In this document: piece by piece, positions 1-64,000 of the stretch | Numbering within the stretch: the stretch's first letter is position 1 | Layout of the letters: every line of letters begins with the position of its first letter | Assembly (NCBI GenBank): GCA_028278425.1 | Contig: JANQEJ010000037.1 | Coordinates: 97,112-161,111, forward strand | Direction of reading: 5' to 3' | Length of the DNA stretch: 64,000 bases | Source of the DNA: Planctomycetota bacterium | Lineage (GTDB): Bacteria; Planctomycetota; UBA1135; GCA-002686595 | The notes under the pieces: model-generated | Seen by the model: the letters and a program-made list of their open reading frames with translations, nothing else | Database searches by the model: none | What the model was told of the DNA's origin: nothing | Program-made: the position numbers and the translations under genes

Positions 1-796
<796 letters not shown>

Positions 797-800
<4 letters not shown>

Positions 801-3019
801 GGATCGAGAACCTGCAGCCGCGCGTATTGGAGGAGCAGCACCTTGGAGCCGAGCCCGTCGAAGGCGACGGTGGCGCGCGCGTTGAGCCCCGAGCCCTGCA
901 GCTTCTCGACGCGGCCGCGGCCGAAGTGCTCGTGGTACACCCGGTCGCCCTCGCGGACCTCGTCGACGCCCTCGGGGTTTTCAAAGGCGCCGAAGACGTC
1001 TTCCGCGTCTTCGGGCGTCGATTCCATCCCGTCGAGGAGCTCGGCCGGGATCTCGTCGAGGAACCGCGACGGCGTGCGGTAGCTCGTCTCGCCGAAGTGG
1101 AGCCGCGTGCGCGCGTGCGTGAGGAAGAGCCGCTCCTGCGCGCGGGTCATGCCGACGTACATCAGTCTCCGCTCCTCCTCGAGCCCGGCGTCGGGATCGT
1201 CGGAGTCCAGAGCCAGCGGGTGCGGCAGGAGCTGCTCCTCGAGCCCGGCGACGAACACGACGGGGAATTCCAGGCCCTTCGCCGCGTGCAGCGTCATCAG
1301 GGCGACCCGCTCGGTGCCCTCGTCGTAGGCGTCGACGTCGCTGACCAGAGCCACGTCCTGGAGGAAACCCCGCAGGCGGCCGTCGGGACTGGCACGGTCG
1401 TACGTGCTCGCGTGGGTGCGGAGCTCTTCCACGTTCTCCTCGCGCATCTCGAGTTCGGGCTCGCCGAGGTTCTTGAGCCAGCCCCCATAGTCGGTCGCCA
1501 GGATCACGCGGTCGAGCGCCTCCGCCGCCGGAGCGTCGCGCAGGTCGCCGAGCTCCTCCATCAACTGCGCGAAGGCTTCCAGCGACGCCCGCGCGCGGCC
1601 GCGGATCGTGGCGCGCGCCTCCGCCGACGCGGCGGCGTCGCGCAGGGGGACGCCGTGCGCGGCGGCCCAGTCGTTCAGCCTCTCGAGGCTCCGCTCGCCG
1701 ATGCCGCGCGCGGGGACGTTGATGACGCGCCGGCAGGCGACGTCGTCGCGCGGGTTGGCGATGAGCTGCAGGTAGGCGATCAGGTCGCGGATCTCGCGCC
1801 GCTGGTAGAACTCGATCCCGCCGACGATCTGGTAGGGAATCTGCGAGAGCCGGAAGGCGCGCTCCAGCGCGCGCTGCATGAAGTTGACGCGGTAGAACAC
1901 CGCGATGCCGTCGAGGTTGACGCCCTGCTCGCGCAGCGCCTGCACCTGAAGGCTGATCTCCGCCGCCTCGTCGTTCTCGTCGCCGCACTCGAGCACGGTC
2001 AGGAGCGGACCGTCCTCCCGCTCGCTCCACAGGTCCTTCTCCTTGCGCCCCACGTTGTGGCGGATGACCGCCTGGGCGCCCTTCAGGATGTTGCCGACCG
2101 AACGGTAGTTCTGCTCGAGCTTGATGACCGTCGCTTTGCCGAAGTCCTCCTCGAAGTCGAGGATGTTGCGCACGTCGGCGCCGCGCCAGGCGTAGATCGA
2201 CTGGTCGGGATCGCCGCAGACCGCCAGGTTGCCGTGCCAGCCGGCGAGATGGCGCGTCAGCAGGTACTGCACGCGGTTGGTGTCCTGGTACTCGTCAACG
2301 AGGACGTAGCGGAAGCGCTGGGCGTAGTTGTCGCGCACGCCGGGGTGCTCGTCGAAGATCCGCAGCGCGAGAAGCAGGAGGTCGTCGAAGTCCAGCGCGT
2401 TGGCCTCCCGCATCGCCGCGAGGTACTTGTCGCGGACGACGCGGAACACCTCGTCGTCCAAACCCTGCGCCTCGGCCGGTCCCGATCCCTCGTGCGTGCG
2501 CGCGCGGTTCTTCCCGTCGCTGATCCAGGCCCCCACCGAGGCGGCGCGGAAGCGCTGCGGGTCGTAGCCGGCGTCCTTGATCAGCCTCTTCAGGAGCTGG
2601 TTCCGGTCGTAGGTGTCGTAGATCGAAAAGTCGCGCGTCCAACCGCCCAGCACCTCGATCTCGCGCCGCAGGATGCGCGCGCACATCGCGTGGAAGGTGC
2701 TGATCCAGATGCCCTTGACGTCGGTGAGCGCGAGCACGCGCTCGCGCATCTCGCCCGCCGCCTTGTTCGTGAAGGTGATCGCGAGCACCTCCCACGGCTT
2801 GGCGCGCCCGGTGGCGAGCAGCCAGGCGATCCGCCGCGTGATGACCCGCGTCTTGCCCGAGCCGGCGCCCGCCAGGATGAGCAGCGGCCCCTCGCCGTGG
2901 GTGACCGCTTGGCGCTGGGGCTCGTTCAGGCCCTCGCAGAGCTCGGGCGGCGCCTCGCGCAGCTCGGTCTCGGCGCCTTCCTGCACCGCCTTGGCGTCCA
3001 TCCAGTCGAGGGGGGCCAT
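797..3019 (-). CDS. UvrD/PcrA-family (Rep-like) ATP-dependent DNA helicase
   Basis: LNEPQRQAVTHGEGPLLILAGAGSGKTRVITRRIAWLL, VDEYQDTNRVQYLL, YAWRGADVRNILDFEEDF, LMTLHAAKGLEFPVVFVAG. Start chosen at MAPLDW. Confidence 0.95.
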
Positions 3020-3062
3020 GAGACCAGGGATTCTAGTCCGCGGCGCGGACCGGGCGTACGCC

Positions 3063-3617
3063 CTAGCTGGCCTTGCGGGCGAGGACGCCCGCGCGCCCGC
3101 CTTCCTCTTCATAGAGGACGGTCTCCAGCCCGACGAGACCGGCGGCGAGGCTCCCGGGCTGAAGCCGAAAGCGCGCCGGCGGCTTCGCGCCCGGCCAGTC
3201 GAGCGTGAAGGTGCGCGCGATCGCGTGGCCGCCGGGCGCGACCAGCGTGTGGAGCTCCTCCCAGAGCCCCGCGTCGTGGAAGTCGACGACGCAGACGAGG
3301 TCGAACGGCTCCGCCGGCGGGAAGCCGTCCACGAGGACGTCGACCGGCGTCGCCGTCACCGCGACGTCCGCTTCGCGCGCGCGGATCTCCAGCTCGGTCA
3401 ACCCGACCGGGCTGACGTCCCAGGCGTGGGTCCGCCAGCCCGCCTGCGCGAGAACAACGGCGTGCCGCCCCGTCCCGGCGGCCAGGTCCAGGGCCCGCCC
3501 GCCGAGGGGCGCGCCGATGCGGCGGAGCGCCGCGAGCACGAAGGGATCCGGCGCCTTTCGTTCGCGGCCCAGGCGGCCGGCGTACTTCTCGTCCCAACGA
3601 TCGCGGTCCGTGGCCAC
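3063..3617 (-). CDS. class I SAM-dependent methyltransferase (TehB-like)
   Basis: ALDLAAGTGRHAVVLAQAGW motif I; 184 aa. Confidence 0.75.
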   Translation of the reverse strand: MATDRDRWDEKYAGRLGRERKAPDPFVLAALRRIGAPLGGRALDLAAGTGRHAVVLAQAGWRTHAWDVSPVGLTELEIRAREADVAVTATPVDVLVDGFPPAEPFDLVCVVDFHDAGLWEELHTLVAPGGHAIARTFTLDWPGAKPPARFRLQPGSLAAGLVGLETVLYEEEGGRAGVLARKAS

Positions 3618-3954
3618 CGCGCCAGCGTAACGCCGCGCGAGGCGACCACGGACCGCAGGGAGAGAACCGCAAGGGCGCGCGGGGGCCGGTTCAACTCTTC
3701 AAGGCTCTCTGGCCCGTACCCACCGGGCCGATCAGGAGTTCGGCGAACGAGCCATCCCGCGCCACCCTTGCGGCCTTGAACATGGCGGTCCGCCCACCCT
3801 TTTCCGAGCACAACCCCTCTTCTCGGCAACGATCTCGCCCCGCCCCGGGAACCGGGGAATCGAGGGGCGTGCCACCCCGCGCGCAACGCTCGGCCGGGTC
3901 AGGACTTGCCGCGCCCTTGACGCCCCGAGCCCGAGCCGGTTCCCCTGTCCGCGG

Positions 3955-4599
3955 ATGCCGACTCCCACGGAAGCCGAGCTCCTCGCGAAGCCGCCCGCGG
4001 AGCGCTGGGGCGACGACGACGCCGGCCGGCGCTACGTCGAGGAGCGCTGGAGCGATCCCCGCCGCGCCGCGCGCGACCCGCGGCTCGTCGCCAAGCTGCT
4101 CGAACGCTGCGACGCGCGCGGCGACCGCATCCTGGACGTCCCGTGCGGCACCGGCCGGCTGCGCGCGACGCTCGAGCGCTTCGGCACGACCTACGTCGGC
4201 ATGGACGTGTCGCCGCCGATGCTCGCGGAGGCGAGGCGCGGCGGCGCCAAGCGGCTGGCGGCGGCCGACCTCACCCGCCTGCCGCTACGCGACGCGAGCT
4301 TCGGCGTCGTCGTCGCGTGCCGCATCCTGCACCACCTCGCCGCCGACGAGCTCTTCGACGCCGCGGTGCGCGAGCTCGTGCGGGTCAGCTCGAAGGCGGT
4401 CGTCGCCTCCTTCTGGGACCGGGCCTCGCTGCCGGCGCTCGGCCGCCGCGCGCGCGGGCACCGCGCGGGGGGCCGCGTGGCGCACTCGAAGCGCCGCGTG
4501 CGCGCAGCCTTCGCCGCCGCCGGCGCGGAGGTCCGAACCTACGAGCACTCGTTCCGGTTCTTCTCGCAGCAGACCTTCGTCCTCGCGACGCGCGCATGA
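3955..4599 (+). CDS. class I SAM-dependent methyltransferase
   Basis: RILDVPCGTGRLRATLERFGTTYVGMDVSPPML. Confidence 0.8.
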   Translation: MPTPTEAELLAKPPAERWGDDDAGRRYVEERWSDPRRAARDPRLVAKLLERCDARGDRILDVPCGTGRLRATLERFGTTYVGMDVSPPMLAEARRGGAKRLAAADLTRLPLRDASFGVVVACRILHHLAADELFDAAVRELVRVSSKAVVASFWDRASLPALGRRARGHRAGGRVAHSKRRVRAAFAAAGAEVRTYEHSFRFFSQQTFVLATRA

Positions 4600-5357
4600 G
4601 CCGCTTCGCGCTGCGCGGCGACGAGGCGGTCTTTGCGCGGCTGCGCCCCGCGCTCGAGCGCGCGCAACTCTCGGGGCGAAGCGAGAACCTCGTGCTCGAG
4701 CTCGACGAGCTCCGTCTCTTCGCGAAGTGGAGCTCCTTCCGCGGCAAGGCGCGGTGGCGCCACGCGGCGCGGGCGCTCTTCGGCCGGCCGCTTCCGCGCC
4801 TGAACGAGTTCGCCAACCTGACCTGGCTGCGCGAGCACGGTTTCGGCGCGCCGCGGCCGGTGCTCGCCGGCGCGGCCTGGCGCGGCGGTGCGCCGGCGTT
4901 TCAGTTCCTCTTCACCGAGGCGATCGAGAACGCGCGCACGCTCGACGAGCTCCTCGAGGACGGACCGGACGAGCTGCGGCTCCCCGCGCTGGAGACGCTC
5001 GGCCGCGAGGTCGGCAAGCTCCACGCGCGGGGCTTCGTGCACCGCGACCTCTTCCCGCGGAACCTCCTGGTCACCGTCGCGGGCGAGGCGCCGCGTATCC
5101 ACTTCCTCGACGCCTGGCGCGGCGGACCGGGGTTCGGGCTGCGCGGACCGGCGTACGACCTCGGGTGCCTGATGCTCTCCGGGGCCGGTCTCGTCGAGCC
5201 GGAGGAGCAGAAAGCGCTCTTCGACGCCTACTTCGGCGCGCGGGACGGCGCCGGAAAGCCCGCCCGTAGAATGGAGCTCCTCCGCGCGGCCGCGCGCGAG
5301 CGCCGCCGCCTCCAGCGCCGCTTCCCCCACCCACCCCGCGAGTGGAATCCATCCTGA
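4596..5357 (+). CDS. lipopolysaccharide kinase-like (Kdo/WaaP family) small kinase
   Basis: GREVGKLHARGFVHRDLFPRNLLV...HFLDAWRGG kinase-like catalytic loop and DxW; ATGA overlap with upstream methyltransferase. Confidence 0.75.
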   Translation: MSRFALRGDEAVFARLRPALERAQLSGRSENLVLELDELRLFAKWSSFRGKARWRHAARALFGRPLPRLNEFANLTWLREHGFGAPRPVLAGAAWRGGAPAFQFLFTEAIENARTLDELLEDGPDELRLPALETLGREVGKLHARGFVHRDLFPRNLLVTVAGEAPRIHFLDAWRGGPGFGLRGPAYDLGCLMLSGAGLVEPEEQKALFDAYFGARDGAGKPARRMELLRAAARERRRLQRRFPHPPREWNPS

Positions 5358-5397
5358 GCGAGTCCGATCCGCGCTCCGCGGCGTGTCTTTGAGAGCC

Positions 5398-8034
5398 ATG
5401 CCGAACCCCGCTTCGACGCCGCACCCCGAGCTCCTGCTGGCGCAGGCGAGCTGGGTGCGCCGCCTCGCGCGAACGCTCGTGGCCGACGCCCACCTCGCCG
5501 AAGACCTCACCCAGGACACCTTCGTGCGCGCCCTCGAGCACCCGCCGCGGGCGGACCAGCCGCTGCGCGGCTGGCTCGCCACGGTGATGCGCAACCTCGC
5601 GGCGCAGGGACGCCGCGGCGAGGGACGCCGCAGCGCGCGCGAGGCCCGGGCGGCGCGTCCGGAGCCCGGCGACGCTTCCGACGACGTGGTCGCCCGCGTC
5701 GCGACACAGCGCGGAGTGGTCGAGGCCGTGCTCGCGCTCGACGAGCCGTACCGCACGACGCTGCTCCTGCGCTACTTCGAGGAGCTGCCGCCGCGGCGCA
5801 TCGCGGCGCGCCAGGGCGTGCCGGTGTCGACGGTCAAGACGCGCCTCGCGCGGGGCATCGCGGCGCTGCGCCAGCGGCTCGACGAGAGCCACGGCGGCGA
5901 CGGAAAGGCATGGCTTGGCGCTCTCCTGCCGCTCACGCGGTGGCCGGAGGGCGCGTGGGCACCCTCCCTTTCCACCGTCTCGTTCGGAGTCCTCGCCGTG
6001 AACGCCAAGGTCCTCGCCGTGTGTCTGCTCCTCGCCCTCGCGGGCACGATCGCCGTCGTCGCCACGCGCGGCGACGACCCCGCCGCCGCCACCGGCGTCA
6101 CCGCGGCGGGCGTGGAAGCCGCCGCGCCTATCGAGCCGGAGCTCGCGACGCCCGAGCGGCGGACGGCCGGCGAGGCGCGCGTGCTCGACGCGACGCGGCG
6201 AGCGCCGGTCGAGCCCGCGACGACGCCGGCGTACGCCGCGAGCCCCGCGCCGGCCGAGGCCTCCGCGCTTCGGGGTCGCGTGATCGACGTCGACTCGGTG
6301 CCCGTGGCCGGCGTCGCGGTCGGGTTCGGTCCCGGCGCCGCCTCGGGCGCGACCGCGCGCTCCGGCGCGGGCGGAGCCTTCTCGCTCCCCGCCGGTGACG
6401 CGACGGGCCACCTCTACGTCGACGACGAGCACTGGACCACCGTGCTCGCCGGCGCGCGCGTGCCGCGCAGCTCCGGCAAGGAAGCGGTCGTCGTCGTGGC
6501 GCCGCCGCTGCTCCTGGGCGGCGCGGTCGTCGACGCGGCGAGCGGGCTCGCGATCGACGGCGCCCACGTGCGCGTCGAGCTCCCGCGCGACTTCCGCGCG
6601 GACTTCGCGCTCGATCTCGACCACTCGATCGACGTCCCGCGGAGCACGCGCACCGACGCGTCCGGGCGCTTCGCCTTCGTGCAGGCCCCGCGCGTCCCGT
6701 CGGCGCGGCTCACGTGCGCGGCCGAGGGCTTCCTCGCCTACGACGAGCCGCTGCCGCTCGTCGCGGACGACCGGCTCGTGATCGCGCTCGAGCGGCCGGC
6801 CCTGCAGGGGACGCTCCTCACCGGACGCGTCGTCGCTCCGGGCGGTGCGCCGGTGCCGGACGCGAAGGTCTCGCTCGGCATCGACGTGCGGACCACCGAC
6901 GAGCGCGGCGAGTTCTCCTTCGACCTGGCCGCCCCGCGGAGCTTCAACCGCGCCTTCGGCGAGATGCTGGAGCTCCACGCCGGAACGCGCCCGGCGACGC
7001 CGGGGAGCCTGCTCGCGGTCGCGTCCGGGAGGCTGCCCGCGACGTACGAGGCGCCGCGCAACCCCGACGGCGAACCGGTGTGGCCCGAGTTCGTCACGCT
7101 CGTCCTCGGCGACGAGCCGCGCTCGATCGCGGGCACCGTCGTCGACGTCGACGGCGGGCCCGTCGCCGGCGCAAGGGTGTGGCTCAACGACCCGACCTTC
7201 TTCGGCGGCATCGGCGACGCCGCGTCGGGCGAGCGGCCGGACATGATTCACGTGGAGACGCTGCTGCGCGGCGAAGGCGATCGCTTCTGGAACTTCGTCG
7301 AGACCGACGAGCGCGGCGAATTCCGGCTCGAGGGCCTGCTCGACCGCGACTACACGGTCGAGGCGATGGTCCCCGACACGCTGCTCCGCGCGGTGATCCC
7401 GGCCGTGCCCGCGGGTCGCTCCAACCTCGTCGTCGCGCTGCCCGAGGAGGAGGTCTACCCCGAGTTGCGCGGCACCGTCGTCGGCGCGGACGGCGAGCCG
7501 ATCCCCGACGTGCGCGTGTTCCCGATGTGCGACGCGTTCCGCATGCGCGTGGCCGGCACCATCGTGGGCACGCGGCACGCGCGCGCCGGCGGGACGACCA
7601 CCGACGCCGAGGGCCGCTTCAAGCTCGAGCGCGTCCCGCGCAACCTGGTCTACCTGCGCCTCGACGGCGCGGAGACGCTGCCGCTCGAGTGGGGCCGACA
7701 CGTCGAGGGCGGGCTCGGGGAGCTCGTCGGCGACGACTTCGAGGACCTCGTCATCACGGTGGCGCGGCGCTGTCACTTCCAGGTCGAGCTCGACGACCCG
7801 GCCGAGGCCGACCGCTTCGCGATGCTCGACGCGCGCGGCGACGAGCTGGAGATCAGCGAGTTCGTCGGCAACGGGCGCGGCGAGGGCTTCCGCCAGTCGC
7901 TCCTCGAAGGCCGCTCGAACCCGATGGCGGCGCCGGACACCGCGGCGACGATCGTGCTCTACCTCGGCAACGAGGAGGTGCGGCGCGCGCCGATCCGGCT
8001 TGCGCCGGGAGAGCGCGTCACGATTCGGCCGTGA
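5398..8034 (+). CDS. ECF sigma factor fused to TM helix and multiple carboxypeptidase-regulatory-like domains
   Basis: Sigma2 (LAEDLTQDTFVRALEH...RGWLATVMRNLA), sigma4 (EPYRTTLLLRYFEELPPRRIAARQGVPVSTVKTRLARGIAALRQRL), TM AVNAKVLAVCLLLALAGTIAVVAT, then repeats of type LRGRVIDVDSVPVAGVAV..., IAGTVVDVDGGPVAGARVWLND, LRGTVVGADGEPIPDVRV. Confidence 0.88.
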   Translation: MPNPASTPHPELLLAQASWVRRLARTLVADAHLAEDLTQDTFVRALEHPPRADQPLRGWLATVMRNLAAQGRRGEGRRSAREARAARPEPGDASDDVVARVATQRGVVEAVLALDEPYRTTLLLRYFEELPPRRIAARQGVPVSTVKTRLARGIAALRQRLDESHGGDGKAWLGALLPLTRWPEGAWAPSLSTVSFGVLAVNAKVLAVCLLLALAGTIAVVATRGDDPAAATGVTAAGVEAAAPIEPELATPERRTAGEARVLDATRRAPVEPATTPAYAASPAPAEASALRGRVIDVDSVPVAGVAVGFGPGAASGATARSGAGGAFSLPAGDATGHLYVDDEHWTTVLAGARVPRSSGKEAVVVVAPPLLLGGAVVDAASGLAIDGAHVRVELPRDFRADFALDLDHSIDVPRSTRTDASGRFAFVQAPRVPSARLTCAAEGFLAYDEPLPLVADDRLVIALERPALQGTLLTGRVVAPGGAPVPDAKVSLGIDVRTTDERGEFSFDLAAPRSFNRAFGEMLELHAGTRPATPGSLLAVASGRLPATYEAPRNPDGEPVWPEFVTLVLGDEPRSIAGTVVDVDGGPVAGARVWLNDPTFFGGIGDAASGERPDMIHVETLLRGEGDRFWNFVETDERGEFRLEGLLDRDYTVEAMVPDTLLRAVIPAVPAGRSNLVVALPEEEVYPELRGTVVGADGEPIPDVRVFPMCDAFRMRVAGTIVGTRHARAGGTTTDAEGRFKLERVPRNLVYLRLDGAETLPLEWGRHVEGGLGELVGDDFEDLVITVARRCHFQVELDDPAEADRFAMLDARGDELEISEFVGNGRGEGFRQSLLEGRSNPMAAPDTAATIVLYLGNEEVRRAPIRLAPGERVTIRP

Positions 8035-8542
8035 TCTCCGGGATCGAGGGGCCGCCCCCGTCGAGGATACGCGCGCCCGGGTAGCGCTCCGCCACGATCT
8101 CCCGGTGGCGCACCAGCTCGATGGTGACGCGCTCGCTGCACCAGGCGACGAGGTCGGGATGGTCGCGCCGGTGGAACTTGAGCTCGACCGCGCCCTGGCG
8201 GACCGTCTGGCTCTCGCCGCGCTCCTCGATCTCGTAGAAGACCTCCATCTTGAACACGGTCCGGCCGAGCGGGATCAACGGCTCGATCAACTGCACGTCG
8301 TGGCGCACGGTGACGGTCTGCTTCGGCCGCTGGAGGTGGCGCACGACGTGATACACCGTGACGGCGGCGACGCAGACCGCGACGGCGAGGAGCACTTCCG
8401 CCAGGTCGATCTGGACGTCGGCGCGGAACGCCATCGCGATGAGGAGGAACGCCCCGAGCAGGAGAAACGGCCCGAGCACGATCACCGCGACGGTGATCCA
8501 GAGGGCCTTCCGGACCGGCAGCAGAGCGAGGATGCGCTTCAC
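8018..8542 (-). CDS. hypothetical membrane protein (two predicted TM helices)
   Basis: 174-aa ORF MKRILALLPVRKALWITVAVIVLGPFLLLGAFLLIAMAF...; GTG start; overlaps the 3' end of the upstream convergent gene by 17 bp. Confidence 0.55.
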   Translation of the reverse strand: MKRILALLPVRKALWITVAVIVLGPFLLLGAFLLIAMAFRADVQIDLAEVLLAVAVCVAAVTVYHVVRHLQRPKQTVTVRHDVQLIEPLIPLGRTVFKMEVFYEIEERGESQTVRQGAVELKFHRRDHPDLVAWCSERVTIELVRHREIVAERYPGARILDGGGPSIPEITAES

Positions 8543-8603
8543 GAAAAAGTCCCGATCGCTCGGGAAATGCTAGCGGATACTGGCATTCAGGAAAGCGCAC
8601 GCC

Positions 8604-11225
8604 ATGGGCCCGCCGCACGCCACCTCCATCGACGACCTCCTCGTCCACGCCGGATGGGTGCGCCGCCTCGCGCGGCGCATGGTCGCCGATCCGCAGGCGG
8701 CGGACGACCTGGAGCAGGAGGCGTGGGTCGCCGCCCTCGAGCACCCGCCGGCCGACGCGCGCAACCCGCGCGGCTGGCTCGCGCGCGTGCTGCGGAACGC
8801 CGCGCGACAGCGCGGCCGCGGCGAGAAGCGCCGCCGCGTTCGCGAGCTGCGCGTCCCCGCGCGCGAGGCGGCGGCGCCGGCGGGCGAGCTCGTCGAGCGG
8901 CTCGCGGCGCACCAGCGGCTCGTGCAGGCCGTGTGGGACCTGGAAGAGCCCTACCGCGGAACCGTCCTCCTACGCTTCTTCGAGGAGCTGTCGCTGAAGG
9001 ACGTGGCGAAGCGGCAGGGCGTTCCGGTCTCGACGGTGGGCACGCGCCTCGCGCGAGGCGTCGAGAAGCTGCGCGAGCGCATGGACCGCGAGTCCGGCGG
9101 CGACCGCCGGGCGTGGTCGCTCGCGTTGGCGCCGCTGGCGGCGAGCACCGCGACGACCGCCCCGCTTTCCACCTCGACGATCGGAACGCTCCTCATGCAA
9201 GCCAAGCTGAAGCTCGCGGTCGCGGCGGCCGCCGTCGTGGCCACGGGCACCGCGTTCGCGGTGTGGACGCACGAAGCCGAGCCCGACCCGCGCGGCGACG
9301 TCGCGCGCGCCGCGCCGGGCGGCGGTGCGGCGACCACGCCGCAGGCCGAAGTAGCGGCGCCGGAAGAAGCGCGCCGCGACCGGCGCGGGACGCCGGCGGC
9401 AGCGCCGGCGGCGAACGAGCCGGGCAACGCGAACATCGACGCGGTCGCGCCGCTCGCGCCCGACCTCGGCTTAGTCGCCGGTCGCGCGCTGGACACCGAC
9501 GGCGCGGGCGTGGCGGGACTCGCCGTCCACGAGATGGGCTTCGCGCCCGACGACGAGCCCCTGGCGATGACGGCCGGCGACGGCTCGTTCGCGTTCGACG
9601 CGCCGGGGCGCGGGCTGCGGCTCGTCGCGACGAGCGCGCACTACGCGACCGTGCTCGCGAGCCATCACGCGCCCGGCACCGCGCGCGAGAAGCTCGTCGT
9701 CGTCGCGCGTCGCCTGCCGCTCGGCGGCGTGGTCGTCGGCGAGGACGGCGTCGCCGCGCCGGACGCCACGCTACGCTTCGCGCTGCCCGAGCGCTGGCGC
9801 AGCCGCTTCACCGAGATCCTCGACGACGCGGCGCCGCTGGAGCGCAACGCCGCCGCGGACGCCGACGGCCGCTTTCGGTTGGACGCGCTGGCGGTGGACG
9901 GCGCGTTCCTCGTCGCCTACGCGACCGGCTTCGAGCCGGAGCTCGTACCCCTGCCAGTGCAACCGACCGACGACCTGCAGATCGTCCTGCGCCGGCCGGA
10001 CCTCGCCGGCGCGGAGCTGACCGGCATGGTGCTCGACCCGCTCGGCGCGCCGGTGCCGGGCGCGCGCGTGGGGCTCGGCTGGGTCGACAGCGTGCTGACC
10101 GACGACACCGGCTTCTTCCGCCTGGACCTGCGCGAGGACGACGGCGCGTTCGACCTGATCGCGGTGAAGCCGGGCTTCCTGCCCGCGGTGATGGCCCCGC
10201 CGGAGAGCTGGCCGCCGTTCGTCGTGCTCGAGCTCGGCGGCGCGCCGCTGACGCTCTCCGGGCGCGTCGTCGACGAGGACGGCGCGCCGCGCCCCGGCGT
10301 GCTCGTCTGGGCCAAGGACCCGACCTTCTTCGGACACATGGAGGAGATGTCGGTGCACGCGGAAGGGCTGCTCGCGGAGCTCCCGACCCGCGCCGTCTTC
10401 GAAAGGATGCGCGCGGAGGACGGTGACCCGGCGAGCTTCGACGCGCGCATGCAGGTCCAGCCGAGCGCGTTCCTCCCGCGCGTCCGCACGGACGCGGACG
10501 GCCGCTTCGAGCTCGTCGGCATGCTGCCGCGCGAGTACACGCTGCGCGCGCTCGACGACGCGACGCTGCGCATGACGGAGTCCGGCCCGTTCGCCGCCGG
10601 ACGGAGCGACGCGCTCCTCCGCCTCCCGCGCCGGGGCTCCGTCGGCGTCGCCGGCATCGTCGTCGACGGCGCGGGCGAGCCCGTCCCCGGCGTCGCGGTG
10701 ATCCCGCGCCGCCAGCCGTTCTCCGCGCCGTGGGGCAGGCACGGCTTCTACAGTTGGCGGGTCGACGGCGAGTCGGCGCGCACGGACGCGAGCGGTCGCT
10801 TCGCCCTGGCGGAGCTCCCGGTTGACGCCGAGGGCGTCGTCCTCGCGCTCGAGTCGGGCGACGTCATGCCGCGGGCCGTCGACCTGGAGGAGGCGGTGCG
10901 CGACGCGCGCGCGAACGGGCGCACGAAGGACGAGCTGCGTTTCGTCGTCGAGGTCCGCTACCACCTCCAGGTCGTGCTCGGCGAAGAACACGGCTGGGTC
11001 GACGACGTACGGGTGCTCGACGAAGAGGGCGAACGCATGACGATCCGCGCGTTCGGGGCCGGCGGCTACTGGACCGGCGGGAGCGCTTCCGTGACCGCGG
11101 GGCGAACGGAGGTGCTCGCGGTCGCCGCGGGTGCCGCGCAGGTCGTGCTGCACGGCGGCAAGGGTGAACCCGAGGCGCACGCGGTGAAGCTCGAGCGCGG
11201 GCGATTGAACGTCATCCGTCCGTAA
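8604..11225 (+). CDS. ECF sigma factor fused to TM helix and carboxypeptidase-regulatory-like domains (paralogue of 5398..8034)
   Basis: Sigma2 AADDLEQEAWVAALEHPP..RGWLARVLRNAARQ, sigma4 EPYRGTVLLRFFEELSLKDVAKRQGVPVSTVGTRLARGVEKLRERM, TM MQAKLKLAVAAAAVVATGTAFAVWT, repeats LSGRVVDEDGAPRPGVLVWAKDPTFFG etc. Confidence 0.88.
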   Translation: MGPPHATSIDDLLVHAGWVRRLARRMVADPQAADDLEQEAWVAALEHPPADARNPRGWLARVLRNAARQRGRGEKRRRVRELRVPAREAAAPAGELVERLAAHQRLVQAVWDLEEPYRGTVLLRFFEELSLKDVAKRQGVPVSTVGTRLARGVEKLRERMDRESGGDRRAWSLALAPLAASTATTAPLSTSTIGTLLMQAKLKLAVAAAAVVATGTAFAVWTHEAEPDPRGDVARAAPGGGAATTPQAEVAAPEEARRDRRGTPAAAPAANEPGNANIDAVAPLAPDLGLVAGRALDTDGAGVAGLAVHEMGFAPDDEPLAMTAGDGSFAFDAPGRGLRLVATSAHYATVLASHHAPGTAREKLVVVARRLPLGGVVVGEDGVAAPDATLRFALPERWRSRFTEILDDAAPLERNAAADADGRFRLDALAVDGAFLVAYATGFEPELVPLPVQPTDDLQIVLRRPDLAGAELTGMVLDPLGAPVPGARVGLGWVDSVLTDDTGFFRLDLREDDGAFDLIAVKPGFLPAVMAPPESWPPFVVLELGGAPLTLSGRVVDEDGAPRPGVLVWAKDPTFFGHMEEMSVHAEGLLAELPTRAVFERMRAEDGDPASFDARMQVQPSAFLPRVRTDADGRFELVGMLPREYTLRALDDATLRMTESGPFAAGRSDALLRLPRRGSVGVAGIVVDGAGEPVPGVAVIPRRQPFSAPWGRHGFYSWRVDGESARTDASGRFALAELPVDAEGVVLALESGDVMPRAVDLEEAVRDARANGRTKDELRFVVEVRYHLQVVLGEEHGWVDDVRVLDEEGERMTIRAFGAGGYWTGGSASVTAGRTEVLAVAAGAAQVVLHGGKGEPEAHAVKLERGRLNVIRP

Positions 11226-11352
11226 GGCGAATCGAAGCTCCTTGCCGTTTGCATCGCTCGCGCCGAGGATGGGCGCACTCCCTCGCCGCGCGGAGCAGGT
11301 CGAGTGGCTCGCGCGGCACACGACCGAAGCTCTTTCCCTCAGGAGGAGGCCC

Positions 11353-13446
11353 ATGGTCCCCCGTTTTCTCGCTCTTGCAGCGGCGGCGCTCGCGGCCGCC
11401 TTCCTCCCCGCTTCCGCGCAGTCGTTCGTCAACAACACGGACGACATCCCCGCGACCGTTCGCGACACCGAGAACATCGACTTCGGCGACGTGGACCTGG
11501 ACGGCGACTGGGACGCCGCCCTGGCGAACGGCGGCGATTCCGGCAGCCAGCAGAACGACCTCTGGATCAACCAGGGCGGTCTGCAGGGCGGAACGACCGG
11601 GGTGTTCGCCGACGAGACCGTGCCGCGCTTCCCGAGCGTCGTCGACAACAGCCGCGACCTCGAGTTCGTCGACTTCGACGGCGACTCCGACGTCGACGTG
11701 TACGTCGCAGACATCTCGCAGATCTTCAACCAGCCGAGCCGCTGGTGGACCAACCTGGGCGGCGACCAGGGCGGCGCGCTCGGGTTCTTCGCCGACCAGA
11801 CCGAGACGCGCTGGGTGGGGCTGGGCGGAGCCGGCTCGTCGATCGCGCCCTCGCTCCTGCTTCCGGCCGGCGGCTGGGTGGACTTCCCCGGCGACGGGGA
11901 CTTCGCCGACCTGGACGGCGACGGCGATCTCGACCTCGTGCACTCGAGCTACGGCGGCGCGTACAGCGGCACCGTGCCGACGCGCATCTTCCTCAACGAC
12001 GGCGCAGGTTTCTTCTCCGAGTTCAACCCGTCGGGTTTCCAGCTCCCAGGGCTCAACATCTCGAACGGCGACCCGGCGCTCTGGTGCGACGGCGTGCAGC
12101 AGCACGAGACCGTCGACGCGACCGGCGCCTTCGCGGACATTGCCAACGCCGTCGTCGACTTCGAGCTCGGCGACATGGACGGCGACTTCGACGTCGACGT
12201 CGTCTGGACGGGACGCAACGAAATCAAGCCGCGCTACTTCGTCAACAAGCTCAACGGCGGGTCGCTCGGCTTCCGCGACGTCTCGACGGAGTTCTACCCG
12301 GCGGGCTTCTCCGCCACGAGCTCGACCTTCGACCAGGAGCTCGGCGACCTGGACGACGACGACGACCTCGACCTCTACGGGCTCAACTGGACGTCGGGCT
12401 TCTTCGACGTCACGCTGGAGAACGTCGGCGGGAAGCTGGCCAACCCGACGACGCTTCCCGGCTCTTCTCAGGACGAGGAGGAGGGCGACTTCCTCGACTA
12501 CGACGCCGACGGCGACCTCGACCTTTACGTCGCGAACTTCTCCGGCGGCGACAAGCTCTACCGCAACAACGGCGGCAACCCGATCAGCTTCACCGACGTG
12601 TCGGCATCGGAGCTTCCCACCGGCCTCGCCGGCATCGGGCGCGACGTGGAGACCAACGACGTCGACGGCGATGGCGACTACGACGTGTTCGTCGCGAACA
12701 GCGACGTCGAGACCTTCTACGTCGAGAACATCACGCAAACGCCCGACGCCAACGCGCCGCGGGTCCCGCTCGTCGAGACCGTGAGCGTCGCGGCCGCCAC
12801 CAGCGGCTCGGTGCGCGTGCGCGCGCACGTCTACGACAACGCCGCCTACTACACGATCTGGTACCACGACACCGACCTCCTGGTCAGCGTCGACGGCTGC
12901 GCCCTGCCGGACCTCCCGATGTCCTCGTCGCGCGGTCAGGTGTTCCGCGGCGAGATCCCGTCGAACCTGGTGGGCAGCGTCCAGTATCGGGTGCGCTCGA
13001 CGGACGAGCACGGCAACGCCGGGCTCTCCTCCGTCCAGGGCTACAGCGCGACCGGCAACACCGGCACGCTCTTCGGCGCGGAATCCGCGGGCACCGCCCT
13101 CGCGCCGCCGCAGGTGGCCGCGCTGTCGGAAGCGCGCGAGAACCAGCCGCTGTACGTCGCCGGGACCGGCACATTGGCCGGCGGCCTTGGCTTCCTCGGC
13201 GTGTCGCTCGGCGACCAGGTGCCGCCGCTGCCGGTGCCGTCACTGCCGAACCTGATCCTGAACATCGACGCGGGGCCGCTGTTTCTGGCGAGTGAGAGCT
13301 GCGTGCTCGATGCCTCGGCGAAGTGCGTCGCGGTCTTCGACGTCCCGGGCGGGACGGCGGGCGCCGACGTCTTCTTCCAGTTCGTCGACGTGGCGGGTGA
13401 CGGCACGCTCGGGAGCTCGAAGGGGCTCAAGCTGACGATTCAGTAG
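11353..13446 (+). CDS. secreted FG-GAP/VCBS-repeat protein
   Basis: Signal peptide MVPRFLALAAAALAAAFLPASAQ; repeated D.DGD.DLDL motifs (GDVDLDGDWDAALANGG, ADLDGDGDLDLVHS, DYDADGDLDLYVANF). Purine-rich AGGAGGAGG just upstream of ATG. Confidence 0.85.
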   Translation: MVPRFLALAAAALAAAFLPASAQSFVNNTDDIPATVRDTENIDFGDVDLDGDWDAALANGGDSGSQQNDLWINQGGLQGGTTGVFADETVPRFPSVVDNSRDLEFVDFDGDSDVDVYVADISQIFNQPSRWWTNLGGDQGGALGFFADQTETRWVGLGGAGSSIAPSLLLPAGGWVDFPGDGDFADLDGDGDLDLVHSSYGGAYSGTVPTRIFLNDGAGFFSEFNPSGFQLPGLNISNGDPALWCDGVQQHETVDATGAFADIANAVVDFELGDMDGDFDVDVVWTGRNEIKPRYFVNKLNGGSLGFRDVSTEFYPAGFSATSSTFDQELGDLDDDDDLDLYGLNWTSGFFDVTLENVGGKLANPTTLPGSSQDEEEGDFLDYDADGDLDLYVANFSGGDKLYRNNGGNPISFTDVSASELPTGLAGIGRDVETNDVDGDGDYDVFVANSDVETFYVENITQTPDANAPRVPLVETVSVAAATSGSVRVRAHVYDNAAYYTIWYHDTDLLVSVDGCALPDLPMSSSRGQVFRGEIPSNLVGSVQYRVRSTDEHGNAGLSSVQGYSATGNTGTLFGAESAGTALAPPQVAALSEARENQPLYVAGTGTLAGGLGFLGVSLGDQVPPLPVPSLPNLILNIDAGPLFLASESCVLDASAKCVAVFDVPGGTAGADVFFQFVDVAGDGTLGSSKGLKLTIQ

Positions 13447-13478
13447 GGGCTGGCGCTCGCGGCGTCGAAGAAGAAGAA

Positions 13479-13692
13479 GAAGAGAAGAAAACCGCAGAGG
13501 AGCGGAGGTCGGCAGAGACTCGCAGAGGCGTGGGCGGCTTCGCCGCCCACGCGAGTTCGATCCACGTGTTCCAGCGTTCCGGCGCTCTGTGGCTTTGAGG
13601 CGCAGAGGCGGGTCGGCTTCGCCTCCCCGCATCTCTTGAGGCAAGGGAGGGAGCGGAGGAACATGAGCAGAGAAAGGTCCGGGCACCTCCAA
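13479..13692 (+). repeat. left arm of large imperfect inverted repeat
   Basis: agaagagaagaaaaccgcagaggagcggagg...gcagagaaaggtccgggcacctccaac matches the reverse complement of 13854..14067 nearly base for base. Confidence 0.9.
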
Positions 13693-13853
13693 CCGTTCTC
13701 CGGGATTCTCCAGTGCCTCCAAGACAACTGCCGCGGTCCCGGCCACTTCCAACGATCTCGACCAACCACCTCGACGCCGGATCGCCGCTCGCGCAACCCA
13801 AACGTGCGACCGAAGACTGGGTGTTTGCTTAGATCGGTTCGAGAGGCAGGACG

Positions 13854-14067
13854 GGTGGAAGTGCCCGGACCCTTCTCTGCTCATGTCCCTCCGCTCCCTC
13901 CCTTGCCTCAGGAGATGCGGGGAGGCGAAGCCGACCCGCCTCTGCGCCTCAAAGCCACAAAGCGCCGGAACGCTGGAACCAGGCGACTTAGTTCGCGAGG
14001 GCGGCGAAGCCGCCCTCGCCTCTGCGACCCTCTGCTCACCTCCGCTCCTCTGCGTTTCTCTTCTCCC
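13854..14067 (-). repeat. right arm of large imperfect inverted repeat
   Basis: Reverse complement reads gggagaagagaaacgcagaggagcggaggtgagcagagggtcgcagaggcg...aagggtccgggcacttccac. Confidence 0.9.
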
Positions 14068-14073
14068 AGCCGT

Positions 14074-15351
14074 CTAAGGCAAGACCGCAATCGGCGCACT
14101 GACCCCGCGCTTCCCCCCGGACTCGTCGAGCACGACGATCACCGCGAACAGCGAGGCAACCTCGCTCCAGCCCGGCCTCGCGCTAAGGTGAGCGAGCGAG
14201 ACGCTCGCATCGCCCCGTTCGTCGAGCTCGCCGTGCAGGCGCGGGTCCTTCGACGAAGCGCGGAAGACCGCGTCCTCGACGAGCGGAAAGTCGCCGGCTC
14301 GCGCCGACGTGCGCACCTCCGTGGACGCCAGAACGACGAAGGCCCGATTCGGATCCGCGCCGCGGATCTCGATCACCGGCGAGCCGCTCGAGCGGTCGAC
14401 CGTGATCTCCGCTTGGCCGATCGTGCGCGACCGGAGGTCGTCGGTGAGAGAGAGCTCCCCGCCCATCTCCACCACCCCGAGCTGCGCCAGGCCGGCGAGC
14501 ACCGCGCGCGCGTAGGCCTCGTAGCCGGCGGCGGTCGGGTGCCCGTCGGGGAGCAGGAAGAGCTCCTCCCCCAGCCGCTCGATCTCGGGAGCGAGAGCTT
14601 CCCGGCAATCGACCAGGTCCGCGCCGAGCTCCGTTGCCGCCGCGCGGATGGTCGCGTTCGCGCGGCCGTACTGCCCTTCGTCGCACGCGTAGGTGAGTAG
14701 CACCGGCCGCGCGCCGCTCGCGCGGATCGCGGCAACGATGCGCGCCAGGCCTTCGCGGATGCCGCGCTCCATCGGCTCGTGTCCGACGTAGGTCTTCTCC
14801 GAATCGTCGTCGGAGACGGACAAGCCGTGCCGGTCGGTTCGCTCCTTCTTCTCTCCGCCCAGCCGCGCCGCCGCAAGCCGAACGAGCCGGACGACGCGCA
14901 GCTCCTTCCACCAGGCCGGCTCGCCGCCGAGGCGCCATTGGTCGTTGTACCCGACCAGGACGAGCACGGCGTCGTGCTCGCCGCCGTCGAGGTACGCCTC
15001 CATCTGGCGGAGGACGAGCGCGGTTCCCAGCCCCGGAAAGCCACCGTTGACGACGCGGTGCGGGCCTCCGGCGACGCGGTCGTCGAGCAGCTCCTCGAGC
15101 CGCGCCGGGTAGCTCTCGACCGCGTCCATCCAGATCCCGTAGGTATTGGAGTCGCCGACGCAGAGAAGGCGCGTCGCCGCGGGACCGACCGCGCGGGTCT
15201 CGCTGCGCGCCCCGCCGACGAAGAGCCCGCCGGCGCGCAGGGCGAGCTCGAGCAGGACGAGCCCGAAGAGCACGGCGGCGAGCTTCGCCGCGGCGCGGCG
15301 TGCGAACCGCGCGCCTCCGCCTCGCGCTACACCCTCGTCAGCCGACGCCAC
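14074..15351 (-). CDS. membrane-anchored SGNH/GDSL-family hydrolase
   Basis: N-terminal TM; LLCVGDSNTYGIW block I; VLVLVGYNDQW; DGHPTAAGYEAYA C-terminal Asp-His motif. Confidence 0.8.
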   Translation of the reverse strand: MASADEGVARGGGARFARRAAAKLAAVLFGLVLLELALRAGGLFVGGARSETRAVGPAATRLLCVGDSNTYGIWMDAVESYPARLEELLDDRVAGGPHRVVNGGFPGLGTALVLRQMEAYLDGGEHDAVLVLVGYNDQWRLGGEPAWWKELRVVRLVRLAAARLGGEKKERTDRHGLSVSDDDSEKTYVGHEPMERGIREGLARIVAAIRASGARPVLLTYACDEGQYGRANATIRAAATELGADLVDCREALAPEIERLGEELFLLPDGHPTAAGYEAYARAVLAGLAQLGVVEMGGELSLTDDLRSRTIGQAEITVDRSSGSPVIEIRGADPNRAFVVLASTEVRTSARAGDFPLVEDAVFRASSKDPRLHGELDERGDASVSLAHLSARPGWSEVASLFAVIVVLDESGGKRGVSAPIAVLP

Positions 15352-15363
15352 GACGTCGCCATT

Positions 15364-16755
15364 CTACTCGCCCACGAGACGCTCCAGCGCGTCGAGGATC
15401 TCCTCCACGTGCTCGACGCCCGTGCCGGCGTGCATGAACGTCATCCGCAGCACGCGCCTGCCGTCGAGCACCGTGCCCGTGAGAAAGCCCGTACCCGAGG
15501 CGTTGAGGCGCTCGCGCAGCACCGCGTTGTGCTCGTCGAGCGCGCGCGCGTCTCCGGCGAAACGCGCCGGCACGTGCCGGAAGCAGAGGATGTTCGTCTG
15601 CGGCTCGTGCGGCACCTCGAACTCCGGCCGCGCGGCGATCGCCTGCGCCGCGGCGCGCGCGGTGGCGACCGTCCGCTCCTGGAGCGCGGCGATGCCGTCG
15701 GCGCCGCGAAGCTGCAGCGAGAGCCAGACGCGCAGCGCGTCGGCGCGCCGCGAGCACTGGAGCGCCAGCGGCCCCTGGTCCCAGCTCGGCCCCTCGGCGC
15801 GCTCGTGGAAGATGTACGGCGCCGACTGGTCGAAGGCCGCCGCGAGCCGCGCGCGCTCGCGCACGAGCACCAGCGCGGTCGAGATCGGCTGGAACATCAT
15901 CTTGTGCAGGTCGAGCGCGAAGCTGTCGGCGCGTTCCAGGCCGGCGAGCATCGGCCGCAGGCGCTCGGAGAGGAGGAACGCCCCCGCGTGCGCCGCGTCG
16001 ACGTGGAACCAGACTCCGCGCTCGGCGCAGACGTCCGCCAGCGCTTCGAGGTCGTCGACGGCGGCGGTCGGCGTCGAGCCCGCGGTGGCGACCAGCGCGA
16101 CGACGGTGCGGCCTTCGTCGCGCGCGCGGTCGAGCGCCGCGGCGGCGCGCTCCGGGTCCAGCCGACCTTCGGCGTCGCCGGCATCGACGGAGACGACGCC
16201 GCGGCGTCCGAGGCCGAGCAGCCCCGCCGCGCGCTCGACGCAGTAGTGCGCGCTCGCCGCGGCGACGACGCAGCCGCGCCGGCCGTCCATTCCCTCTTCC
16301 CAGGCGTCGGGGAAGGCGCGGGCGCGGGCGGCGGCGAGGCCGGTCAGGTTGCCGACCGCTCCGCCGCTCACGAAGGTGCCGCCGTATCCGGCGTCCCAGC
16401 CGACGAGCCCGGCGAACCACGCGAGGACGCGGTGCTCGATCACCGTCGCACCAGGCGACATCTCCCACACCGCCATGCCGTTGTTCATCACGGAGGCGAC
16501 GAGGTCGGCGGCGCCGGCCTCCGGCAGCGGCGGCGCGACCTGGTGCCCGACGTAACGACGGTGGATGAGCCTCGTCGCAACGCTGACGTAGTCCTCTTCG
16601 AAGCGCCGGAGCACGTCGTCGGCGGGCTTGCCCTCGCGCGGCAACGCCTCGTCGAAGCGCGCAGCGACGTCCTCGGGCGTGAGCGCGGTGCGCACGCGCT
16701 CCCCCTCGCCGGTCGCGAGCCAGCGCGCCGCGATCGCGACGGCGCGCTCGGCCAC
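15364..16755 (-). CDS. pyridoxal-dependent (group II) decarboxylase
   Basis: GTFVSGGAVGNLTGLAAARARAFPD, ACGSTPTAAVDDLEAL-type region (VATAGSTPTAAVDD), VDAAHAGAFLLSE, FALDLHKMMFQP (PLP Lys). Start uncertain: a similar N-terminus (PIDPYEPEEFRR) extends to ~16790 without an obvious ATG/GTG, so GTG at 16755 was used. Confidence 0.85.
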   Translation of the reverse strand: MAERAVAIAARWLATGEGERVRTALTPEDVAARFDEALPREGKPADDVLRRFEEDYVSVATRLIHRRYVGHQVAPPLPEAGAADLVASVMNNGMAVWEMSPGATVIEHRVLAWFAGLVGWDAGYGGTFVSGGAVGNLTGLAAARARAFPDAWEEGMDGRRGCVVAAASAHYCVERAAGLLGLGRRGVVSVDAGDAEGRLDPERAAAALDRARDEGRTVVALVATAGSTPTAAVDDLEALADVCAERGVWFHVDAAHAGAFLLSERLRPMLAGLERADSFALDLHKMMFQPISTALVLVRERARLAAAFDQSAPYIFHERAEGPSWDQGPLALQCSRRADALRVWLSLQLRGADGIAALQERTVATARAAAQAIAARPEFEVPHEPQTNILCFRHVPARFAGDARALDEHNAVLRERLNASGTGFLTGTVLDGRRVLRMTFMHAGTGVEHVEEILDALERLVGE

Positions 16756-16784
16756 GCGCCGGAACTCTTCAGGCTCGTACGGAT

Positions 16785-17264
16785 CTATTGGAACGGGCTC
16801 TCGCGGTCGGGCGCGGCGGCGCGCAGCTTGGTCTCGAACTCGGCGTGGTGCGCGTTGGCGAGCCCGACGGCCGTCCACTCGCCGCGCAGGCGGAAGCGCA
16901 GGTGGTCGCCGGTCAGCCGCCATTCCTCGAGGTCCGCGAGGCGCCGCACGTACCAGCCGCGCCGGACGCCGTCGCGGCCGCAGACGCGGTCGCCGTCCGC
17001 GGGACGCAGCAGCACGAACGCGAGCGTCAGCGCCAGCGTCGAGAGGCTCCACGGCAGCGGAACCTGATCGCTCCCGAGCACGGCGGCGATGAGCGCCGCG
17101 GCGACGAGGCCCACGCCGAAGAGGCGGCCGCGGAGTCCGGGCAGCTCGCGCTGAACGACGTCCCCCACCGCGCGGGCGCGGACGCGCACGGCGAGCGCGA
17201 GCGCGACGCCGACGGCGAGCGCGACGTCGGCGCAAAGGAAGACGGCCTGGAAGTGGGCGGGCAT
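16785..17264 (-). CDS. small membrane protein (uncharacterised; TM segments then a soluble C-terminal part)
   Basis: MPAHFQAVFLCADVALAVGVALALAVRVRARAV...LVAAALIAAVLGS...; start codon lies inside the left 63-bp direct repeat. Confidence 0.5.
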   Translation of the reverse strand: MPAHFQAVFLCADVALAVGVALALAVRVRARAVGDVVQRELPGLRGRLFGVGLVAAALIAAVLGSDQVPLPWSLSTLALTLAFVLLRPADGDRVCGRDGVRRGWYVRRLADLEEWRLTGDHLRFRLRGEWTAVGLANAHHAEFETKLRAAAPDRESPFQ

Positions 17265-17315
17265 GGGGGCGCGTAGAATAGCGTGCCCGACGCCCTTTCC
17301 ACTCCACGGCGTGAC
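17253..17315 (+). repeat. left copy of 63-bp direct repeat flanking the radical SAM cassette
   Basis: gtgggcgggcatgggggcgcgtagaat...cgccctttccactccacggcgtgac; ungapped match to 21473..21535 with 7 mismatches counted by eye. Confidence 0.9.
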
Positions 17316-17352
17316 GGGAGCGGAGGGGACGGTTCCCCACCCGAAGGGAGAT

Positions 17353-18714
17353 TCACCGCGGAGCCGAGAGCGGCTCCCCGCGCCGCCTCTCGGCGCCGTT
17401 CCCCGACGCCGGCCTCGTGACCCAGGTCGCGGTGTCCGGGTCGTACATGCAGTTCCAGTGCCGCGCGCCCGCGTGGCCCTTCCGTTCCACCGTCCGCACG
17501 AGACACGCGCGGCAGCCAAGCCGGAACTCGCAGCCGCCGCATGCAGGGGTATGCCTTCGCGCCAGGTCGTCCACCTCCTGGAGCATCTCCTCCCGGAGGA
17601 CGTCCTCCATGCCGGTCTCGTTCAGGTCGACCAACTCCTTCCGCCAGCCGATGCAGGGCATCATCCGACCGTCGGCTGCGATGAAGTACGCGTTGTCGAA
17701 GCAGTAGTGCGTCTCCCCGTTCGCCTGAAACGCGTCAACGCCGACCTTGAACGACTGGGGGGAGCTGGCTCCCGTGAAGGCGCCCAGCTCTTCGACCGAT
17801 TCGCCGCTTCCGGAGGCATACGGGAACACCATGACCACGGCGGCGCCGAGCTCCCGACCCCAGGCCGCCACGCGGTCCAGCCCTTCGCGATCCGCCACAC
17901 GGAAAGGAACCTTGAGCGAAAAGGCGACGCGCGCCGCCTTGAGGGCCGCCGCGGCGTTCACGAGGGCATCGAAACTCCCCGGCACGCCGACGGCCTGCTC
18001 AAAGTCGTGTTCCCGGTTCGAGGGTGCCAGGAGGACCAGATGAACGGGCTTTCCGCGGAGACGGTTCGCCACGCTCTCGTCGATGAGGTGCCCGGTGGAG
18101 TGAACCTCCAGGCGCATGCCGAGCCCCGTGCCGGCGTCCAGCAGGGCCCACAGGCGGTCCGCTTCGAGGAACGGCTCCCCGCCGCGGATGATCAGCTTGT
18201 CTACTCCGACCTCGTTCAAGATCTCGACGGCCGATACCAGCTCGTCGATCGGAAGAAACTCGCCGTGGTCGCTCCACACGCCGCAGGAACAAGCGTCGGA
18301 GGTCAGCCCGGCACCCGACGTACACCATTCGCAGTCGTAAACGCAGCGATCGCTGATCTCGACCGTCAACCTCCCACCCTCCCGGAACTGCCCGAGTCTC
18401 TGCACTTGACTCCTCAGCGGGGTGGGCCGGAAGTTCTCCACGCCGGTCCTGCGCTCCGTGAAGAAGCCCAGATTCAGCTTGGACAGGCCGGATGCGTATC
18501 CAACCAGGTCGATCTCGCGAACCCCGGCCTCGGTTGCAGCTTCGGCCAGTGACTTCCCCGAGTGGAGAAGGCACAAGGCCCGCGCGAATCGGGCGTCACG
18601 AATCCAGTAGATTTCGCGCTCGAACAGCCCGTGGATGGCGAGACCTTGCCGCCCCCTGACGAGCCGCGCGTCGGGTTGAAACGCGAAATGGCGTCCCCGC
18701 TCGGTTGGTTTCAT
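17353..18714 (-). CDS. radical SAM/SPASM-type peptide maturase
   Basis: TVEISDRCVYDCEWCTSG (CX3CX2C), LIIRGGEPFLEADRLWALL, C-terminal Cys cluster CIGWRKEL...CGGCEFRLGCRACLVR...WNCMYD. 4-bp overlap with the upstream radical SAM gene. Confidence 0.9.
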   Translation of the reverse strand: MKPTERGRHFAFQPDARLVRGRQGLAIHGLFEREIYWIRDARFARALCLLHSGKSLAEAATEAGVREIDLVGYASGLSKLNLGFFTERRTGVENFRPTPLRSQVQRLGQFREGGRLTVEISDRCVYDCEWCTSGAGLTSDACSCGVWSDHGEFLPIDELVSAVEILNEVGVDKLIIRGGEPFLEADRLWALLDAGTGLGMRLEVHSTGHLIDESVANRLRGKPVHLVLLAPSNREHDFEQAVGVPGSFDALVNAAAALKAARVAFSLKVPFRVADREGLDRVAAWGRELGAAVVMVFPYASGSGESVEELGAFTGASSPQSFKVGVDAFQANGETHYCFDNAYFIAADGRMMPCIGWRKELVDLNETGMEDVLREEMLQEVDDLARRHTPACGGCEFRLGCRACLVRTVERKGHAGARHWNCMYDPDTATWVTRPASGNGAERRRGEPLSAPR

Positions 18715-20345
18715 GACGGGAGCTCCAGCAGTCCGTTGCGGTCCATCAAGGGATCTCCGGACGAGAGCGCGTTCGGAGCTTCCTCAAGTATCGTGTAGAG
18801 GGCGATCAACTGCTGGGCGATTCCGCCGCAGGTGACGTCGCACATCTCCTCCGAGACGCGAAAGTCACCGCCATCGCAGGCCTGGGCGTAGCAGGTGCCG
18901 CACAGCGCGCGAGCCCAGCAGCGGTCACAGTCCGGGAGCGCATCGCGGTATCGACCCAGGACCGAGGCGGCTCGGTCCAGATCGAAGCCGCGCTCGACGT
19001 CGCCGATCGGGAAGTCCTCGTTGATCCTCTCGCAGAGGTGAAAGCGACCGTCGGTGGAGACCGCAATGCGCCGGCCGGGTTCGCAGGTGCCCGTAGTCCA
19101 ATGGCGGCCCGGGATTCCGACGAACATCGTGCGTTCGTACAGGGTCCTGAGTCCGGACTCGAAGAGCCTATGGAAGAAGCTCCCCTCCGGCTCCGGAACG
19201 CCCCGCCGCTTCCTGTCACGGAATTCGTCGAACAGCTCGTGGTACTGCTTCTCCGCTCGCCGCGTGTCAGCGGGGTATTTCTCGTGGAACTCGCCGTGGG
19301 CCTGATCGCGGATGTTCCCCACGAAATCGATGGGAGGTACGAGGGGGTCATCCGAGTCGAAGAAGTCCCGGATGGCGAGCAGATCCGAGTTGCCGGTCAG
19401 CGTGACCACGGCACGCACGTGCTTGTGGAAGTAGTCCTTGTCGATGCGGTAGAGCTTCTCCAGGTTGCGACGGATCGCGTCGAACGTGCCGCCATCGGCC
19501 CGATTCCTCCGGTAGCGGTCGTGCACCTCCTGGGGGCCGTCCATGCTGACCAACAGACCCACCTCGTTGTCGACCAGGAACTCCGCGAGGTCGATCGGCA
19601 GATGCGTGAGGTTGGTCGTCGCCGAAAAACAGAGGTTGTAATGAGCTTTCCGCTTGGACCGCGCATAGGCGACGACGCGCCGCAGCAGAGGCCCCTCTAG
19701 CAGGGGTTCGCCGCCGAAGAACGCAATGTCCAGCTTGCGCCTGGGAATGGAGCGAAAGGGCCGCTGGTCGTTGAGCTCCAGGAAACGATCCACCGCTCGC
19801 CGCGCGGTCTCCCAGGACATCTTGTCACGGCGAATCGATTTGTAGCCTTCGTATTGGCCGGAGAAGATGCAGTACTTGCACCGGAGATTGCAGTCGTCGG
19901 TCAGGACCAGGATCAGGTTGCTCATCACCGACGGCGTCGGCCTCCAGGCCGTGCCGAGAGGAGATTCGCACGCATTCACTCCCCGGTTGGTGTGGTCCGC
20001 GCACTCGTCGCAGGACGCGGCAGGGCCCGGAGCCTTGAAGCATCCGGCTCGCCTGCGCCATTTCAGGATGAGGGCGGTCAGGTGGGGCGGTGCCCCCAGA
20101 GCCTCGACGAAACCCGGAACGGCTTCGTCTGGCGTTGAGTAGAGCAGCTCCGTGTCCGCTACCGAGACTCCGTCCGGCCACGCGTGAACCGTGCCGGTTG
20201 CCGCATCGAAGAGGTACTTCGCGCGGTTCATGGAGTAGAAGACTATGAAGTCCTTCGTTGAGCGAACGTGTGGCGTCGCGTCTGCTGGTGACTTCCGTTC
20301 AGACCGCCGACCGCCGTTCTGTCCCACATTCGTTGTTCCTAGCAT
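18711..20345 (-). CDS. radical SAM/SPASM peptide maturase
   Basis: LTDDCNLRCKYCIFSGQYEGY (CX3CX2C), DIAFFGGEPLLEG, SMDGPQEVHDRYR, SPASM-type Cys cluster CERINEDFPIGD...DCDRCWARALCGTCYAQACDGG...CDVTC. Start at MLGTTNVGQ chosen; MNRAKYLFD (20231) is an alternative. Confidence 0.92.
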   Translation of the reverse strand: MLGTTNVGQNGGRRSERKSPADATPHVRSTKDFIVFYSMNRAKYLFDAATGTVHAWPDGVSVADTELLYSTPDEAVPGFVEALGAPPHLTALILKWRRRAGCFKAPGPAASCDECADHTNRGVNACESPLGTAWRPTPSVMSNLILVLTDDCNLRCKYCIFSGQYEGYKSIRRDKMSWETARRAVDRFLELNDQRPFRSIPRRKLDIAFFGGEPLLEGPLLRRVVAYARSKRKAHYNLCFSATTNLTHLPIDLAEFLVDNEVGLLVSMDGPQEVHDRYRRNRADGGTFDAIRRNLEKLYRIDKDYFHKHVRAVVTLTGNSDLLAIRDFFDSDDPLVPPIDFVGNIRDQAHGEFHEKYPADTRRAEKQYHELFDEFRDRKRRGVPEPEGSFFHRLFESGLRTLYERTMFVGIPGRHWTTGTCEPGRRIAVSTDGRFHLCERINEDFPIGDVERGFDLDRAASVLGRYRDALPDCDRCWARALCGTCYAQACDGGDFRVSEEMCDVTCGGIAQQLIALYTILEEAPNALSSGDPLMDRNGLLELPS

Positions 20346-20446
20346 GCCATGGCTCCCTGGCGTCGACCGATAACCGTGGAGGCGCGGGTGAAGCCGCGCA
20401 CTGGGCTTCACCCCGGGCAGGACTCATTCACGCTGGTCGGCTGAGA

Positions 20447-21058
20447 TCAGCTCCGGTATCCGATCGGCATCGGTTGATCCGGCGTGGCGCTGGAGAACAG
20501 CGAGCCGGCGATCCCTCCGACCGTAACGACTGAGGCCGTTATCGCGGCCGCGCCGACGCCGACGACGACGGACAGAACACACGAACCGCAGGCCGAGCAG
20601 ACGCTGCAAGTACTGCAGGTGGCGCACGCCGCGCACCATGCGCAGTTGTCCGCCGCGAGGTCGGTCGCGCCGAGGCTGGTGTGTAGCGTACGGGCCAGGT
20701 CCGGCGAGACGGGCATCGTGCTGCTCGTCATGGCCCCGGAGTCCTCCAGCACCTTGTAGAGAAGCTCGTAGTAATCCGTGGGAGCCGTCTTCCCCGCGGC
20801 CACGCCCTTCCTGATGGCGTCTCGGATCTTGTCGTCGTTCGCCTGAACGACTCTATGGATTTGCTTGTCGAGGAGGCTGGTGGGCGACCCATCCTTGTCG
20901 ACGGGCCCTTGAGTCGCCCGAAGGAGCCTCCCCGCGGCTTTCTTCGTGGCGTCGGTCGTGGCGGCATCGGGTTCGACACCCCCCGCCATGCTCTTCACGG
21001 TTTTCTCGCAGAGCGCTACGTCCTTCTCAAGCTCGGGAGTAAGCTGAAACTGCTCCAC
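20447..21058 (-). CDS. candidate RiPP precursor: long leader, 8-Cys CxxC-repeat core, C-terminal hydrophobic helix
   Basis: ...SLGATDLAADNCAWCAACATCSTCSVCSACGSCVLSVVVGVGAAAITASVVTVGGIAGSLFSSATPDQPMPIGYRS; adjacent to and co-oriented with two radical SAM/SPASM genes. Confidence 0.8.
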   Translation of the reverse strand: MEQFQLTPELEKDVALCEKTVKSMAGGVEPDAATTDATKKAAGRLLRATQGPVDKDGSPTSLLDKQIHRVVQANDDKIRDAIRKGVAAGKTAPTDYYELLYKVLEDSGAMTSSTMPVSPDLARTLHTSLGATDLAADNCAWCAACATCSTCSVCSACGSCVLSVVVGVGAAAITASVVTVGGIAGSLFSSATPDQPMPIGYRS

Positions 21059-21314
21059 AATGAGATCCTCCTTTTAGTCACTACTTCGTTTGACGCGAGC
21101 AATCGAAGCGACCACTCTCCACTCGAGATTCTCCCTCGGGGACCACGCCGAGGGCATTCGAACAAGTGCGTACTACGGCGGTGGAATCGACGTACGGGGT
21201 TCCCGCACGGATGCGATTCCTTGGAGGAAATGCACCGAACTACAGGTGCGATACGCACCAAGATCGGATGGCACGCTAGCGTAGATCGCCGATGAGGATC
21301 GACAGGGGAAAAGC

Positions 21315-21458
21315 ATGAGACGTCTGGGATACTTGGGCTTTCTTGGTCTGCTGGGTCTGCTGGGCTTCAAGGACCCGTCGCTCTTCTACCTGTTCTTCTT
21401 GTTCGCTTGCTTCTGGTTCCTGAAGTTGCCGGACAGGAGCAAGAAGACAGACGGTTGA
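21315..21458 (+). CDS. 47-aa hydrophobic micro-protein (not in ORF track)
   Basis: MRRLGYLGFLGLLGLLGFKDPSLFYLFFLFACFWFLKLPDRSKKTDG; ATG preceded by purine-rich gacaggggaaaagc; LGFLGLLGLLGF repeat-like TM. Confidence 0.6.
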   Translation: MRRLGYLGFLGLLGLLGFKDPSLFYLFFLFACFWFLKLPDRSKKTDG

Positions 21459-21472
21459 GGCCATGGCGTCCG

Positions 21473-21535
21473 GTGGGCGGGCATGGGGGCGCGTAGAATG
21501 GAGCCGCCGATGCCCTTTCCCCTCCACGGCGTGAC
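21473..21535 (+). repeat. right copy of 63-bp direct repeat
   Basis: gtgggcgggcatgggggcgcgtagaat...tgccctttcccctccacggcgtgac; contains the intact start of the AMP-ligase gene. Confidence 0.9.
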
Positions 21536-23114
21536 CCAGGGTGAGCTCCTCGACCGGCTCGCCGCGGAGCTTCCCGAGCAGGACGCGATCGTCTACCCGC
21601 AGTTCGGGACCCGCCTCTCCTACGAAGGGCTGCGGGACCGCGCCGACGCGCTGGCGCGCGGCTTCCTGGCGCTCGGGATCGAGCCGGGCGAGCGCGTGGC
21701 GGTCTGGGCGGACAACCGGCCGGATTGGATTCCGGTGCAATTCGCCCTGGCCAAGATCGGGGCGATCCTGGTCACGGCCAACGTGGCGCTTCAGCGCGAC
21801 GAGGTGGGTTACCTGCTCGAGCAGAGCCGCGCGTGCGCGCTCGTCTGCGCGCCGGGGCTGAAGGAAGACGAGTACTTCGAGGCGGTGGAGTCCCTGCGGG
21901 CCGAGGCGGGCGCGCTGCCGGAGCTGCGGCACGCGATCTTCTTCGACGGCGGCCCGCGCGACGGCTTCGTCGGCCTCGCGGAGCTGGTCGAGCGCGGCGT
22001 CGAAGTCCCGCTCGAGCGCGTGCACGAGCGGACGGCTGCGACTCGAGTCGGCGATCCGACGAACATCCAGTACACGTCCGGCACCACGGGCTTCCCGAAG
22101 GGCGTCGTGCTCACGCACGCGAACATCGTCGAGAACGCGCACGCCGTGATGCGCCGGCTGAAGTCGACCGGCGACGACCGCGTGCTCGTGCACGTGCCGC
22201 TCTTCCACTGCTTCGGCTGCGTGATCGCGGTGCTCGGAGCGATGACCAACGGCCTTGTGATGGTCGTCACGCAGCGGTTCGACCCGCTGCTCTCGCTCCG
22301 GGCGGTCCACGAGGAGCGCTGCACGCTGATCCACGGCGTGCCGACGATGTTCCTGGCGATGCTCGAGCACGAGGATTTCGCGCGCTTCGACCTCTCGTCC
22401 CTGCGCGCCGGGGTGATGGGCGGCGCGATGTGCCCCGAAGCGCTGATGCGGCGCGTGATCGAAGAGATGGGCTGCCGCGGGATCATCTCCGGCTACGGGT
22501 TGACCGAGTGCTCGCCCGCCGTGTCCGGCCCGTCGCCGGACGACCCAATAGAGGTGCGCGTCCAGACCGTCGGCCGCCCGTACGACGGCATCGAGGTGCG
22601 CGTCGTCGACCCCGAGAGTCTGGCCGACGCTCCGGCCGGCAAGGCCGGCGAGCTCTGGGTCCACGGCCCCAACGTGATGCAGGGCTACTTCGAGGACCCG
22701 AAGGCCACCGCGGAGGCGATCACGCCGGACGGGTGGCTGCGCACCGGCGACCTCGCGACGCGCGACGCCGACGGGCTCGTGCGCATCGTGGGGCGCATCA
22801 AGGACATGATCATCCGCGGCGGCGAGAACGTGTACCCCGCCGAGGTCGAGGACGCCCTGCGCGCGCACGCCGCCGTGCGCGACGCGGCCGTGTTCGGCGT
22901 GCCGTCGGAGCGTTACGGCGAAGAGGTGGCGGCGGCGGTGGTGCTGCGCCCGAACGAGACGGCGACGGCGGAGGAGCTCGACGGCTTCCTCGAGGGCCGG
23001 CTCGCGCGCTTCAAGCGGCCGGCGGCGATCTACTTCGTCGAGGCCTTTCCCCTCACGCCGTCGGGCAAAGTGCAGAAGTTCGTGCTGCGCGCGCGCTACG
23101 GCGCCTCGACGTAG
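21498..23114 (+). CDS. AMP-dependent synthetase/ligase (long-chain acyl-CoA synthetase-like)
   Basis: IQYTSGTTGFPKGVVLTHANIV, GYGLTECSP, GWLRTGDLATRDADGLVRIVGRIKDMIIRGGENVYPAEVE, PLTPSGKVQKFVLR. Confidence 0.93.
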   Translation: MEPPMPFPLHGVTQGELLDRLAAELPEQDAIVYPQFGTRLSYEGLRDRADALARGFLALGIEPGERVAVWADNRPDWIPVQFALAKIGAILVTANVALQRDEVGYLLEQSRACALVCAPGLKEDEYFEAVESLRAEAGALPELRHAIFFDGGPRDGFVGLAELVERGVEVPLERVHERTAATRVGDPTNIQYTSGTTGFPKGVVLTHANIVENAHAVMRRLKSTGDDRVLVHVPLFHCFGCVIAVLGAMTNGLVMVVTQRFDPLLSLRAVHEERCTLIHGVPTMFLAMLEHEDFARFDLSSLRAGVMGGAMCPEALMRRVIEEMGCRGIISGYGLTECSPAVSGPSPDDPIEVRVQTVGRPYDGIEVRVVDPESLADAPAGKAGELWVHGPNVMQGYFEDPKATAEAITPDGWLRTGDLATRDADGLVRIVGRIKDMIIRGGENVYPAEVEDALRAHAAVRDAAVFGVPSERYGEEVAAAVVLRPNETATAEELDGFLEGRLARFKRPAAIYFVEAFPLTPSGKVQKFVLRARYGAST

Positions 23115-24370
23115 CCCGAGCCCGCGCGGGTGAAGCCGATGGCGTCGAGCTCTTCGCCGAGGGCGCGGTACCAGTCGCGCTCCGCTTCGTCGGCCTCGAT
23201 GCGGTAGTCGGCGGCGGCGAACCAACCGGCGAGCGCTTCCTCCGCTTCGTCGCGATCTTGCCCGCACGCGCACGCGTAACCCGGGATCCGTGTCGTGTCG
23301 TCGTAGCGCGGGATGCGCTCGGCGACGCGCGGGTTGTGCCAGACGAGCGTGACGTCGGGATGGTCCTCCGCGGAGCGCGGATCGGGCCAGCGCTCCACCC
23401 GTCCCGGAGGAAGGCAGATCACCCGCCACGCGGCGAAGCCGTTCCCCGTCCCGCTCGCGCCGGCGCTCCCCTCGAACAGAGCACGCATCGGATCGATCCC
23501 CGAGCCGAAGGGCAGCGTGTTCACCGTCGTCACGTCGCCGTGGAAGCGCGGCGCCACCTCGAGCAGCACGTAGCCCTCCGCCGTGCGCAGGAGGTCCGCC
23601 TTGACCGGACCGACCGCGAGCCCGAGCGCGCGCGCGCCGCGCTCGACGATGGCGTACACCTCCTCCGCCTCGCCGTCCGGCAGCGCCGCGGGGTCATAGC
23701 CGCCCAGCGGCAGCCGCGAAGGCGGCGGCGTCGCGTACTTCTCGAGCACGCCGAGCGGGACGTACTCGCCGTCGCGCAGGAGCCCGTTGGCGTCGATCGA
23801 GCGGCCTTCCAGGAACGGCTCCGCGAGCACCGCGCCCGGCGCGGCGGCGCGGCAGACGTCGAGCGCCGCCGCAAGATCGTCCTTCGGACGGACGATCCGC
23901 ACCCCGCGCGAGCCCGAACCGCCGGAAGGCTTGAGGATCCAGCGGCCCTCCCCCATCGCCGCGCGAAGCTCGCCGGCGTCCGCGACCACGATGCCCTCCG
24001 GCGTCGGGACGCCCGCCGCGCGGAAGGCCTCCTTGGAGGCGACCTTGTCGAGCGCGCGGGCGATCGCGGCTTCCGAGCTCGCGGGCAGTCCGAGCTCGAC
24101 GGCGACCCGCCGCGCGGCTTCGAGCCCGTGCTCGCCGCCGCAGTAGACCGCGCGCACCGCGAAGCGGCCGCGCAGCGAGCGCGCGAAGGCGACGTGCTCC
24201 TCCGCGGCGGTTCCGTCGGCGACCAGCCGCTCGGCCGCGTGGGCGAAGCCCGGCGCGCTCGGGTCGCGGTCGGCGACGATGGGCGCGAGGCCGAGCTCGC
24301 GCGCCAGGCGCGGAACCCGCGCCGCGAGCGGTCCGCCGCCGATCAGGTAGACCGCCGGCTCCGCGCTCAA
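23096..24370 (-). CDS. ATP-grasp family protein (carbamoyl-phosphate synthase/biotin carboxylase-like ligase)
   Basis: LDKVASKEAFRAAGVPTPEGIVV, WILKPSGGSGSRGVRIV, VLAEPFLEGRSIDANGLL, LLEVAPRFHGD; TTG start overlapping upstream TGA. Confidence 0.82.
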   Translation of the reverse strand: MSAEPAVYLIGGGPLAARVPRLARELGLAPIVADRDPSAPGFAHAAERLVADGTAAEEHVAFARSLRGRFAVRAVYCGGEHGLEAARRVAVELGLPASSEAAIARALDKVASKEAFRAAGVPTPEGIVVADAGELRAAMGEGRWILKPSGGSGSRGVRIVRPKDDLAAALDVCRAAAPGAVLAEPFLEGRSIDANGLLRDGEYVPLGVLEKYATPPPSRLPLGGYDPAALPDGEAEEVYAIVERGARALGLAVGPVKADLLRTAEGYVLLEVAPRFHGDVTTVNTLPFGSGIDPMRALFEGSAGASGTGNGFAAWRVICLPPGRVERWPDPRSAEDHPDVTLVWHNPRVAERIPRYDDTTRIPGYACACGQDRDEAEEALAGWFAAADYRIEADEAERDWYRALGEELDAIGFTRAGSGYVEAP

Positions 24371-25503
24371 CGCGGCTCCGCCACGACGAGCGCGGCGCTC
24401 CGGGCTCGGTCGAGCGCGAGATAGGCGCCGCGGTTGACGCCGAAGGTCTCGCGCACGGCGAAGCGCTCGCCGACGAGCTCGACGAGCTCGTCCGCGTCGT
24501 ACTCGCGCGCGTGCGCGGGCGAGAGCGGCTCGCGGATCCCGGCGAAGGGGCGCTTCGCGAGCAGCGGCACCTCGAGCACGAGGACCCCGCCGGGCTTCAG
24601 CCAGCGCTGGAGGTGCTCGAGAAACGCGCGGTCGTCCGCGACGTGCTCCATCGTGTGGACCGACGCGATCAGGTCGAACTCGCCGGCGGGGAAGTCGAGC
24701 GCGAGGGCGTCCGCCGCCAGGAACTCCGCGCGCGCGCCGTAGCGCTCGCGCGCCGCCGCCACCGCCTCGGGGCTGACGTCGACGCCGATCGCGCGCCCCT
24801 TTTCCGCCAGGAGCGCCGTTCCCGCGCCGAGCCCGCAGGCGATGTCGAGCGCGCGCCCGCCCCCCTCGCGATCGGCGAGCCGCTCCGCGGCGATGCGGTA
24901 GGGGTGCAGCGGCGTCGCCGCGCCGTCCCAGCGCTCCGGCCAGAGCTCCGCCACGCCGCGGGCGACCGCCTCGAAGGCCGCGCGGTCGTAGGTCGGCACG
25001 CTCTCGAACGTCCGGATCGCGAAGCGCTCGGGCCGGGCCTCGGCGAAACCCCACGGGTTCTGGCGGTTCGCCTCGGGAAGGTCGACGAGCGCGCGCTCCA
25101 GGAAGCGGCGCCGGAACACGTCCGCGCCGAAGCGCACGTCGAAGTCGCGCGGCAGGTTGACGTAGTCGGCGTCGCCCCGCTCGAGCTCCCCGAGCATCGC
25201 CGCGACGAGGTCGACGTCGAGGAAGAACCACCAGACGAGCGCGCGCGCCAGGACGTCGGCGCTGAACGCGTCGGCGCAGTCCAGCAGGCGGCGGCCGACG
25301 TCGCGCTCGGCGCCGAGGAAGAGCTCGACGTCCCAGCGCTCGGCCCACTCCGCGAGCGCGCGGTTCTCCGGCACGTCGGCGGCGGCGAGCGCGACGCGGT
25401 CGAAGAGTCCGCTCGCGCACACCTTCGCGACGGCGTTCCAGCGCTCGAGACCGGGCATCACGTCGGTGTGGTGCATCTGGAACACGCAGAGCCTCCCGCT
25501 CAT
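24367..25503 (-). CDS. fusion: N-terminal nucleotidyltransferase-like (possible SpsF-type) domain plus SAM-dependent methyltransferase
   Basis: N-term ~170 aa with LPRDFDVRFGADVFRRRFLERAL; C-term ALDIACGLGAGTALLAEKGRAIGVDVS...SVHTMEHVADDRAFLEHLQRWLKPGGVLVLEVP. Confidence 0.72.
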   Translation of the reverse strand: MSGRLCVFQMHHTDVMPGLERWNAVAKVCASGLFDRVALAAADVPENRALAEWAERWDVELFLGAERDVGRRLLDCADAFSADVLARALVWWFFLDVDLVAAMLGELERGDADYVNLPRDFDVRFGADVFRRRFLERALVDLPEANRQNPWGFAEARPERFAIRTFESVPTYDRAAFEAVARGVAELWPERWDGAATPLHPYRIAAERLADREGGGRALDIACGLGAGTALLAEKGRAIGVDVSPEAVAAARERYGARAEFLAADALALDFPAGEFDLIASVHTMEHVADDRAFLEHLQRWLKPGGVLVLEVPLLAKRPFAGIREPLSPAHAREYDADELVELVGERFAVRETFGVNRGAYLALDRARSAALVVAEPR

Positions 25504-26519
25504 CGCAAGTGCTCCAGGTGATACCCGGTGCGCACCGCGCCGTCGTATTCGAAGTAGAGCGACGCCGGACGGAGCTCGGGCCGCGCGGGCAGCTCGCCCT
25601 CGAGGTGCAGGCTGAGCGTCGCGTCGACGAGGTCGAAGCCCGCGCCCTGCCGCAACAGACCGTCGGCGACGTAGTCGCCCGCGAGGTCGAGGTGCGTCTC
25701 GATCGCGAAGAGCTCGCCGTCGGCGCGCGCGCGCAGCGCGAGAAAGCCGACGCCGGTGCCGAGCTCGCGCACGAAGCGCCGGGCGAGCTCCCACGCGCGC
25801 TCCTCGACCGCGGTGCCGGCGAAGCGCGAGGGAACCGCGAAGCCGAGGCCCTGCGCCTCGGCGCCCGGTTCGAGCCGCACGTGCTCGTCCATGAGCGCCA
25901 CGGGCGCGAGCTCCCCCTCGCGGAACAGCAGCGCGAGCGCCACGTCGTCGCCGGGGACGAATTCCTGCGCCTGCACCACGCCGTCCTCGGACGCGTCGCG
26001 CGCCCGGGCGTAGGCGCCGGGCAGCGCGTCGGCGTCGGGCACCAGGATCACGCCCCGCTTGCCGACGGGCGAGCTCGACGGCTTGAGCACGGCGGGGAAC
26101 GACGTCACCCACACGAGGTCGCCCTCGCCGCGGAGCGGCCGCTGGTCCGGCGTGGGCAGACCCGCGGCCGCGCAGAGACTCGCGAAGCCGGGCTTCGAGA
26201 TCGACCGCCGCGCGCGCTCCGGATCGAGGCCCGGCAGCCCGAGGCCGCGGGCCACGCGCGCGGCGGCCGCGACCGGCGGACCGGAGGACTGCGACACGAC
26301 CGCGCGGACCGCGAAGCGCTCGAGGAACGGCGCGAGCGCGGTGTGAACCGCCAGCGCGTCGTGCGTGCTCGCCGGGACGTGCGCGTCGCACTCCACGAGC
26401 GCCGCGGCGCTCGGATCGCGGTCGACGCCGAGCACGGCGAGGCCGCGGGCCTTCGCGCCGCGGATGAGCGGCAACTGGCTTTCGCCCGCGGCGAAGCTGA
26501 CGACGGCGTCGCGCTTCAC
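25500..26519 (-). CDS. ATP-grasp family protein (second copy)
   Basis: SKPGFASLCAAAGLPTPDQRPL, FPAVLKPSSSPVGKRGVILV, VVQAQEFVPGDDVALALLF, FAIETHLDLAGDYVADGLL; GTG start. Confidence 0.8.
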   Translation of the reverse strand: MKRDAVVSFAAGESQLPLIRGAKARGLAVLGVDRDPSAAALVECDAHVPASTHDALAVHTALAPFLERFAVRAVVSQSSGPPVAAAARVARGLGLPGLDPERARRSISKPGFASLCAAAGLPTPDQRPLRGEGDLVWVTSFPAVLKPSSSPVGKRGVILVPDADALPGAYARARDASEDGVVQAQEFVPGDDVALALLFREGELAPVALMDEHVRLEPGAEAQGLGFAVPSRFAGTAVEERAWELARRFVRELGTGVGFLALRARADGELFAIETHLDLAGDYVADGLLRQGAGFDLVDATLSLHLEGELPARPELRPASLYFEYDGAVRTGYHLEHLR

Positions 26520-27784
26520 GACTCGTCCTCCCCGTAACAGCGCACGATCTCGACGCCTTCTTCCGCGAGCGGCGCCACCGCGCGGAACATCTCCTCCTGG
26601 TAGGCGCGCGACGACAGCACGACCGCGTCGAGCGCGAGCTCCGCCGCCGCCGAGGGCGCGTGGACCGGCCAGCCCAGGAACTCGCCGCCCTGTTTGCGCG
26701 CGTCGCCGTCGAGCACGCACGCGACCGCTTCGCCCAAGTCGACGAGCTCGAGCAGGAAGCGTGTGTGCACGCCGGCGCCGTAGATCGCGACGCGCTTCCC
26801 CGCGCTCCGCCAGGCGGCGGCCCGCGGGCCCAGGCGCTCGCGCAGGCCGCGCTCGAGCTCCGAGCGCTCCGCCCGATACGACGCGAGCGCGGCGATCAGC
26901 TCGTCGCGGTCGTCGAACCGGTCGCCGGGCCGCACCGCGTCGACGCCGACGTGGCGGAAGCAGGCGCGCAGGGCGGGGAACGCGTCGTCGCGCTCGACGA
27001 ACAACGGTTCGAACCCGCAGCCGAGCATCAGCCGCACCAGCGTCCCGCGCGTGAAGTGGGAGAGGTGCTCGAAGGAGTAGAACTCCGACACCTGGGCCTG
27101 GGGCCGCGCGGAGTCGGGAACCTCGACGAAGCAGAGCCCGCCGCGCTTCAGGAGCCGCGCGAGGTCTTCGGCGCTCGCCCGCGGATCGCCGGCGTGCTCG
27201 AGCACGCTGATGCACGCGACCGCGTCAAAGGACGCCGGCGCGAGCGACGTCCGCTCGAGCGCCTCCGCGACCACCTCGAGCCCGCGCGCGCGCGCCGCCT
27301 CCGACGCGTCCGGCGACGGCTCCAGGCCCAGGCACCGCCACCTGTCCAGCTCGAGCGCCGCCAGAAGATCGCCGCGCCCGCAACCCACGTCGAGGAGGAC
27401 GCCGCCGGCGCGGCCCTCCGCCTCGATCCAGCGGCCGAGGAACCGCGCGCGCCGCTCGGTGAGGGCGCCGTGGCGGCTGCCCTCGCCCGATTCGCGGAAC
27501 ACGGCCCCCGACGCGTGCCGGGACTCGCGGTAGTACCGCGCCATCGCCTCCGGCGTCGGCCGCGGGTTGGCGTAGAGGAACCCGCAGCCCGGGCAGAGCA
27601 CGAGGCGCACCTCGAGGCGCCCGAGGCAGGAGCCGGTCTCGTGCTCTCGGCGGTAGGCGGGCTCGGCGCGGTCGCCGCCACAAACCGCGCAGCTCACGTG
27701 GATCGAAGGGGCGGTAGTCAAACGGAGCCGTAGCGTACGGAAAAAGCTTTCGGTCCCCAGCCTCGGCGGCGGGAAGGCGGGCAT
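26516..27784 (-). CDS. C-methyltransferase-type SAM methyltransferase (N-terminal Zn-binding, C-terminal Rossmann domain)
   Basis: CAVCGG...LCPGCGFLYANPRPTPE; LLDVGCGRGDLLAALE; C-term KRVAIYGAGVHTRFLLELVDLGEAVACVLDGD. Start uncertain. Confidence 0.8.
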   Translation of the reverse strand: MPAFPPPRLGTESFFRTLRLRLTTAPSIHVSCAVCGGDRAEPAYRREHETGSCLGRLEVRLVLCPGCGFLYANPRPTPEAMARYYRESRHASGAVFRESGEGSRHGALTERRARFLGRWIEAEGRAGGVLLDVGCGRGDLLAALELDRWRCLGLEPSPDASEAARARGLEVVAEALERTSLAPASFDAVACISVLEHAGDPRASAEDLARLLKRGGLCFVEVPDSARPQAQVSEFYSFEHLSHFTRGTLVRLMLGCGFEPLFVERDDAFPALRACFRHVGVDAVRPGDRFDDRDELIAALASYRAERSELERGLRERLGPRAAAWRSAGKRVAIYGAGVHTRFLLELVDLGEAVACVLDGDARKQGGEFLGWPVHAPSAAAELALDAVVLSSRAYQEEMFRAVAPLAEEGVEIVRCYGEDES

Positions 27785-27837
27785 TCTTGCCGGAGGCCCA
27801 GAGGGAGCCGGGTAGGTTTCGGTGTTCACTCCGAGCA

Positions 27838-27925
27838 GACGGCGCACCGGGCCCCTCTTGGGCCAGCGCTCAGGCCGGTGCGCCCGTCCGCACGCAGGCC
27901 CCGGGCTCCTTCAGGGTCCGGGGCC
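27838..27925 (+). promoter_or_regulatory. candidate structured leader: long hairpin followed by GC-rich hairpin upstream of ChaN-like gene
   Basis: GGCGCACCGG (27841-27850) pairs with CCGGTGCGCC (27875-27884) with internal GCCC-ctctt-GGGC; then GGCCCCGG (27897-27904) pairs with CCGGGGCC (27918-27925), followed by gtttgcgttt. Confidence 0.4.
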
Positions 27926-27961
27926 GTTTGCGTTTCCTGAGGGCGCGGCTAGCGTAGGCGG

Positions 27962-28918
27962 ATGCTCGCCCTTCGCGCCGTTCCGCTCCTCGCCGCGACC
28001 CTGGCCGCCTGCCGCACCGTCGACGCCCCCGTAGGCGACGGGACCGGCGGACCGGCGCCGCCCGCGGCCTCGCGTCCCGCCACCGGGACCGACCACCTGA
28101 TCTTCGACAGCGAGACGGGCGCCCCGGTGACCCTGGAGGAGGTGGCGGACGCCCTCTCCGACTACGACGTCGTCTTTCTGGGCGAGCTGCACGACAACGA
28201 CGTCGGACACCGGCTGCAGGCGGAGCTCGCCACGGCCCTCCACCGCCGGCGCGGTAACGTCGTGCTCTCCTTCGAGATGTTCGAGCGCGACGTGCAGGCG
28301 GAGCTCGACCGTTACCTCGCGGGCGCGATCGACGAGGAGGAGTTCCTCGCCGGCTCGCGGCCCTGGTCCAACTACGCCGAGCACTACCGTCCGGGCATCG
28401 AGCTCGCCCGCCGCGAGGGCCTGCCCGTGATCGCGGCGAACGTCCCGCGGCCGCTGGCGGCGCGCGTCGTGCGGGAGGGCGTCAAGCCGGTGCTCCGCGC
28501 GCCGTTCGCGCCCCGCTTCGTGCACGCCCGGCCGGAGGGCGAGTACTACCGGCGCTTCGTCGGGGTGATGTCCGGGCACGGGGGCGTGGAGGGCGTGGAG
28601 GTGGGCAACGTCTACGCCGCGCAGTGCATCAAGGACGACGCCATGGCGGAGTCGATCGCCGACGCGCTCGGCAATGCCCGGGGCGAGACGCCGCTCGTGA
28701 TCCACTGGTGCGGGCGCTTCCATTCCGACTACGGGCTCGGGACCGTCGAGCGGCTCAAGCTGCGCCGGGCCGGGCTGCGCTGCGCGGTGATCACCATGCA
28801 GCCGAGGGTCGACCTCGACGCGCCGCTGGGCGACGACGAGCGTGCCGCCGGACGGTTCGTGATGCGCGTCCCCGTCCAGGAACAAGCCTTACGTCCGGGC
28901 GGCGCGGAGGATTGCTAG
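27962..28918 (+). CDS. ChaN-family (DUF399/heme-binding-uptake-like) lipoprotein
   Basis: Lipobox-like LLAATLAAC; DYDVVFLGELHDNDVGHRLQAEL, VVLSFEMFERDVQAELDRYLAG, RPWSNYAEHYRPGIELAR. Confidence 0.85.
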   Translation: MLALRAVPLLAATLAACRTVDAPVGDGTGGPAPPAASRPATGTDHLIFDSETGAPVTLEEVADALSDYDVVFLGELHDNDVGHRLQAELATALHRRRGNVVLSFEMFERDVQAELDRYLAGAIDEEEFLAGSRPWSNYAEHYRPGIELARREGLPVIAANVPRPLAARVVREGVKPVLRAPFAPRFVHARPEGEYYRRFVGVMSGHGGVEGVEVGNVYAAQCIKDDAMAESIADALGNARGETPLVIHWCGRFHSDYGLGTVERLKLRRAGLRCAVITMQPRVDLDAPLGDDERAAGRFVMRVPVQEQALRPGGAEDC

Positions 28919-28928
28919 GATCGCGGCC

Positions 28929-30281
28929 ATGAAGCCGCTCCTACCGTTCGCCGTTCTCCTCGCCCTCCCGCTCGCGACCGCGGCCCAGGACTGGCCGAAC
29001 TGGCGCGGCCCGAACTTCGACGGGTCCACGACGGCCGCGGGCCTGCCGGTGAAGCTCGCCAAGGACGAGCACGTCGTGTGGCGGGTGGACCTGCCCGGCC
29101 CCGGCGCGAGCACGCCGGTCGTCCTCGGCGACCGGGTGTTCCTCTCCTCGGTCGACTCGAAGGAACAGAAGCTCGTCGCGCTCTGCCTGGACCGCGCGAG
29201 CGGCAAGGTCCTCTGGCGCCACGACGCCGGCAGCGGTTATCGCCCCGCCGGCAAGGTGATGAGCGCGATCCAGCGCGACCAGCGCAGCACGTACGTCGCG
29301 CCTTCCCCCGCCACGGACGGCGAGACCGTGCTCTTCTTCTTCGGGAACGGCGATCTCTCCGCCTTCGACCTCGACGGCACGGAGCTCTGGTCGCGCAACC
29401 TGCAGAAGGACTACGGCGACTTCGCGTTCCAGTGGACGTTCTCGGCGAGCCCGACGCTCTGGGAGGGACGCGTCTTCCTTCCCATCCTCCAGCGCGACCA
29501 GCCGGCGAACGGCGCCGGCAAAGAGGGCGCGGAGTCCTTCCTGCTCGCGCTCGACGCGCAGACGGGCAAGGAGATCTACCGCCACGTCCGTCCCAGCGAC
29601 GCGGTGATGGAGTCGCTCGAGTCCTACGCGACCGCGATCCCGCGCGAGGCGAACGGCCGCAAGGAGCTCCTCGTCGTCGGCGGCGACGTGATCACGGGCC
29701 ACGCCCCCGACACGGGCAAGGAGCTCTGGCGCTGGGGCACGTGGAACGAGGGCCACCGCGAGATGTGGTGGCGCATCGTCCCCTCCGCCGTGGTCGGCGG
29801 CGACGTGGCGCTCGTCTGCGCGCCGAAGCGCGCGCCGGTCTACGCGGTCAAGCTCGACGGCGAGGGCGACCTCGGCGACAGGGGCCTCGTGTGGCGGAGC
29901 GAGGGCAAGCGCAACCCGGTGTCGAGCGACGTGCCGACGCCGCTCTACTATCAAGACAAGTTCTTCGTCCTGAGCGACGTGCGCGGCGCGCTCTCGCGCG
30001 TCGACCCGAAGACCGGCGCGGTCGAGTGGACGACCGACATGCCCGGCCGCTCCCCCTGGCGCGCGTCGCCGACGGGCGCGGACGGAAAGGTGTGGTGCAT
30101 CAACCACGAGGGGCGCCTCGTCGTCGTCGACGCGAAGAGCGGCGCGATCCTGCACGAGGCGGAGCTCGGCGAGGAGGACGCCGACCACATCCGCTCGACC
30201 GTCGTGGTCGCGCACAACCGGATCTTCGTGCGCACGAACGCGTCCCTTTACTGCTTCGGCCGCGAAGACACGGAACGGTGA
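28929..30281 (+). CDS. secreted PQQ-like beta-propeller (outer-membrane-assembly BamB-like) protein
   Basis: Signal peptide; DWPNWRGPNFDGSTTAAGLPVK; repeated LDxxTGxxLW-type blades (DRASGKVLWRHDAG, APDTGKELWRWG, DPKTGAVEWTTD). Confidence 0.88.
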   Translation: MKPLLPFAVLLALPLATAAQDWPNWRGPNFDGSTTAAGLPVKLAKDEHVVWRVDLPGPGASTPVVLGDRVFLSSVDSKEQKLVALCLDRASGKVLWRHDAGSGYRPAGKVMSAIQRDQRSTYVAPSPATDGETVLFFFGNGDLSAFDLDGTELWSRNLQKDYGDFAFQWTFSASPTLWEGRVFLPILQRDQPANGAGKEGAESFLLALDAQTGKEIYRHVRPSDAVMESLESYATAIPREANGRKELLVVGGDVITGHAPDTGKELWRWGTWNEGHREMWWRIVPSAVVGGDVALVCAPKRAPVYAVKLDGEGDLGDRGLVWRSEGKRNPVSSDVPTPLYYQDKFFVLSDVRGALSRVDPKTGAVEWTTDMPGRSPWRASPTGADGKVWCINHEGRLVVVDAKSGAILHEAELGEEDADHIRSTVVVAHNRIFVRTNASLYCFGREDTER

Positions 30282-30850
30282 CCGACCGGATCCTCGAGCT
30301 CGTGCTGGACGAGGGCAAGTGGCTGACGACCGCCATGCTCCTCTCCGGCGCGACCGTCGTGGCCCTCGCGCGCCCGCGACGCAAGCGGGGACGGCCGCTT
30401 CGCCGCGATCTCCTCTGGGCGATGAACCAGTTCTACGCCGGCATGATCGGCATCATGGCCTTCGGCCACCTGTTGGCCGTCACGGTCAAGGCAATCCAGG
30501 GGAATCTCGCCGGCTCGCCCTGGCTCCTCTATCCCATGGGCGTCGCGCTGGCCGTCCCCTCCTGGTGGCTGGCACTGCGCGTGGGACGCTTCGTCGACGA
30601 CGAGGAGCGCTGGCGCAAGCGCATGGTCGCGCTCAACGCCTGCCTCGGGATCGCGCTGCTCGCCCTCGGACTTCACAACTTCCCGCTCGCCGTGCCGGCC
30701 GCCCTGAACATCGCGTACCAGTTTCACTCCCGGCGGGCCGTGGGCTGGACGATCGTGACCGCCAACGTGGCCACGAACCTCGCCCTATTCGTGGGATCGT
30801 TGGTCTTCCTCGCAAGCGACCGGAGCTTCGAGGACTTCCAGGCGATGTAG
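30278..30850 (+). CDS. integral membrane protein of unknown function
   Basis: Several hydrophobic segments (MLLSGATVVAL, YAGMIGIMAFGHLLAV, LLYPMGVALAVPSWWLAL, NACLGIALLALGL, NLALFVGSLVFLA); GTGA overlap with upstream gene. Confidence 0.6.
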   Translation: MTDRILELVLDEGKWLTTAMLLSGATVVALARPRRKRGRPLRRDLLWAMNQFYAGMIGIMAFGHLLAVTVKAIQGNLAGSPWLLYPMGVALAVPSWWLALRVGRFVDDEERWRKRMVALNACLGIALLALGLHNFPLAVPAALNIAYQFHSRRAVGWTIVTANVATNLALFVGSLVFLASDRSFEDFQAM

Positions 30851-30877
30851 GTCCGCGGACGGGCCGAGGGCTCCGCG

Positions 30878-32320
30878 GTGGCTTCCGCCCGGGCGTTCAG
30901 GCACCCTGGACTTCGCGTGAAACCGCGAGCTTGCTGGATCGGGACCGCCGCGCTGGCGCTCTTCCCGGGTTGCCGCTCCGACCCGCCGGTGGACCTCGCC
31001 GCGGTCTACCAGCGGGCGGCGGAGGACCACCAGGCGCAGCGCAACCCGGTCGTGCTGATCCCCGGGCTGCTCGGGTCGCGGCTCGAGGAGGACGGCCGCG
31101 TGGTCTGGGGCGCGTTCTCGAACGTGTACGCCGACCCGTCCGAGCCCGACGGAGCGCGCGCGGTCGCCCTGCCGATGCGCGCCGGCGCGCGGCTCGCGGA
31201 GCTCGCCGACGGCGTCGTCCCCACCGGGGCGCTGTCGACGCTCACCCTCTCGGTGTTCGGCGTGCCGTACGGCGTCACCGCCTACCGCGGGTTGCTCGTG
31301 GCGCTCGGCGTCGGCGGCTATCGCGACGAGGAGCTCGGCCTGGCGGGCGCCATCGACTACGGCGAGGGGCACTACACGTGCTTCCAGTTCGCGTACGACT
31401 GGCGGCGCAGCATCGACGAGAACGCGGTGCTCCTGCACGAGTTCCTCGCGGAGCGGCGCGAGTACGTGCGCGCGGAGACGAAAAGCCGCTTCGGCCGCGA
31501 CGACGAGGTGAAGTTCGATCTCGTCGCGCACTCGATGGGCGGCCTCGTGGCGCGCTACTACCTGCGCTACGGCGGCAAGCCGCTGCCCGAGGACGGTCCG
31601 GTGCCGGAGCCGGACTGGAGCGGCGCGGAACTCGTCGAGCGCGCGATCCTCGTCGGCCCGCCGAACGCGGGCGCGATCGAGGCGTTCCTCGCGCTGGCGG
31701 AGGGTTGGAAGCCCGGGCCGTTCCTGCCGCGTTATCCGCCCGCCGTCCTCGCCACGATGCCCGCGCTGTATCAGCTCCTGCCCCGCGGGCGGCACGGCGC
31801 GATCCGCGTCGGCGGCGAGCGCGTCGAGGACCTCTTCGATCCGGAGCTCTGGGAGCGCAACCGCTGGGCCTTCTATGCGGACGGGCAGGACGAGGTCCTG
31901 GCGACGCTCCTGCCGAACGTGCAAGACGCGGAGCGCACCGCCGTGGCCCGCGAGCACCTCGAGCGGTCGCTCGCCAAGGCGCGACGCGTTCAGCGGGCGC
32001 TCGACGCGCCGAGCACGCCCCCGCCGGGCGTCGAGCTGATGCTCGCGGCCGGCGACTCGGTGGACACGGCGAGCGCGGTCGAGATCGATCCGGACACCGG
32101 ACGCGCGGCGGTGGTCGAACGCGCCGCGGGCGACGGCACGGTGACCCGCGCGAGCGCGCTGCTCGACGAACGCGTCGGAGGCGCGTGGACGTCGCGGCTC
32201 GTCTCGCCGGTTCGATGGTCGCGCGTCATGTTCTTCTTCCGCGACCACGTCGACCTGACGCGCGACCCGGCGTTCCTCGACAACCTGCTCTACGTCCTGC
32301 TGGAAGAGCCGCGGCCGTAG
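30878..32320 (+). CDS. lecithin:cholesterol acyltransferase-like alpha/beta hydrolase, putative lipoprotein
   Basis: PVVLIPGLLGSRLE, YDWRRSIDENA, DLVAHSMGGLVARYYLRY nucleophile elbow. Confidence 0.8.
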   Translation: MASARAFRHPGLRVKPRACWIGTAALALFPGCRSDPPVDLAAVYQRAAEDHQAQRNPVVLIPGLLGSRLEEDGRVVWGAFSNVYADPSEPDGARAVALPMRAGARLAELADGVVPTGALSTLTLSVFGVPYGVTAYRGLLVALGVGGYRDEELGLAGAIDYGEGHYTCFQFAYDWRRSIDENAVLLHEFLAERREYVRAETKSRFGRDDEVKFDLVAHSMGGLVARYYLRYGGKPLPEDGPVPEPDWSGAELVERAILVGPPNAGAIEAFLALAEGWKPGPFLPRYPPAVLATMPALYQLLPRGRHGAIRVGGERVEDLFDPELWERNRWAFYADGQDEVLATLLPNVQDAERTAVAREHLERSLAKARRVQRALDAPSTPPPGVELMLAAGDSVDTASAVEIDPDTGRAAVVERAAGDGTVTRASALLDERVGGAWTSRLVSPVRWSRVMFFFRDHVDLTRDPAFLDNLLYVLLEEPRP

Positions 32321-32325
32321 GAGAC

Positions 32326-33645
32326 CTATCCGTCGTCGGGCACCTTGGCCCCGTCGAGCAGGACCGCGGCCAGACGCCGGGCGAGGATCGTGTTGCCCTT
32401 GGTCCCGAAGTGGACGATGTCGTGGTAGAGCCGGTCCTCGACGTCGGCGAAGATCCCGGAAAAGTCGTGGAACTCCACGCCGCGCTCACACAGCTCCGGT
32501 CCCCGCGCGCGCATCAGGTCGTAGCCGCGCGCGATGAGCCGGCTCTGGTCGGCCGGCGCGCGGTCGAACCGAGCGCGCTCGCTCGGGGCGAGGGGCTTGG
32601 CGCCGGGATCATAGAGCGCCGGCTGAAGCAGGTGCACGTAACGGATCGAGCGCCCGCGGCAGAGCAACTCGATCGAGAAGGAGGCTTCCGACCACGCACG
32701 GACCGACGCTTCCAGCTCGGCGGCCGCCGGATCAGCCTTGCGCGTGCGCTGGACCGCGTCCTCGAGTCCGGCGGCGTGACGGACGTAGCCGTCCTGCGCG
32801 GTGGCCCAACGCGCGTGCGTGCGCCGCATCCGGGAGACGGCGAACCGGCCGCCGAACGCGCTGTTAAAGAGGCCGTAGCGCTCGGCGCGGTCCGCGATCC
32901 GCTCGGCCTCTTCCGCCTCCGCGCGCACCTCGATCATCAGGTCGACGCCCTCTCGATCCACGCCCGCGCGTTGCGCCAGATGACCCCAGTGGTTGATCGA
33001 GGGGTAGCTCGCCGGAAACCCGCTCTCGGCGTTGCGGTCGCTCAGGACCAGCTCGTTGAAGCCGTCCAGGTTGACGACGACGTCCGGGCGGCAGCCGAGC
33101 CCCAGCAGGTAGGAGAGCATGATCTGCTGTTGCGGCTGCTTGTAGCCGACCCGGGCGAAGTTCAGGACGCGGACCCGGCGCCCGCCGAGCTCGTTCTTCG
33201 CGTCGAGAAGCTGGAGCAGGACCTTCTCCGCGCCGAGCTCGTCGTCCGAGAAGTTGGCGGCCACCGAACCGCCGAGGAGGACGATCGTGTAGTCGTCGGG
33301 GTTCGCGAGGCAGCTCTGGATCTGCTCGTGGCCGTGGGGGACGTCGTATCCCAAGTAGGGATGGAGAACGTACCACTCCCCCCGCCGGCCGTCCCTCCCC
33401 CGCGTTTGCCCGGTCGCGGGCTCGCCGTTGCCGGCGCGGCGCACACCGTTGATCTCGGCGGCGAGATCGAAGACGAGCGTCCGCGTGTCGGCGGCGCTGT
33501 ACGGATCTCCCGCGAGTGCGAGCAGGGTGCGGAACCCGAGCTCGCAGGCGATCAAGAGGGCGACGAGAACCGCCAGCGAGAGCCCGATCCTGCCCGGAAT
33601 CGAGCGAAGCCGCTTGGGGAGCGCAAAGGCGGACACGAGTAGCAT
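32326..33645 (-). CDS. membrane-anchored SGNH/GDSL-like hydrolase
   Basis: N-terminal TM; YTIVLLGGSVAANFSDDE; VNLDGFNELVLSDRN; FGTKGNTILARRLA. Confidence 0.72.
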   Translation of the reverse strand: MLLVSAFALPKRLRSIPGRIGLSLAVLVALLIACELGFRTLLALAGDPYSAADTRTLVFDLAAEINGVRRAGNGEPATGQTRGRDGRRGEWYVLHPYLGYDVPHGHEQIQSCLANPDDYTIVLLGGSVAANFSDDELGAEKVLLQLLDAKNELGGRRVRVLNFARVGYKQPQQQIMLSYLLGLGCRPDVVVNLDGFNELVLSDRNAESGFPASYPSINHWGHLAQRAGVDREGVDLMIEVRAEAEEAERIADRAERYGLFNSAFGGRFAVSRMRRTHARWATAQDGYVRHAAGLEDAVQRTRKADPAAAELEASVRAWSEASFSIELLCRGRSIRYVHLLQPALYDPGAKPLAPSERARFDRAPADQSRLIARGYDLMRARGPELCERGVEFHDFSGIFADVEDRLYHDIVHFGTKGNTILARRLAAVLLDGAKVPDDG

Positions 33646-33697
33646 CCTATCCCACGCGCGGACTCACGTCGTTCCGGGCCTGCGTCCTTGCGGTACG

Positions 33698-34345
33698 ATG
33701 ACCGTAGACCGCTTGAAACCCTTGAAACCAACGAGCTCGCTCCAGCCCTCGAAGGGCGGCCGAGAGCGAGCGCGCCACGACGCCGACCTCGAGCTGGTCC
33801 GGGGCGCGCAGAACGGAGATCCCGCCGCGGTCAGCGAGCTGCTGGAACGGACGAAGTGCGTGCGCGGGATGCTGGTCTTCCAGAACCGCCGGCTCAGAGG
33901 ACGGCTCGGCGAGGAGGAGCTCGAGGATCTCGTCCAGAGCACTCTGCTCGCGATCTGGCGCAAGCTCGACGACTACGCGGGGATCGGGAAGCTCGAGTCC
34001 TGGCTCTTCCGCTTCTGCTACCTGGAGACCCTGGCGCGCCTGCGCGAGATGCGGCGCCTGCCGCGGCAGCTCGACGACTCCGTGGACCCGCCGCAGCCCG
34101 AGCGGGACCCGGCGTCGGAGGCGCTCGACCACGAGCACCTCTACCGGGTCCTGGACCGCCTCGACGCGCCGGTGAGGCGGATCCTGCTCCTGAAGCACGT
34201 CGAGGAGCTGACCTTCGACCAGATCGGGAAGCGGCTCGACCTCTCCGCCAACACGGCGAAGACGCGCTATTACCGCGGGATCGCGAAACTCCGCGGCCTG
34301 CTCGCGTCGCAGATGGATGGCCCGGCCCGAGGAGGGGACGCGTGA
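33698..34345 (+). CDS. ECF-type RNA polymerase sigma factor
   Basis: EEELEDLVQSTLLAIWRKLDDYAGIGKLESWLFRFCYLETLAR (sigma2) and VRRILLLKHVEELTFDQIGKRLDLSANTAKTRYYRGIAKLRGLL (sigma4). Confidence 0.9.
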   Translation: MTVDRLKPLKPTSSLQPSKGGRERARHDADLELVRGAQNGDPAAVSELLERTKCVRGMLVFQNRRLRGRLGEEELEDLVQSTLLAIWRKLDDYAGIGKLESWLFRFCYLETLARLREMRRLPRQLDDSVDPPQPERDPASEALDHEHLYRVLDRLDAPVRRILLLKHVEELTFDQIGKRLDLSANTAKTRYYRGIAKLRGLLASQMDGPARGGDA

Positions 34346-35052
34346 GCCGCCACGACGCCGAGCGCCACGGGGAGCGCCTCCAGGAGGTGCTGGCGCGCGG
34401 GGACGAGGCGCGGATCGCATTCGAAGGCTCGGAGCTCGCGAGCTGCGACACCTGCCGCAGCTTCCTGGAAGCGACGATGGACACGATCGACCGCATGGAC
34501 GCCCTGGGGCGCTTCGAGCGCGCCGAACGCGACGCCTTCGAGCAGGCGAAGCTCGACGTCGCGCCGGGGTCGGCGGAAGAGCGGGTGCGCGAGCAGGTGC
34601 TGGCGCAGCTCCGCGGACGAGCGCCCGCGCGCCGCCGCTGGGCGTGGGTGGGCGCGGCCGCCGCGGCCGTGCTCGCGCTGGTCGCCGCCCTGTACGTCTT
34701 CGCCCCCGGCGACGGCGGGGACGGCGGAGGCGGGCCGATGCTCGGCGACGGCTTCGAGCTCCTGCACCCCGCCGGCGCGGTGGAGGGAGACTCCTTCGGC
34801 ACGTTCCGCTGGAGCGGCGCCCTGCCCCCGGGCGGTTGGTACAAGATCAAGGTATTCGGGGAGACCGAGCCGGGCAGGTTCGACCTGCTCGACGAGAGCG
34901 GGCGCCTTCGGGAGCCCCGCTGGGCTCCCGACCCGACGGAAGAAGCACGATGGCCCGCCCGTATTCGCTGGATGCTCGAGGTGTACGACGGCTCCAACGC
35001 CAGCCGGGGCTTCGAAACGCACCGCCAGGACGCGGAGCTCTCCTCGCGCTGA
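34342..35052 (+). CDS. putative transmembrane anti-sigma factor with extracytoplasmic beta domain
   Basis: GTGA overlap with ECF gene; ASCDTCRSFLE (zf-HC2-like CxxC); TM WAWVGAAAAAVLALVAALYVF; C-term FGTFRWSGALPPGGWYKIKVFGE. Confidence 0.75.
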   Translation: MSRHDAERHGERLQEVLARGDEARIAFEGSELASCDTCRSFLEATMDTIDRMDALGRFERAERDAFEQAKLDVAPGSAEERVREQVLAQLRGRAPARRRWAWVGAAAAAVLALVAALYVFAPGDGGDGGGGPMLGDGFELLHPAGAVEGDSFGTFRWSGALPPGGWYKIKVFGETEPGRFDLLDESGRLREPRWAPDPTEEARWPARIRWMLEVYDGSNASRGFETHRQDAELSSR

Positions 35053-37601
35053 TCCTCCTCGCCTCGCAGGCCGGCGCGCAGGACTGGGACGTGCAGGTCG
35101 AGGAGTTGCGGGAGCGGGCGCGCGTGGAGAGCGCCATCGAGGCGCGCGACGAGCTGTTCTCCCTGCTCGAGTCCGCCCGCGAAAGCCCCGCGCTCGCCGA
35201 CCTGCTCTATGAGGCCGGGCGCGACCTCGGACTCGAGCGGTACAACGGCCTCGGGACGCGCCTCGACGGGTACGAGCTGGCCGAGCGCGCGGCGGCGCTG
35301 GCCGACAACACGAGGCGCGCGATGTACGTCGGGCAGCTCCGCACGCACCTGTTGCGCGACAACGGCAGGCTCGGCGAAGCGCTCGACGAGGCGTCCCGGC
35401 TGATCGATGCCTACCCCGACGAAGCGTTCTCGATCCCCTTCCTGTGGACGACGCGGGCCGGGCTCGAACGGCAACTGGGACGGTACGACGATTCGCTGGC
35501 ATCGCTGGACGAGGCCGAAGCTCTCATCGGGCCGGACGACGCGAAGCAGGCGCCCCTTCGGGCGGCGATTCCCGGTCTCCGGGGTCAGGTCTACCTGAAC
35601 CTCGGGCTGCCCGACCTCGCGGCGCCGTGGCTCCGCGAGGAGATGGCGGTCGCGACCGAGCTCTACGCGACGGACGCGAAGGGCTTCGCCGGGCAGCTCG
35701 TCTGGGCGCAGCGTCGAACGGCGGCCCTCGCGCTCGCGACCGGCGACTACGACGGCGGCGTGGAGCTGATCGAAGGCTTTCTCGCGCGGAAGGAGCTCTA
35801 CGCGAAGCGCGGCCGCGACCGCGGATACCTCTTGAGCCTGCTCGGGGTCGCGCTCCTGCGCGCGGGCGAGAGCGACGACGACGACGCGGCGCTGGCGGCG
35901 CAGCGGCAGCGCGAGGCGTTGGAGCTCAAGATCGAGCCCATCATCGAGCTCCGCGCGCGCCTGCGCCTGGCGGAGGCGGAGATGACGCGGGGTGAGCTCG
36001 ACCTGGCGGAGGAGGCGCTGGCCGGCGCGCGCGCGCAGATCGACCAGCTCGCGGGAGATCCCGAGCGGCCCGCACCCGTGCACGAGGCCGCCCAGCTCGT
36101 CGCCTTCGAATCGCGGCTCGCCTTCGCGCGCGGCGGCGCGGGAACCGAGCTGCGCGCGCTTCGCGACGAAGCCCGAGAGGGTCTCGAGCTCCTGATCGAA
36201 GACTGGCAGCACGTGCCGGAGCGCGCCGGCGGCGTCGGCTTCCTGCTCTACTCGACGCGCCGCGCCGTGCTGGGCGAGCTGTTTCGGCTCGAAGTCGCGG
36301 TGGAAGGCCCCGAGCGCGGCGCCGAGCTGGCGCTCGAGCACGTCGTGAGCGTGCAGGCGATGAGCACGCTCGCCCGGCGCGGGACGGCCCAGCCGCCCGA
36401 CCTCGCGGCGCTCCGAGCGGAGCTCCTCGACGAGCGCCGCGGGCTCCTGATCTACCTGCCGGCGCGCGGCGTGTCGCACGTCCTCGCGGTCGACCGCGAG
36501 CGCGTCCTCCACCTGGAGCTGGCATCGTCCGAGGAGATCCGGCTCGCGCGCGTGCCGTACGTCTCGCACCTCACGGCTTACGCGGGCGACGTTCCCGACG
36601 AGGAACGCGACTGGTTGGTCGAGGAGGAGCGCCGCCTCGCTTCCGAGCTCGCGCAACTCTTGTTTCCGCCCACGCTGATCGACGTCGTCGCAAGTTGGAA
36701 CGGCGTGACGATCGTCGGCGCGGACATGCTCGGCTTCGTTCCCTTCGCGTGGCTTCCGCTCGGCGCGGAGCGTCATCTCGGAGCCGAGCGCGCGGTCGAC
36801 TTCCTGCCGTCGCTCGCCATCGACGTCGACGCGAGCACGCCGGACCTCGCCGGGGCTCCCGAGCTCGTGCTCGTCGGCGGCGTCCGGCCGGATCCCGACG
36901 TGGCCGCCCGGTTCGGGGTCGGCGCGCTCGAGCTCTCGCAGCAGACGGCGGATCGTCTCGCGTCCCCGTACGGGAGCGCGAGCGTGCTCCGCGGCGACGG
37001 CGCGACGCGGGAAGCGCTGCGCGCGGCGACCGCCGACGGGGCCGGCGTCCTTCAGTTCCTCGTGCACGCGGTGCGAGACCGCACGCGGGAGCGACCGACG
37101 CTCCTGGTCCTCGCGCCGGGCGACACCGGCACCGGTCTCTTCGGTTACGACGACGTCGTGAGCGTCGCGCCCCCGGCGCTCGTCCTCCTGACCTCCTGCC
37201 GCTCCGCCGCCGCGCGCATCCGCCCCGGCGATCCGGGCATCACCGACCTCGGCGGCGCCTGGCTCGCGAACGGGGCGCGCGCGGCGCTCCTGTCGCAAGT
37301 CGACCTCGACTATGCGTGGACGATCGAGGTCTCGGAGCGCCTGCACGCCCGGCTGCGCGACGGGCTCTCCCCGGCCGAGGCCCTGCGCCGGATGCGCGCG
37401 GACCTCGTGCGCGACCACGGGGAGGCCGCGCCCTTCCACAGCGGGCTTCTCACGCTCGTCGGCAACGGCCACGCGCCGCTGTTCGCCCCGCGCGAGGTTC
37501 CGCCCGCGAGCGGAACGTCGCGCTGGTGGCTGCTCGCGCCCTTCGGGCTCGTCGTCCTGCTGCTCCTGTTGCCGGTCCTGCAGCGGTCGCGGCGAAGCTA
37601 G
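34950..37601 (+). CDS. TPR-like repeat protein with C-terminal CHAT (caspase-like) domain and C-terminal TM
   Basis: Signal-like LLALILLASQAGAQD; helical repeats; VLQFLVHAVRDRT (His) and ALVLLTSCRSAAAR (Cys) of the CHAT dyad; GAWLANGARAALLSQVDLDYA; C-term WWLLAPFGLVVLLLLLPVLQRSRR. Confidence 0.85.
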   Translation: MARPYSLDARGVRRLQRQPGLRNAPPGRGALLALILLASQAGAQDWDVQVEELRERARVESAIEARDELFSLLESARESPALADLLYEAGRDLGLERYNGLGTRLDGYELAERAAALADNTRRAMYVGQLRTHLLRDNGRLGEALDEASRLIDAYPDEAFSIPFLWTTRAGLERQLGRYDDSLASLDEAEALIGPDDAKQAPLRAAIPGLRGQVYLNLGLPDLAAPWLREEMAVATELYATDAKGFAGQLVWAQRRTAALALATGDYDGGVELIEGFLARKELYAKRGRDRGYLLSLLGVALLRAGESDDDDAALAAQRQREALELKIEPIIELRARLRLAEAEMTRGELDLAEEALAGARAQIDQLAGDPERPAPVHEAAQLVAFESRLAFARGGAGTELRALRDEAREGLELLIEDWQHVPERAGGVGFLLYSTRRAVLGELFRLEVAVEGPERGAELALEHVVSVQAMSTLARRGTAQPPDLAALRAELLDERRGLLIYLPARGVSHVLAVDRERVLHLELASSEEIRLARVPYVSHLTAYAGDVPDEERDWLVEEERRLASELAQLLFPPTLIDVVASWNGVTIVGADMLGFVPFAWLPLGAERHLGAERAVDFLPSLAIDVDASTPDLAGAPELVLVGGVRPDPDVAARFGVGALELSQQTADRLASPYGSASVLRGDGATREALRAATADGAGVLQFLVHAVRDRTRERPTLLVLAPGDTGTGLFGYDDVVSVAPPALVLLTSCRSAAARIRPGDPGITDLGGAWLANGARAALLSQVDLDYAWTIEVSERLHARLRDGLSPAEALRRMRADLVRDHGEAAPFHSGLLTLVGNGHAPLFAPREVPPASGTSRWWLLAPFGLVVLLLLLPVLQRSRRS

Positions 37602-39351
37602 TTAGCCGCCGTGCGTTCCCGGGCTCGGCGGGCCGTCCGGGCGCGGCGGGTCCTCGTCGGGGGGCGGCAGCACCGGCGTTTCGGATCCGCCGGGGTCCTC
37701 CTCCTCGCGCAGGTCGAACTCGACCTGGTTCCAGTTCTCGCCGTCCAGGGACTTGTACAGCTCGTAGTAGAGGAGGTTGCCGTAGAACAGGCCCAGGTTC
37801 TCCGTCACCGGCTCGTTGGACGAGAACGCGTACGTCGACGATGGGCTGGCGCGGAGGATCTTCCCCGCTGTCCCTTCTTTGATGTAGCGCATCTCGATGT
37901 TGTAGACCATCGACGTCTTCGCCTGGGGCTCGCTCAAGAAGACGCTCGCCTCCGCGCCGGGACCCACCGACTGGGCGATCGGGAACAGGTCGCGGGAGTG
38001 CGCTTGGTGCTGCATCTGCGGCATCTCTTCGCCCTCGAACCACTCCTCCTGCGCCCAGAGGATGATCTCGAGGCGGTTCGCCCACGGGTGAGCCGGGAAG
38101 GGATACGGGGGACCCGAGTCGAGGTTGAGGACGATCTCGCCGAGCTGGTCGGGGACGCTGTAGTAGTAGTCCCCGCCGTAGATCTGCGGGCTCGGGTCGT
38201 CGGGTCCGGGGTACTGGTTGTCCGCGACGATGACCTTCTGGCTCTGCTCGACGAAGCAGACGACGTCGACGTTCCCCGAGCCCGTGAAGGGGCCGAGCAA
38301 CGGCCACGCGGTCTGGTTCGGCGCGGGCCCGACCGCGCGCAGGTCGACCAGGTCGACGTCCGCCAGCGTGAACGTCGAGGCGCCGCCCTGGTTGTACATG
38401 AGCTTGAGGTCGTGGCTTTCTGTATGCGCGAGGAACACGTCGTCCTTCCCGTCGCCGTCCGCGTCGCCCGCGACGGCGGCGTAGGCGCCGGCGGAGCCGA
38501 TGACGACGGGGTCCTCGGTGTCCGTGCGGTCGATGACGTGCAGCTCGTTGACGCCGGTGTCCAGCGTCACGAGCGCCGCGAGGCGCTGGCCGGTGAAGCC
38601 CGCTTGGCCGAACGGCGCCAGGACGCCGGTGTCGACGTCGTCGATCGGCAGCACGGCGCCGGCGGTGCCGTCGTCGGAGAAGACGTTGACGCCGAGCGTC
38701 GGCATGAGGAGCGCGACCTCGAGCGTGTCGCCCGCGCCGGCGTCGTCCCAGTCGAGGACCGCCACGTCGTGGGCGCGGTTCACGCCGAGCGGCGCGGCGA
38801 GGGTCGCGGCCGGCGGGTCGTCGAGGGGGCCGTAGAGAACGAGCAGCGCTCCCCCCAGGGCGCTCAGGCCGACGAGGTCCTGCTCGCCGTCCTTGTCCCG
38901 GTCGACGACGATCACCCGGGTCGCGCCGTTCCACGCGTTGTCGCCGGCGAAGCCGATGGGCTCGGACGTGAAGCTGCCGCTGCCCGAGTCGTAGCGGTAG
39001 CGCCCGAGGCCCTGCGCGCCGACGGTGACGACTTCGTCCAAGCCGCCGGCGGAGGAGGCCGGGAGGACCGCGAGGTCGTTCACCGGCGGGCCGCCGGGAT
39101 CGATCTCGAACACGGAGCTGTGCTTGTCGGGCGCGTAGACGACCCACCCACCTCCGTCGGCGGTGTAGAGGCCGTCCAGGCGACCGTCGCCGGTCAGGTA
39201 ACCGGCCGCGCCGCGGCCGACGGGGCCGCCGGGCTGCCAGTCGAAGGCGTGCGTTCCGGCGATCGAGTAGGGAGAGGTCTGCGCCTGTGTCGACGCTGCG
39301 AAGACGGTGATTGCAAAGAGCGAGGGGACGGTGCGAAGGGTCGGTGCCATT
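37602..39351 (-). CDS. secreted FG-GAP/VCBS-like repeat protein
   Basis: Signal peptide MAPTLRTVPSLFAITVFAASTQAQ; VVDRDKDGEQDLVGLS, AVAGDADGDGKDDVFLAH. Confidence 0.75.
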
Positions 39352-39579
39352 CTGGCGCCTCCGGTAGGGATCGGTTCGGCGGGGGGATTCTCTCGCGGAG
39401 TGCGTCGCAAGGCTGCGCGCACGGCCAGCGGGAGCATGGCGAGCGGATCCTACGGCAAAGTTTCGGGTTTCGCCGGAAAACGAGCGGGGCCGGAAACTCG
39501 AAACTACGGCGGCCTTCGGGATCGCGCTTCCCGCCGACAGCAGGTTCACCACCACCGTCGCTTCGACAGGAGGCAAGAC

Positions 39580-42099
39580 ATGATCCGGACCCCTCGCTCC
39601 GCGGCCTGCGCCGCGGCTCTCCTTCTCGGCCCAGCCCTTGCGTCGGCGCAGTCGACCTTCGGCGTGCTCGACGCCAACGGGGTCGCCCTCGACAACGGCG
39701 TCGTCCGCTTTCACTTCTTCAAGGGCGCCGGCGGCACGGCCGAGCTCGACGTGGTCGACCTGGCGCGCGGCCACACCTACCGCCACCGGGGCGCGGACCT
39801 CTGGCAGATGGACGTCGTCGACACGCTCGACCTCGACCCCGGCATCAGCAACAACGAGCTCTTCCCGATCCTGCCGTCCGACTGCAACTCGATCGTGAAC
39901 TGGCGGCTGACGCAGCTCGGCGGGGACAAGGAGATCGAGCTCAAGTGGTCGAACTGCTCCGAGGCCTCGATGGGCACGGACTCGGCCGGCGTGCAGCTCC
40001 TGGTCGAGCTCGCCGCGGGCGAGGCGATCGCCGACTGGACGCTGACCGCGACGTCGAACATGAGCCGCTTCACGTTCTGGTCGGGACGGATCCGCCTTTC
40101 GATCGAGGAGGACGCCGCGAACGGCGACCACTTCTTCCTCGATCCGCTGAGCTACCTGACGCGCAACCCGGCGGTCAACCTGCCCGACTGGGCGTTGGGG
40201 ACGCCGACGTCGCCGACCGTTTCGTTCGAGGTCCTGCACTACCCCGCCCAGCTCGCGGCCTATTACGACGCGAACCGGAACGGCCTCTTCATGTCCGGTG
40301 GCGACGAGGGCGGCTTCATGCCGCGCTCGTTCCACTACAAGAGCGTCGATCCCGGCGGCGGCGGCACGCCGCGGCTCGAGCACGAGGCGATCTACTACCT
40401 CTCGGACTTCTCCAACCCGGGCGCGGACTACGCCGGAGCACCGATGCGCATCGGGCGCTTCAACGGCGACTGGTTCGACGCCGCGGTGGAGTACCGCGAC
40501 TGGGTCGCGAGCGTGGACATCGCCTCGTCGGGTCTCCTCGTCGACCGGACCGACATCGCCGACCTGCTGAAGAACATCCAGCAGGGGCTCGCCTTCTCGC
40601 CGTCCGAGGACTTCTCCGCGAGCAACCCGAACGAGCGCTCGATCCCGGAGGGCATCCAGACCTACCTCGACTACTGGGGCCTCGACCACGTGATCAGCAC
40701 CAACTTCGGCGCCAACTGGGCGGTGAACGACGGCTGCGGGGTCGGCAAGTACGAGCTCGATCCGGCCTGGACGGCCAACATCGACATGATGGTCGCGGCC
40801 GGGTTGCCGTTCTGCGTGTACGTGGCCGACACGATGCACGCGTTCGCGCCGGATCCCATCGCGGGGTGCCCGAGTCCCTTCTGCACGATCGACAACTCGT
40901 TCTGGGACGACGGGTTCGACACCGCGGCGATGCTCGACGTCGACGGCAGCATCAAGCAGATCGGCGACTGCACCAACATCCCGTACGCCCTGATCGATCC
41001 GTCCACCGACCTGTGGGAGGCGCGGATGATCGAGGTCGCGCAGGCGCTCGGCAACGCCGGGCTCGAGGGCGTCTACATCGACAACGTTTTCCCGGACTAC
41101 ACCGAGTCGTGCTTCGCCACGACGCACGGCCACGCGCCCGGCCTCGGGACCTACTACCCCGAGGGGCAGGTCGTGAACACGCTCGACGCGTGGCACGACA
41201 ACGCCCTGCCCGACGGGACCTTCATCGTGTTCACCGAGGTCGGGATGGAGGCGCAGATCCGCCACAACGGCCAGTCGGTCGGCATCAGCCCCTTCGGCGA
41301 CTTCCACGGCGACGTCACCGAGATGGGCAACGTGCCGGCGTACACCGTCGCGTTCCACGAGTTCTCCGTCCCCAACGCGGGGCGGGCGGACACGCCGTGG
41401 CTGTTGACGGCCTCGCAACTCGCCGGGTCGCTCCCCTTCGAGGACACGGTCTGGCACACCGACCCCGGCGAGCAGGAGGACGGCCGGCGCGGCGCGATGT
41501 ACGCCACCGCGTACACGATCGTGAACGGCGGCTGGCTCATCACCCCCGACCAGAACGTGCTCGACCCGAAGCAAAAGGCCTGGTCGTTCGAGTTCGAGCT
41601 CGGCGACGACCCGCCGCAGCACCTGGTCGACGGCCTGGCGCACTACCAGGACGTCGTCGAATACGTCAACGTCGGCTCGGCCTACCGCGGCTCGACGTCG
41701 GCGCAGCCCTTCTTGAATGTCGGCCGGCGGATGCGCGACCTGCCCTTCGTCACGACGATCCCGACGGTCGTCGTGCCGCACCGGGTGTGGGTGCTCCCGC
41801 CGCCGTACAACAGCACGCAGGAGAAACCGGTGCCGGCGCTCCTTCAAGCCGTGTGGCAGGACGTGCAGACCGGCGACCTCGGCCTCGCTTTCGCGAACCA
41901 CTCGGCGTCGACGGTCTCCGGCCAGCAGTTCGGCTTCCGACCGCAGTCCTACGGCCTCCACCCGACCGATCCGTACCAGATCATCCGGGTGCAGCCGGGC
42001 CAACCGGACCAAGCCGTTGGCTCCGGCGCGGGCCAGATGCTGGTCAACCTGCCGACGATGCCCTCCGAGTCCTTCCTCTTCTTCATCGTTCGCCAGTAG
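39580..42099 (+). CDS. secreted glycoside-hydrolase-like protein (DUF6259-like)
   Basis: Signal peptide MIRTPRSAACAAALLLGPALASAQ; galactose-mutarotase-like N-half, TIM-barrel-like C-half (GLPFCVYVADTMHAF, GLEGVYIDNVFPDY, FIVFTEVGMEAQIRHNG). Confidence 0.65.
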   Translation: MIRTPRSAACAAALLLGPALASAQSTFGVLDANGVALDNGVVRFHFFKGAGGTAELDVVDLARGHTYRHRGADLWQMDVVDTLDLDPGISNNELFPILPSDCNSIVNWRLTQLGGDKEIELKWSNCSEASMGTDSAGVQLLVELAAGEAIADWTLTATSNMSRFTFWSGRIRLSIEEDAANGDHFFLDPLSYLTRNPAVNLPDWALGTPTSPTVSFEVLHYPAQLAAYYDANRNGLFMSGGDEGGFMPRSFHYKSVDPGGGGTPRLEHEAIYYLSDFSNPGADYAGAPMRIGRFNGDWFDAAVEYRDWVASVDIASSGLLVDRTDIADLLKNIQQGLAFSPSEDFSASNPNERSIPEGIQTYLDYWGLDHVISTNFGANWAVNDGCGVGKYELDPAWTANIDMMVAAGLPFCVYVADTMHAFAPDPIAGCPSPFCTIDNSFWDDGFDTAAMLDVDGSIKQIGDCTNIPYALIDPSTDLWEARMIEVAQALGNAGLEGVYIDNVFPDYTESCFATTHGHAPGLGTYYPEGQVVNTLDAWHDNALPDGTFIVFTEVGMEAQIRHNGQSVGISPFGDFHGDVTEMGNVPAYTVAFHEFSVPNAGRADTPWLLTASQLAGSLPFEDTVWHTDPGEQEDGRRGAMYATAYTIVNGGWLITPDQNVLDPKQKAWSFEFELGDDPPQHLVDGLAHYQDVVEYVNVGSAYRGSTSAQPFLNVGRRMRDLPFVTTIPTVVVPHRVWVLPPPYNSTQEKPVPALLQAVWQDVQTGDLGLAFANHSASTVSGQQFGFRPQSYGLHPTDPYQIIRVQPGQPDQAVGSGAGQMLVNLPTMPSESFLFFIVRQ

Positions 42100-42129
42100 G
42101 CGGCGGCGGGGGGATTGCTGCCGGCGCCC

Positions 42130-42166
42130 GCGCGGCCCCGGAGTCTTGAGGGCTCCGGGGCCGCGC
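42130..42166. terminator. bidirectional hairpin between convergent genes
   Basis: Perfect 14-bp stem GCGCGGCCCCGGAG / CTCCGGGGCCGCGC with 9-nt loop, between stops at 42099(+) and 42169(-). Confidence 0.8.
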
Positions 42167-42168
42167 AC

Positions 42169-44700
42169 CTAAGGCTGCACGACGACCCGAAGCGCGTCGG
42201 ATAGCGTCCAGTCCGACACGCCCGTCGCCGGCAGGCTCGCCCACTGCGTGAACAGGCTCGTACCGACCAGGCCGCCGTCGGAGGGGATGTTCCAGACGAG
42301 GGTGCTCTCCCCCGTGGAATTCGCGGCGAGCTGAAGCTGGACCTGCGGCGCGGCGAGGAGTTGGCAGCCGTTCGCGCCGAACAGGCCCAGGTCGAGCGGC
42401 AGCGGGATGCCCAGCCAGACCGCGTCGCTCGTGCCGACCAGGAGCGACACCGGCTCGAAGGGCTCGGCGCCGAAGAGCTTCAGCTCGACGGTGGCGCCGA
42501 TGGATGGAGTTCCGGTCCATCCGCTGACGAGGCCGCCGCACCCTACGCCGTAGGAGTGGATGGGCCCCTCCGTGGCGCGGAAGTCCACCACGAGCGGAAG
42601 GTGGTCATAGTCCTCGCCGGCGGCGTCGGTCGTCACGTCCCAGACCTGAAGGCCGGACGCGGTGAGCTCGGCGGTGGACATGAGCCCCGTGTTCAGCACG
42701 AAGGAATTCCCCACGCGAACGACGCTGTCGGTGTAGGTGACGTAGTCCAGCCGGCCGGGCGCGAACGAACTGAAGTCGTCGCGCCACGTGTAGGTGTAGG
42801 GCTCGCGGCGGTTGTGCGCCGGCCTGAGGTCGACGCCCGCGCTGCCGTCCCAGTCCGGCGGCGAATCCGGCCCGTAGGTCGCCTCGTCCTGGACGTCGCC
42901 GTTGAGCAGGGTCGCGACGGGCTGGTAGGACGCGATGATGTTGAAGTCGCCGACGACGGCGATCGGCGTGTTCGGCGGCAGATCGATGAAGCCGCCGGGG
43001 GTGCGCGCGTCGCGCATCCAGCTCGTGATGGCGTCGGCCTGCTGTTGGCGCTCGGGGTCGTTGCCGTCGTCCCCGCAGCACTTGAAGTGCGCGTTGATGG
43101 CATAGAGGTCGTGGCCGAAGAGCGAATCCGGCAGGTCGACCAGGGCCATCGCGAGGTCCCGCTCGCCCGGCGGGATCGTCGCGGTCGCCCGGAGCGAGAG
43201 CGGGTACTTCGCCGCTATGACGTCGTTGCTGCCGGGGGAAGCGTGCGCGAACCAGGAGCCTCCTCCCGCGTGCGGCACGATCGAGTCCAGAAGGCTCGCC
43301 ACCGACGCGGCGGAGAAGCTCACCTCCTGCAGGCAGAGCACGTCGGGATCGAGCGCGTTCACGAGGCGCGCGAACTTCGCCGCCTGTGCGGGGTTCACGG
43401 ACGCGAAGATCGAGCTCTGCCAGACGTTGTAGCAGAGGAGCCGGCAGTCGGTCGGCGCGAAGCGGTCGAGGAAGAGGCCCGACTCCGCATGGACCTCGTC
43501 CGCTCCGACGTCGATCGCGACGCCGGCGATTCGCGGTTGCCGGTCAAAGTCCTCCGGCGGCGTCCCGGGAGCGACGTCGTCCCCGGCCTCGATGCAGGGC
43601 GAGCCGTTCTGCAGGCGAAGGTTCCCACCCGCGAGGTTGGCCAGGACCGGATCGAGGTTGAAGTTGCCGACGCCGACGAAGCCGCCCTGGACGTCGCAGA
43701 AGCTGACCGCCGGCGCCGAGGCGCCGCTGAAGGTGAGCTCCCCCACCGCGTTCGCCCACGCGATCGAGTTCGTGATCACGGGACTCGCGTCGACGCCGTT
43801 CAGCGCGCCCCCGAACGCGGAGGCCGTATTGTTGGCGAGCGTGCAGCTCGCGATCGTCGGATCCGCGGAGGCGAGCTCGATGCCTCCACCGGAAACGAAC
43901 GCCGTGTTCTCGCCGATCATGCAGCCGGACACCGTGACGCCGCTCCCGCCGTTGATCTTGAGGCCTCCGCCGAGGTTGGCCTCGTTCAGCACGAGCGCGC
44001 AGGACTCGATGCTGCCCGTGGCGCCGTTCATGCGGACGCCGCCGCCCTCGTCCCCGGCGTCGTTCTGGAGGAAGAGGCAGCGCTCGATGGAGGCGACGCC
44101 CTGGAAGACGGCCACGCCGCCTCCGTCGAGCACCGCGGAGTTGTCGCGGAACACGCAGTCGACGACGGTGGCGCTGGAGAAGACGACGTCGATCCCGCCG
44201 CCGAAGCCCCCGGCCTCGTTGTTCTCGAAGACGCAGCGCTCGATCGCCGCGGAGGAGTTGCCGCCCAGGTAGACGCCGGCGCCGTCGCTCGCGTCGTTGA
44301 ACCGGATCCAGCAGTCGCGGATCGTCGGTCCGGAGCCGATGCAGCGCACTCCCCCGCCGTCGAAGCTCGCGCCCGGGTCGCCGCGGGTGAGGACGAAGCC
44401 CTCGAGGACGGCCCCGCGGCCCTCGCCGCTCGCGAACGTGACCACGGGACCCGCGCCGTCGGCGTCGATGGCCGTCACGGAAGGACCGCCCGCCGACCGG
44501 ACCGCGATCTCCTTGCCGAGGAAGTCGATCGTCTCGACGTACGTCCCCGGCGAGACGAGCACCGTGTCGCCGTTCGACGCCGCGACGACGGCGGCCTGGA
44601 TGGTCGCGTGGTCGGCCGGGACTTCGAGCACGGTCTGAGCGGCGGAGCGGGCGGCGAGAGCCGCGGCGAGGAGAGCGACGAGAGCATGACGGGTGAGCAT
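42169..44700 (-). CDS. secreted right-handed parallel beta-helix protein fused to endonuclease/exonuclease/phosphatase (EEP) domain
   Basis: PADHATIQAAVVAASNGDTVLVSPGTYVETI; repeated xxGGGVxxxxxxxxIxxCxFxxN; EEP motifs LDPDVLCLQEVSF, AINAHFKCCGDDG, PIAVVGDFNIIAS, YDHLPLVVDF. Confidence 0.88.
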   Translation of the reverse strand: MLTRHALVALLAAALAARSAAQTVLEVPADHATIQAAVVAASNGDTVLVSPGTYVETIDFLGKEIAVRSAGGPSVTAIDADGAGPVVTFASGEGRGAVLEGFVLTRGDPGASFDGGGVRCIGSGPTIRDCWIRFNDASDGAGVYLGGNSSAAIERCVFENNEAGGFGGGIDVVFSSATVVDCVFRDNSAVLDGGGVAVFQGVASIERCLFLQNDAGDEGGGVRMNGATGSIESCALVLNEANLGGGLKINGGSGVTVSGCMIGENTAFVSGGGIELASADPTIASCTLANNTASAFGGALNGVDASPVITNSIAWANAVGELTFSGASAPAVSFCDVQGGFVGVGNFNLDPVLANLAGGNLRLQNGSPCIEAGDDVAPGTPPEDFDRQPRIAGVAIDVGADEVHAESGLFLDRFAPTDCRLLCYNVWQSSIFASVNPAQAAKFARLVNALDPDVLCLQEVSFSAASVASLLDSIVPHAGGGSWFAHASPGSNDVIAAKYPLSLRATATIPPGERDLAMALVDLPDSLFGHDLYAINAHFKCCGDDGNDPERQQQADAITSWMRDARTPGGFIDLPPNTPIAVVGDFNIIASYQPVATLLNGDVQDEATYGPDSPPDWDGSAGVDLRPAHNRREPYTYTWRDDFSSFAPGRLDYVTYTDSVVRVGNSFVLNTGLMSTAELTASGLQVWDVTTDAAGEDYDHLPLVVDFRATEGPIHSYGVGCGGLVSGWTGTPSIGATVELKLFGAEPFEPVSLLVGTSDAVWLGIPLPLDLGLFGANGCQLLAAPQVQLQLAANSTGESTLVWNIPSDGGLVGTSLFTQWASLPATGVSDWTLSDALRVVVQP

Positions 44701-44883
44701 GGTCGAACCTCCCGGGGTACGCGTTCACCCTAGCACGCAACGCGCCGCGCCGAACAGCGGAGCGCCTCCTGGGATTGCCGACGACGACTCCGCCCGCAAT
44801 GCCGGAAAGGCCTTAGGATCGGCTGACCGCTTCCCGTACCCGCGCGTCGTAACGACGCGCCTAACCTCGATTGCTCTAAGGCC

Positions 44884-47457
44884 ATGCTCTCCACGATTCT
44901 CGCACTGTCGTATCTCGCCGCCCCCGCTCCGCAGGGATCCCTCACCAACCTCCGCGCGACTTCGACGGCGAACGTCGGGCTTCAGACGGCGATCTCCCAC
45001 GACGGGGACGTGCTCTTCCACGCGCGCGGTCCGCGCGTCTACGCCGCCGATCTGACCGCGGTCCGCGCCGCCGACGGGCTGCCGTGCGCGGATCCCGGCA
45101 ACCCGCAGTACCTGGCGGAGGGACCCTACGAGCTCGAGGCGAGCATCACCTCGCTGCTCAGCACCTACGACGCCGGGTCCCAGGCCGACTACCTCTGGGT
45201 CGGCGGCGGGGACACGGGGATCGTGCGCTTCGACCGGACCACGGGCGTCAGACAGGTCGTCGAGCCGGACACCGGAGGCCGCTGGATCTTCGACCTCGTC
45301 GAACGCCCCGGGGAGGACGAGGTCTGCGCCGTGCTCGGGGCCCGCGACGCGAGCCAGTTGCGCTTCTACGACAAGCTCACCGGAGCGCTCATCCGGACCG
45401 TCGCGCTCGACACGAGCGTCCCCGGCGTCGTCGACGGCACCGCCTTCGGCGCCGCCTACGACGGCACGAACGGGCTCTTCACCTACGTCGCGATGGGACG
45501 CGGCGGCGTCGTCCGCGTCGGGATCTTCAACAACTTCGTACGCGTCTTCCAGGGGCCGACCCCGACCGATCAGACGTGCGATCCCGCCGTCGTCGTGGAG
45601 GCCGCCCGCGCCCGCGACGTCGCGGCGAGCGAGGGCTTCCTCTACCTGGCGTCGGAGACGCTCGGCCTCCTGTCGATCGACCTCGGCAACCAGTGGAGCA
45701 AGACCATGCCGGTGCAGTGCGGCTTCACGACGTGCACCGACCCGGCCTGCACGTACGACGACGAGTACTATCCGGTCCGCGTCGGGGCGGTCAGCAACGC
45801 GGGCGGCGACACCGTGATCGCGGTCGGCTGCGCGGTCGCGCCGAGCCTGCTGCACGAGTGGGGCAACTACGCGCAGTACGGCGGCTTCGACTGGAAGCTG
45901 ACCGCGGGTCAGATCGACACGAGCGTGTCGCCCTGGAAGGACTTCAAGACGACGACGCGCACGAACACCCTCTTCATCTTCGACCGCGTCGCCTCGGGCG
46001 CGCTGCGCGAGGTCGATCACCTCGTCTTCCCCGGAGGCGGAGCGCACGCCAACAACGCCTGGCGCAGCCTGTCCATCCAGGAGGTCGGCGGGAAGTACTG
46101 GATCTACGACGAGGAGTACGCCGCGATCTCCGTCGCGCCCTTCCAGATCGGCGTGGCCACCTCGCTCTCCTTCAACAACTCCGACGAGTGCTTCGAGCCG
46201 ATCCACTTCGATCACACCGCGGGGGTTCCGACCAAGCTGGACACCAACGTGATCCTGACCGGACAGGACGGCAAGGGCCTCGGACACTACCGGATCAACG
46301 GGACGCTCGCGGATCCCACCATCGACATCATTCCGATGACCGAATGGTGCACGCGCTTCCACGTCGGCCTGCTCCCGCAGGGAACGTGGATCCCCAACCC
46401 CGCGGTGCCCGTCGAGTTCGCCATCACGCCGTCCGTCGACCCCGCGCTGATGCTCTCCAACAGCTATGGAGTGATGCGCTTCATTCCCGGCCCGGTCGAC
46501 TTCCTCTTCTGGCGCTACGACTACCAGGCGTTGCCCTTCGCCCCCTGCGAGGACCCCGCCTTGGCCCAGGGGCGCAACTACATCACGATCGCGAACATCT
46601 TCGAGCCCGGCGTGAAGGACCTCGTCGCGCACTGCCGGACCGGCAACGGCACCGGCGGGAAGAACGTCGCCCTCTTTCGGCACAGCGAGTTCTACCCGCC
46701 GGGCAACCCGGCGGTGCAGTTCGACGACCTTCGCCTGCACACGAGCTGTCCGCCTTGCCCGACCTACCGCTCGATGTTCTTCGACTGGGAGACGACCACG
46801 GGCACCGAGGTCGCTCTGGTCGTGGCGTCGGGCGAGGCGGTCGCGAACGAGAACCGCGCGAAGCTCGTGTTCTTCAACCTCGACGACTGCAAGCTCACCG
46901 GCGACTGCGCCGCGGCGGTCGGCGATCCGCCGGGCTGCTCCGACGGGGACCTCTCGCGCCGCCGCGAGGCCCACGGCCCCGACCCGACGGCGATCGGCGG
47001 CGGCGCGAAGGCCTTCGGCGTCACCGTCGCCACGATCAACGGCACGCAGTACGCCTTCGCCGCCGACACGTCGGGATCGGTGGTCGCCTGGGACCTCACG
47101 AACCTGTTCGACCCGGTGGTGGAGCTCCCGCCGCTCCAGTCGGTCGGCTCCTGGACGATGGCTCCGGCGCTTCTCGACGGGCTGCGCGACATCAACACCG
47201 ACCTCGTGCACCGGCAGGAGATGGAGCAGGGCTCGCCCGTCGACTACCTCTACGTCGCCGCCAACCGCCGCGGCGTCGTCAAGCTCGAGGTCACGACGGC
47301 ACCGGGCTCCGTCACGCTGACGGAGGTCGCGACGATCAACACCCCGGGCCAGCCGACGGGGCTACAGATCTTCCAGCCCAGCCTCGAGAGCACGGCCTTC
47401 GACGCGCTGCTCGTGTTCGATCACGGCAGCTCCGGGCTCAAGCTCTACACGGAGTAG
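44884..47457 (+). CDS. secreted beta-propeller-like (LVIVD-like) protein of unknown function
   Basis: 857-aa ORF with signal peptide and repeated xxxYLWVGGGDTGIVRFD / DYLYVAANRRGVVKLEV blade-like motifs. Confidence 0.6.
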   Translation: MLSTILALSYLAAPAPQGSLTNLRATSTANVGLQTAISHDGDVLFHARGPRVYAADLTAVRAADGLPCADPGNPQYLAEGPYELEASITSLLSTYDAGSQADYLWVGGGDTGIVRFDRTTGVRQVVEPDTGGRWIFDLVERPGEDEVCAVLGARDASQLRFYDKLTGALIRTVALDTSVPGVVDGTAFGAAYDGTNGLFTYVAMGRGGVVRVGIFNNFVRVFQGPTPTDQTCDPAVVVEAARARDVAASEGFLYLASETLGLLSIDLGNQWSKTMPVQCGFTTCTDPACTYDDEYYPVRVGAVSNAGGDTVIAVGCAVAPSLLHEWGNYAQYGGFDWKLTAGQIDTSVSPWKDFKTTTRTNTLFIFDRVASGALREVDHLVFPGGGAHANNAWRSLSIQEVGGKYWIYDEEYAAISVAPFQIGVATSLSFNNSDECFEPIHFDHTAGVPTKLDTNVILTGQDGKGLGHYRINGTLADPTIDIIPMTEWCTRFHVGLLPQGTWIPNPAVPVEFAITPSVDPALMLSNSYGVMRFIPGPVDFLFWRYDYQALPFAPCEDPALAQGRNYITIANIFEPGVKDLVAHCRTGNGTGGKNVALFRHSEFYPPGNPAVQFDDLRLHTSCPPCPTYRSMFFDWETTTGTEVALVVASGEAVANENRAKLVFFNLDDCKLTGDCAAAVGDPPGCSDGDLSRRREAHGPDPTAIGGGAKAFGVTVATINGTQYAFAADTSGSVVAWDLTNLFDPVVELPPLQSVGSWTMAPALLDGLRDINTDLVHRQEMEQGSPVDYLYVAANRRGVVKLEVTTAPGSVTLTEVATINTPGQPTGLQIFQPSLESTAFDALLVFDHGSSGLKLYTE

Positions 47458-47553
47458 CCGGCCGCGAGCGGGCCTCGCCGCCGTCCTCAAGTTCCCGCGG
47501 CCGAACCACGAAAGGGAAGAGACGCAGCGGAGCCCCGGCCGCCGCTCTGCCCC

Positions 47554-48234
47554 TTGTTAAGTCCTTCGAAACCCCGCGGCGCGAAGCCGCGGCCCACCGG
47601 CTACCTCGCCGAGATGGCCGCGGGCGGCTACAGCCCCGACGCGGTCGGGCCGTTCCACGCGCACATGATCCCCTGGCTCTTCGAGCGCCACGGCGTGGCG
47701 CGCGACGCCGCCGTCGTCGACGTCGGAGCGGGCCAGGGTCACGGACTGATCCCGCTTCACCGCGCGGGGTGGAGAAACCTCGTCGCGGTGGACCGCGACC
47801 CGCTCCACTTCGAGCGCTTCCGGGCCGAGCTCGGCTTCCGCACTTTCGAGTGCGACGTCGAGCACGAGCCGCTTCCGCTGGAGAGCGCAAGCGTCGACGC
47901 CGTGCTCATGATGCACCTGATCGAGCACCTCTTCGACCCGAACCACGTTCTCGGCGAGCTCTTCCGCGTGCTGCGGGGCGGCGGCGTGCTCTTCGTCGTC
48001 ACTCCGGACTGGCGCAAGCAGGTCAAGGAGTTCTACCGCGACCCGACGCACGTGCGGCCGTACGACAAGGTGGCGATGGCGCGGCTTCTGCGGGCACACT
48101 CCTTTGAGCCGACCCTGCACTCCTGGAAGAGCGCGTGGGGTCTCGGCCGGCTGCAGGCTTACCGATGGCTGCCGCGCCTCGGGTTGATCGGGTCGGATCT
48201 CCTCGCGGTCGCGCGACGACCTCGGGCCGCCTGA
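47554..48234 (+). CDS. SAM-dependent methyltransferase
   Basis: AAVVDVGAGQGHGLIPLHRAGW, LPLESASVDAVLMMHLIEHLFDPNHVLGELFRVLRGGGVLFVVTPD; TTG start uncertain. Confidence 0.8.
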   Translation: MLSPSKPRGAKPRPTGYLAEMAAGGYSPDAVGPFHAHMIPWLFERHGVARDAAVVDVGAGQGHGLIPLHRAGWRNLVAVDRDPLHFERFRAELGFRTFECDVEHEPLPLESASVDAVLMMHLIEHLFDPNHVLGELFRVLRGGGVLFVVTPDWRKQVKEFYRDPTHVRPYDKVAMARLLRAHSFEPTLHSWKSAWGLGRLQAYRWLPRLGLIGSDLLAVARRPRAA

Positions 48235-48270
48235 CACCGCGATCGGGTCAACCGAGCTCCCGCGTGGTGC

Positions 48271-48765
48271 TCATTCCCCAGGCCCACCGTCCAAAGCGCG
48301 AGCGGGGGCGATCAGGGGCCGGAGCTCCCGGGCGTCCTCCGGCCGCAGGCGACCGTCCGGAAGACTCCGAATCCTCTGCCGCAGATCGCGCTGGACTTCC
48401 ATCAACCTCGGGTCCCGATCCACGCGAAGCCGATCGACCAGACTCTCCGCTTGCTCCTTGGTACCGCGCGGGACGCCGTCAGCGGCGGGCGACAGCATGT
48501 CTTCGAGGATCTCCGTGACCGCTTCGTTCGCTCCATCGGCCCGTAGACCGTCACCCACGGGGCCCGGGTTGAACCTTGACGCCCCGGTCACGCCGGAGCC
48601 GAGGCCGAGCACCATCTCGATGACGAGGGCGTGAAACAGTCTCTTTTGCTGGCTCTTGTCCGCGAAGCGAACCCAGCCGACCAGCGAGAGACTGGTGATG
48701 ATGACGGTAAACACGAACGCTCCCACGAGCGTCCAGCCCACGACGAGTTGCATCAGTTCGTCCAT
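48271..48765 (-). CDS. small membrane protein, hypothetical
   Basis: MDELMQLVVGWTLVGAFVFTVIITSLSLVGWVRFADKSQQKRLFHALV... Confidence 0.5.
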   Translation of the reverse strand: MDELMQLVVGWTLVGAFVFTVIITSLSLVGWVRFADKSQQKRLFHALVIEMVLGLGSGVTGASRFNPGPVGDGLRADGANEAVTEILEDMLSPAADGVPRGTKEQAESLVDRLRVDRDPRLMEVQRDLRQRIRSLPDGRLRPEDARELRPLIAPARALDGGPGE

Positions 48766-48919
48766 CGCCTCGCTCCGCCTGCGGAAGCCCGCGCTCGATT
48801 CTTGGTAACGCTGTCGCCGCAAACCTATGTCGTCGAGCGCGCGCTATCCACACCCCCGGCTCTTTCCGTAGGTTCGGTGCCTCACGGAGCAGCCCCGAGT
48901 AGAATGCCGGACCGCTTCG

Positions 48920-51337
48920 ATGAAGCCCCATCGGCTGTATTCGGCACCCCGGCGTGTCCGCTCGCCGCTTTCGCTGACCATCGCGCCTGCGCTTTCCGGC
49001 TTGCTCCTGTTCGCCGCCTGCGGATCGGGGGACGGCTCACGCGAGCTCGACACCCGCGCCGTCGTGATCGGCATCGACGGGGCCGACTGGAAGGTGATCG
49101 AGACCATCGCCTCGGAAGGCGGGATGCCCAACCTGATGCGCCTGCGCGAGCGCGGCGCGTGGGGACAGATCGAGACGCTGAACGACATCGCGCTCTCGCC
49201 CGTGATCTGGACCAGCGTCGCGACGGGCAAGACGGCCGCCAAGCACGGCATCACCTGGTTCCTGGTCGACCAGCCGGACGGAACGCGCGTGCCGGTGCGC
49301 AGCACCAACCGCAAGACGCGCGCGATCTGGAACATCGCCGCGGAGAACGGGCTTTCGCCCACGGTCGTCGGCTGGTGGGCGACCTATCCGGCGGAAAACG
49401 TCGGCCGCGGCACGATCGTCTCCGACGCGCTGGGCTTCCACGGCTTCGGCGCGACCGCGCGCGGAGGCGATGGCGCGAGGAAGACGCATCCGCCCACGCT
49501 CTTCGAGCCGCTCGACGCGCTCGTCCCCCCCGAGCAGCAGGTCTCGCCCGCGTTCGTCCAGCGCTTCGTCCGCATCAGCGCGGAGGACTACCGCGACGAG
49601 ATGTTCGACCCGGCGCGTTTCCCGCGGCGCGATCCTCTCAACCCGATCCACCTCTTCCAGCAGTACGCGGTCACCGCCCAGGGGTACACGGCCATCGCCG
49701 AGAAGCTCCTGGCGGAAGGGAGTTACGACCTCTTCCTGATGTACTTCGAGCAGGTCGACAGCTTCTCGCATCTGTTCATGAAGTACGCGCCGCCGAAGCT
49801 CCCCTGGGTCGACGAGGAGGGCTTCGAGCGCTACCGCGACGTCGTGAGCGAGTGGTACCGCTACCAGGACGAGCTCCTCGGCCGGATCCTGGCGCGGATC
49901 GACCTGGAGACGACCGCCGTCTTCGTGCTCTCCGACCACGGCTTCAAGAGCGGCGAGCGGCGCATCCGGAGCGAAGAGATGGTCGACGTCGCGAAGGCGC
50001 ACCTCGATCACGAGACGCACGGCATCTTCGTCGCCGCCGGGCCGCACCTGCGCCGCGGGGAATTCGCGGGCGCCGCGGTCCTCGACGTCACGCCGACCCT
50101 GCTCCACTACCTGGGCCTCCCGGTCGGCAAGGACATGGACGGCAAGGTGCTCGAGGGCGTCTTCGAGTCCGAGTTCCTGGCGCGCCATCCGATCTCTTAC
50201 GTCACCACGCACGAGCGCGGCGAGCGGACGGACGCCGCGACCACGGCGGAATCGATCGACGCCGAAACGCAGGCGGAGCTCGAGCGCCAGCTCGCGGCGC
50301 TCGGTTACGCCGGCGACGACGCAGAGGGGGCGGAGACCGCCGAGCAGGAATCCTCGCCCGAGATGCACAACAACCTGGGGCGCATCCACCTGCGCGACGG
50401 GGACGCGGAGAAGGCCCTCGCCGAGTTCGAGAAGGCGCTCGCCCTCGACCCGAACAACGCCGAGGCGCTTCTGAACATCGGCGCGATCCACCAGGGCCAG
50501 GGGAAGAGCGAGCTGGCCGAGCACTTCGCGCAGCGGGCGCTGCAGGTCGACCCGAGCTCGATCGGCGCGCTCGCGCAGCTCGCGGAGCTCCGCCGCGACG
50601 AGGGCGAGCTCGACGAGGCGATACGCCTCTTCGCCGAGGCGCTCGCGATCGACGACTCGCAGCCCTTCCTGCTCCTGGGCTTCGGCGACGTCCTCCAGCG
50701 CGCCGGCCGCTTCGAGGCGGCCGTCCAGGCCTTCCAGAGCGTGCTCGAGCTGGAACCCGACTCGTTCAAGGCGCGCTACAACCTCGGCGTCACCTACGCG
50801 AACATGGGGCGCGTCGACGAGGCGGTGGCGATCTACGAGGAGGCCCTCGAGCTCGATCCGAAGAACACGGAAGCCCCGGCCGCGCGCAACAACCTGGGCG
50901 CCATCTTCCTCGCGCGGGGCGACGTCGACCGGGCGCTCGAGCACTTCGAGGCGGCGCTGAAGGCGGCGCCCTTCCACCTCGAGTCGCGCTACAACGTCGC
51001 GATCGTCTACTTCGACCAGGGCCGCGCCGACGAGGCGATCGAGCTCCTGGAGGAGGCGGCGCGGCTCGAGCCCAACCACGCGGAGGTCAACCTGCGCCTG
51101 GGGCTCGCCTACCTGGACGCGGGACGCGGCCAGGACGCCTACCGCTGCCTGCTCCTCGTGCGCCGCCTCTATCCGGGGAGGTGGGTCGCGACGGTGGGGC
51201 TGGCCGTGCTCCACGCCCGGGCGGAGGAGCTCGACGTGGCGAAGGAGCTTCTGGCGGAAGCGATCGCGCAGGGCGGCGACGAAGCGCGCTCCGCCGCCGC
51301 CGGTTTCCCGGTCCTCGAGCCGTTGCTCGGGGAGTAG
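48920..51337 (+). CDS. type I phosphodiesterase/alkaline-phosphatase-superfamily lipoprotein with C-terminal TPR array
   Basis: VVIGIDGADWKVIETIASEGGMPNLMRLRERGAWG, SPVIWTSVATGKTAAKHGI, FVLSDHGFKSGERR; then about ten TPR units. Confidence 0.88.
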   Translation: MKPHRLYSAPRRVRSPLSLTIAPALSGLLLFAACGSGDGSRELDTRAVVIGIDGADWKVIETIASEGGMPNLMRLRERGAWGQIETLNDIALSPVIWTSVATGKTAAKHGITWFLVDQPDGTRVPVRSTNRKTRAIWNIAAENGLSPTVVGWWATYPAENVGRGTIVSDALGFHGFGATARGGDGARKTHPPTLFEPLDALVPPEQQVSPAFVQRFVRISAEDYRDEMFDPARFPRRDPLNPIHLFQQYAVTAQGYTAIAEKLLAEGSYDLFLMYFEQVDSFSHLFMKYAPPKLPWVDEEGFERYRDVVSEWYRYQDELLGRILARIDLETTAVFVLSDHGFKSGERRIRSEEMVDVAKAHLDHETHGIFVAAGPHLRRGEFAGAAVLDVTPTLLHYLGLPVGKDMDGKVLEGVFESEFLARHPISYVTTHERGERTDAATTAESIDAETQAELERQLAALGYAGDDAEGAETAEQESSPEMHNNLGRIHLRDGDAEKALAEFEKALALDPNNAEALLNIGAIHQGQGKSELAEHFAQRALQVDPSSIGALAQLAELRRDEGELDEAIRLFAEALAIDDSQPFLLLGFGDVLQRAGRFEAAVQAFQSVLELEPDSFKARYNLGVTYANMGRVDEAVAIYEEALELDPKNTEAPAARNNLGAIFLARGDVDRALEHFEAALKAAPFHLESRYNVAIVYFDQGRADEAIELLEEAARLEPNHAEVNLRLGLAYLDAGRGQDAYRCLLLVRRLYPGRWVATVGLAVLHARAEELDVAKELLAEAIAQGGDEARSAAAGFPVLEPLLGE

Positions 51338-52918
51338 TCAGTCCTGTCGAGTCGGCGGGGCTGGCGCGAGCGTTCCTTCGAGGGCCGTGAGCCTCGCCTC
51401 CTGCGTCTCGAGTCGTTCGTGCAGCTTCTGCCACTCGTTGAGCAGCATGGTGCTCAAGAGGTGGTACTTCACGGTAAGGGGTTTGCCTTCCTCGTCGAAC
51501 ACGACCAATTCGGGGAAGACCTCCGCCACTTCCTCCGCGACGAGGCCGTACTGCACCGGCTTTCCGCCCGCGGCGACCGCCTCCTTGTAGCGGAAGAGCA
51601 CCGGCCGCAGATCGAGCAGGTGCTCGGTCGCGTCACCCATGTCGCGGATGTCCTCCTTGAAGCGGCGAGAGGAGGGCGTCGTTCCGAGCTTCCCGAACGC
51701 ATCGACAAGAACAGGAATTCCAGCCGGGTCAACGGGCTGCATGTGGATCCCGGCGACGTAGGTACTCGTGTGAGCGTTGGGGAAGAGAGGAGGAGCTGCT
51801 ACCTGCCTGCCGATCCTGATGACACCCGTCTCGCCAGCAACACCCACGTTGCCGATGGCGATGTTGTCGTCGCCGGTGGTGGAGAACCCGCCGCGGTATC
51901 CGAGGCCAATGTTCCGTGTCCCGACCATGTTCTGGTTCAGCGACAGATACCCGCAGGCGGTGTTCAGGGCCCCGGTCGTGTTGAATTGGAGCGCGTTGGT
52001 ACCCAGGGCCGAGTTTTGCGATGCCTTGTTGGATCTGAGCGCCCCAACCCCGACGGCGGTGTTGGACAACCCTCCAAGGTTTACGATGAGCGCCGAGGTT
52101 CCGACGGCTGTGTTCCTGCTGCCGGTCTGACAATCGCGCAACGCCCGATACCCAATGGCGACGTTGTTGTATCCGATCCTGTTGTCCCTGAGCGCATTAT
52201 CCCCGATGGCCGTGTTTTGACTGCCGGTTCCAATTCCCGGTCCCACTGCATCTCCCTCGAGCGCCTTGTAACCGAAGGCTGTGTTGCCGGTCCCGGCCGT
52301 GTTCCTCCAAAGCGCCTTGTAACCGCTGGCGGTGTTCCTGTTCCCCAGGGTGTTGGAGCTGAGCGCCAAGTGCCCGCTGGCAGTGTTGTGTCTGCCGCTC
52401 GTGTTGGAGGTGAGCGCAAACGAGCCAATGGCCGTGTTGCTGTACCCGTCGTAGTTGTCACGTAGCGCCTCGCTCCCGACGGCAGTGTTGTCCGACCCCG
52501 TCGTGTTGGAAAGGAGCGCTCTAGCCCCGTTGGCGGTGTTGTCGTTGCCGTCCACGTTGAAGACGAGCGCCTGACTCCCGGTGGCGGTGTTGTCCGACCC
52601 GATCGTGTTGCTCACCAGAGCGAAACCCCCGGTGGCGGTGTTGTCCGACCCTCCCGTGTTCAACGCCAGCGCGGCATAACCAAAGGCAGTGTTGCTCTGA
52701 GCGAGGGAGCTACCGGTGGGATTACTAATGAGTGCAAAAGCTCCGCCTCGGGTGTTGAAGAGGTCAAAGTGGTGACATTCGGCCTCCCCCGGACACGGGC
52801 CTCCGTGCGCACCGATGAATGACTCAAGGGAAACGGTGTCAACCGCCTTCTGACCCGATTGGGGAGCGACCGGGAGAGCCACGAGTGCACACCAGCCCAC
52901 CAAACAAGTTGCCAGCAT
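51338..52918 (-). CDS. secreted NTAxG-repeat (YadA-head/trimeric-adhesin-like) protein with C-terminal S74-type endosialidase chaperone domain
   Basis: Repeats ALxxNTxGxxNTAxGxxAL; C-term SSRRFKEDIRDMGDATEHLLDLRPVLFRYKEA...QYGLVAEEVAEVFPELVVFDEEGKPLTVKYHLL typical of Peptidase_S74. Confidence 0.85.
   Translation of the reverse strand: MLATCLVGWCALVALPVAPQSGQKAVDTVSLESFIGAHGGPCPGEAECHHFDLFNTRGGAFALISNPTGSSLAQSNTAFGYAALALNTGGSDNTATGGFALVSNTIGSDNTATGSQALVFNVDGNDNTANGARALLSNTTGSDNTAVGSEALRDNYDGYSNTAIGSFALTSNTSGRHNTASGHLALSSNTLGNRNTASGYKALWRNTAGTGNTAFGYKALEGDAVGPGIGTGSQNTAIGDNALRDNRIGYNNVAIGYRALRDCQTGSRNTAVGTSALIVNLGGLSNTAVGVGALRSNKASQNSALGTNALQFNTTGALNTACGYLSLNQNMVGTRNIGLGYRGGFSTTGDDNIAIGNVGVAGETGVIRIGRQVAAPPLFPNAHTSTYVAGIHMQPVDPAGIPVLVDAFGKLGTTPSSRRFKEDIRDMGDATEHLLDLRPVLFRYKEAVAAGGKPVQYGLVAEEVAEVFPELVVFDEEGKPLTVKYHLLSTMLLNEWQKLHERLETQEARLTALEGTLAPAPPTRQD
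51860..52750 (-). repeat. degenerate tandem coding repeat of the NTAxG unit (approximate bounds)
   Basis: Recurrent ggcggtgttgtc/gccgtgttg blocks at regular spacing, encoding NTATG/NTAxG. Confidence 0.75.
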
Positions 52919-53185
52919 GGGATCAACCTCTCTCTGTTCCCCCTCCGCAGCGTCGAGCAATCACAAGGAGGAGGAAATCAAGTGACAACTCGCAAGTCCC
53001 GCTCATTGGACACCCATCGCCACCTCCCGGGGTCCGAATACCGACCCGAGTCTCGAAGTCGTGTCGAGAAGCGCGGTTAGCGTCGCGCGAATCCCCTGCA
53101 CGACTCCTTGGGGCGGTGGTACCGTGGCTCCATTCCTAGAGGGACGGCTCGCTCCCCGCCCCAAGCTTGCTTCCGGAGAACAGCC

Positions 53186-54670
53186 ATGAAGCCCTTCGTC
53201 GGCTCCCGAACCGTGCACTCCTGCGTGGTGCTGGCCCTCCTCCTGTCCATGAACGACCTCTACGTGGACGTCAACGCCCCCAACTGCGCGACGGGAACCG
53301 GCCAGCCCACCGACCCGTTCTGCAACATCAACGACGCGCTTCTCGTCGCCCAGTCCGGGGACACGATCCACATCGCGCCGGGCACGTACGTCGAGAACCT
53401 GGTGCTCGGTCAGGACGTGAACCTGATCGGCACCGGGGGAGCGCCCGTCACCATCGTCGACGGGAACCAGGCGGGCTCCGTCGTCACGGTGCAGTCCTCC
53501 GCGGTCGCGGACATCACCGGGCTCACGCTGACGAACGGGAAAGGCTCCAACGGCGGCGGGATCAACGGCATGGGCATGGTGACGCTGACGAGCTCCACCG
53601 TGAGCGGGAACACCGCCACGTCCAAGGGCGGCGGCATCTTCTCCGATTTCGGCCTGACGGTCGACCGCTGCACCGTGAGCGGGAACGCGGTCGTTGGCGG
53701 GCCGAGCCCCGACAGCCACAACGTCGGGGGAGGAGGCCTCAACACCTACCAGTCGCTGGTCACGATCACCAATTCGACCATCAGTGGGAACAGCAGCTTC
53801 AAGTGGGGCGGCGGCATCTTCTTCTACTACGGCACGATGTCGCTCTCGAACACCACGGTGACGGGCAACACGGCGATGTCCTTCGGCGGCGGCGTCTTCA
53901 ACTACACGTTCAGTCAGTTTCCCCAGGTGAAGAACAGCATCATCGCCGCGAACGCGGCGCCGAGCTCGAACGACGTCTGGGGCGTCTTCACGTCGAACGG
54001 CTCCAACGTGATCGGCGACGACAGCGGCGCCTTCGGCTTCACGGACGGCATCGGCGGCGACCAGGTCGGGTCCGCGGGGAGCCCCCTCGATCCCGTCCTC
54101 GGACCGCTGGCCGACCACGGCGGGCCCACGTTCACGCACGAGCCGATGGGCGGAAGCCCCGCGCTCGACGCCGGTGACACCGCCACCGCCGAGCCGACGG
54201 ACCAGCGCGGCGTCACCCGGCCGCAAGGACCGTCCAGCGACGTTGGCGCCCTCGAGCTGGGCCCGCCCGGGGCGGTCGCGCCGATGTCCGACTGCTTCTC
54301 CAACCCCGGAACGCTCGCGCACACGGCCGGCGTGCCCGCGGTCGACGGCACCTTCACGCTGACCATGGACGCCGGCCAGGCGTCCGGCGCGCTCGGCATC
54401 GTCGGCTTCGCCGTGCAACCGATCCCCGGGTGGCCGCCGTGCGGTCTCCCGGTCCCCGCCTTGGGCGAGCTTCTGATCGACGTCCCGGTCGCCGACGTGT
54501 CGGGCACCTGGTTGGGGATCGGCGCGCCGCTGGTCCTACCGGTGGGCGTGCCGGACCAGATGACGCTCGTCGGCGCGACGGTCTACGCGCAGGGGCTCTT
54601 CGTCGCGCCCTTCTTCCCGACCGAGGTGTTCCGGCTCACCAACGGACTCGAGGTGCTGATCGGGGAGTGA
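53186..54670 (+). CDS. secreted right-handed beta-helix protein (choice-of-anchor Q-like)
   Basis: DLYVDVNAPNCATGTGQPTDPFCNINDALLVAQSGDTIHIAPGTYVENL; STVSGNTATSKGGGIF, STISGNSSFKWGGGIF, TTVTGNTAMSFGGGVF. Confidence 0.88.
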   Translation: MKPFVGSRTVHSCVVLALLLSMNDLYVDVNAPNCATGTGQPTDPFCNINDALLVAQSGDTIHIAPGTYVENLVLGQDVNLIGTGGAPVTIVDGNQAGSVVTVQSSAVADITGLTLTNGKGSNGGGINGMGMVTLTSSTVSGNTATSKGGGIFSDFGLTVDRCTVSGNAVVGGPSPDSHNVGGGGLNTYQSLVTITNSTISGNSSFKWGGGIFFYYGTMSLSNTTVTGNTAMSFGGGVFNYTFSQFPQVKNSIIAANAAPSSNDVWGVFTSNGSNVIGDDSGAFGFTDGIGGDQVGSAGSPLDPVLGPLADHGGPTFTHEPMGGSPALDAGDTATAEPTDQRGVTRPQGPSSDVGALELGPPGAVAPMSDCFSNPGTLAHTAGVPAVDGTFTLTMDAGQASGALGIVGFAVQPIPGWPPCGLPVPALGELLIDVPVADVSGTWLGIGAPLVLPVGVPDQMTLVGATVYAQGLFVAPFFPTEVFRLTNGLEVLIGE

Positions 54671-54689
54671 GGTCACACGGCGTCGCCCG

Positions 54690-56033
54690 TCAGTCCGACC
54701 GCCCGGAGGCTCGCATCTTGGTTCGCAGCTCCAGATCCTGGTCCTGGGAGGAAAGGAGGATGAGCTGCGACAGGAACATGACCACGCGCGGGTCATCGAT
54801 GTCGTTGTGGTTGGGAATGATCTCCCCGCTCACCCCGACCACGAGGTAGGGGTTGCGCGGCGAGGTGGACTCCCGGCGTTCGAGCCTGGTTCCCGGGAAG
54901 GCGATGCTCCCTCCCGATTTGTCGTTCTCCCACGCTTCTCCCACGTCCAGGGATGCCTCCAAGGCGACGTCATCGTCGAGACCGACCTCCTCCGTCGGCG
55001 ACAGGAAGTGGGTCCGATAGAGGTCGAAGTGTCCGACGGCCTGCACGTTCGCGGCTCCCTGGTCGACGCTCTCGGACTCGCCGGTGGACCTGTTCGGGCG
55101 CGCCACCACGCGCTCCTTCTCGAACAGGGTCGAGAAGAACCGGCCGATCGGAAAGGCGTTGCGGGTCGCGCGGTCATCTTCGGAGGTGAGGATGGCGAGA
55201 ACCGGCAACTGGGACTGGAAGTAGGGATGACGCCCCGAGGACATGTCGCTGAGCGACGCGTAGCGCTGCGCCTCGAAGGCCGGGTTGATCAGCACCACGA
55301 GGTCCCCGAACCCGCGCGCGGTCCCGGTCGCACGAGCCCCCGCGGTGGTCGTGACGAAGCGCTCCTCCAGGATCTGTCCCAGGGCCGAGAAGACCACCGC
55401 GCCCCCGAAACTGTGGCCGACGATCACCAGACAGGTTCGGCTGGACTCGACCAACGTCTCTCGAAGTTCGCGGACCTCCTCCAGGCGCGTCAGGATCTCG
55501 GTGACCCCCCCGTGCCCGACCTTGTGGGCCGTGTTCTTGCGATCCCAGAACGTCAGCTCCTTGAGGAGCGGCAGGGAAACGGACCCGCCTCGCCAGCCGA
55601 GATAGACGCCGGCGACCTTGCGCGCCGGCCGGCCCGTCCGGGCGCTGATCTTCGACTCGACCCCGCTGAGCAACGCCAGGTTCTTCTCGAACATCGCGAT
55701 GTTCGAGTCTCCCGGAGCGGCGCTGTGCTTCCAGCCATGGACGAAGACGACGAGGATGAAATCGTCGTTCGCGATCCGGTCGAGCAGGTGGTTGACCACC
55801 GCATCCGCCTGCTCCCGGTGCCACAGAACTCCCTGGTCGTCGAACTCGACGAATCCGAGGAAGTAGCCCGCCCCATCCTCGTCGCCGTGCACGTGAAGCG
55901 CGCTCTCATCGCACGCCTCCGACGAGCCGGAGGCCGTGCAGATGGTGTAGTCCGTCCGGTACGACTCGTGGGCGATGCACGAGCTCGCTCCGACGAGGAC
56001 GCAGACGGTGACGGCAAGTTTCGCAAGGCTCAT
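54690..56033 (-). CDS. alpha/beta-hydrolase-fold lipoprotein (esterase/lipase-like)
   Basis: Lipobox-like VLVGASSC; ILVVFVHGWKHSA; CLVIVGHSFGGAVVFSAL. Confidence 0.78.
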   Translation of the reverse strand: MSLAKLAVTVCVLVGASSCIAHESYRTDYTICTASGSSEACDESALHVHGDEDGAGYFLGFVEFDDQGVLWHREQADAVVNHLLDRIANDDFILVVFVHGWKHSAAPGDSNIAMFEKNLALLSGVESKISARTGRPARKVAGVYLGWRGGSVSLPLLKELTFWDRKNTAHKVGHGGVTEILTRLEEVRELRETLVESSRTCLVIVGHSFGGAVVFSALGQILEERFVTTTAGARATGTARGFGDLVVLINPAFEAQRYASLSDMSSGRHPYFQSQLPVLAILTSEDDRATRNAFPIGRFFSTLFEKERVVARPNRSTGESESVDQGAANVQAVGHFDLYRTHFLSPTEEVGLDDDVALEASLDVGEAWENDKSGGSIAFPGTRLERRESTSPRNPYLVVGVSGEIIPNHNDIDDPRVVMFLSQLILLSSQDQDLELRTKMRASGRSD

Positions 56034-56213
56034 CCTCTCCCCTCCCAAGGCTGCTCTTCGAAGAGTTTCCAAAAGGCCATCGTCGATGCCAGCGTAGCCA
56101 CTCGCCGTCCCGGAAGCCAAATCGTGCGGCGCGTCCGGGCCCCCCGTGGTCAGCATCGGACCCTACGCGATCCCCGCGAGCGATAGGCTATAGCCCGGGG
56201 TCCGAAGGAGGAG

Positions 56214-57431
56214 ATGCGAGCGCTCATCGAAGACTTCGAGCAACGCTGCTGCCGCGCGCCGCGATGGGTCGCCGCGGCGCCGGGGCGGATCAACCTCCTC
56301 GGGGAGCACACGGACTACAACGGCCTGCCCGTCCTGCCCGTGGCGATCGATCGGCGGGTGCGCATCGCGCTGGCGGAGCGGGACGACGCGACGCTCCGCG
56401 TGGCCAACGCGGACCCCGACCACGCGGCGTTCTCGTTCGAGGCATCAAACGCGATCGAGCCCGGCCCGCCCGGTGCGTGGGGCAACTACGTCAAGGCGGC
56501 GGTCCAGGGGATCGTTCAGGCCTTCGAGCGGGAGCGCTGGCGCGGCGGCGACTGGCTCGTCTCGGGCGACGTTCCCGTCGCCGCGGGGCTCTCGTCCTCG
56601 TCGGCGCTCGTGGTCGCGAGCGCGCTCGCCTTCCTGGCCGCCAACGACCTGCATCCGTCCCGGATCGAGCTGGCCGAGCTCCTCGCGGTCGCGGAGCGCT
56701 ACGTCGGAACGCAGGGCGGCGGCATGGACCAGGCCGCGAGCCTGCTCGGTCGCGCCGGCCACGCGCTGCGCATCGACTTCTTCCCGCTGCGCACGCGCGC
56801 CGTGCGGCTCCCGGAGGACGTCGCGCTCGTCGCGTGCCACAGCCTGGTCCCCGCGGCCAAGGCGGCGGGCGCGCGCGACGCGTACAACCGGCGCGTGAGC
56901 GAGTGTCGCGAGGCGTGCCGCGGCTTCGAGCGGGTGCTCGACACGCCGCCGCTGGTGAACCTCGGAGAGCTCGTCGAGCGCTTTCCGGACCGGCGGCCGG
57001 CGGAGCTCGTCGAGCTGTTGTCGACGGAGGCCGATCCCGACGTCGTCCGCCGCTGCCGCCACGTGCTGACGGAAGCGCAGCGCGTCTATCGGGGGGAGCG
57101 CCTTCTCGCCGACGGCGACCTCGAAGGCTTCGGACGGGAGATGTTCGCCTCGCACGCGAGCTGTCGGGACGACTACGACGTCAGCGGTCCGGAGCTGGAC
57201 GAGCTCGTGCAGATCGCCGCCGACGCGGGCGCGCTCGGTGCGCGGCTGACGGGCGCCGGGTTCGGCGGTTGTACCGTCAACCTCCTCCGCCGGTCCCGGG
57301 TCGAGCCGTTCCTCGACGCGGTGGACCGGAGCTTCTACCGACCGCGCCTCGGCCGCGGCGAGGATCCCGGCAGGCGCCGCTTCGTGCTGGCGGCGAGCGC
57401 GGGAGCGGAGTGCGTCGAGCTGAAGGACTGA
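56214..57431 (+). CDS. galK: galactokinase
   Basis: APGRINLLGEHTDYNGLPVLPVAI signature, PVAAGLSSSSALVVASAL, GGGMDQAASLLGR, ARLTGAGFGGCTVNLL. Confidence 0.93.
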   Translation: MRALIEDFEQRCCRAPRWVAAAPGRINLLGEHTDYNGLPVLPVAIDRRVRIALAERDDATLRVANADPDHAAFSFEASNAIEPGPPGAWGNYVKAAVQGIVQAFERERWRGGDWLVSGDVPVAAGLSSSSALVVASALAFLAANDLHPSRIELAELLAVAERYVGTQGGGMDQAASLLGRAGHALRIDFFPLRTRAVRLPEDVALVACHSLVPAAKAAGARDAYNRRVSECREACRGFERVLDTPPLVNLGELVERFPDRRPAELVELLSTEADPDVVRRCRHVLTEAQRVYRGERLLADGDLEGFGREMFASHASCRDDYDVSGPELDELVQIAADAGALGARLTGAGFGGCTVNLLRRSRVEPFLDAVDRSFYRPRLGRGEDPGRRRFVLAASAGAECVELKD

Positions 57432-57432
57432 C

Positions 57433-58980
57433 GTGTTCGCGACCAACTTCACCACGCTGGACGGAGTCATCATCGTCCTCTACCTGCTGGGGACGGTCGC
57501 CATCGGAGTCGTGGTCAACCGCTACATCCACAACGTGGCGGGCTACATGGTCGGCGGGCGCGCGGCGGGAAGCGCGCTCAACGCGGCAACGATGATCGGG
57601 ACCAACCTGGGACTGGTCACGCTGATGTACGCCTCGATCGAGGGCTTCACGCGCGGGCTCGTCTACATCGTCGTCGCGCTCATCGCGATGGCGATCTCGC
57701 TCTTCCTCGGCACGACCGGGTTCGCGGTCGAGAAGCTCCGCGCGCTGAAGCTGACGACGATCACGGAGTACTTCGAGCGGCGCTACGACCGCCGCGTGCG
57801 CGTCGTCGCGGGCGCCGTCTGCGCCGTCGCGGGGATCGTCAACATGGGGCTCTTCCCGAAGATGGGCGCCATCTTCCTCACCTACGTGACGGGTCTCGGC
57901 GGCGAGGGCGAGGACCGGGAGCTCGTCATCAACCTGGTGACGTCGGCGCTGATCCTCCTGGTCCTGGTGTACACGGTGCTCGGCGGCATGGTCTCGGTGA
58001 TCGTCACCGACTTCCTCCAGTTCCTGTTCCTCAGCGTCGCCATGGGCCTCGGCCTGTACTTCTGCTTCAGCCATCCCGACGTCGGCTGGAACGGCATGTT
58101 CGCGAGCCTCGCGGAGCAACGCGGCGAGGCCGCCTTCAACCCGGTGCACCCCGCCTCGTACGGGTGGATCTGGATCGCGTGGCAGGTGTGCCTCTTCGTC
58201 GCGGTCGAGATCGCCTGGGCGCCGGCGGCGGCGCGCATCCTGACCGCCCGCGACCCGCGGGCGGCGAAGCGGACGTTCCTGCTCGCCACGCCGGGGATGT
58301 TCGTGCGGCTCGGCGTGCCGGTCCTTTGGGCCGTGGCGGCGCTCGCCTACTTCTCGAGCCAGCCGGAACTCGCGCCCTACTTCTTCCCCGACGGAACGCA
58401 GGCGGCGCCGGCCCACGCCGCCGAGGCCATGCCGCTTCTCATCGGGAAGATCGTCCCGGCGGGACTGCTCGGGCTCTTCGTCGCGGGGCTGATGGCGGCG
58501 TTCATGTCGACGCACGACAGCTACTTCCTCTGCTGGTCGTCGGTGATCGTGCGCGACGTCGTCAACCCGCTGCGGCGCAGACCCCTCTCCGACCGCGGGC
58601 AGATCCGCGCCGCGCGCGTGCTCATCGTGCTGATCGGGCTCTTCCTCCTGGTCTGGGGCGTGTGGTACGAGCTGCCGGAGAGCGTGTGGAACTACATGGC
58701 GGTCACCGGGAACATCTACCTGTGCGGCGCCGGCGTCTCGATCATCGGCGGGCTCTATTGGAAGCGCGCTTCGCGGGCGGGCGCGCTGGCGGCGCTGCTC
58801 GGCGGGCTCTTGTCGGCGGCGGGGCTCTTTGCCGAGGAGATTCACTCCGCTCTCGGCCTGAGCGCCTCGCTGCAGGACCTTCGCTACGGCATCGGGCTCG
58901 GCGGCTACGTCCTGTGCGCGGCCCTGTTCGCGGCCTTCTCGCTCCTGTTCCCCGACCGCGAGCGCGAGGCGGCGGCATGA
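57433..58980 (+). CDS. sodium:solute symporter family transporter
   Basis: Multi-TM; SGL-type regions (YMVGGRAAGSALNAATMIGTNLGLVTLMYAS; GLLGLFVAGLMAAFMSTHDSYFLCWSSVIVRDVV). Confidence 0.88.
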   Translation: MFATNFTTLDGVIIVLYLLGTVAIGVVVNRYIHNVAGYMVGGRAAGSALNAATMIGTNLGLVTLMYASIEGFTRGLVYIVVALIAMAISLFLGTTGFAVEKLRALKLTTITEYFERRYDRRVRVVAGAVCAVAGIVNMGLFPKMGAIFLTYVTGLGGEGEDRELVINLVTSALILLVLVYTVLGGMVSVIVTDFLQFLFLSVAMGLGLYFCFSHPDVGWNGMFASLAEQRGEAAFNPVHPASYGWIWIAWQVCLFVAVEIAWAPAAARILTARDPRAAKRTFLLATPGMFVRLGVPVLWAVAALAYFSSQPELAPYFFPDGTQAAPAHAAEAMPLLIGKIVPAGLLGLFVAGLMAAFMSTHDSYFLCWSSVIVRDVVNPLRRRPLSDRGQIRAARVLIVLIGLFLLVWGVWYELPESVWNYMAVTGNIYLCGAGVSIIGGLYWKRASRAGALAALLGGLLSAAGLFAEEIHSALGLSASLQDLRYGIGLGGYVLCAALFAAFSLLFPDREREAAA

Positions 58981-59126
58981 GCGGCTGGATCCTGTTCTGG
59001 AAGACCGTGTGCTTCCTCGGCCTGGCGAGCTTCGCTCTGATGGTGGTCGGCGTCGCGTACCAGGGCACGCGGGACATCCTCGCGCTCTTCCGCAAGCTCC
59101 GCAGCGAGACGGACGAGCCGGCATGA
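58977..59126 (+). CDS. 49-aa single-TM protein, candidate symporter accessory subunit (not in ORF track)
   Basis: MSGWILFWKTVCFLGLASFALMVVGVAYQGTRDILALFRKLRSETDEPA; ATGA overlaps with both neighbours. Confidence 0.75.
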   Translation: MSGWILFWKTVCFLGLASFALMVVGVAYQGTRDILALFRKLRSETDEPA

Positions 59127-61141
59127 CGGAGATCCACCTCGAGGAGCGCCCCTGGATTCTCTCCAAGCTGGGCCCGCCGAGCCGGCTCCCGCGCTTCCGC
59201 TTCCAGGATCCCGATCTCCTGCTCTGGGGTCACGAGGGCATGGGCGACGCCGACCGCGAGCGCATGTTCCCGAACTGCAAGCCGTTCGTGATGCCCTACC
59301 CGCTGCTCGAGAGCTACGACCGGAGCCACCGGCAAGGCAACGTGCCCGTGATCCGGATGGAGAACGAGCGCCTGCGCTGCCTCTTCTACCCGACGCTCGG
59401 CGGCAGGCTGGCGTCGCTCTTCGACAAGCAACGGGAGCGCGAGCTCCTGTTCGACAACCCGGTCTTCCAGCCGGCGAACCTCGGCATCCGCAACGCCTGG
59501 TTCTCGGGCGGCGCGGAGTGGAACACGCCCGTCTACGGCCACAACGCGCACACATGCAGCCCCGTGTTCGTCGCGACGGTGCCGACGCCGCGCGGCCCGC
59601 TGCTGCGGATCTACGACTTCAACCGGACGACCGAGACGGTGTGGCAGGTCGACGTGCTCCTGCCGGACGACGGCGCGCGGCTGTTCGTACACCCCTGCGT
59701 GCGCAACCCGAGCTCGCTCGACGTGGACCTCTTCTGGTGGACCAACGTCGCGGTGCGCGTCGACGAGGACCTGCGCGTCCTGGCCCCGGCGACCTACGGC
59801 ATCGGTCACACCGTCGACCACCACATCCGGCGGATCGAGTACCCGCGCTTCGCGGACTTCGACGGGAGCTATCCCGGCCGGCACCCCGATTCGCGCTCGG
59901 TGTTCCTGAAGCACCCGCGAGCGCCGCGGCCGTACATGGTCGCGATCGACGCGGAGGGCGCAGGCCTCGGCCACGTCTCGACGCGCGAGCTCCACGGACG
60001 CAAGCTCTTCACGTGGGGACGGACGGCCGGCGCGCGCCGCTGGCTCGATTTCCTCTCGCTCCCCGGCCGCGGCGACTACGTCGAGATCCAGGCGGGCCTG
60101 ACGCCGACACAGATGCAGACGGTTCCACTCGCCGCGGGCGGGAGCATCGAGTGGACCGAGTGCTTCGAGCCGTTTGCGATCGATCCCAGCCTCGGCCACG
60201 ACGCCGACTACCAGGCCGCGTGCCGCGCGGTGGAGCGGCGCCTGGCGGACGACGTCCCCGAACGAACGCTGGATGAGCTCGACGCCTTCCTCCGCGCACA
60301 GAAGGACGCGAAGCCCAACGAGGTGCTGTCGCGGGGCGCCGCGTGGGGTGCGCTACAGGAAGAGCTCACCGGCCACGCGGTAAGCCCCGGACTGCGCTTC
60401 GACGCCCCCGCGGGCAAGGAGGAACGCGCGTGGGCGGAGCTCGTGCGGGAAGGACGCTTCTCCGACGCAACGCTGAAGGCCGAACCGATCTCGTGGCAGG
60501 TCACCGACGCTTGGACCGAACGGCTGACGCGCTCGTCGCGGTCGCAGGGAGCCACGTGGCTGCATCACCTCCACCTGGGGATGGCGCACCTCGAGCGCGA
60601 GCGCTTCGATCCGGGTCGGGCGGAGCTCGAGACCTCGCTCGCCCTTCGTCCGAGCGCCGCGGCCCATCGGTGCCTGGCGCTCCTGTTCGAACGAGACGAA
60701 CACCCGCACGACGCCGCCGAGCAATACCGGCGGGCCTGGCCTCTGGCGGACGGGGACGCCGATCTCGCGGTGGAGATCACCCGCTTCCTGTCGAGCTCCG
60801 GCAACGAGCAGGAGCTCGCCGCCTTCCTCGATGGGCTTCCCGCCGGCGTGCGCGAACGCGAGCGCATTCAACTCGCCCTGGCTCAGCTCGGCCTCGCGAA
60901 GGGCGACACGACCAGCGTGCGCGACATCCTGAAGCGGTCCTTCGTCACCATCGCGGAAGGCGAGACGGTATTGAGCGACCTCTGGTTCGGCGTCCACCTC
61001 GTCGAGGCCGAGGCAAGGGAGGGGGAAGCCCTGACCCCGGCGGAGCAAATGCTCGTCAAGCGCAAGTATCCCGTGCCGCCCCTCCTGGACTTCCGTGTAC
61101 GTTCGGAAGTCGGAGAGTTGGGAAGTCGCCAGGGAGAATAG
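59123..61141 (+). CDS. DUF5107-like protein with C-terminal TPR-like region
   Basis: LRCLFYPTLGGRLASLFDKQRERELLFDNPVFQPANLGIRNAWFSGGAEWNTPVYGHNAHTCSPVF; galactose-mutarotase-like; 4-bp overlap. Confidence 0.75.
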   Translation: MTEIHLEERPWILSKLGPPSRLPRFRFQDPDLLLWGHEGMGDADRERMFPNCKPFVMPYPLLESYDRSHRQGNVPVIRMENERLRCLFYPTLGGRLASLFDKQRERELLFDNPVFQPANLGIRNAWFSGGAEWNTPVYGHNAHTCSPVFVATVPTPRGPLLRIYDFNRTTETVWQVDVLLPDDGARLFVHPCVRNPSSLDVDLFWWTNVAVRVDEDLRVLAPATYGIGHTVDHHIRRIEYPRFADFDGSYPGRHPDSRSVFLKHPRAPRPYMVAIDAEGAGLGHVSTRELHGRKLFTWGRTAGARRWLDFLSLPGRGDYVEIQAGLTPTQMQTVPLAAGGSIEWTECFEPFAIDPSLGHDADYQAACRAVERRLADDVPERTLDELDAFLRAQKDAKPNEVLSRGAAWGALQEELTGHAVSPGLRFDAPAGKEERAWAELVREGRFSDATLKAEPISWQVTDAWTERLTRSSRSQGATWLHHLHLGMAHLERERFDPGRAELETSLALRPSAAAHRCLALLFERDEHPHDAAEQYRRAWPLADGDADLAVEITRFLSSSGNEQELAAFLDGLPAGVRERERIQLALAQLGLAKGDTTSVRDILKRSFVTIAEGETVLSDLWFGVHLVEAEAREGEALTPAEQMLVKRKYPVPPLLDFRVRSEVGELGSRQGE

Positions 61142-61145
61142 AACC

Positions 61146-62042
61146 ATGAGACACACGATCCGGATTCTCGCTCTCAGTCTCCTTCTGCCGATCGGATGCG
61201 AAGCGACGCAATTCGAGACGATCGCGCCCGAGCCGGATCGAGAACCGAGGAACGCTTCTCGGGAGCTCCCCTCGTTCCTGCGCGCCTTGTTCGCGCAGGA
61301 GGGACTACACGTGTCCTGCACCTTCTACAAGGGAGAGCTCGGTCTCGACGTCCATACCGAGGAGAAGGACCCCGCGTCTGGCACCTGGGACGTCTACAAC
61401 GAACAGCACTCGGTGTCCTACGATCTCCTGGCGGCGTGCGCGCGCCACGGGAACCAGATCTATCTCGCCGGCATGCAGCGCGACTTCGTCGTCATCGAGG
61501 AATGGACGTTTCCAGAGTGGGAAGGCGGGTACGCCTCCGACCTTCCGGTACCGGGAACGGGCATCGGCGTTCCAACCGCCGTCACCGAGAGCTTCGTGTA
61601 CGTCGCGGGAACGACGTACGTGCCGCAGGCGGCCCGCGGCAAGAAGCCCCATCCGGAGAAGACCGTCGTCTACCAGGGAGCGCACTTCGCCGCCAAGGGC
61701 GTCGCGTGGATGCGCATCGATCCGGAGGGGCGCTTTGCGCTGGTTCTGACCGACACGGACGAGCTGTACCAAGTCCCCTTCGACGACTCGGATGCGGCCA
61801 CCTACCTGTTCGGTCCACAGGAGATCCCGGGCCTCGCGGACGCCTCCTCGATCCAGGGCATCCACAAGCCGGGCGTCGAGCGTCAATACATCCTCTATCA
61901 AGCGCCCATGCCCGGTCAGCCCTGCACGATGCTCCAGGACGCGGACAACGACGGCGTCTTCGAGAGCAACTACGTCACGACCGTGGACACCGTCGACTCG
62001 CTGTTGGCCGCTGGCTGGTACGACCTCTACACAAGGTACTAG
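61146..62042 (+). CDS. hypothetical lipoprotein
   Basis: MRHTIRILALSLLLPIGCEATQ lipobox; 298 aa. Confidence 0.6.
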   Translation: MRHTIRILALSLLLPIGCEATQFETIAPEPDREPRNASRELPSFLRALFAQEGLHVSCTFYKGELGLDVHTEEKDPASGTWDVYNEQHSVSYDLLAACARHGNQIYLAGMQRDFVVIEEWTFPEWEGGYASDLPVPGTGIGVPTAVTESFVYVAGTTYVPQAARGKKPHPEKTVVYQGAHFAAKGVAWMRIDPEGRFALVLTDTDELYQVPFDDSDAATYLFGPQEIPGLADASSIQGIHKPGVERQYILYQAPMPGQPCTMLQDADNDGVFESNYVTTVDTVDSLLAAGWYDLYTRY

Positions 62043-62072
62043 AGCCGCCGCCGTCCGACCTCGGTGATGCAC

Positions 62073-62105
62073 CCAGCGACCGCTGGATTGGAGTGCGGTC
62101 GCTGG
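62073..62105. terminator. bidirectional hairpin between convergent genes
   Basis: Perfect 11-bp stem CCAGCGACCGC / GCGGTCGCTGG, loop tggattggagt, between stops at 62042(+) and 62124(-). Confidence 0.75.
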
Positions 62106-62123
62106 ATGCTCGAGCCGGGGCCG

Positions 62124-63362
62124 TCAGGGCAAGGATGAGCTGCTGACGTTCCCCCAGGGGTCGTTGAGAGCCGCGGCGGTGCCTTCGGTCCCGAAGTCGT
62201 TGCCGGGAACCGCGACGTTGTAGTTGTCGTTGAACTGAGCGACGACGTTCTGAGTGACCGTGTTCGACATTCCCGAAACGAGTATGCCCGTCGTCGGTCC
62301 CGGCGCCCCGCCGGTGTTCAACACGTTGCGAGCGATCACGTTCATCGAAGCTCCGGTCGCGACCGGAACTTCGATGCTCACGGGCCCACACTGCTGCAAG
62401 ATGTTCTCGACGACCACGTTCCTCGACGTCAGCACTTCAATTCCGCCGGAGCACGAGAAGACGGAATTGCCCCGGATGACCGCTTGGCTCGCAGGCCCTG
62501 GCGCGCCTGACGGGTCCAGTCGAATGCCCGCACCGAACTGGTTGATTCCGATGTCGTTGTCCTCGAGAAAGCAACCGTTCCCCGTGATGAGAACCTGTGG
62601 GATGTTGTTCATTGCGACCGCGGCGGAGTTGTTGAGCACGATCACGTTGTCAGTGGCACGGGCATGGTTGCCCAAGTCCAATCCGACGTCGTCGTTCTTC
62701 TCGATGAGACAGTCCTTGACCAGCCCGTCCGTAACTCCGATGCCCACGTTGTTCCGCACTGCGACACATCGCACGAATTCGACGCCGTTCCGGCCCGCGA
62801 AGCCTCGTTTGCCGTTCTCCTCTGCGATGCAATCCGTGACGATCGCGGCCGCCGGTTCGCCCATGGGGCCGGGCGGGATGTCCTGGATGTTGACGCCGTT
62901 CGCGCCGTTGTTGGAGAAGCGCACGTGGTCGATCTGAATACCCGTCGCGCCTATCTCGGAGAGGAGTCCCTCCTCGCCCCAACCCAACACGTTCCCGTTG
63001 AAGACACGAACGTTGTGGAATCCGCTCCTGATCTCGATGCCGTTCTCCGAACCGGAAACTCCCTGAACGGTGAATCCGTTCAGGTCGACGGTCACGTTGT
63101 TCGCGGCGATCGTGATTCCGCCCGTCCCAGACCTCCCGTGCAGGCAGTCCGCAAGGAAGTAGCTGCCGCACTTGTTGATGCGGAACGGAAGGGTGGTGAT
63201 GGGGGTGCGTGTGTCGCCCGCGGCCCCGACCAGGCTCCGTTGGGCGATGGCGGTCCGCGGGCCCAGGGTCCCGATCGTGAAGACGATGAGCGCACCTGCC
63301 ACCAGCATCAGCGCGATCCTCGGTTGGGCGACACGGCGCCGCGCGCGTAGAACGCCATTCAT
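62124..63362 (-). CDS. secreted right-handed parallel beta-helix (NosD-like) protein
   Basis: Signal/TM RIALMLVAGALIVFTIGTLG; GGITIAANNVTVDLNGFTVQGVSGSENGIEI; repeated IxxNxxxxNxxVGIGV-type coils. Confidence 0.82.
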   Translation of the reverse strand: MNGVLRARRRVAQPRIALMLVAGALIVFTIGTLGPRTAIAQRSLVGAAGDTRTPITTLPFRINKCGSYFLADCLHGRSGTGGITIAANNVTVDLNGFTVQGVSGSENGIEIRSGFHNVRVFNGNVLGWGEEGLLSEIGATGIQIDHVRFSNNGANGVNIQDIPPGPMGEPAAAIVTDCIAEENGKRGFAGRNGVEFVRCVAVRNNVGIGVTDGLVKDCLIEKNDDVGLDLGNHARATDNVIVLNNSAAVAMNNIPQVLITGNGCFLEDNDIGINQFGAGIRLDPSGAPGPASQAVIRGNSVFSCSGGIEVLTSRNVVVENILQQCGPVSIEVPVATGASMNVIARNVLNTGGAPGPTTGILVSGMSNTVTQNVVAQFNDNYNVAVPGNDFGTEGTAAALNDPWGNVSSSSLP

Positions 63363-63796
63363 AGCTTCCTCCTTGAAGTTGAATCGAATAGCCGAAAAGA
63401 GCGCCCAGTCTGCTGCCGGAGAAGCGTCGAACGAATGGGACGCTTTTCGTACCGCCGAGCCGGCTTGTTCGCACTCTGAGGTCGTACGATACGGAGAAGG
63501 GTGACCAGCCCCTCGCGGAAGACGACCACGTCCATGTCGCCATCGACGTCGAGCTGCAGGTTCGCGAGATCCGCGTGCCAGACGCCTGGATCCACGGGCG
63601 AGGGACCCCAGTCGCCTTCGACGTTGCCCTGGAACATCACCACCGCGTCCTCGGGGATGTAGCCGACGAGCTCTTGGTCTTCCTCGTCGAGGTCCAGGGC
63701 GACAGACAGTTGTCCCTCTTTCGGCACCACCGTCTTGACGGTCATCGGCACCGTCGAGAGCACGGCGTCGCAGACCAGGTCGCCGTCCAAGTCCAC
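63359..63796 (-). CDS. hypothetical VCBS-like fragment (start uncertain, may extend upstream)
   Basis: MDLDGDLVCDAVLSTVPMTVKTVVPKEG...LQLDVDGDMDVVVFREG; in-frame coding-like sequence continues upstream of 63796. Confidence 0.4.
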   Translation of the reverse strand: MDLDGDLVCDAVLSTVPMTVKTVVPKEGQLSVALDLDEEDQELVGYIPEDAVVMFQGNVEGDWGPSPVDPGVWHADLANLQLDVDGDMDVVVFREGLVTLLRIVRPQSANKPARRYEKRPIRSTLLRQQTGRSFRLFDSTSRRKL

Positions 63797-63840
63797 GAAA
63801 GCGACGTGGTAAACCCCGTCCGGGTGACGATCGTGCTGCT

Positions 63841-64000
63841 CTATGCGACGTTGCCGGCCATCGGAGGGATCGGAACCTGTGCGAGTGGTGCCTGGACGGA
63901 TACGACGAAGTCTTCTACATCGGCAGCCACGAGGTGGATCCGGTCGCTCCCTGGGAGGGCGCGTCCTACCGCGTCAACCGCGGCGGCAGCTTCAACATCA
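63841..64000 (+). pseudogene. C-terminal fragment of formylglycine-generating-enzyme (SUMF1/FGE-sulfatase) domain at window edge; 5' part not found
   Basis: Frame from 63874: NLCEWCLDGYDEVFYIGSHEVDPVAPWEGASYRVNRGGSFNI, matching the SUMF1 NVWEWC...VxRGGSWxx pattern; no recognisable SUMF1 core upstream. Confidence 0.5.

Follow-up and report, generated by a model that had tools for sequence, protein, structure and literature searches.

ECF sigma factors fused to a TM helix are already known from Actinobacteria, where those of the ECF52 (SCO4117) type, and also ECF48 and ECF53, combine a sigma factor, a TM segment and an extracytoplasmic domain in one chain (PMC8999054), as do the proteins described here, which we call giants. 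The outside part of SCO4117 comprises a proline-rich region and a carbohydrate-binding domain, and ECF48, ECF52 and ECF53 contain a zinc-binding anti-sigma-like domain and extensions of up to about 400 residues (PMC8999054). The giants, on the other hand, have no recognisable anti-sigma domain, carry a CarboxypepD_reg array of ~590 residues, occur in dozens per genome and possess a putative nested translation start. In IutY (ECF243), too, the sigma factor is tethered to the membrane within one polypeptide, and release by proteolysis is the model proposed for this protein; unlike the giants, for which neither was found, IutY contains a FecR-like anti-sigma part and works with an outer-membrane receptor (PMC8999054). 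The ECF-WD40 proteins of Gemmataceae are, like the giants, planctomycete ECFs with a large C-terminal beta-rich extension that have expanded within their lineage, but their extension is made of WD40 repeats (PMC8567305) rather than of CarboxypepD_reg/prealbumin-like sandwiches. According to PMC8103513, which describes the work of Todor et al. 2020, roughly 55% of ECFs are autoregulated and a code relates sigma2 and sigma4 residues to promoter bases; the same kind of autoregulated promoter and code is found here in a membrane-fused family. Hence TM-fused ECFs and ECF autoregulation are not novel in themselves. The type of ectodomain, the scale and the nested start appear to be new, and an existing ECF group may already contain the giants. 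A literature search for CarboxypepD_reg together with ECF sigma factors returned no papers.

Layout of the two giant genes

The window, i.e. the whole stretch of 64,000 nucleotides that was analysed, contains two neighbouring giant genes with the following features.

5398..8034, + strand: gene 1 (P0001), 878 aa, ECF sigma - TM - CarboxypepD_reg array (ORF, Pfam, AlphaFold2 model)
5446..5628, + strand: gene 1 sigma region 2, residues 17-77 (Pfam)
5605-5607, + strand: gene 1 predicted -10 specificity residue Q70 (covariation)
5716..5868, + strand: gene 1 sigma region 4, residues 107-157 (Pfam)
5827-5850, + strand: gene 1 predicted -35 specificity residues S144, K147, T148 and A151 (covariation)
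5902..5925, + strand: gene 1 conserved juxtamembrane linker helix, GGDxxAWxxAL motif (paralog consensus, model)
5983..6066, + strand: gene 1 TM helix, residues 196-223 in the model (hydrophobicity, AlphaFold2)
6265..8025, + strand: gene 1 ectodomain, residues 290-876, a chain of transthyretin/prealbumin-like beta-sandwiches (Pfam, model, Foldseek)
8604..11225, + strand: gene 2 (P0002), 873 aa, ECF sigma - TM - CarboxypepD_reg array (ORF, Pfam, hydrophobicity)
9207..9263, + strand: gene 2 TM helix, residues 202-220 (hydrophobicity)

The architecture proposed in the earlier note has held up well. Sigma70_r2, Sigma70_r4_2 and CarboxypepD_reg (PF13620) exceed the Pfam curated cut-offs in both proteins, in agreement with the sigma2/sigma4 modules and the carboxypeptidase-regulatory-like array that had been read from the sequence, and each array of about 590 residues contains five CarboxypepD_reg stretches. 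Both proteins also share the GGDxxAW...LxPL linker, the W.xDPTFFG repeat and the ...IRP ending that the note had pointed out. The single TM helix claimed for each was recovered by a hydrophobicity scan as the one strong hydrophobic helix C-terminal to sigma4 (residues 205-223 of P0001 and 202-220 of P0002), and for P0001 also by AlphaFold2; a further hydrophobic window in P0001 (363-381) falls on a beta-strand region of the structure model. This model, built from 21 related sequences (mean pLDDT 80.7, pTM 0.61), comprises sigma helices (10-164), a short linker helix (169-176), the TM helix (196-223), a disordered segment of about 60 residues (224-287) and a confident beta array (290-876) that reaches the C-terminus. 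The nearest solved structures of the sigma part are M. tuberculosis SigL and B. subtilis SigW, and parts of the ectodomain resemble CNA B-repeats, SpaA-type pilins and MG domains of alpha-2-macroglobulin in Foldseek comparisons with the P0001 model, where low overall TM-scores limit the resemblance to the level of single domains. Among NCBIfam models, only that of the general sigma70-ECF superfamily scored above its cut-off. In both proteins the linker between sigma4 and the TM helix has neither a Pfam match nor a recognisable anti-sigma domain of the ZAS or FecR-like type, and WD40 repeats were matched by Pfam neither in P0001 and P0002 nor in the domain tally of 30 paralogs. P0002 is devoid of cysteine.

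The giant family in Planctomycetota

The 7.83-Mb genome contains 110 Sigma70_r2 matches, 30 of which open proteins of 670-1216 aa with the giant layout; sigma2 and sigma4 are matched by Pfam in all 30 of these and CarboxypepD_reg in 27, and the linker with GGDxxAW..L.PL is near the family consensus throughout the 30 paralogs. The search for the sigma-TM-CarboxypepD_reg architecture that the earlier note had suggested thus finds 30 genes here, and it finds relatives in other Planctomycetota. Calling the factors "paired" describes the two local neighbours correctly, but not a genome that holds 30 long genes of such layout. A profile of the sigma-linker-TM part matched 68 of 119 Planctomycetota genomes at E<=1e-25, with at least 22 matches in each of ten, although weak matches may be ordinary ECFs because the profile is dominated by sigma; likewise, the P0001-like matches, up to 45 in related genera, include ordinary ECFs. 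The named relatives are Planctomycetota MAGs and the cultured Saltatorellus ferox Poly30, which encodes an 838-aa protein with the same domains as the giants. The comparative set was drawn from MAGs, and all start codons are computational calls. No long match was found in the plasmid collection searched.

The tandem copies had been attributed to duplication. However, P0001 and P0002 are only 38-39% identical, and in the tree P0001 groups with full-length orthologs of other genera (support 0.82-0.91), while P0002 belongs to another subgroup. The tree thus does not pair the two as sisters and lends no support to a recent tandem duplication. In relatives (L063, L064, L065) giants also stand in local pairs, on the same strand or divergent, so that clustering recurs.

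Proposed membrane signalling and the predicted nested start

We consider it rather probable that a giant is a one-protein signal transducer placed in its own feedback loop, with a second product nested in frame. The sigma part would reside in the cytoplasm and the beta array in the periplasm or at the surface, and the membrane tether would restrain sigma activity for as long as the array encounters neither ligand nor stress. The sigma part would then be released, most likely via regulated intramembrane proteolysis, by analogy with IutY and with the mechanism predicted for ECF52 (PMC8999054). Once free, it could transcribe its own gene and a very small regulon, which for gene 1 would include a secreted hydrolase of the beta-lactamase fold. 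The additional translation would yield some fusion and probably more of the sigma-free ectodomain; the latter may have a ligand or assembly in common with the fusion, in which case it would either build the structure that is monitored or damp the signal. Genes for M50 (site-2) proteases are found in the genome, but as these proteases, to our knowledge, occur in nearly all bacteria, their presence says little about release.

Alternatively, the anchored full-length protein could itself recruit DNA and RNA polymerase, with the state of the ectodomain altering clustering or conformation and without any cleavage. Such membrane-tethered transcription would agree with the short cytoplasmic linker and its conserved helix, and with the surroundings of the giants, since the 25 most frequent Pfam families, with 55 neighbours considered, include no recurring partner or anti-sigma family. 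Nevertheless, proteolysis is what activates IutY, a TM-fused ECF for which experimental characterisation is reported (PMC8999054), and we regard transcription from the tether as unlikely. If the one-protein transducer is correct, sensor, transcription factor and promoter would all come from a single gene, which would also supply the outer part of the sensor as an independent copy; a separate anti-sigma factor was not seen. It is tempting to go further, albeit only tentatively, and to suppose that most genes of the family make a sigma-bearing reporter of envelope assembly together with a sigma-free copy that forms the assembly; such systems would be self-regulated without a separate sensor or anti-sigma, dozens per genome, each with a separate promoter code.

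The second product is predicted from a start site within each of the two genes.

5986..6000, + strand: predicted internal translation start of gene 1, SD GGAG (5986-5989) and GTG (5998-6000, residue 201)
9183..9197, + strand: candidate internal translation start of gene 2, weak SD GGAA (9183-9186) and ATG (9195-9197, residue 198)

The gap between SD and start codon is 8 nt in both. The earlier note had placed the sigma factor and the ectodomain in one chain. One ORF indeed spans sigma, TM helix and ectodomain, and the in-frame fusion is kept in 196 of 196 sampled giants (the sampling itself required an open frame), but the description is probably incomplete, as the internal start predicts a second product free of sigma. 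The conserved GxxxM ahead of the TM helix is a nucleotide signal. Of 192 giants, 124 have an in-frame ATG directly ahead of the TM helix, and GGAG, GAGG or AGGA precedes it at -20 to -4 in 77 of these 124, compared to 13.6+-3.0 expected from synonymous resampling (maximum 22 in 300 resamples); at control Met codons in the sigma part, SD-like 4-mers were counted in 54 of 237 cases. The glycine four codons before the internal ATG is encoded by GGA in 62 of 82 instances, against a background of 11%. Among genes without an internal ATG, an SD is combined with GTG in 19 (3.9+-1.6 expected), with TTG in 3 (0.6 expected) and with other Val codons in 6 (5.4 expected), so that the GTG and TTG combinations account for only 22 of these 68 genes.

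SD-like sequences within genes have been proposed to slow ribosomes, and the internal SD and ATG, lying directly before the TM helix, might therefore serve as a translational pause that aids membrane targeting of the helix rather than as a start site. Against this, the SD enrichment is tied to start codons, in that GTG is enriched and the synonymous GTC, GTT and GTA are not; its spacing peaks at -12 from the start codon; and the RNA there is less structured than its synonymous resamples (mean z +1.16, compared to -0.39 at control Mets; p=6e-26). The codon preference and the reduced structure favour initiation over pausing. Moreover, stand-alone TM-ectodomain homologs begin in the same manner, with a short basic N-terminus followed by the TM helix, both in the same genome (L013, 8075-10492; L275, 2020-4056) and in relatives (L062 and, as several tandem genes, L061), and their existence argues that a sigma-free form is viable alone. 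We therefore deem the pause quite improbable, and propose that an internal start just before the TM helix has been selected at the nucleotide level and would give a sigma-free membrane ectodomain. Together with a promoter of its own, the nested start recurs in most sampled genomes, and it constitutes a concrete and readily testable prediction. A gene of giant layout is carried by at least one cultured species, S. ferox Poly30. The tandem sigma-free genes of TM plus beta-array type in L061 (about 3600-10192) have near-identical N-termini (NRRTTLVLLALAALLTGIGVWFG).

The promoter code and the predicted gene 1 regulon

A two-box model derived from the upstream regions of 75 relatives converged on cTGAAtC-N13-GCGGcaT. 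Applied unchanged to the genome studied here, it scored at least 12 before 10 of the 30 giants and before 6 of 339 other genes (p=1.5e-8), while exact enumeration of dyads and k-mers upstream of the same 30 giants yielded nothing above shuffles. The motif obtained from 196 non-redundant giants, TGAa(n)C(g)-N13-CGG(c/g)aT, reaches a score of at least 10 in 107 of them, compared to 6 in shuffled sequence, and its spacer is 13 nt in 95 of the 107. It lies mostly 10-20 nt ahead of the start codon, which implies very short leaders, and an SD-like sequence is present at the first start in only 42 of 196 giants. About 45% of the giants have no promoter above the threshold; gene 2 is among them, as no good autoregulatory promoter was found in its upstream region, only a -10-like TGGCATT. 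Gene 1 is preceded by the following element.

5359..5385, + strand: predicted autoregulatory ECF promoter of gene 1, -35 CGAGTCC (5359-5365), 13-nt spacer, -10 CGGCGTG (5379-5385), 12-13 nt before the ATG (motif, covariation, 4 genome matches)

Within the 107 giants with a scored promoter, we searched for the protein columns that carry information on each promoter base; the choice of sites by the motif model makes no use of the protein sequence. Position 3 of the -35 element covaries with residue 148 (z=28, against 3.9 for the next column), position 7 with residue 147 (z=16.5), position 6 also with 147, and position 5 with 144 (z=12.8), 151 (z=11.3) and also 143. Position 4 of the -10 element covaries with residue 70 (z=14.3), as does position 5, and position 6 covaries with residue 62. 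These columns fall on the recognition helix of sigma4 and on sigma2, while the median column is near zero. The resulting code is close to deterministic: T148 goes with A in 68 of 69 cases and S or A148 with C in 29 of 33; E144 and K147 go with C in 34 of 36 and 28 of 29, respectively; in the -10 element, R or K70 goes with G (39 of 42) and Q or E70 with C (35 of 38). The fit of S144, K147, T148, A151 and Q70 of gene 1 to its own promoter is not an independent test, because gene 1 is among the 107. When partners were swapped among sister giants within genomes, a permutation that models the tree only in part, the observed association was reached in 0-2 of 5000 trials. In a tree built without the positions concerned, the residue class switches at least 19-41 times, so that shared ancestry does not explain the covariation. 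Its loss when partners are swapped within genomes indicates that the sigma domains work. By the evidence of this code, the sigma part of a membrane-fused giant protein is in use, and each giant sigma very probably reads its own promoter, so that the giants would transcribe their own genes. Loss of the sigma contact residues had been named in the earlier note as a point against its reading; residues 144, 147, 148, 151 and 70 instead covary with -35 and -10 bases of the giants' own promoters.

The core motif that giant promoters have in common could also be explained by a separate, unlinked master sigma factor that drives all of them without autoregulation, but this is very unlikely, as the variable bases follow the contact residues of each individual giant even within one genome. 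Scarcely credible is the view of the giants as adhesins or structural proteins of the envelope with a vestigial sigma part, for although their ectodomains resemble the beta-sandwich repeats of pilins and MSCRAMMs and sigma-free homologs exist, the Pfam sigma regions are intact in 30 of 30, and the residue-base covariation extends to sigma2 as well as sigma4 and involves many independent switches.

If autoregulation by each giant is correct, dozens of parallel systems with a readable promoter code would make regulons of the largely uncultured Planctomycetota predictable, and would offer a ready supply of promoter/sigma pairs that differ in specificity. For gene 1, the pattern YGARTCC-N13-CGGCRT has 4 matches in 7.83 Mb, compared to 2 for the reversed control pattern. 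One is the promoter of gene 1 itself; another is located 16 nt upstream of the giant in L013, which has the same recognition helix as gene 1 (VPVSTVKTRLARG); the third lies 10 nt before a secreted PF00144 hydrolase of the beta-lactamase fold (L280), and this site shares most of its spacer with the promoter of gene 1; the fourth is inside a gene. In a genome of a different genus (G008), just two sites precede gene starts, one belonging to the gene 1 ortholog (at 15 nt) and one to a PF00144 protein 51% identical to the hydrolase here (33 nt before its called start). The site of the hydrolase ortholog in G009 is degraded, with 2 mismatches in the -35 element, and far from the called start, and was counted as weak. 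A gene 1 regulon consisting of its own gene and a few others, including the secreted hydrolase, is thus a good prediction, though one from a small sample. A broader promoter pattern was dropped as too unspecific (124 matches, control 53).

Among the neighbouring genes in the window, those for a methyltransferase and a Kdo/WaaP-family kinase (3955-5357) lie directly upstream of gene 1; the same order next to gene 1 recurs in G008 (L070), whereas the remaining ortholog loci examined lack it. A 174-aa membrane protein with no family assigned is encoded between the giants (8018-8542, - strand); its ORF and the 3' end of gene 1 have 17 bp in common. Gene 2 is followed directly by a gene for a secreted FG-GAP repeat protein (11353-13446, + strand), and FG-GAP proteins are the commonest family among the neighbours of giants (3 of 55). 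Elsewhere in the window, a compact ECF sigma factor of 158 aa (33869-34345) overlaps by 4 bp with the gene for a one-TM protein of 236 aa (34342-35052), which contains a CDTC motif and is matched by no Pfam family; in contrast to the fused giants, these two form a canonical-looking pair of an ECF and an anti-sigma-like protein.

Follow-up and report, generated by a model that had tools for sequence, protein, structure and literature searches.

Three genes lying in the same direction on the minus strand (positions 17353-21058) of the window, that is, the whole 64,000-nucleotide stretch of DNA analysed here, code for a precursor with a ladder of eight cysteines and for two dissimilar radical SAM/SPASM enzymes, E1 and E2. 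They lie in an acquired insertion, and the best explanation we can give, held as a whole with about even confidence, is that a RiPP module of sactipeptide type was acquired horizontally and that both enzymes belong to a pathway installing up to eight nested thioethers on one precursor. The layout of the region is as follows.

20447..21058, minus strand: precursor gene, 203 aa, with a GTG start and GGAGG upstream
20386..20413, minus strand: perfect 10-bp hairpin with an 8-nt loop between precursor and E1, found in the sequence
18711..20345, minus strand: radical SAM/SPASM enzyme E1, 544 aa; the ORF opens at 20411 (18711-20411, 566 aa)
17353..18714, minus strand: radical SAM/SPASM enzyme E2, 453 aa, its start overlapping the E1 stop (ATGA)
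17316..21472, no strand assigned: inserted cassette, 4157 bp, low GC
17253..17315, plus strand: left copy of a 63-bp direct repeat, bounding the insertion
21473..21535, plus strand: right copy of the 63-bp direct repeat, bounding the insertion

The gene order proposed by an earlier, sequence-only reading was confirmed: the two enzyme genes are in tandem directly downstream of the Cys-ladder gene (20447-21058) and overlap by four bases (ATGA, 18711-18714). The likelier start of E1 is the ATG at 20345, with AGGGAG 7 nt upstream, so that the 566 aa given previously stand for the ORF, and the one correction is to the protein length, which would be 544 aa if translation begins there. The 101 bp separating the precursor from E1 contain the hairpin, whose stem was equalled in length in 6 of 5000 Markov shuffles. 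It has no T run and may stabilise the precursor mRNA or attenuate expression of the enzymes.

The cassette is an acquired insertion. It sits at the GC minimum of the window (64.4% versus 70.5%), and the GC3 of its three genes is 0.81-0.84, against 0.92-0.95 for the neighbouring genes. The copies of the direct repeat that bound it are 89% identical and cover the starts of two divergent genes, coding for a short protein (minus strand) and an AMP-binding ligase (plus strand). In a related genome (G061) the orthologs of these flanking genes are head to head with nothing between them, representing an empty site. The direct repeat, the low GC and this empty site together indicate that the precursor gene was acquired jointly with those of E1 and E2. 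No other argument is as strong for E2 serving the precursor, and the proposal that one precursor is served by both enzymes is well motivated, as the three genes have the inserted cassette to themselves. Besides these three, the only substantial genes of the segment, there is a 47-aa hydrophobic ORF (21315-21458, plus strand, MRRLGYLGFLGLLGLLGF...) with a marginal match to DUF3796 (E 0.001, below cut-off), possibly a small membrane or immunity peptide, or a chance ORF. A genomic repeat element was rejected as the identity of the 63-bp repeat, as the genome holds only two copies. Neither the whole cassette nor the E1-E2 pair had an ortholog in the other genomes searched. The gene content includes no transporter or protease, as had been read from the sequence, and the two genes of the genome matching C39 peptidases are found only on other contigs; leader removal and product export would be carried out by enzymes encoded elsewhere.

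The precursor can be divided into three parts.

20645..21058, minus strand: long N-terminal leader, residues 1-138, its boundary inferred from the sequence
20579..20644, minus strand: Cys ladder C139-C160, eight Cys at period 3 (CAWCAACATCSTCSVCSACGSC), putative thioether donors
20483..20578, minus strand: hydrophobic half rich in A, G, V, S and T, residues 161-192, putative hairpin acceptor strand or, alternatively, a membrane helix

A period-3 run of eight Cys did not occur once in 200,000 residue shuffles, the longest shuffled run being five. The 32 residues that follow the ladder are mostly small or hydrophobic. Nested pairing with a turn of 5-7 residues would place all eight partners at 166-189, inside this small-residue segment, which is compatible with such bridges and is not a proof of them. 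The precursor has the layout of type I sactipeptides, with putative Cys donors on the N-terminal side and a C-terminal half permitting nested pairing. No relatives of the precursor were found in Pfam, NCBIfam, PHROGs, the PDB, plasmids or phages, and a DNA-pattern search for CXX ladders was swamped by matches to 9-bp tandem repeats.

The closest analogy is with thurincin H, in which the bridges Cys4-Ser28, Cys7-Thr25, Cys10-Thr22 and Cys13-Asn19 have a period of three and are nested (PMC8172795). The precursor core resembles this layout with twice the rungs, a period-3 ladder followed by a putative acceptor strand, and since the period is the same, its bridges would also nest. The ThnA/ThnB system likewise relies on a radical SAM/SPASM enzyme, whose N-terminal RRE is needed for substrate recognition. 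However, thurincin H has four Cys, a precursor of 40 aa and a single enzyme, where the cassette has eight Cys, a 203-aa precursor and two enzymes; the thn cluster also has its own protease and transporter, which the cassette lacks.

Both enzymes carry intact motifs, and an N-terminal domain is predicted in each.

19869..19892, minus strand: E1 radical SAM motif CNLRCKYC, C152-C156-C159
18840..19085, minus strand: Cys of the E1 SPASM auxiliary clusters, C421-C502, from a motif search
20046..20246, minus strand: predicted RRE/PqqD-like N-terminal domain of E1, approximately residues 34-100, from AF2 and hhalign
18322..18345, minus strand: E2 radical SAM motif CVYDCEWC, C124-C128-C131
17449..17703, minus strand: Cys of the E2 SPASM auxiliary clusters, C338-C422, from a motif search and Pfam
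18481..18693, minus strand: predicted N-terminal domain of E2 with an RRE-like fold, approximately residues 8-78, from AF2, Foldseek and similarity to the L034 enzyme

The CX3CX2C motifs and C-terminal auxiliary Cys clusters previously noticed are complete, each enzyme having also GGEP and seven SPASM Cys (E1: C421/C438, CX2CX5CX2C at 473-485 and C502; E2: C338/C354, CX2CX5CX2C at 392-404 and C422). Both proteins exceed the Pfam cut-off for Radical_SAM, and E2 also exceeds that for SPASM. Beyond these motifs the two sequences are indeed unlike, with a BLASTP match no better than chance (E=0.70).

By sequence, E1 groups with Cys-peptide and sactipeptide maturases, in line with the resemblance of its N-domain to those of Cys-rich-peptide maturases that had been noticed in the sequence. 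Its best NCBIfam model is the Cys-rich peptide radical SAM maturase CcpM (TIGR04068), with the core and the SPASM region aligned, at 215.4 bits (curated cut-off 500), followed by RumMC (NF035951) at 192.9 bits (curated cut-off 720), the CFB peptide maturase at 153, QhpD at 146 and PapB at 145, all far below their cut-offs. In a tblastn search against plasmids the best matches were in Ruminococcus albus pRUMAL03 (6e-33) and Anaerococcus prevotii pAPRE01 (8e-31), where the neighboring genes carry the annotations 'huazacin family RiPP' and 'Apre_1838 family putative sactipeptide', respectively. A maximum-likelihood tree, which took in no PapB or SCIFF maturases, places E1 with the clostridial huazacin/Apre_1838 maturases and with three enzymes of the same order (L180, L181 and L185) at 100/100 support, apart from QhpD and NlpM. 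Identity to known maturases is about 23-30%, and the closest PDB relative, by both sequence and fold, is the thioether-forming CteB (fold match 1.4e-18; the mean pLDDT of the AF2 model is 69.7). Tree, motifs and CteB fold thus agree in describing E1 as a SPASM-bearing radical SAM maturase akin to sactisynthases. Clustering of both enzymes with anaerobic sulfatase maturases had been named as one of the results that would speak against the sequence-only reading; it was not observed for E1, since E1 groups with sactipeptide maturases instead. The sulfatase maturase model was itself rejected, giving 77.3 bits on E1 (cut-off 349) and being absent from the 25 best models of E2. QhpD/PeaB was also rejected as an identity for E1, given the 100/100 separation from QhpD and a cassette with no genes for amine dehydrogenase subunits. 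A scan of a collection of genome contigs with E1 found no relative.

The N-terminal domain of E1 is predicted by AF2 as beta3-alpha3 at low pLDDT (about 40-60), and the aligned N-domains of the E1 family match a PqqD-like profile over their length (hhalign 56% over 67 columns), lending modest sequence support to an RRE-like domain. The linker that follows (approximately 19966-20042) has extra Cys outside the standard clusters (C102, C112, C115 and C126).

The clade-mates of E1 are themselves associated with Cys-dense peptides. L180, L181 and L185 lie directly downstream of such precursors, 8-43 bp away or slightly overlapping, and the L181 precursor has a period-3 run, CSHCGQCGAC, while that of L180 has a long CX ladder. 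A further E1 relative, in the G291 genome, adjoins a 74-aa peptide with CFGSCASYC. The listed precursor ORFs (L180:4061-4876, L181:5547-6086 and L185:2521-2991) contain 24, 10 and 11 Cys; two of them have twin-arginine-like leaders, and they bear no family name. In the huazacin/thuricin Z family of R. albus (pRUMAL03, WP_013483959/60) the maturase is 27% identical to E1 over 400 aa, and the core has a C-terminal half rich in A, G, S, T and V that resembles that of the precursor (ASAITASGTAAGG versus AAAITASVVTVGG). Unlike the cassette, that locus has a CxxxC...CxxxC spacing, one radical SAM enzyme, a short precursor and an adjacent ABC transporter.

E2 is probably a peptide maturase as well, though this is less certain than for E1. 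The HMMs that score best on it are those of the heme-pathway enzymes AhbD (60.7 bits) and NirJ2 (44.4 bits), membership in which was rejected as the curated cut-off of 500 bits is missed, and in the tree it forms a long branch with no supported partner. The enzymes of loci L034, L031 and L033 (22-24% identity) are the only relatives that match it from the N-domain through to the signature CxxCEFRxxCxxC...CxYDP at the C-terminus; all three lie next to small Cys-repeat peptides whose leader is basic and hydrophobic. Short Cys-Pro-rich repeat peptides are present there at L031:9229-9842, L033:4700-5068 and L034:8523-8783, and these three radical SAM enzymes, E2's closest relatives, have a PqqD-like domain at their C-terminus. 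Searches of the class and phylum gave no ortholog of E2, and viral contigs gave five distant matches only. A scan of the same collection of genome contigs with the E2 alignment recovered 61 loci, all with distant enzymes, AhbD/MftC-like ones among them, and no E1-type neighbor or Cys ladder was present at any of these loci.

The AF2 model of E2 (pLDDT 65.4) predicts a beta3-4/alpha3 topology for the N-terminal extension at low to moderate confidence, and the top Foldseek matches of the enzyme are SuiB, TigE and SkfB, of which SuiB and SkfB are RRE-bearing maturases. The extension resembles the N-domain of L034 at a level matched or beaten by 2 of 2000 shuffles. No match to PqqD-like domains was obtained by sequence, including with hhalign, so it is the predicted fold that carries the RRE assignment, and an RRE-like domain is weakly indicated in the sequence. 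Of the two N-termini, for which a comparison with RRE/PqqD domains had been suggested, that of the E1 family aligns with PqqD-like domains, and the RRE-like character proposed for the E2 extension fits the predicted topology and the fold matches and is not backed by PqqD sequence similarity. E2 also has a CxC (C142 and C144, approximately 18283-18291) in an insertion private to it, outside the standard clusters.

In the pathway that we favor, the long leader of the precursor would be bound by the RRE-like N-domains of E1 and probably of E2; known sactisynthases bind the leader with their RRE and require this domain for bridges to form (PMC8188230). E1, as a sactisynthase-like enzyme, would abstract alpha-hydrogens from residues of the half rich in A, G, V, S and T. 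Thioether bridges would be closed by the Cys thiols of the CXX ladder with its eight rungs, which the SPASM clusters probably present, and up to eight bridges would nest in a hairpin. E2, produced by coupled translation from the same transcript, would act on the same precursor, either as an obligate partner or on a subset of the bridges. Joint thioether formation on one precursor is favored because of two known systems. In thuricin CD, two different radical SAM enzymes (TrnC and TrnD) cooperate on the same substrates and may both be needed for any bridge, and the radical activity of only one is strictly needed; the donors are N-terminal, the acceptors C-terminal and the hairpin nested, as proposed here, but there are two precursors with three Cys each instead of one with eight (PMC12093266). 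Ruminococcin C also requires two enzymes for one product, and RumMC1 and RumMC2 are radical SAM/SPASM enzymes with an N-terminal RRE acting on one product family (PMC8188230), but they share a family name, while the subfamilies of E1 and E2 are unrelated, and ruminococcin C has four bridges in a double hairpin. A tandem of dissimilar radical SAM enzymes is also found in HxsB/HxsC, with weak profile matches (E1 96 bits, E2 16.8 bits); membership in the His-Xaa-Ser (HxsABCD) system was rejected, as the precursor has no His-Xaa-Ser repeats and the cassette no HxsD gene.

Several observations count against a sactipeptide pathway, namely the low identity of E1 to known maturases and its failure to reach any curated NCBIfam cut-off, the lack of a supported tree partner for E2 and its heme-pathway HMMs, a precursor that has no detectable homolog and is much longer than known sactipeptide precursors, a hydrophobic half that could be a membrane helix, and a cassette for which no complete ortholog was found and which has no protease or transporter nearby. 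The same enzymes might instead bridge Cys to beta or gamma carbons, making a ranthipeptide or a QhpD-type product. CteB, the best PDB match of E1, makes a ranthipeptide-class bridge between Cys and Thr (PMC8326336), and the PapB and QhpD scores on E1 point the same way; yet CcpM and RumMC outscore PapB, QhpD and SCIFF, the tree joins E1 to the huazacin/Apre_1838 maturases and splits it from QhpD and NlpM (with PapB and SCIFF maturases not in the tree), the acceptor half has no Asp or Glu before residue 194, and the period-3 hairpin follows the thurincin H pattern, all of which makes this unlikely in our view. We give similarly little credence to a division of chemistries, in which E1 would make thioethers and E2, from the AhbD/PqqE/SuiB side, would form a carbon-carbon bond, epimerise or decarboxylate. 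It would account for the distance between the two subfamilies, the private CxC insertion of E2 and the fact that SkfB is the only thioether enzyme among its closest folds, but the relatives sharing the N-domain of E2 adjoin Cys-repeat peptides, and there are sactipeptide systems in which two enzymes carry out a single chemistry (PMC12093266, PMC8188230). That two enzymes mean two chemistries, one of the options given in the earlier reading, does not follow, the thuricin CD pair acting jointly.

A product that stays membrane-anchored had also been proposed, and is one reading of the hydrophobic half, where hairpin sactipeptides carry their bridge acceptors. Taken further, the precursor would be a Cys-rich protein anchored in the membrane that binds an Fe-S cluster or a metal, and the modification made by the radical SAM enzymes would be a different one. 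A hydropathy peak of 2.33 over 19 residues (160-178) would suffice for a membrane helix, and a cassette lacking exporter and protease fits as well; however, the relatives of E1 are thioether peptide maturases, and sactipeptide cores likewise have hydrophobic, small-residue C-terminal halves, so that we regard this as highly improbable.

Returning to the two-enzyme sactipeptide pathway, such systems are already known, and what is new here is a ladder with eight rungs, a long leader, a pair of enzymes drawn from different subfamilies and the host group, as well as a compact mobile cassette without protease or transporter. The boldest version, that a radical SAM pair from unrelated subfamilies jointly installs eight nested period-3 thioethers on a 203-aa precursor, the longest sactipeptide-like ladder described, and that a 4.2-kb cassette without a transporter carries the whole pathway from genome to genome, is put forward only tentatively, being rather doubtful in full. 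If the sactipeptide reading is right, the architecture of this class would grow from four bridges to eight and take in precursors with long leaders, and the product would be a larger relative of known bridged antimicrobial peptides. The pair would also allow a clean examination of the division of labor between dissimilar radical SAM enzymes on a single repetitive substrate, an issue that thuricin CD raised, and would link the unexplored Cys-dense precursors of this order (L180, L181, L185 and G291) to clostridial sactipeptide maturases.

Other loci of potential interest were encountered. Twin-arginine-like proteins with many spaced Cys and Asp lie directly upstream of radical SAM enzymes at L183:5915-6700 and L375:4789-5760, and appear to form an undescribed maturase-substrate pair. 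In addition, the G000 genome has 69 radical SAM matches in a 7.8-Mb assembly, and a second, more distant CcpM-like enzyme is present in it on contig C38 (L213).

Follow-up and report, generated by a model that had tools for sequence, protein, structure and literature searches.

We suggest, with slightly better than even confidence, that a three-gene cassette in a 64,000-nucleotide stretch of Planctomycetota DNA (here, the window) encodes a sactipeptide-type RiPP, in which two radical SAM enzymes, called rSAM1 and rSAM2, are predicted to install a nested thioether hairpin in the product of the gene beside them. The proposal draws on sequence features and on analogy with characterized systems. 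The notion is that rSAM1 would act as a TrnC-like catalyst that binds the long leader of the precursor, with rSAM2 helping as a TrnD-like partner. The sulfurs of an eight-cysteine ladder would be joined to alpha-carbons at three-residue intervals in the hydrophobic half beyond the ladder. The core would fold into a single nested hairpin resembling the four-rung one of thurincin H but having as many as eight rungs. The number and register of the links are predicted, and removal of the leader, export, and bioactivity are presumed. If this reading is correct, sactipeptide chemistry extends to the Planctomycetota, and eight donors would make it possible to ask if a single enzyme pair can close a core of double length, and in which order and register. 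The features are collected in Table 1.

Table 1. Features of the cassette and its boundaries, in window coordinates
Feature	Position	Strand	Remarks
Precursor gene	20447..21058	-	203 aa, GTG start; ORF translation
Leader	20645..21058	-	138 aa, residues 1-138; without family match; single Cys at 17
Eight-Cys i,i+3 ladder	20579..20644	-	Residues 139-160; predicted thioether donors (inferred role)
Hydrophobic half	20483..20578	-	32 residues, 161-192; Gly/Ala/Val/Ser/Thr-rich; predicted alpha-carbon acceptor strand (inferred role)
Short polar tail	20450..20482	-	PDQPMPIGYRS, residues 193-203
Ribosome-binding site of precursor gene	21067..21072	-	AGGAGG; 8-nt spacer to GTG
rSAM1	18711..20411	-	Radical SAM/SPASM enzyme; longest ORF 566 aa; CNLRCKYC
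rSAM2	17353..18714	-	Radical SAM/SPASM enzyme; 453 aa; CVYDCEWC; weakly TrnD/huazacin-partner-like
10-bp perfect stem-loop	20386..20413	-	Between precursor and rSAM1; possible intercistronic hairpin
63-nt direct repeat, left copy	17253..17315	+	Insert boundary
63-nt direct repeat, right copy	21473..21535	+	Overlaps acyl-CoA ligase gene start
Hydrophobic ORF inside insert	21315..21458	+	47 aa; weak DUF3796 resemblance

Translation of the precursor gene reproduces exactly the protein and the eight evenly spaced cysteines described in an earlier note on this DNA. The ladder, CAWCAACATCSTCSVCSACGSC, occupies residues 139-160 (DNA 20644-20579, minus strand), and the cysteines of the protein lie at positions 17, 139, 142, 145, 148, 151, 154, 157, and 160. 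The codon pairs that separate the ladder cysteine codons (GCATGG, GCGGCG, GCCACC, AGTACT, AGCGTC, TCGGCC, and GGTTCG) include no two alike; thus, the ladder DNA is not a tandem repeat. Shuffling the protein 200,000 times gave an i,i+3 cysteine run of five at most, obtained once, versus the eight observed, and the seven-cysteine DNA pattern is unique to the ladder in the 7.8-Mb genome (two overlapping matches there). The Gly/Ala/Val segment and polar tail that the note placed after the ladder are both present, the segment being 32 residues long rather than about 28. The charged leader, put at about 135 residues, comes to 138, and its description as mostly helical amounts to a weak prediction, given that single-sequence AlphaFold2 modeling of the precursor (pLDDT 42) is uninformative on the fold.

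Residues 161-192 contain no Cys, Pro, His, Asn, Gln, or charged residue and have a GRAVY score of 1.74. Their 19-residue Kyte-Doolittle value, 2.33, is that of a transmembrane segment, which, together with the lack of an exporter in the cassette, speaks for a membrane-anchored rod: the hydrophobic half would be a transmembrane helix displaying a crosslinked or metal-binding ladder. The earlier note put forward such a rod as one possible product of a candidate new precursor. We consider it improbable. Hydrophobic halves rich in Gly, Ala, Ser, and Thr are normal in paired sactipeptides, where they carry the thioether acceptors, and searches of Pfam and NCBIfam models and of the PDB revealed no match to an ordinary metalloprotein family. 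By analogy with thurincin H, in which a hydrophobic half likewise succeeds an i,i+3 ladder, the apparent transmembrane helix is better read as supplying the acceptors of a thioether hairpin. More generally, a Gly/Ala/Val-rich “transmembrane helix” next to a cysteine ladder and SPASM enzymes is easily misread, and can be the acceptor half of such a hairpin.

In thurincin H, the thioethers join Cys4 to Ser28, Cys7 to Thr25, Cys10 to Thr22, and Cys13 to Asn19, a nested set that advances in steps of three on both sides (PMC8172795). When this register is extended to eight rungs with a turn of 4-9 residues, the last acceptor falls at residue 186-191, inside the uncharged, proline-free stretch 161-192. 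Composition points the same way. The tails beyond the last cysteine in paired systems have GRAVY scores of 0.91-1.26 and 0-2 charged, His, Asn, or Gln residues, and the corresponding tail here scores 1.01 overall and 1.74 minus its final 11 residues. By contrast, the tails of CcpM and Apre_1838 precursors are polar (GRAVY -0.27 to -1.64, with 4-13 charged, His, Asn, or Gln residues). We favor the eight-rung nested hairpin because the thurincin H register fits residues 161-192 and because their hydrophobic composition resembles that of paired-sactipeptide tails. The layout, cysteines in the first half and a hydrophobic half after them, is thus of the nested type, with the links themselves predicted.

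Domain-model matches confirm that two SPASM radical SAM genes adjoin the precursor gene, as the earlier note had it, so a precursor gene lies beside a radical SAM enzyme carrying SPASM auxiliary-cluster cysteines, one of the features expected of sactipeptides. The genes encoding rSAM2 and rSAM1 overlap by 4 nt. The true rSAM1 start is likely the ATG at 20345, since AGGGAG lies upstream of it and the alternative GTG sits inside the 10-bp stem-loop; the whole 105-nt stretch between precursor and rSAM1 folds no better than shuffled sequences (z -0.63). The solved structure nearest to rSAM1 by sequence is 5wgg, which we take to be the ranthipeptide enzyme CteB. Among NCBIfam models, rSAM1 scores best against CcpM/Clo7bot (TIGR04068; 215 bits, below the 500-bit cut-off), and it also falls below the cut-offs of the RumMC sactipeptide maturase model NF035951 (193 of 720 bits) and the PapB ranthipeptide model NF047865 (145 of 340 bits).

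These scores bear on the principal rival to our reading, in which the same two enzymes carry out a different cysteine chemistry: ranthipeptide thioethers to beta- or gamma-carbons, un-nested links within the ladder, or a CcpM-type modification, on whose chemistry we know of no report. That CcpM is the top model, that PapB registers at all, and that CcpM-like enzymes adjoin cysteine-rich precursors with mixed spacings lend this rival some weight, and we regard it as unlikely yet deserving of serious consideration. Against it, the CcpM and PapB scores are far under their cut-offs, rSAM1 lies outside the CcpM clade (support 96/99), CcpM precursor tails are polar, and neither the ladder nor the hydrophobic half offers the Asp or Glu partners of PapB ranthipeptides and CX3D-type links. 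In the tree, rSAM1 instead falls among TrnC-like, huazacin-type, C. estertheticum, and Apre_1838 enzymes; the branches are long and its exact placement is uncertain, and the enzymes of paired systems form no single supported clade, both of which count against the sactipeptide reading. The SPASM spacing of rSAM1, Cx11Gx4Cx34Cx2Cx5Cx2C, parallels that of TrnC, Cx11Gx4Cx36Cx2Cx5Cx2Cx14C (PMC12093266). As to a leader-binding RRE domain in the enzyme, the alignment of rSAM1 to the C. estertheticum enzyme begins at residue 58, ahead of the radical SAM domain.

The relatives of rSAM1 found on plasmids include enzymes of Ruminococcus albus huazacin-family and C. estertheticum clusters, each of which has a second SPASM protein. 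A search from the R. albus enzymes leads in turn to clusters of the thuricin-CD type in the Bacillus cereus group, which combine a pair of TrnA/TrnB-like precursors and a pair of radical SAM genes with an ABC transporter and an S41 peptidase. Among the enzymes compared, rSAM2 is closest to the second members of the pairs from the R. albus huazacin-type and B. paranthracis thuricin-CD-type clusters; identity to the R. albus one is 20.5% over 414 aa, collinearly. A TrnD-like profile built here gives rSAM2 57.1 bits and the next best outsider 46. The heme synthase AhbD model scores about as well (60.7 bits); thus, the placement of rSAM2 as TrnD-like is weak, which also counts against our reading. 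TrnC and TrnD work as a complex on one core, and the radical chemistry of TrnD is reported to be dispensable (PMC12093266). The C. estertheticum partner enzyme, which lacks a CxxxCxxC motif, is in keeping with that report (PMC12093266). No rSAM2-like partner was present in 20 Clostridia CcpM-type loci.

Searches at strict thresholds, the large ones scoring few candidates per genome, returned only the window’s own rSAM1 from 154 genomes of the class (1e-60) and from a 395-genome sample of the phylum (1e-40) plus 189 Myxococcota (1e-35). The class search for rSAM2 likewise recovered only the window’s own. In Clostridia, 11 of 246 genomes contain rSAM1-like enzymes. One Clostridia genome carries five of them at five loci, and several of these adjoin short cysteine-rich precursors with mixed CxC/CxxC spacing.

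The precursor has no relative in Pfam, NCBIfam, PADLOC, PHROGs, or PDB searches, nor a homologue among 81 genomes of the family, viral contigs, plasmids, and phages; the 81-genome search yielded three hits at E = 0.002-0.009, mainly over the core or its tail. The huazacin precursor model NF037972 did not match it, even with the E threshold relaxed to 10. In a GTDB-wide scan for eight-cysteine ladders, nearly all of the matches listed are tandem DNA repeats, and one locus alone among them has an rSAM1-like gene nearby. At that locus (L058, 2858-4650, on a Candidatus Brocadiaceae contig), a radical SAM/SPASM gene whose product is 31% identical to rSAM1 over 159 residues adjoins the gene for a protein in which a CxxC-rich Cys/Thr core comes after a twin-arginine-like signal; the locus represents a separate cysteine-rich radical SAM system from the same phylum. 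A seven-cysteine scan of 395 genomes of the phylum showed no rSAM1-like neighbor at the loci examined from among the matches listed. A Clostridia protein (L019, 4346-5281) ends in CACSTCNTCGTCNSCNTCSTCRTC, a genuine-looking eight-cysteine i,i+3 ladder; the 8 kb examined at this locus contain no rSAM1-like gene.

Another locus from the scans resembles a heterocycloanthracin-kind precursor with an i,i+3 ladder, and heterocycloanthracin precursors share the Cys-Xaa-Xaa repeat (PMC2674419), so an azole RiPP of that kind deserves mention. We give it scarcely any credence: the neighbors here are radical SAM enzymes, and azole chemistry is disfavored because no YcaO cyclodehydratase was found in the 89%-complete genome by a search that was positive in five control genomes. 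Together, the order of the genes, the kind of enzyme, and the lack of YcaO lend good support to the earlier proposal that the cysteine-rich protein is a substrate of the neighboring SPASM enzymes.

The cassette differs in composition from its surroundings. Specifically, most of the stretch at 17.3-21.5 kb has a GC content of 0.62-0.66, compared with roughly 0.71-0.77 to its left and right. The copies of the bounding 63-nt repeat are 89% identical, and two patterns tried detected no further copy in the window. In a relative from the same family, homologues of the genes on either side of the cassette, which encode a 160-aa membrane protein and the acyl-CoA ligase, stand next to each other in divergent orientation, under about 60 bp apart, and the site, which contains none of the cassette genes, is empty. 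The low GC, the bounding repeat, and the empty site are most simply explained if the precursor, rSAM1, and rSAM2 genes constitute an insertion of about 4.2 kb. That the three genes are same-strand, closely spaced, and share one low-GC insert with its own boundaries argues against an unmodified cysteine-rich protein, bearing disulfides or metal, that lies beside radical SAM genes by chance. The locus has no known product, which suits that explanation; we nonetheless hold it to be very improbable. The 47-aa ORF in the insert, which begins MRRLGYLGFLGLLGLLGF, resembles DUF3796 at E = 0.001, below the cut-off, and has two weak matches in the same taxonomic order, both on short contigs in contexts without an rSAM1- or rSAM2-like gene. 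It is possibly an immunity or membrane peptide, or spurious. Also in the window, at 23096-27697, four same-strand genes encode two ATP-grasp-type proteins alternating with two methyltransferases. One of the ATP-grasp-type proteins weakly matches an L-amino acid ligase C-terminal domain, and the four genes are possibly a small biosynthetic cluster.

Within the cassette, we saw no integrase, ABC exporter, protease, or regulator, and no exporter, protease, or regulator is adjacent to it. A clustered exporter and protease are usual, non-defining features of sactipeptide loci; the lack of exporter, protease, and regulator, like a leader that greatly exceeds in length those of the paired sactipeptides compared, counts against our reading. 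One variant would have the thioether zipper stay on the 138-aa leader domain, unexported, as a crosslinked and perhaps membrane-inserted cellular protein. We deem this outcome improbable as well. If true, a leader-attached eight-rung zipper would not be a secreted antibiotic but would represent a new class of proteins crosslinked by radical SAM enzymes.

We return to the extended sactipeptide. The earlier note recognized no family in the combination of ladder and transmembrane-like helix; that holds for the precursor, which matches no family, but thurincin H has this layout, and thuricin CD and huazacin have the arrangement with two enzymes. Like thurincin H, the system has a core whose first half carries an i,i+3 cysteine ladder and whose second is a hydrophobic acceptor half, together with a SPASM radical SAM enzyme. 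It departs from thurincin H in having eight cysteines rather than four, a 138-aa leader where the whole thurincin H precursor has 40 aa, and a second radical SAM enzyme, in lacking an exporter or protease, and in its planctomycete host. With thuricin CD it shares two radical SAM enzymes by the precursor, TrnC-like SPASM cysteine spacing, and a hydrophobic half beyond the cysteines; thuricin CD differs in its i,i+4 cysteines, three per peptide, its two precursors, its ABC transporter and S41 peptidase, and a TrnD SPASM domain that is reportedly truncated, whereas rSAM2 has the full cysteine set. Huazacin/thuricin Z (R. albus pRUMAL03) also has two enzymes, one matching rSAM1 and one rSAM2, the latter collinearly along almost all of its length, but it has four core cysteines and a precursor family, NF037972, that does not match the window protein. 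CcpM/Clo7bot (TIGR04068) provides the top NCBIfam model for rSAM1 and has cysteine-rich precursors, but these are short and combine MKKLGKK-type leaders with polar tails and mixed cysteine spacing. Heterocycloanthracin has a Cys-Xaa-Xaa ladder but uses YcaO azole chemistry. In the characterized sactipeptides whose links are spelled out in a 2021 review, all of them from Bacillota, the number of thioethers does not exceed four (PMC8172795), and our literature search, confined to titles, found no paper combining sactipeptides with Planctomycetes. The present system is set apart from known sactipeptides by its eight cysteines, its 138-aa leader, its lack of a nearby exporter or protease, its planctomycete host, and a precursor with no homologue in the collections searched. 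This combination would be a new sactipeptide variant rather than a categorically new kind.
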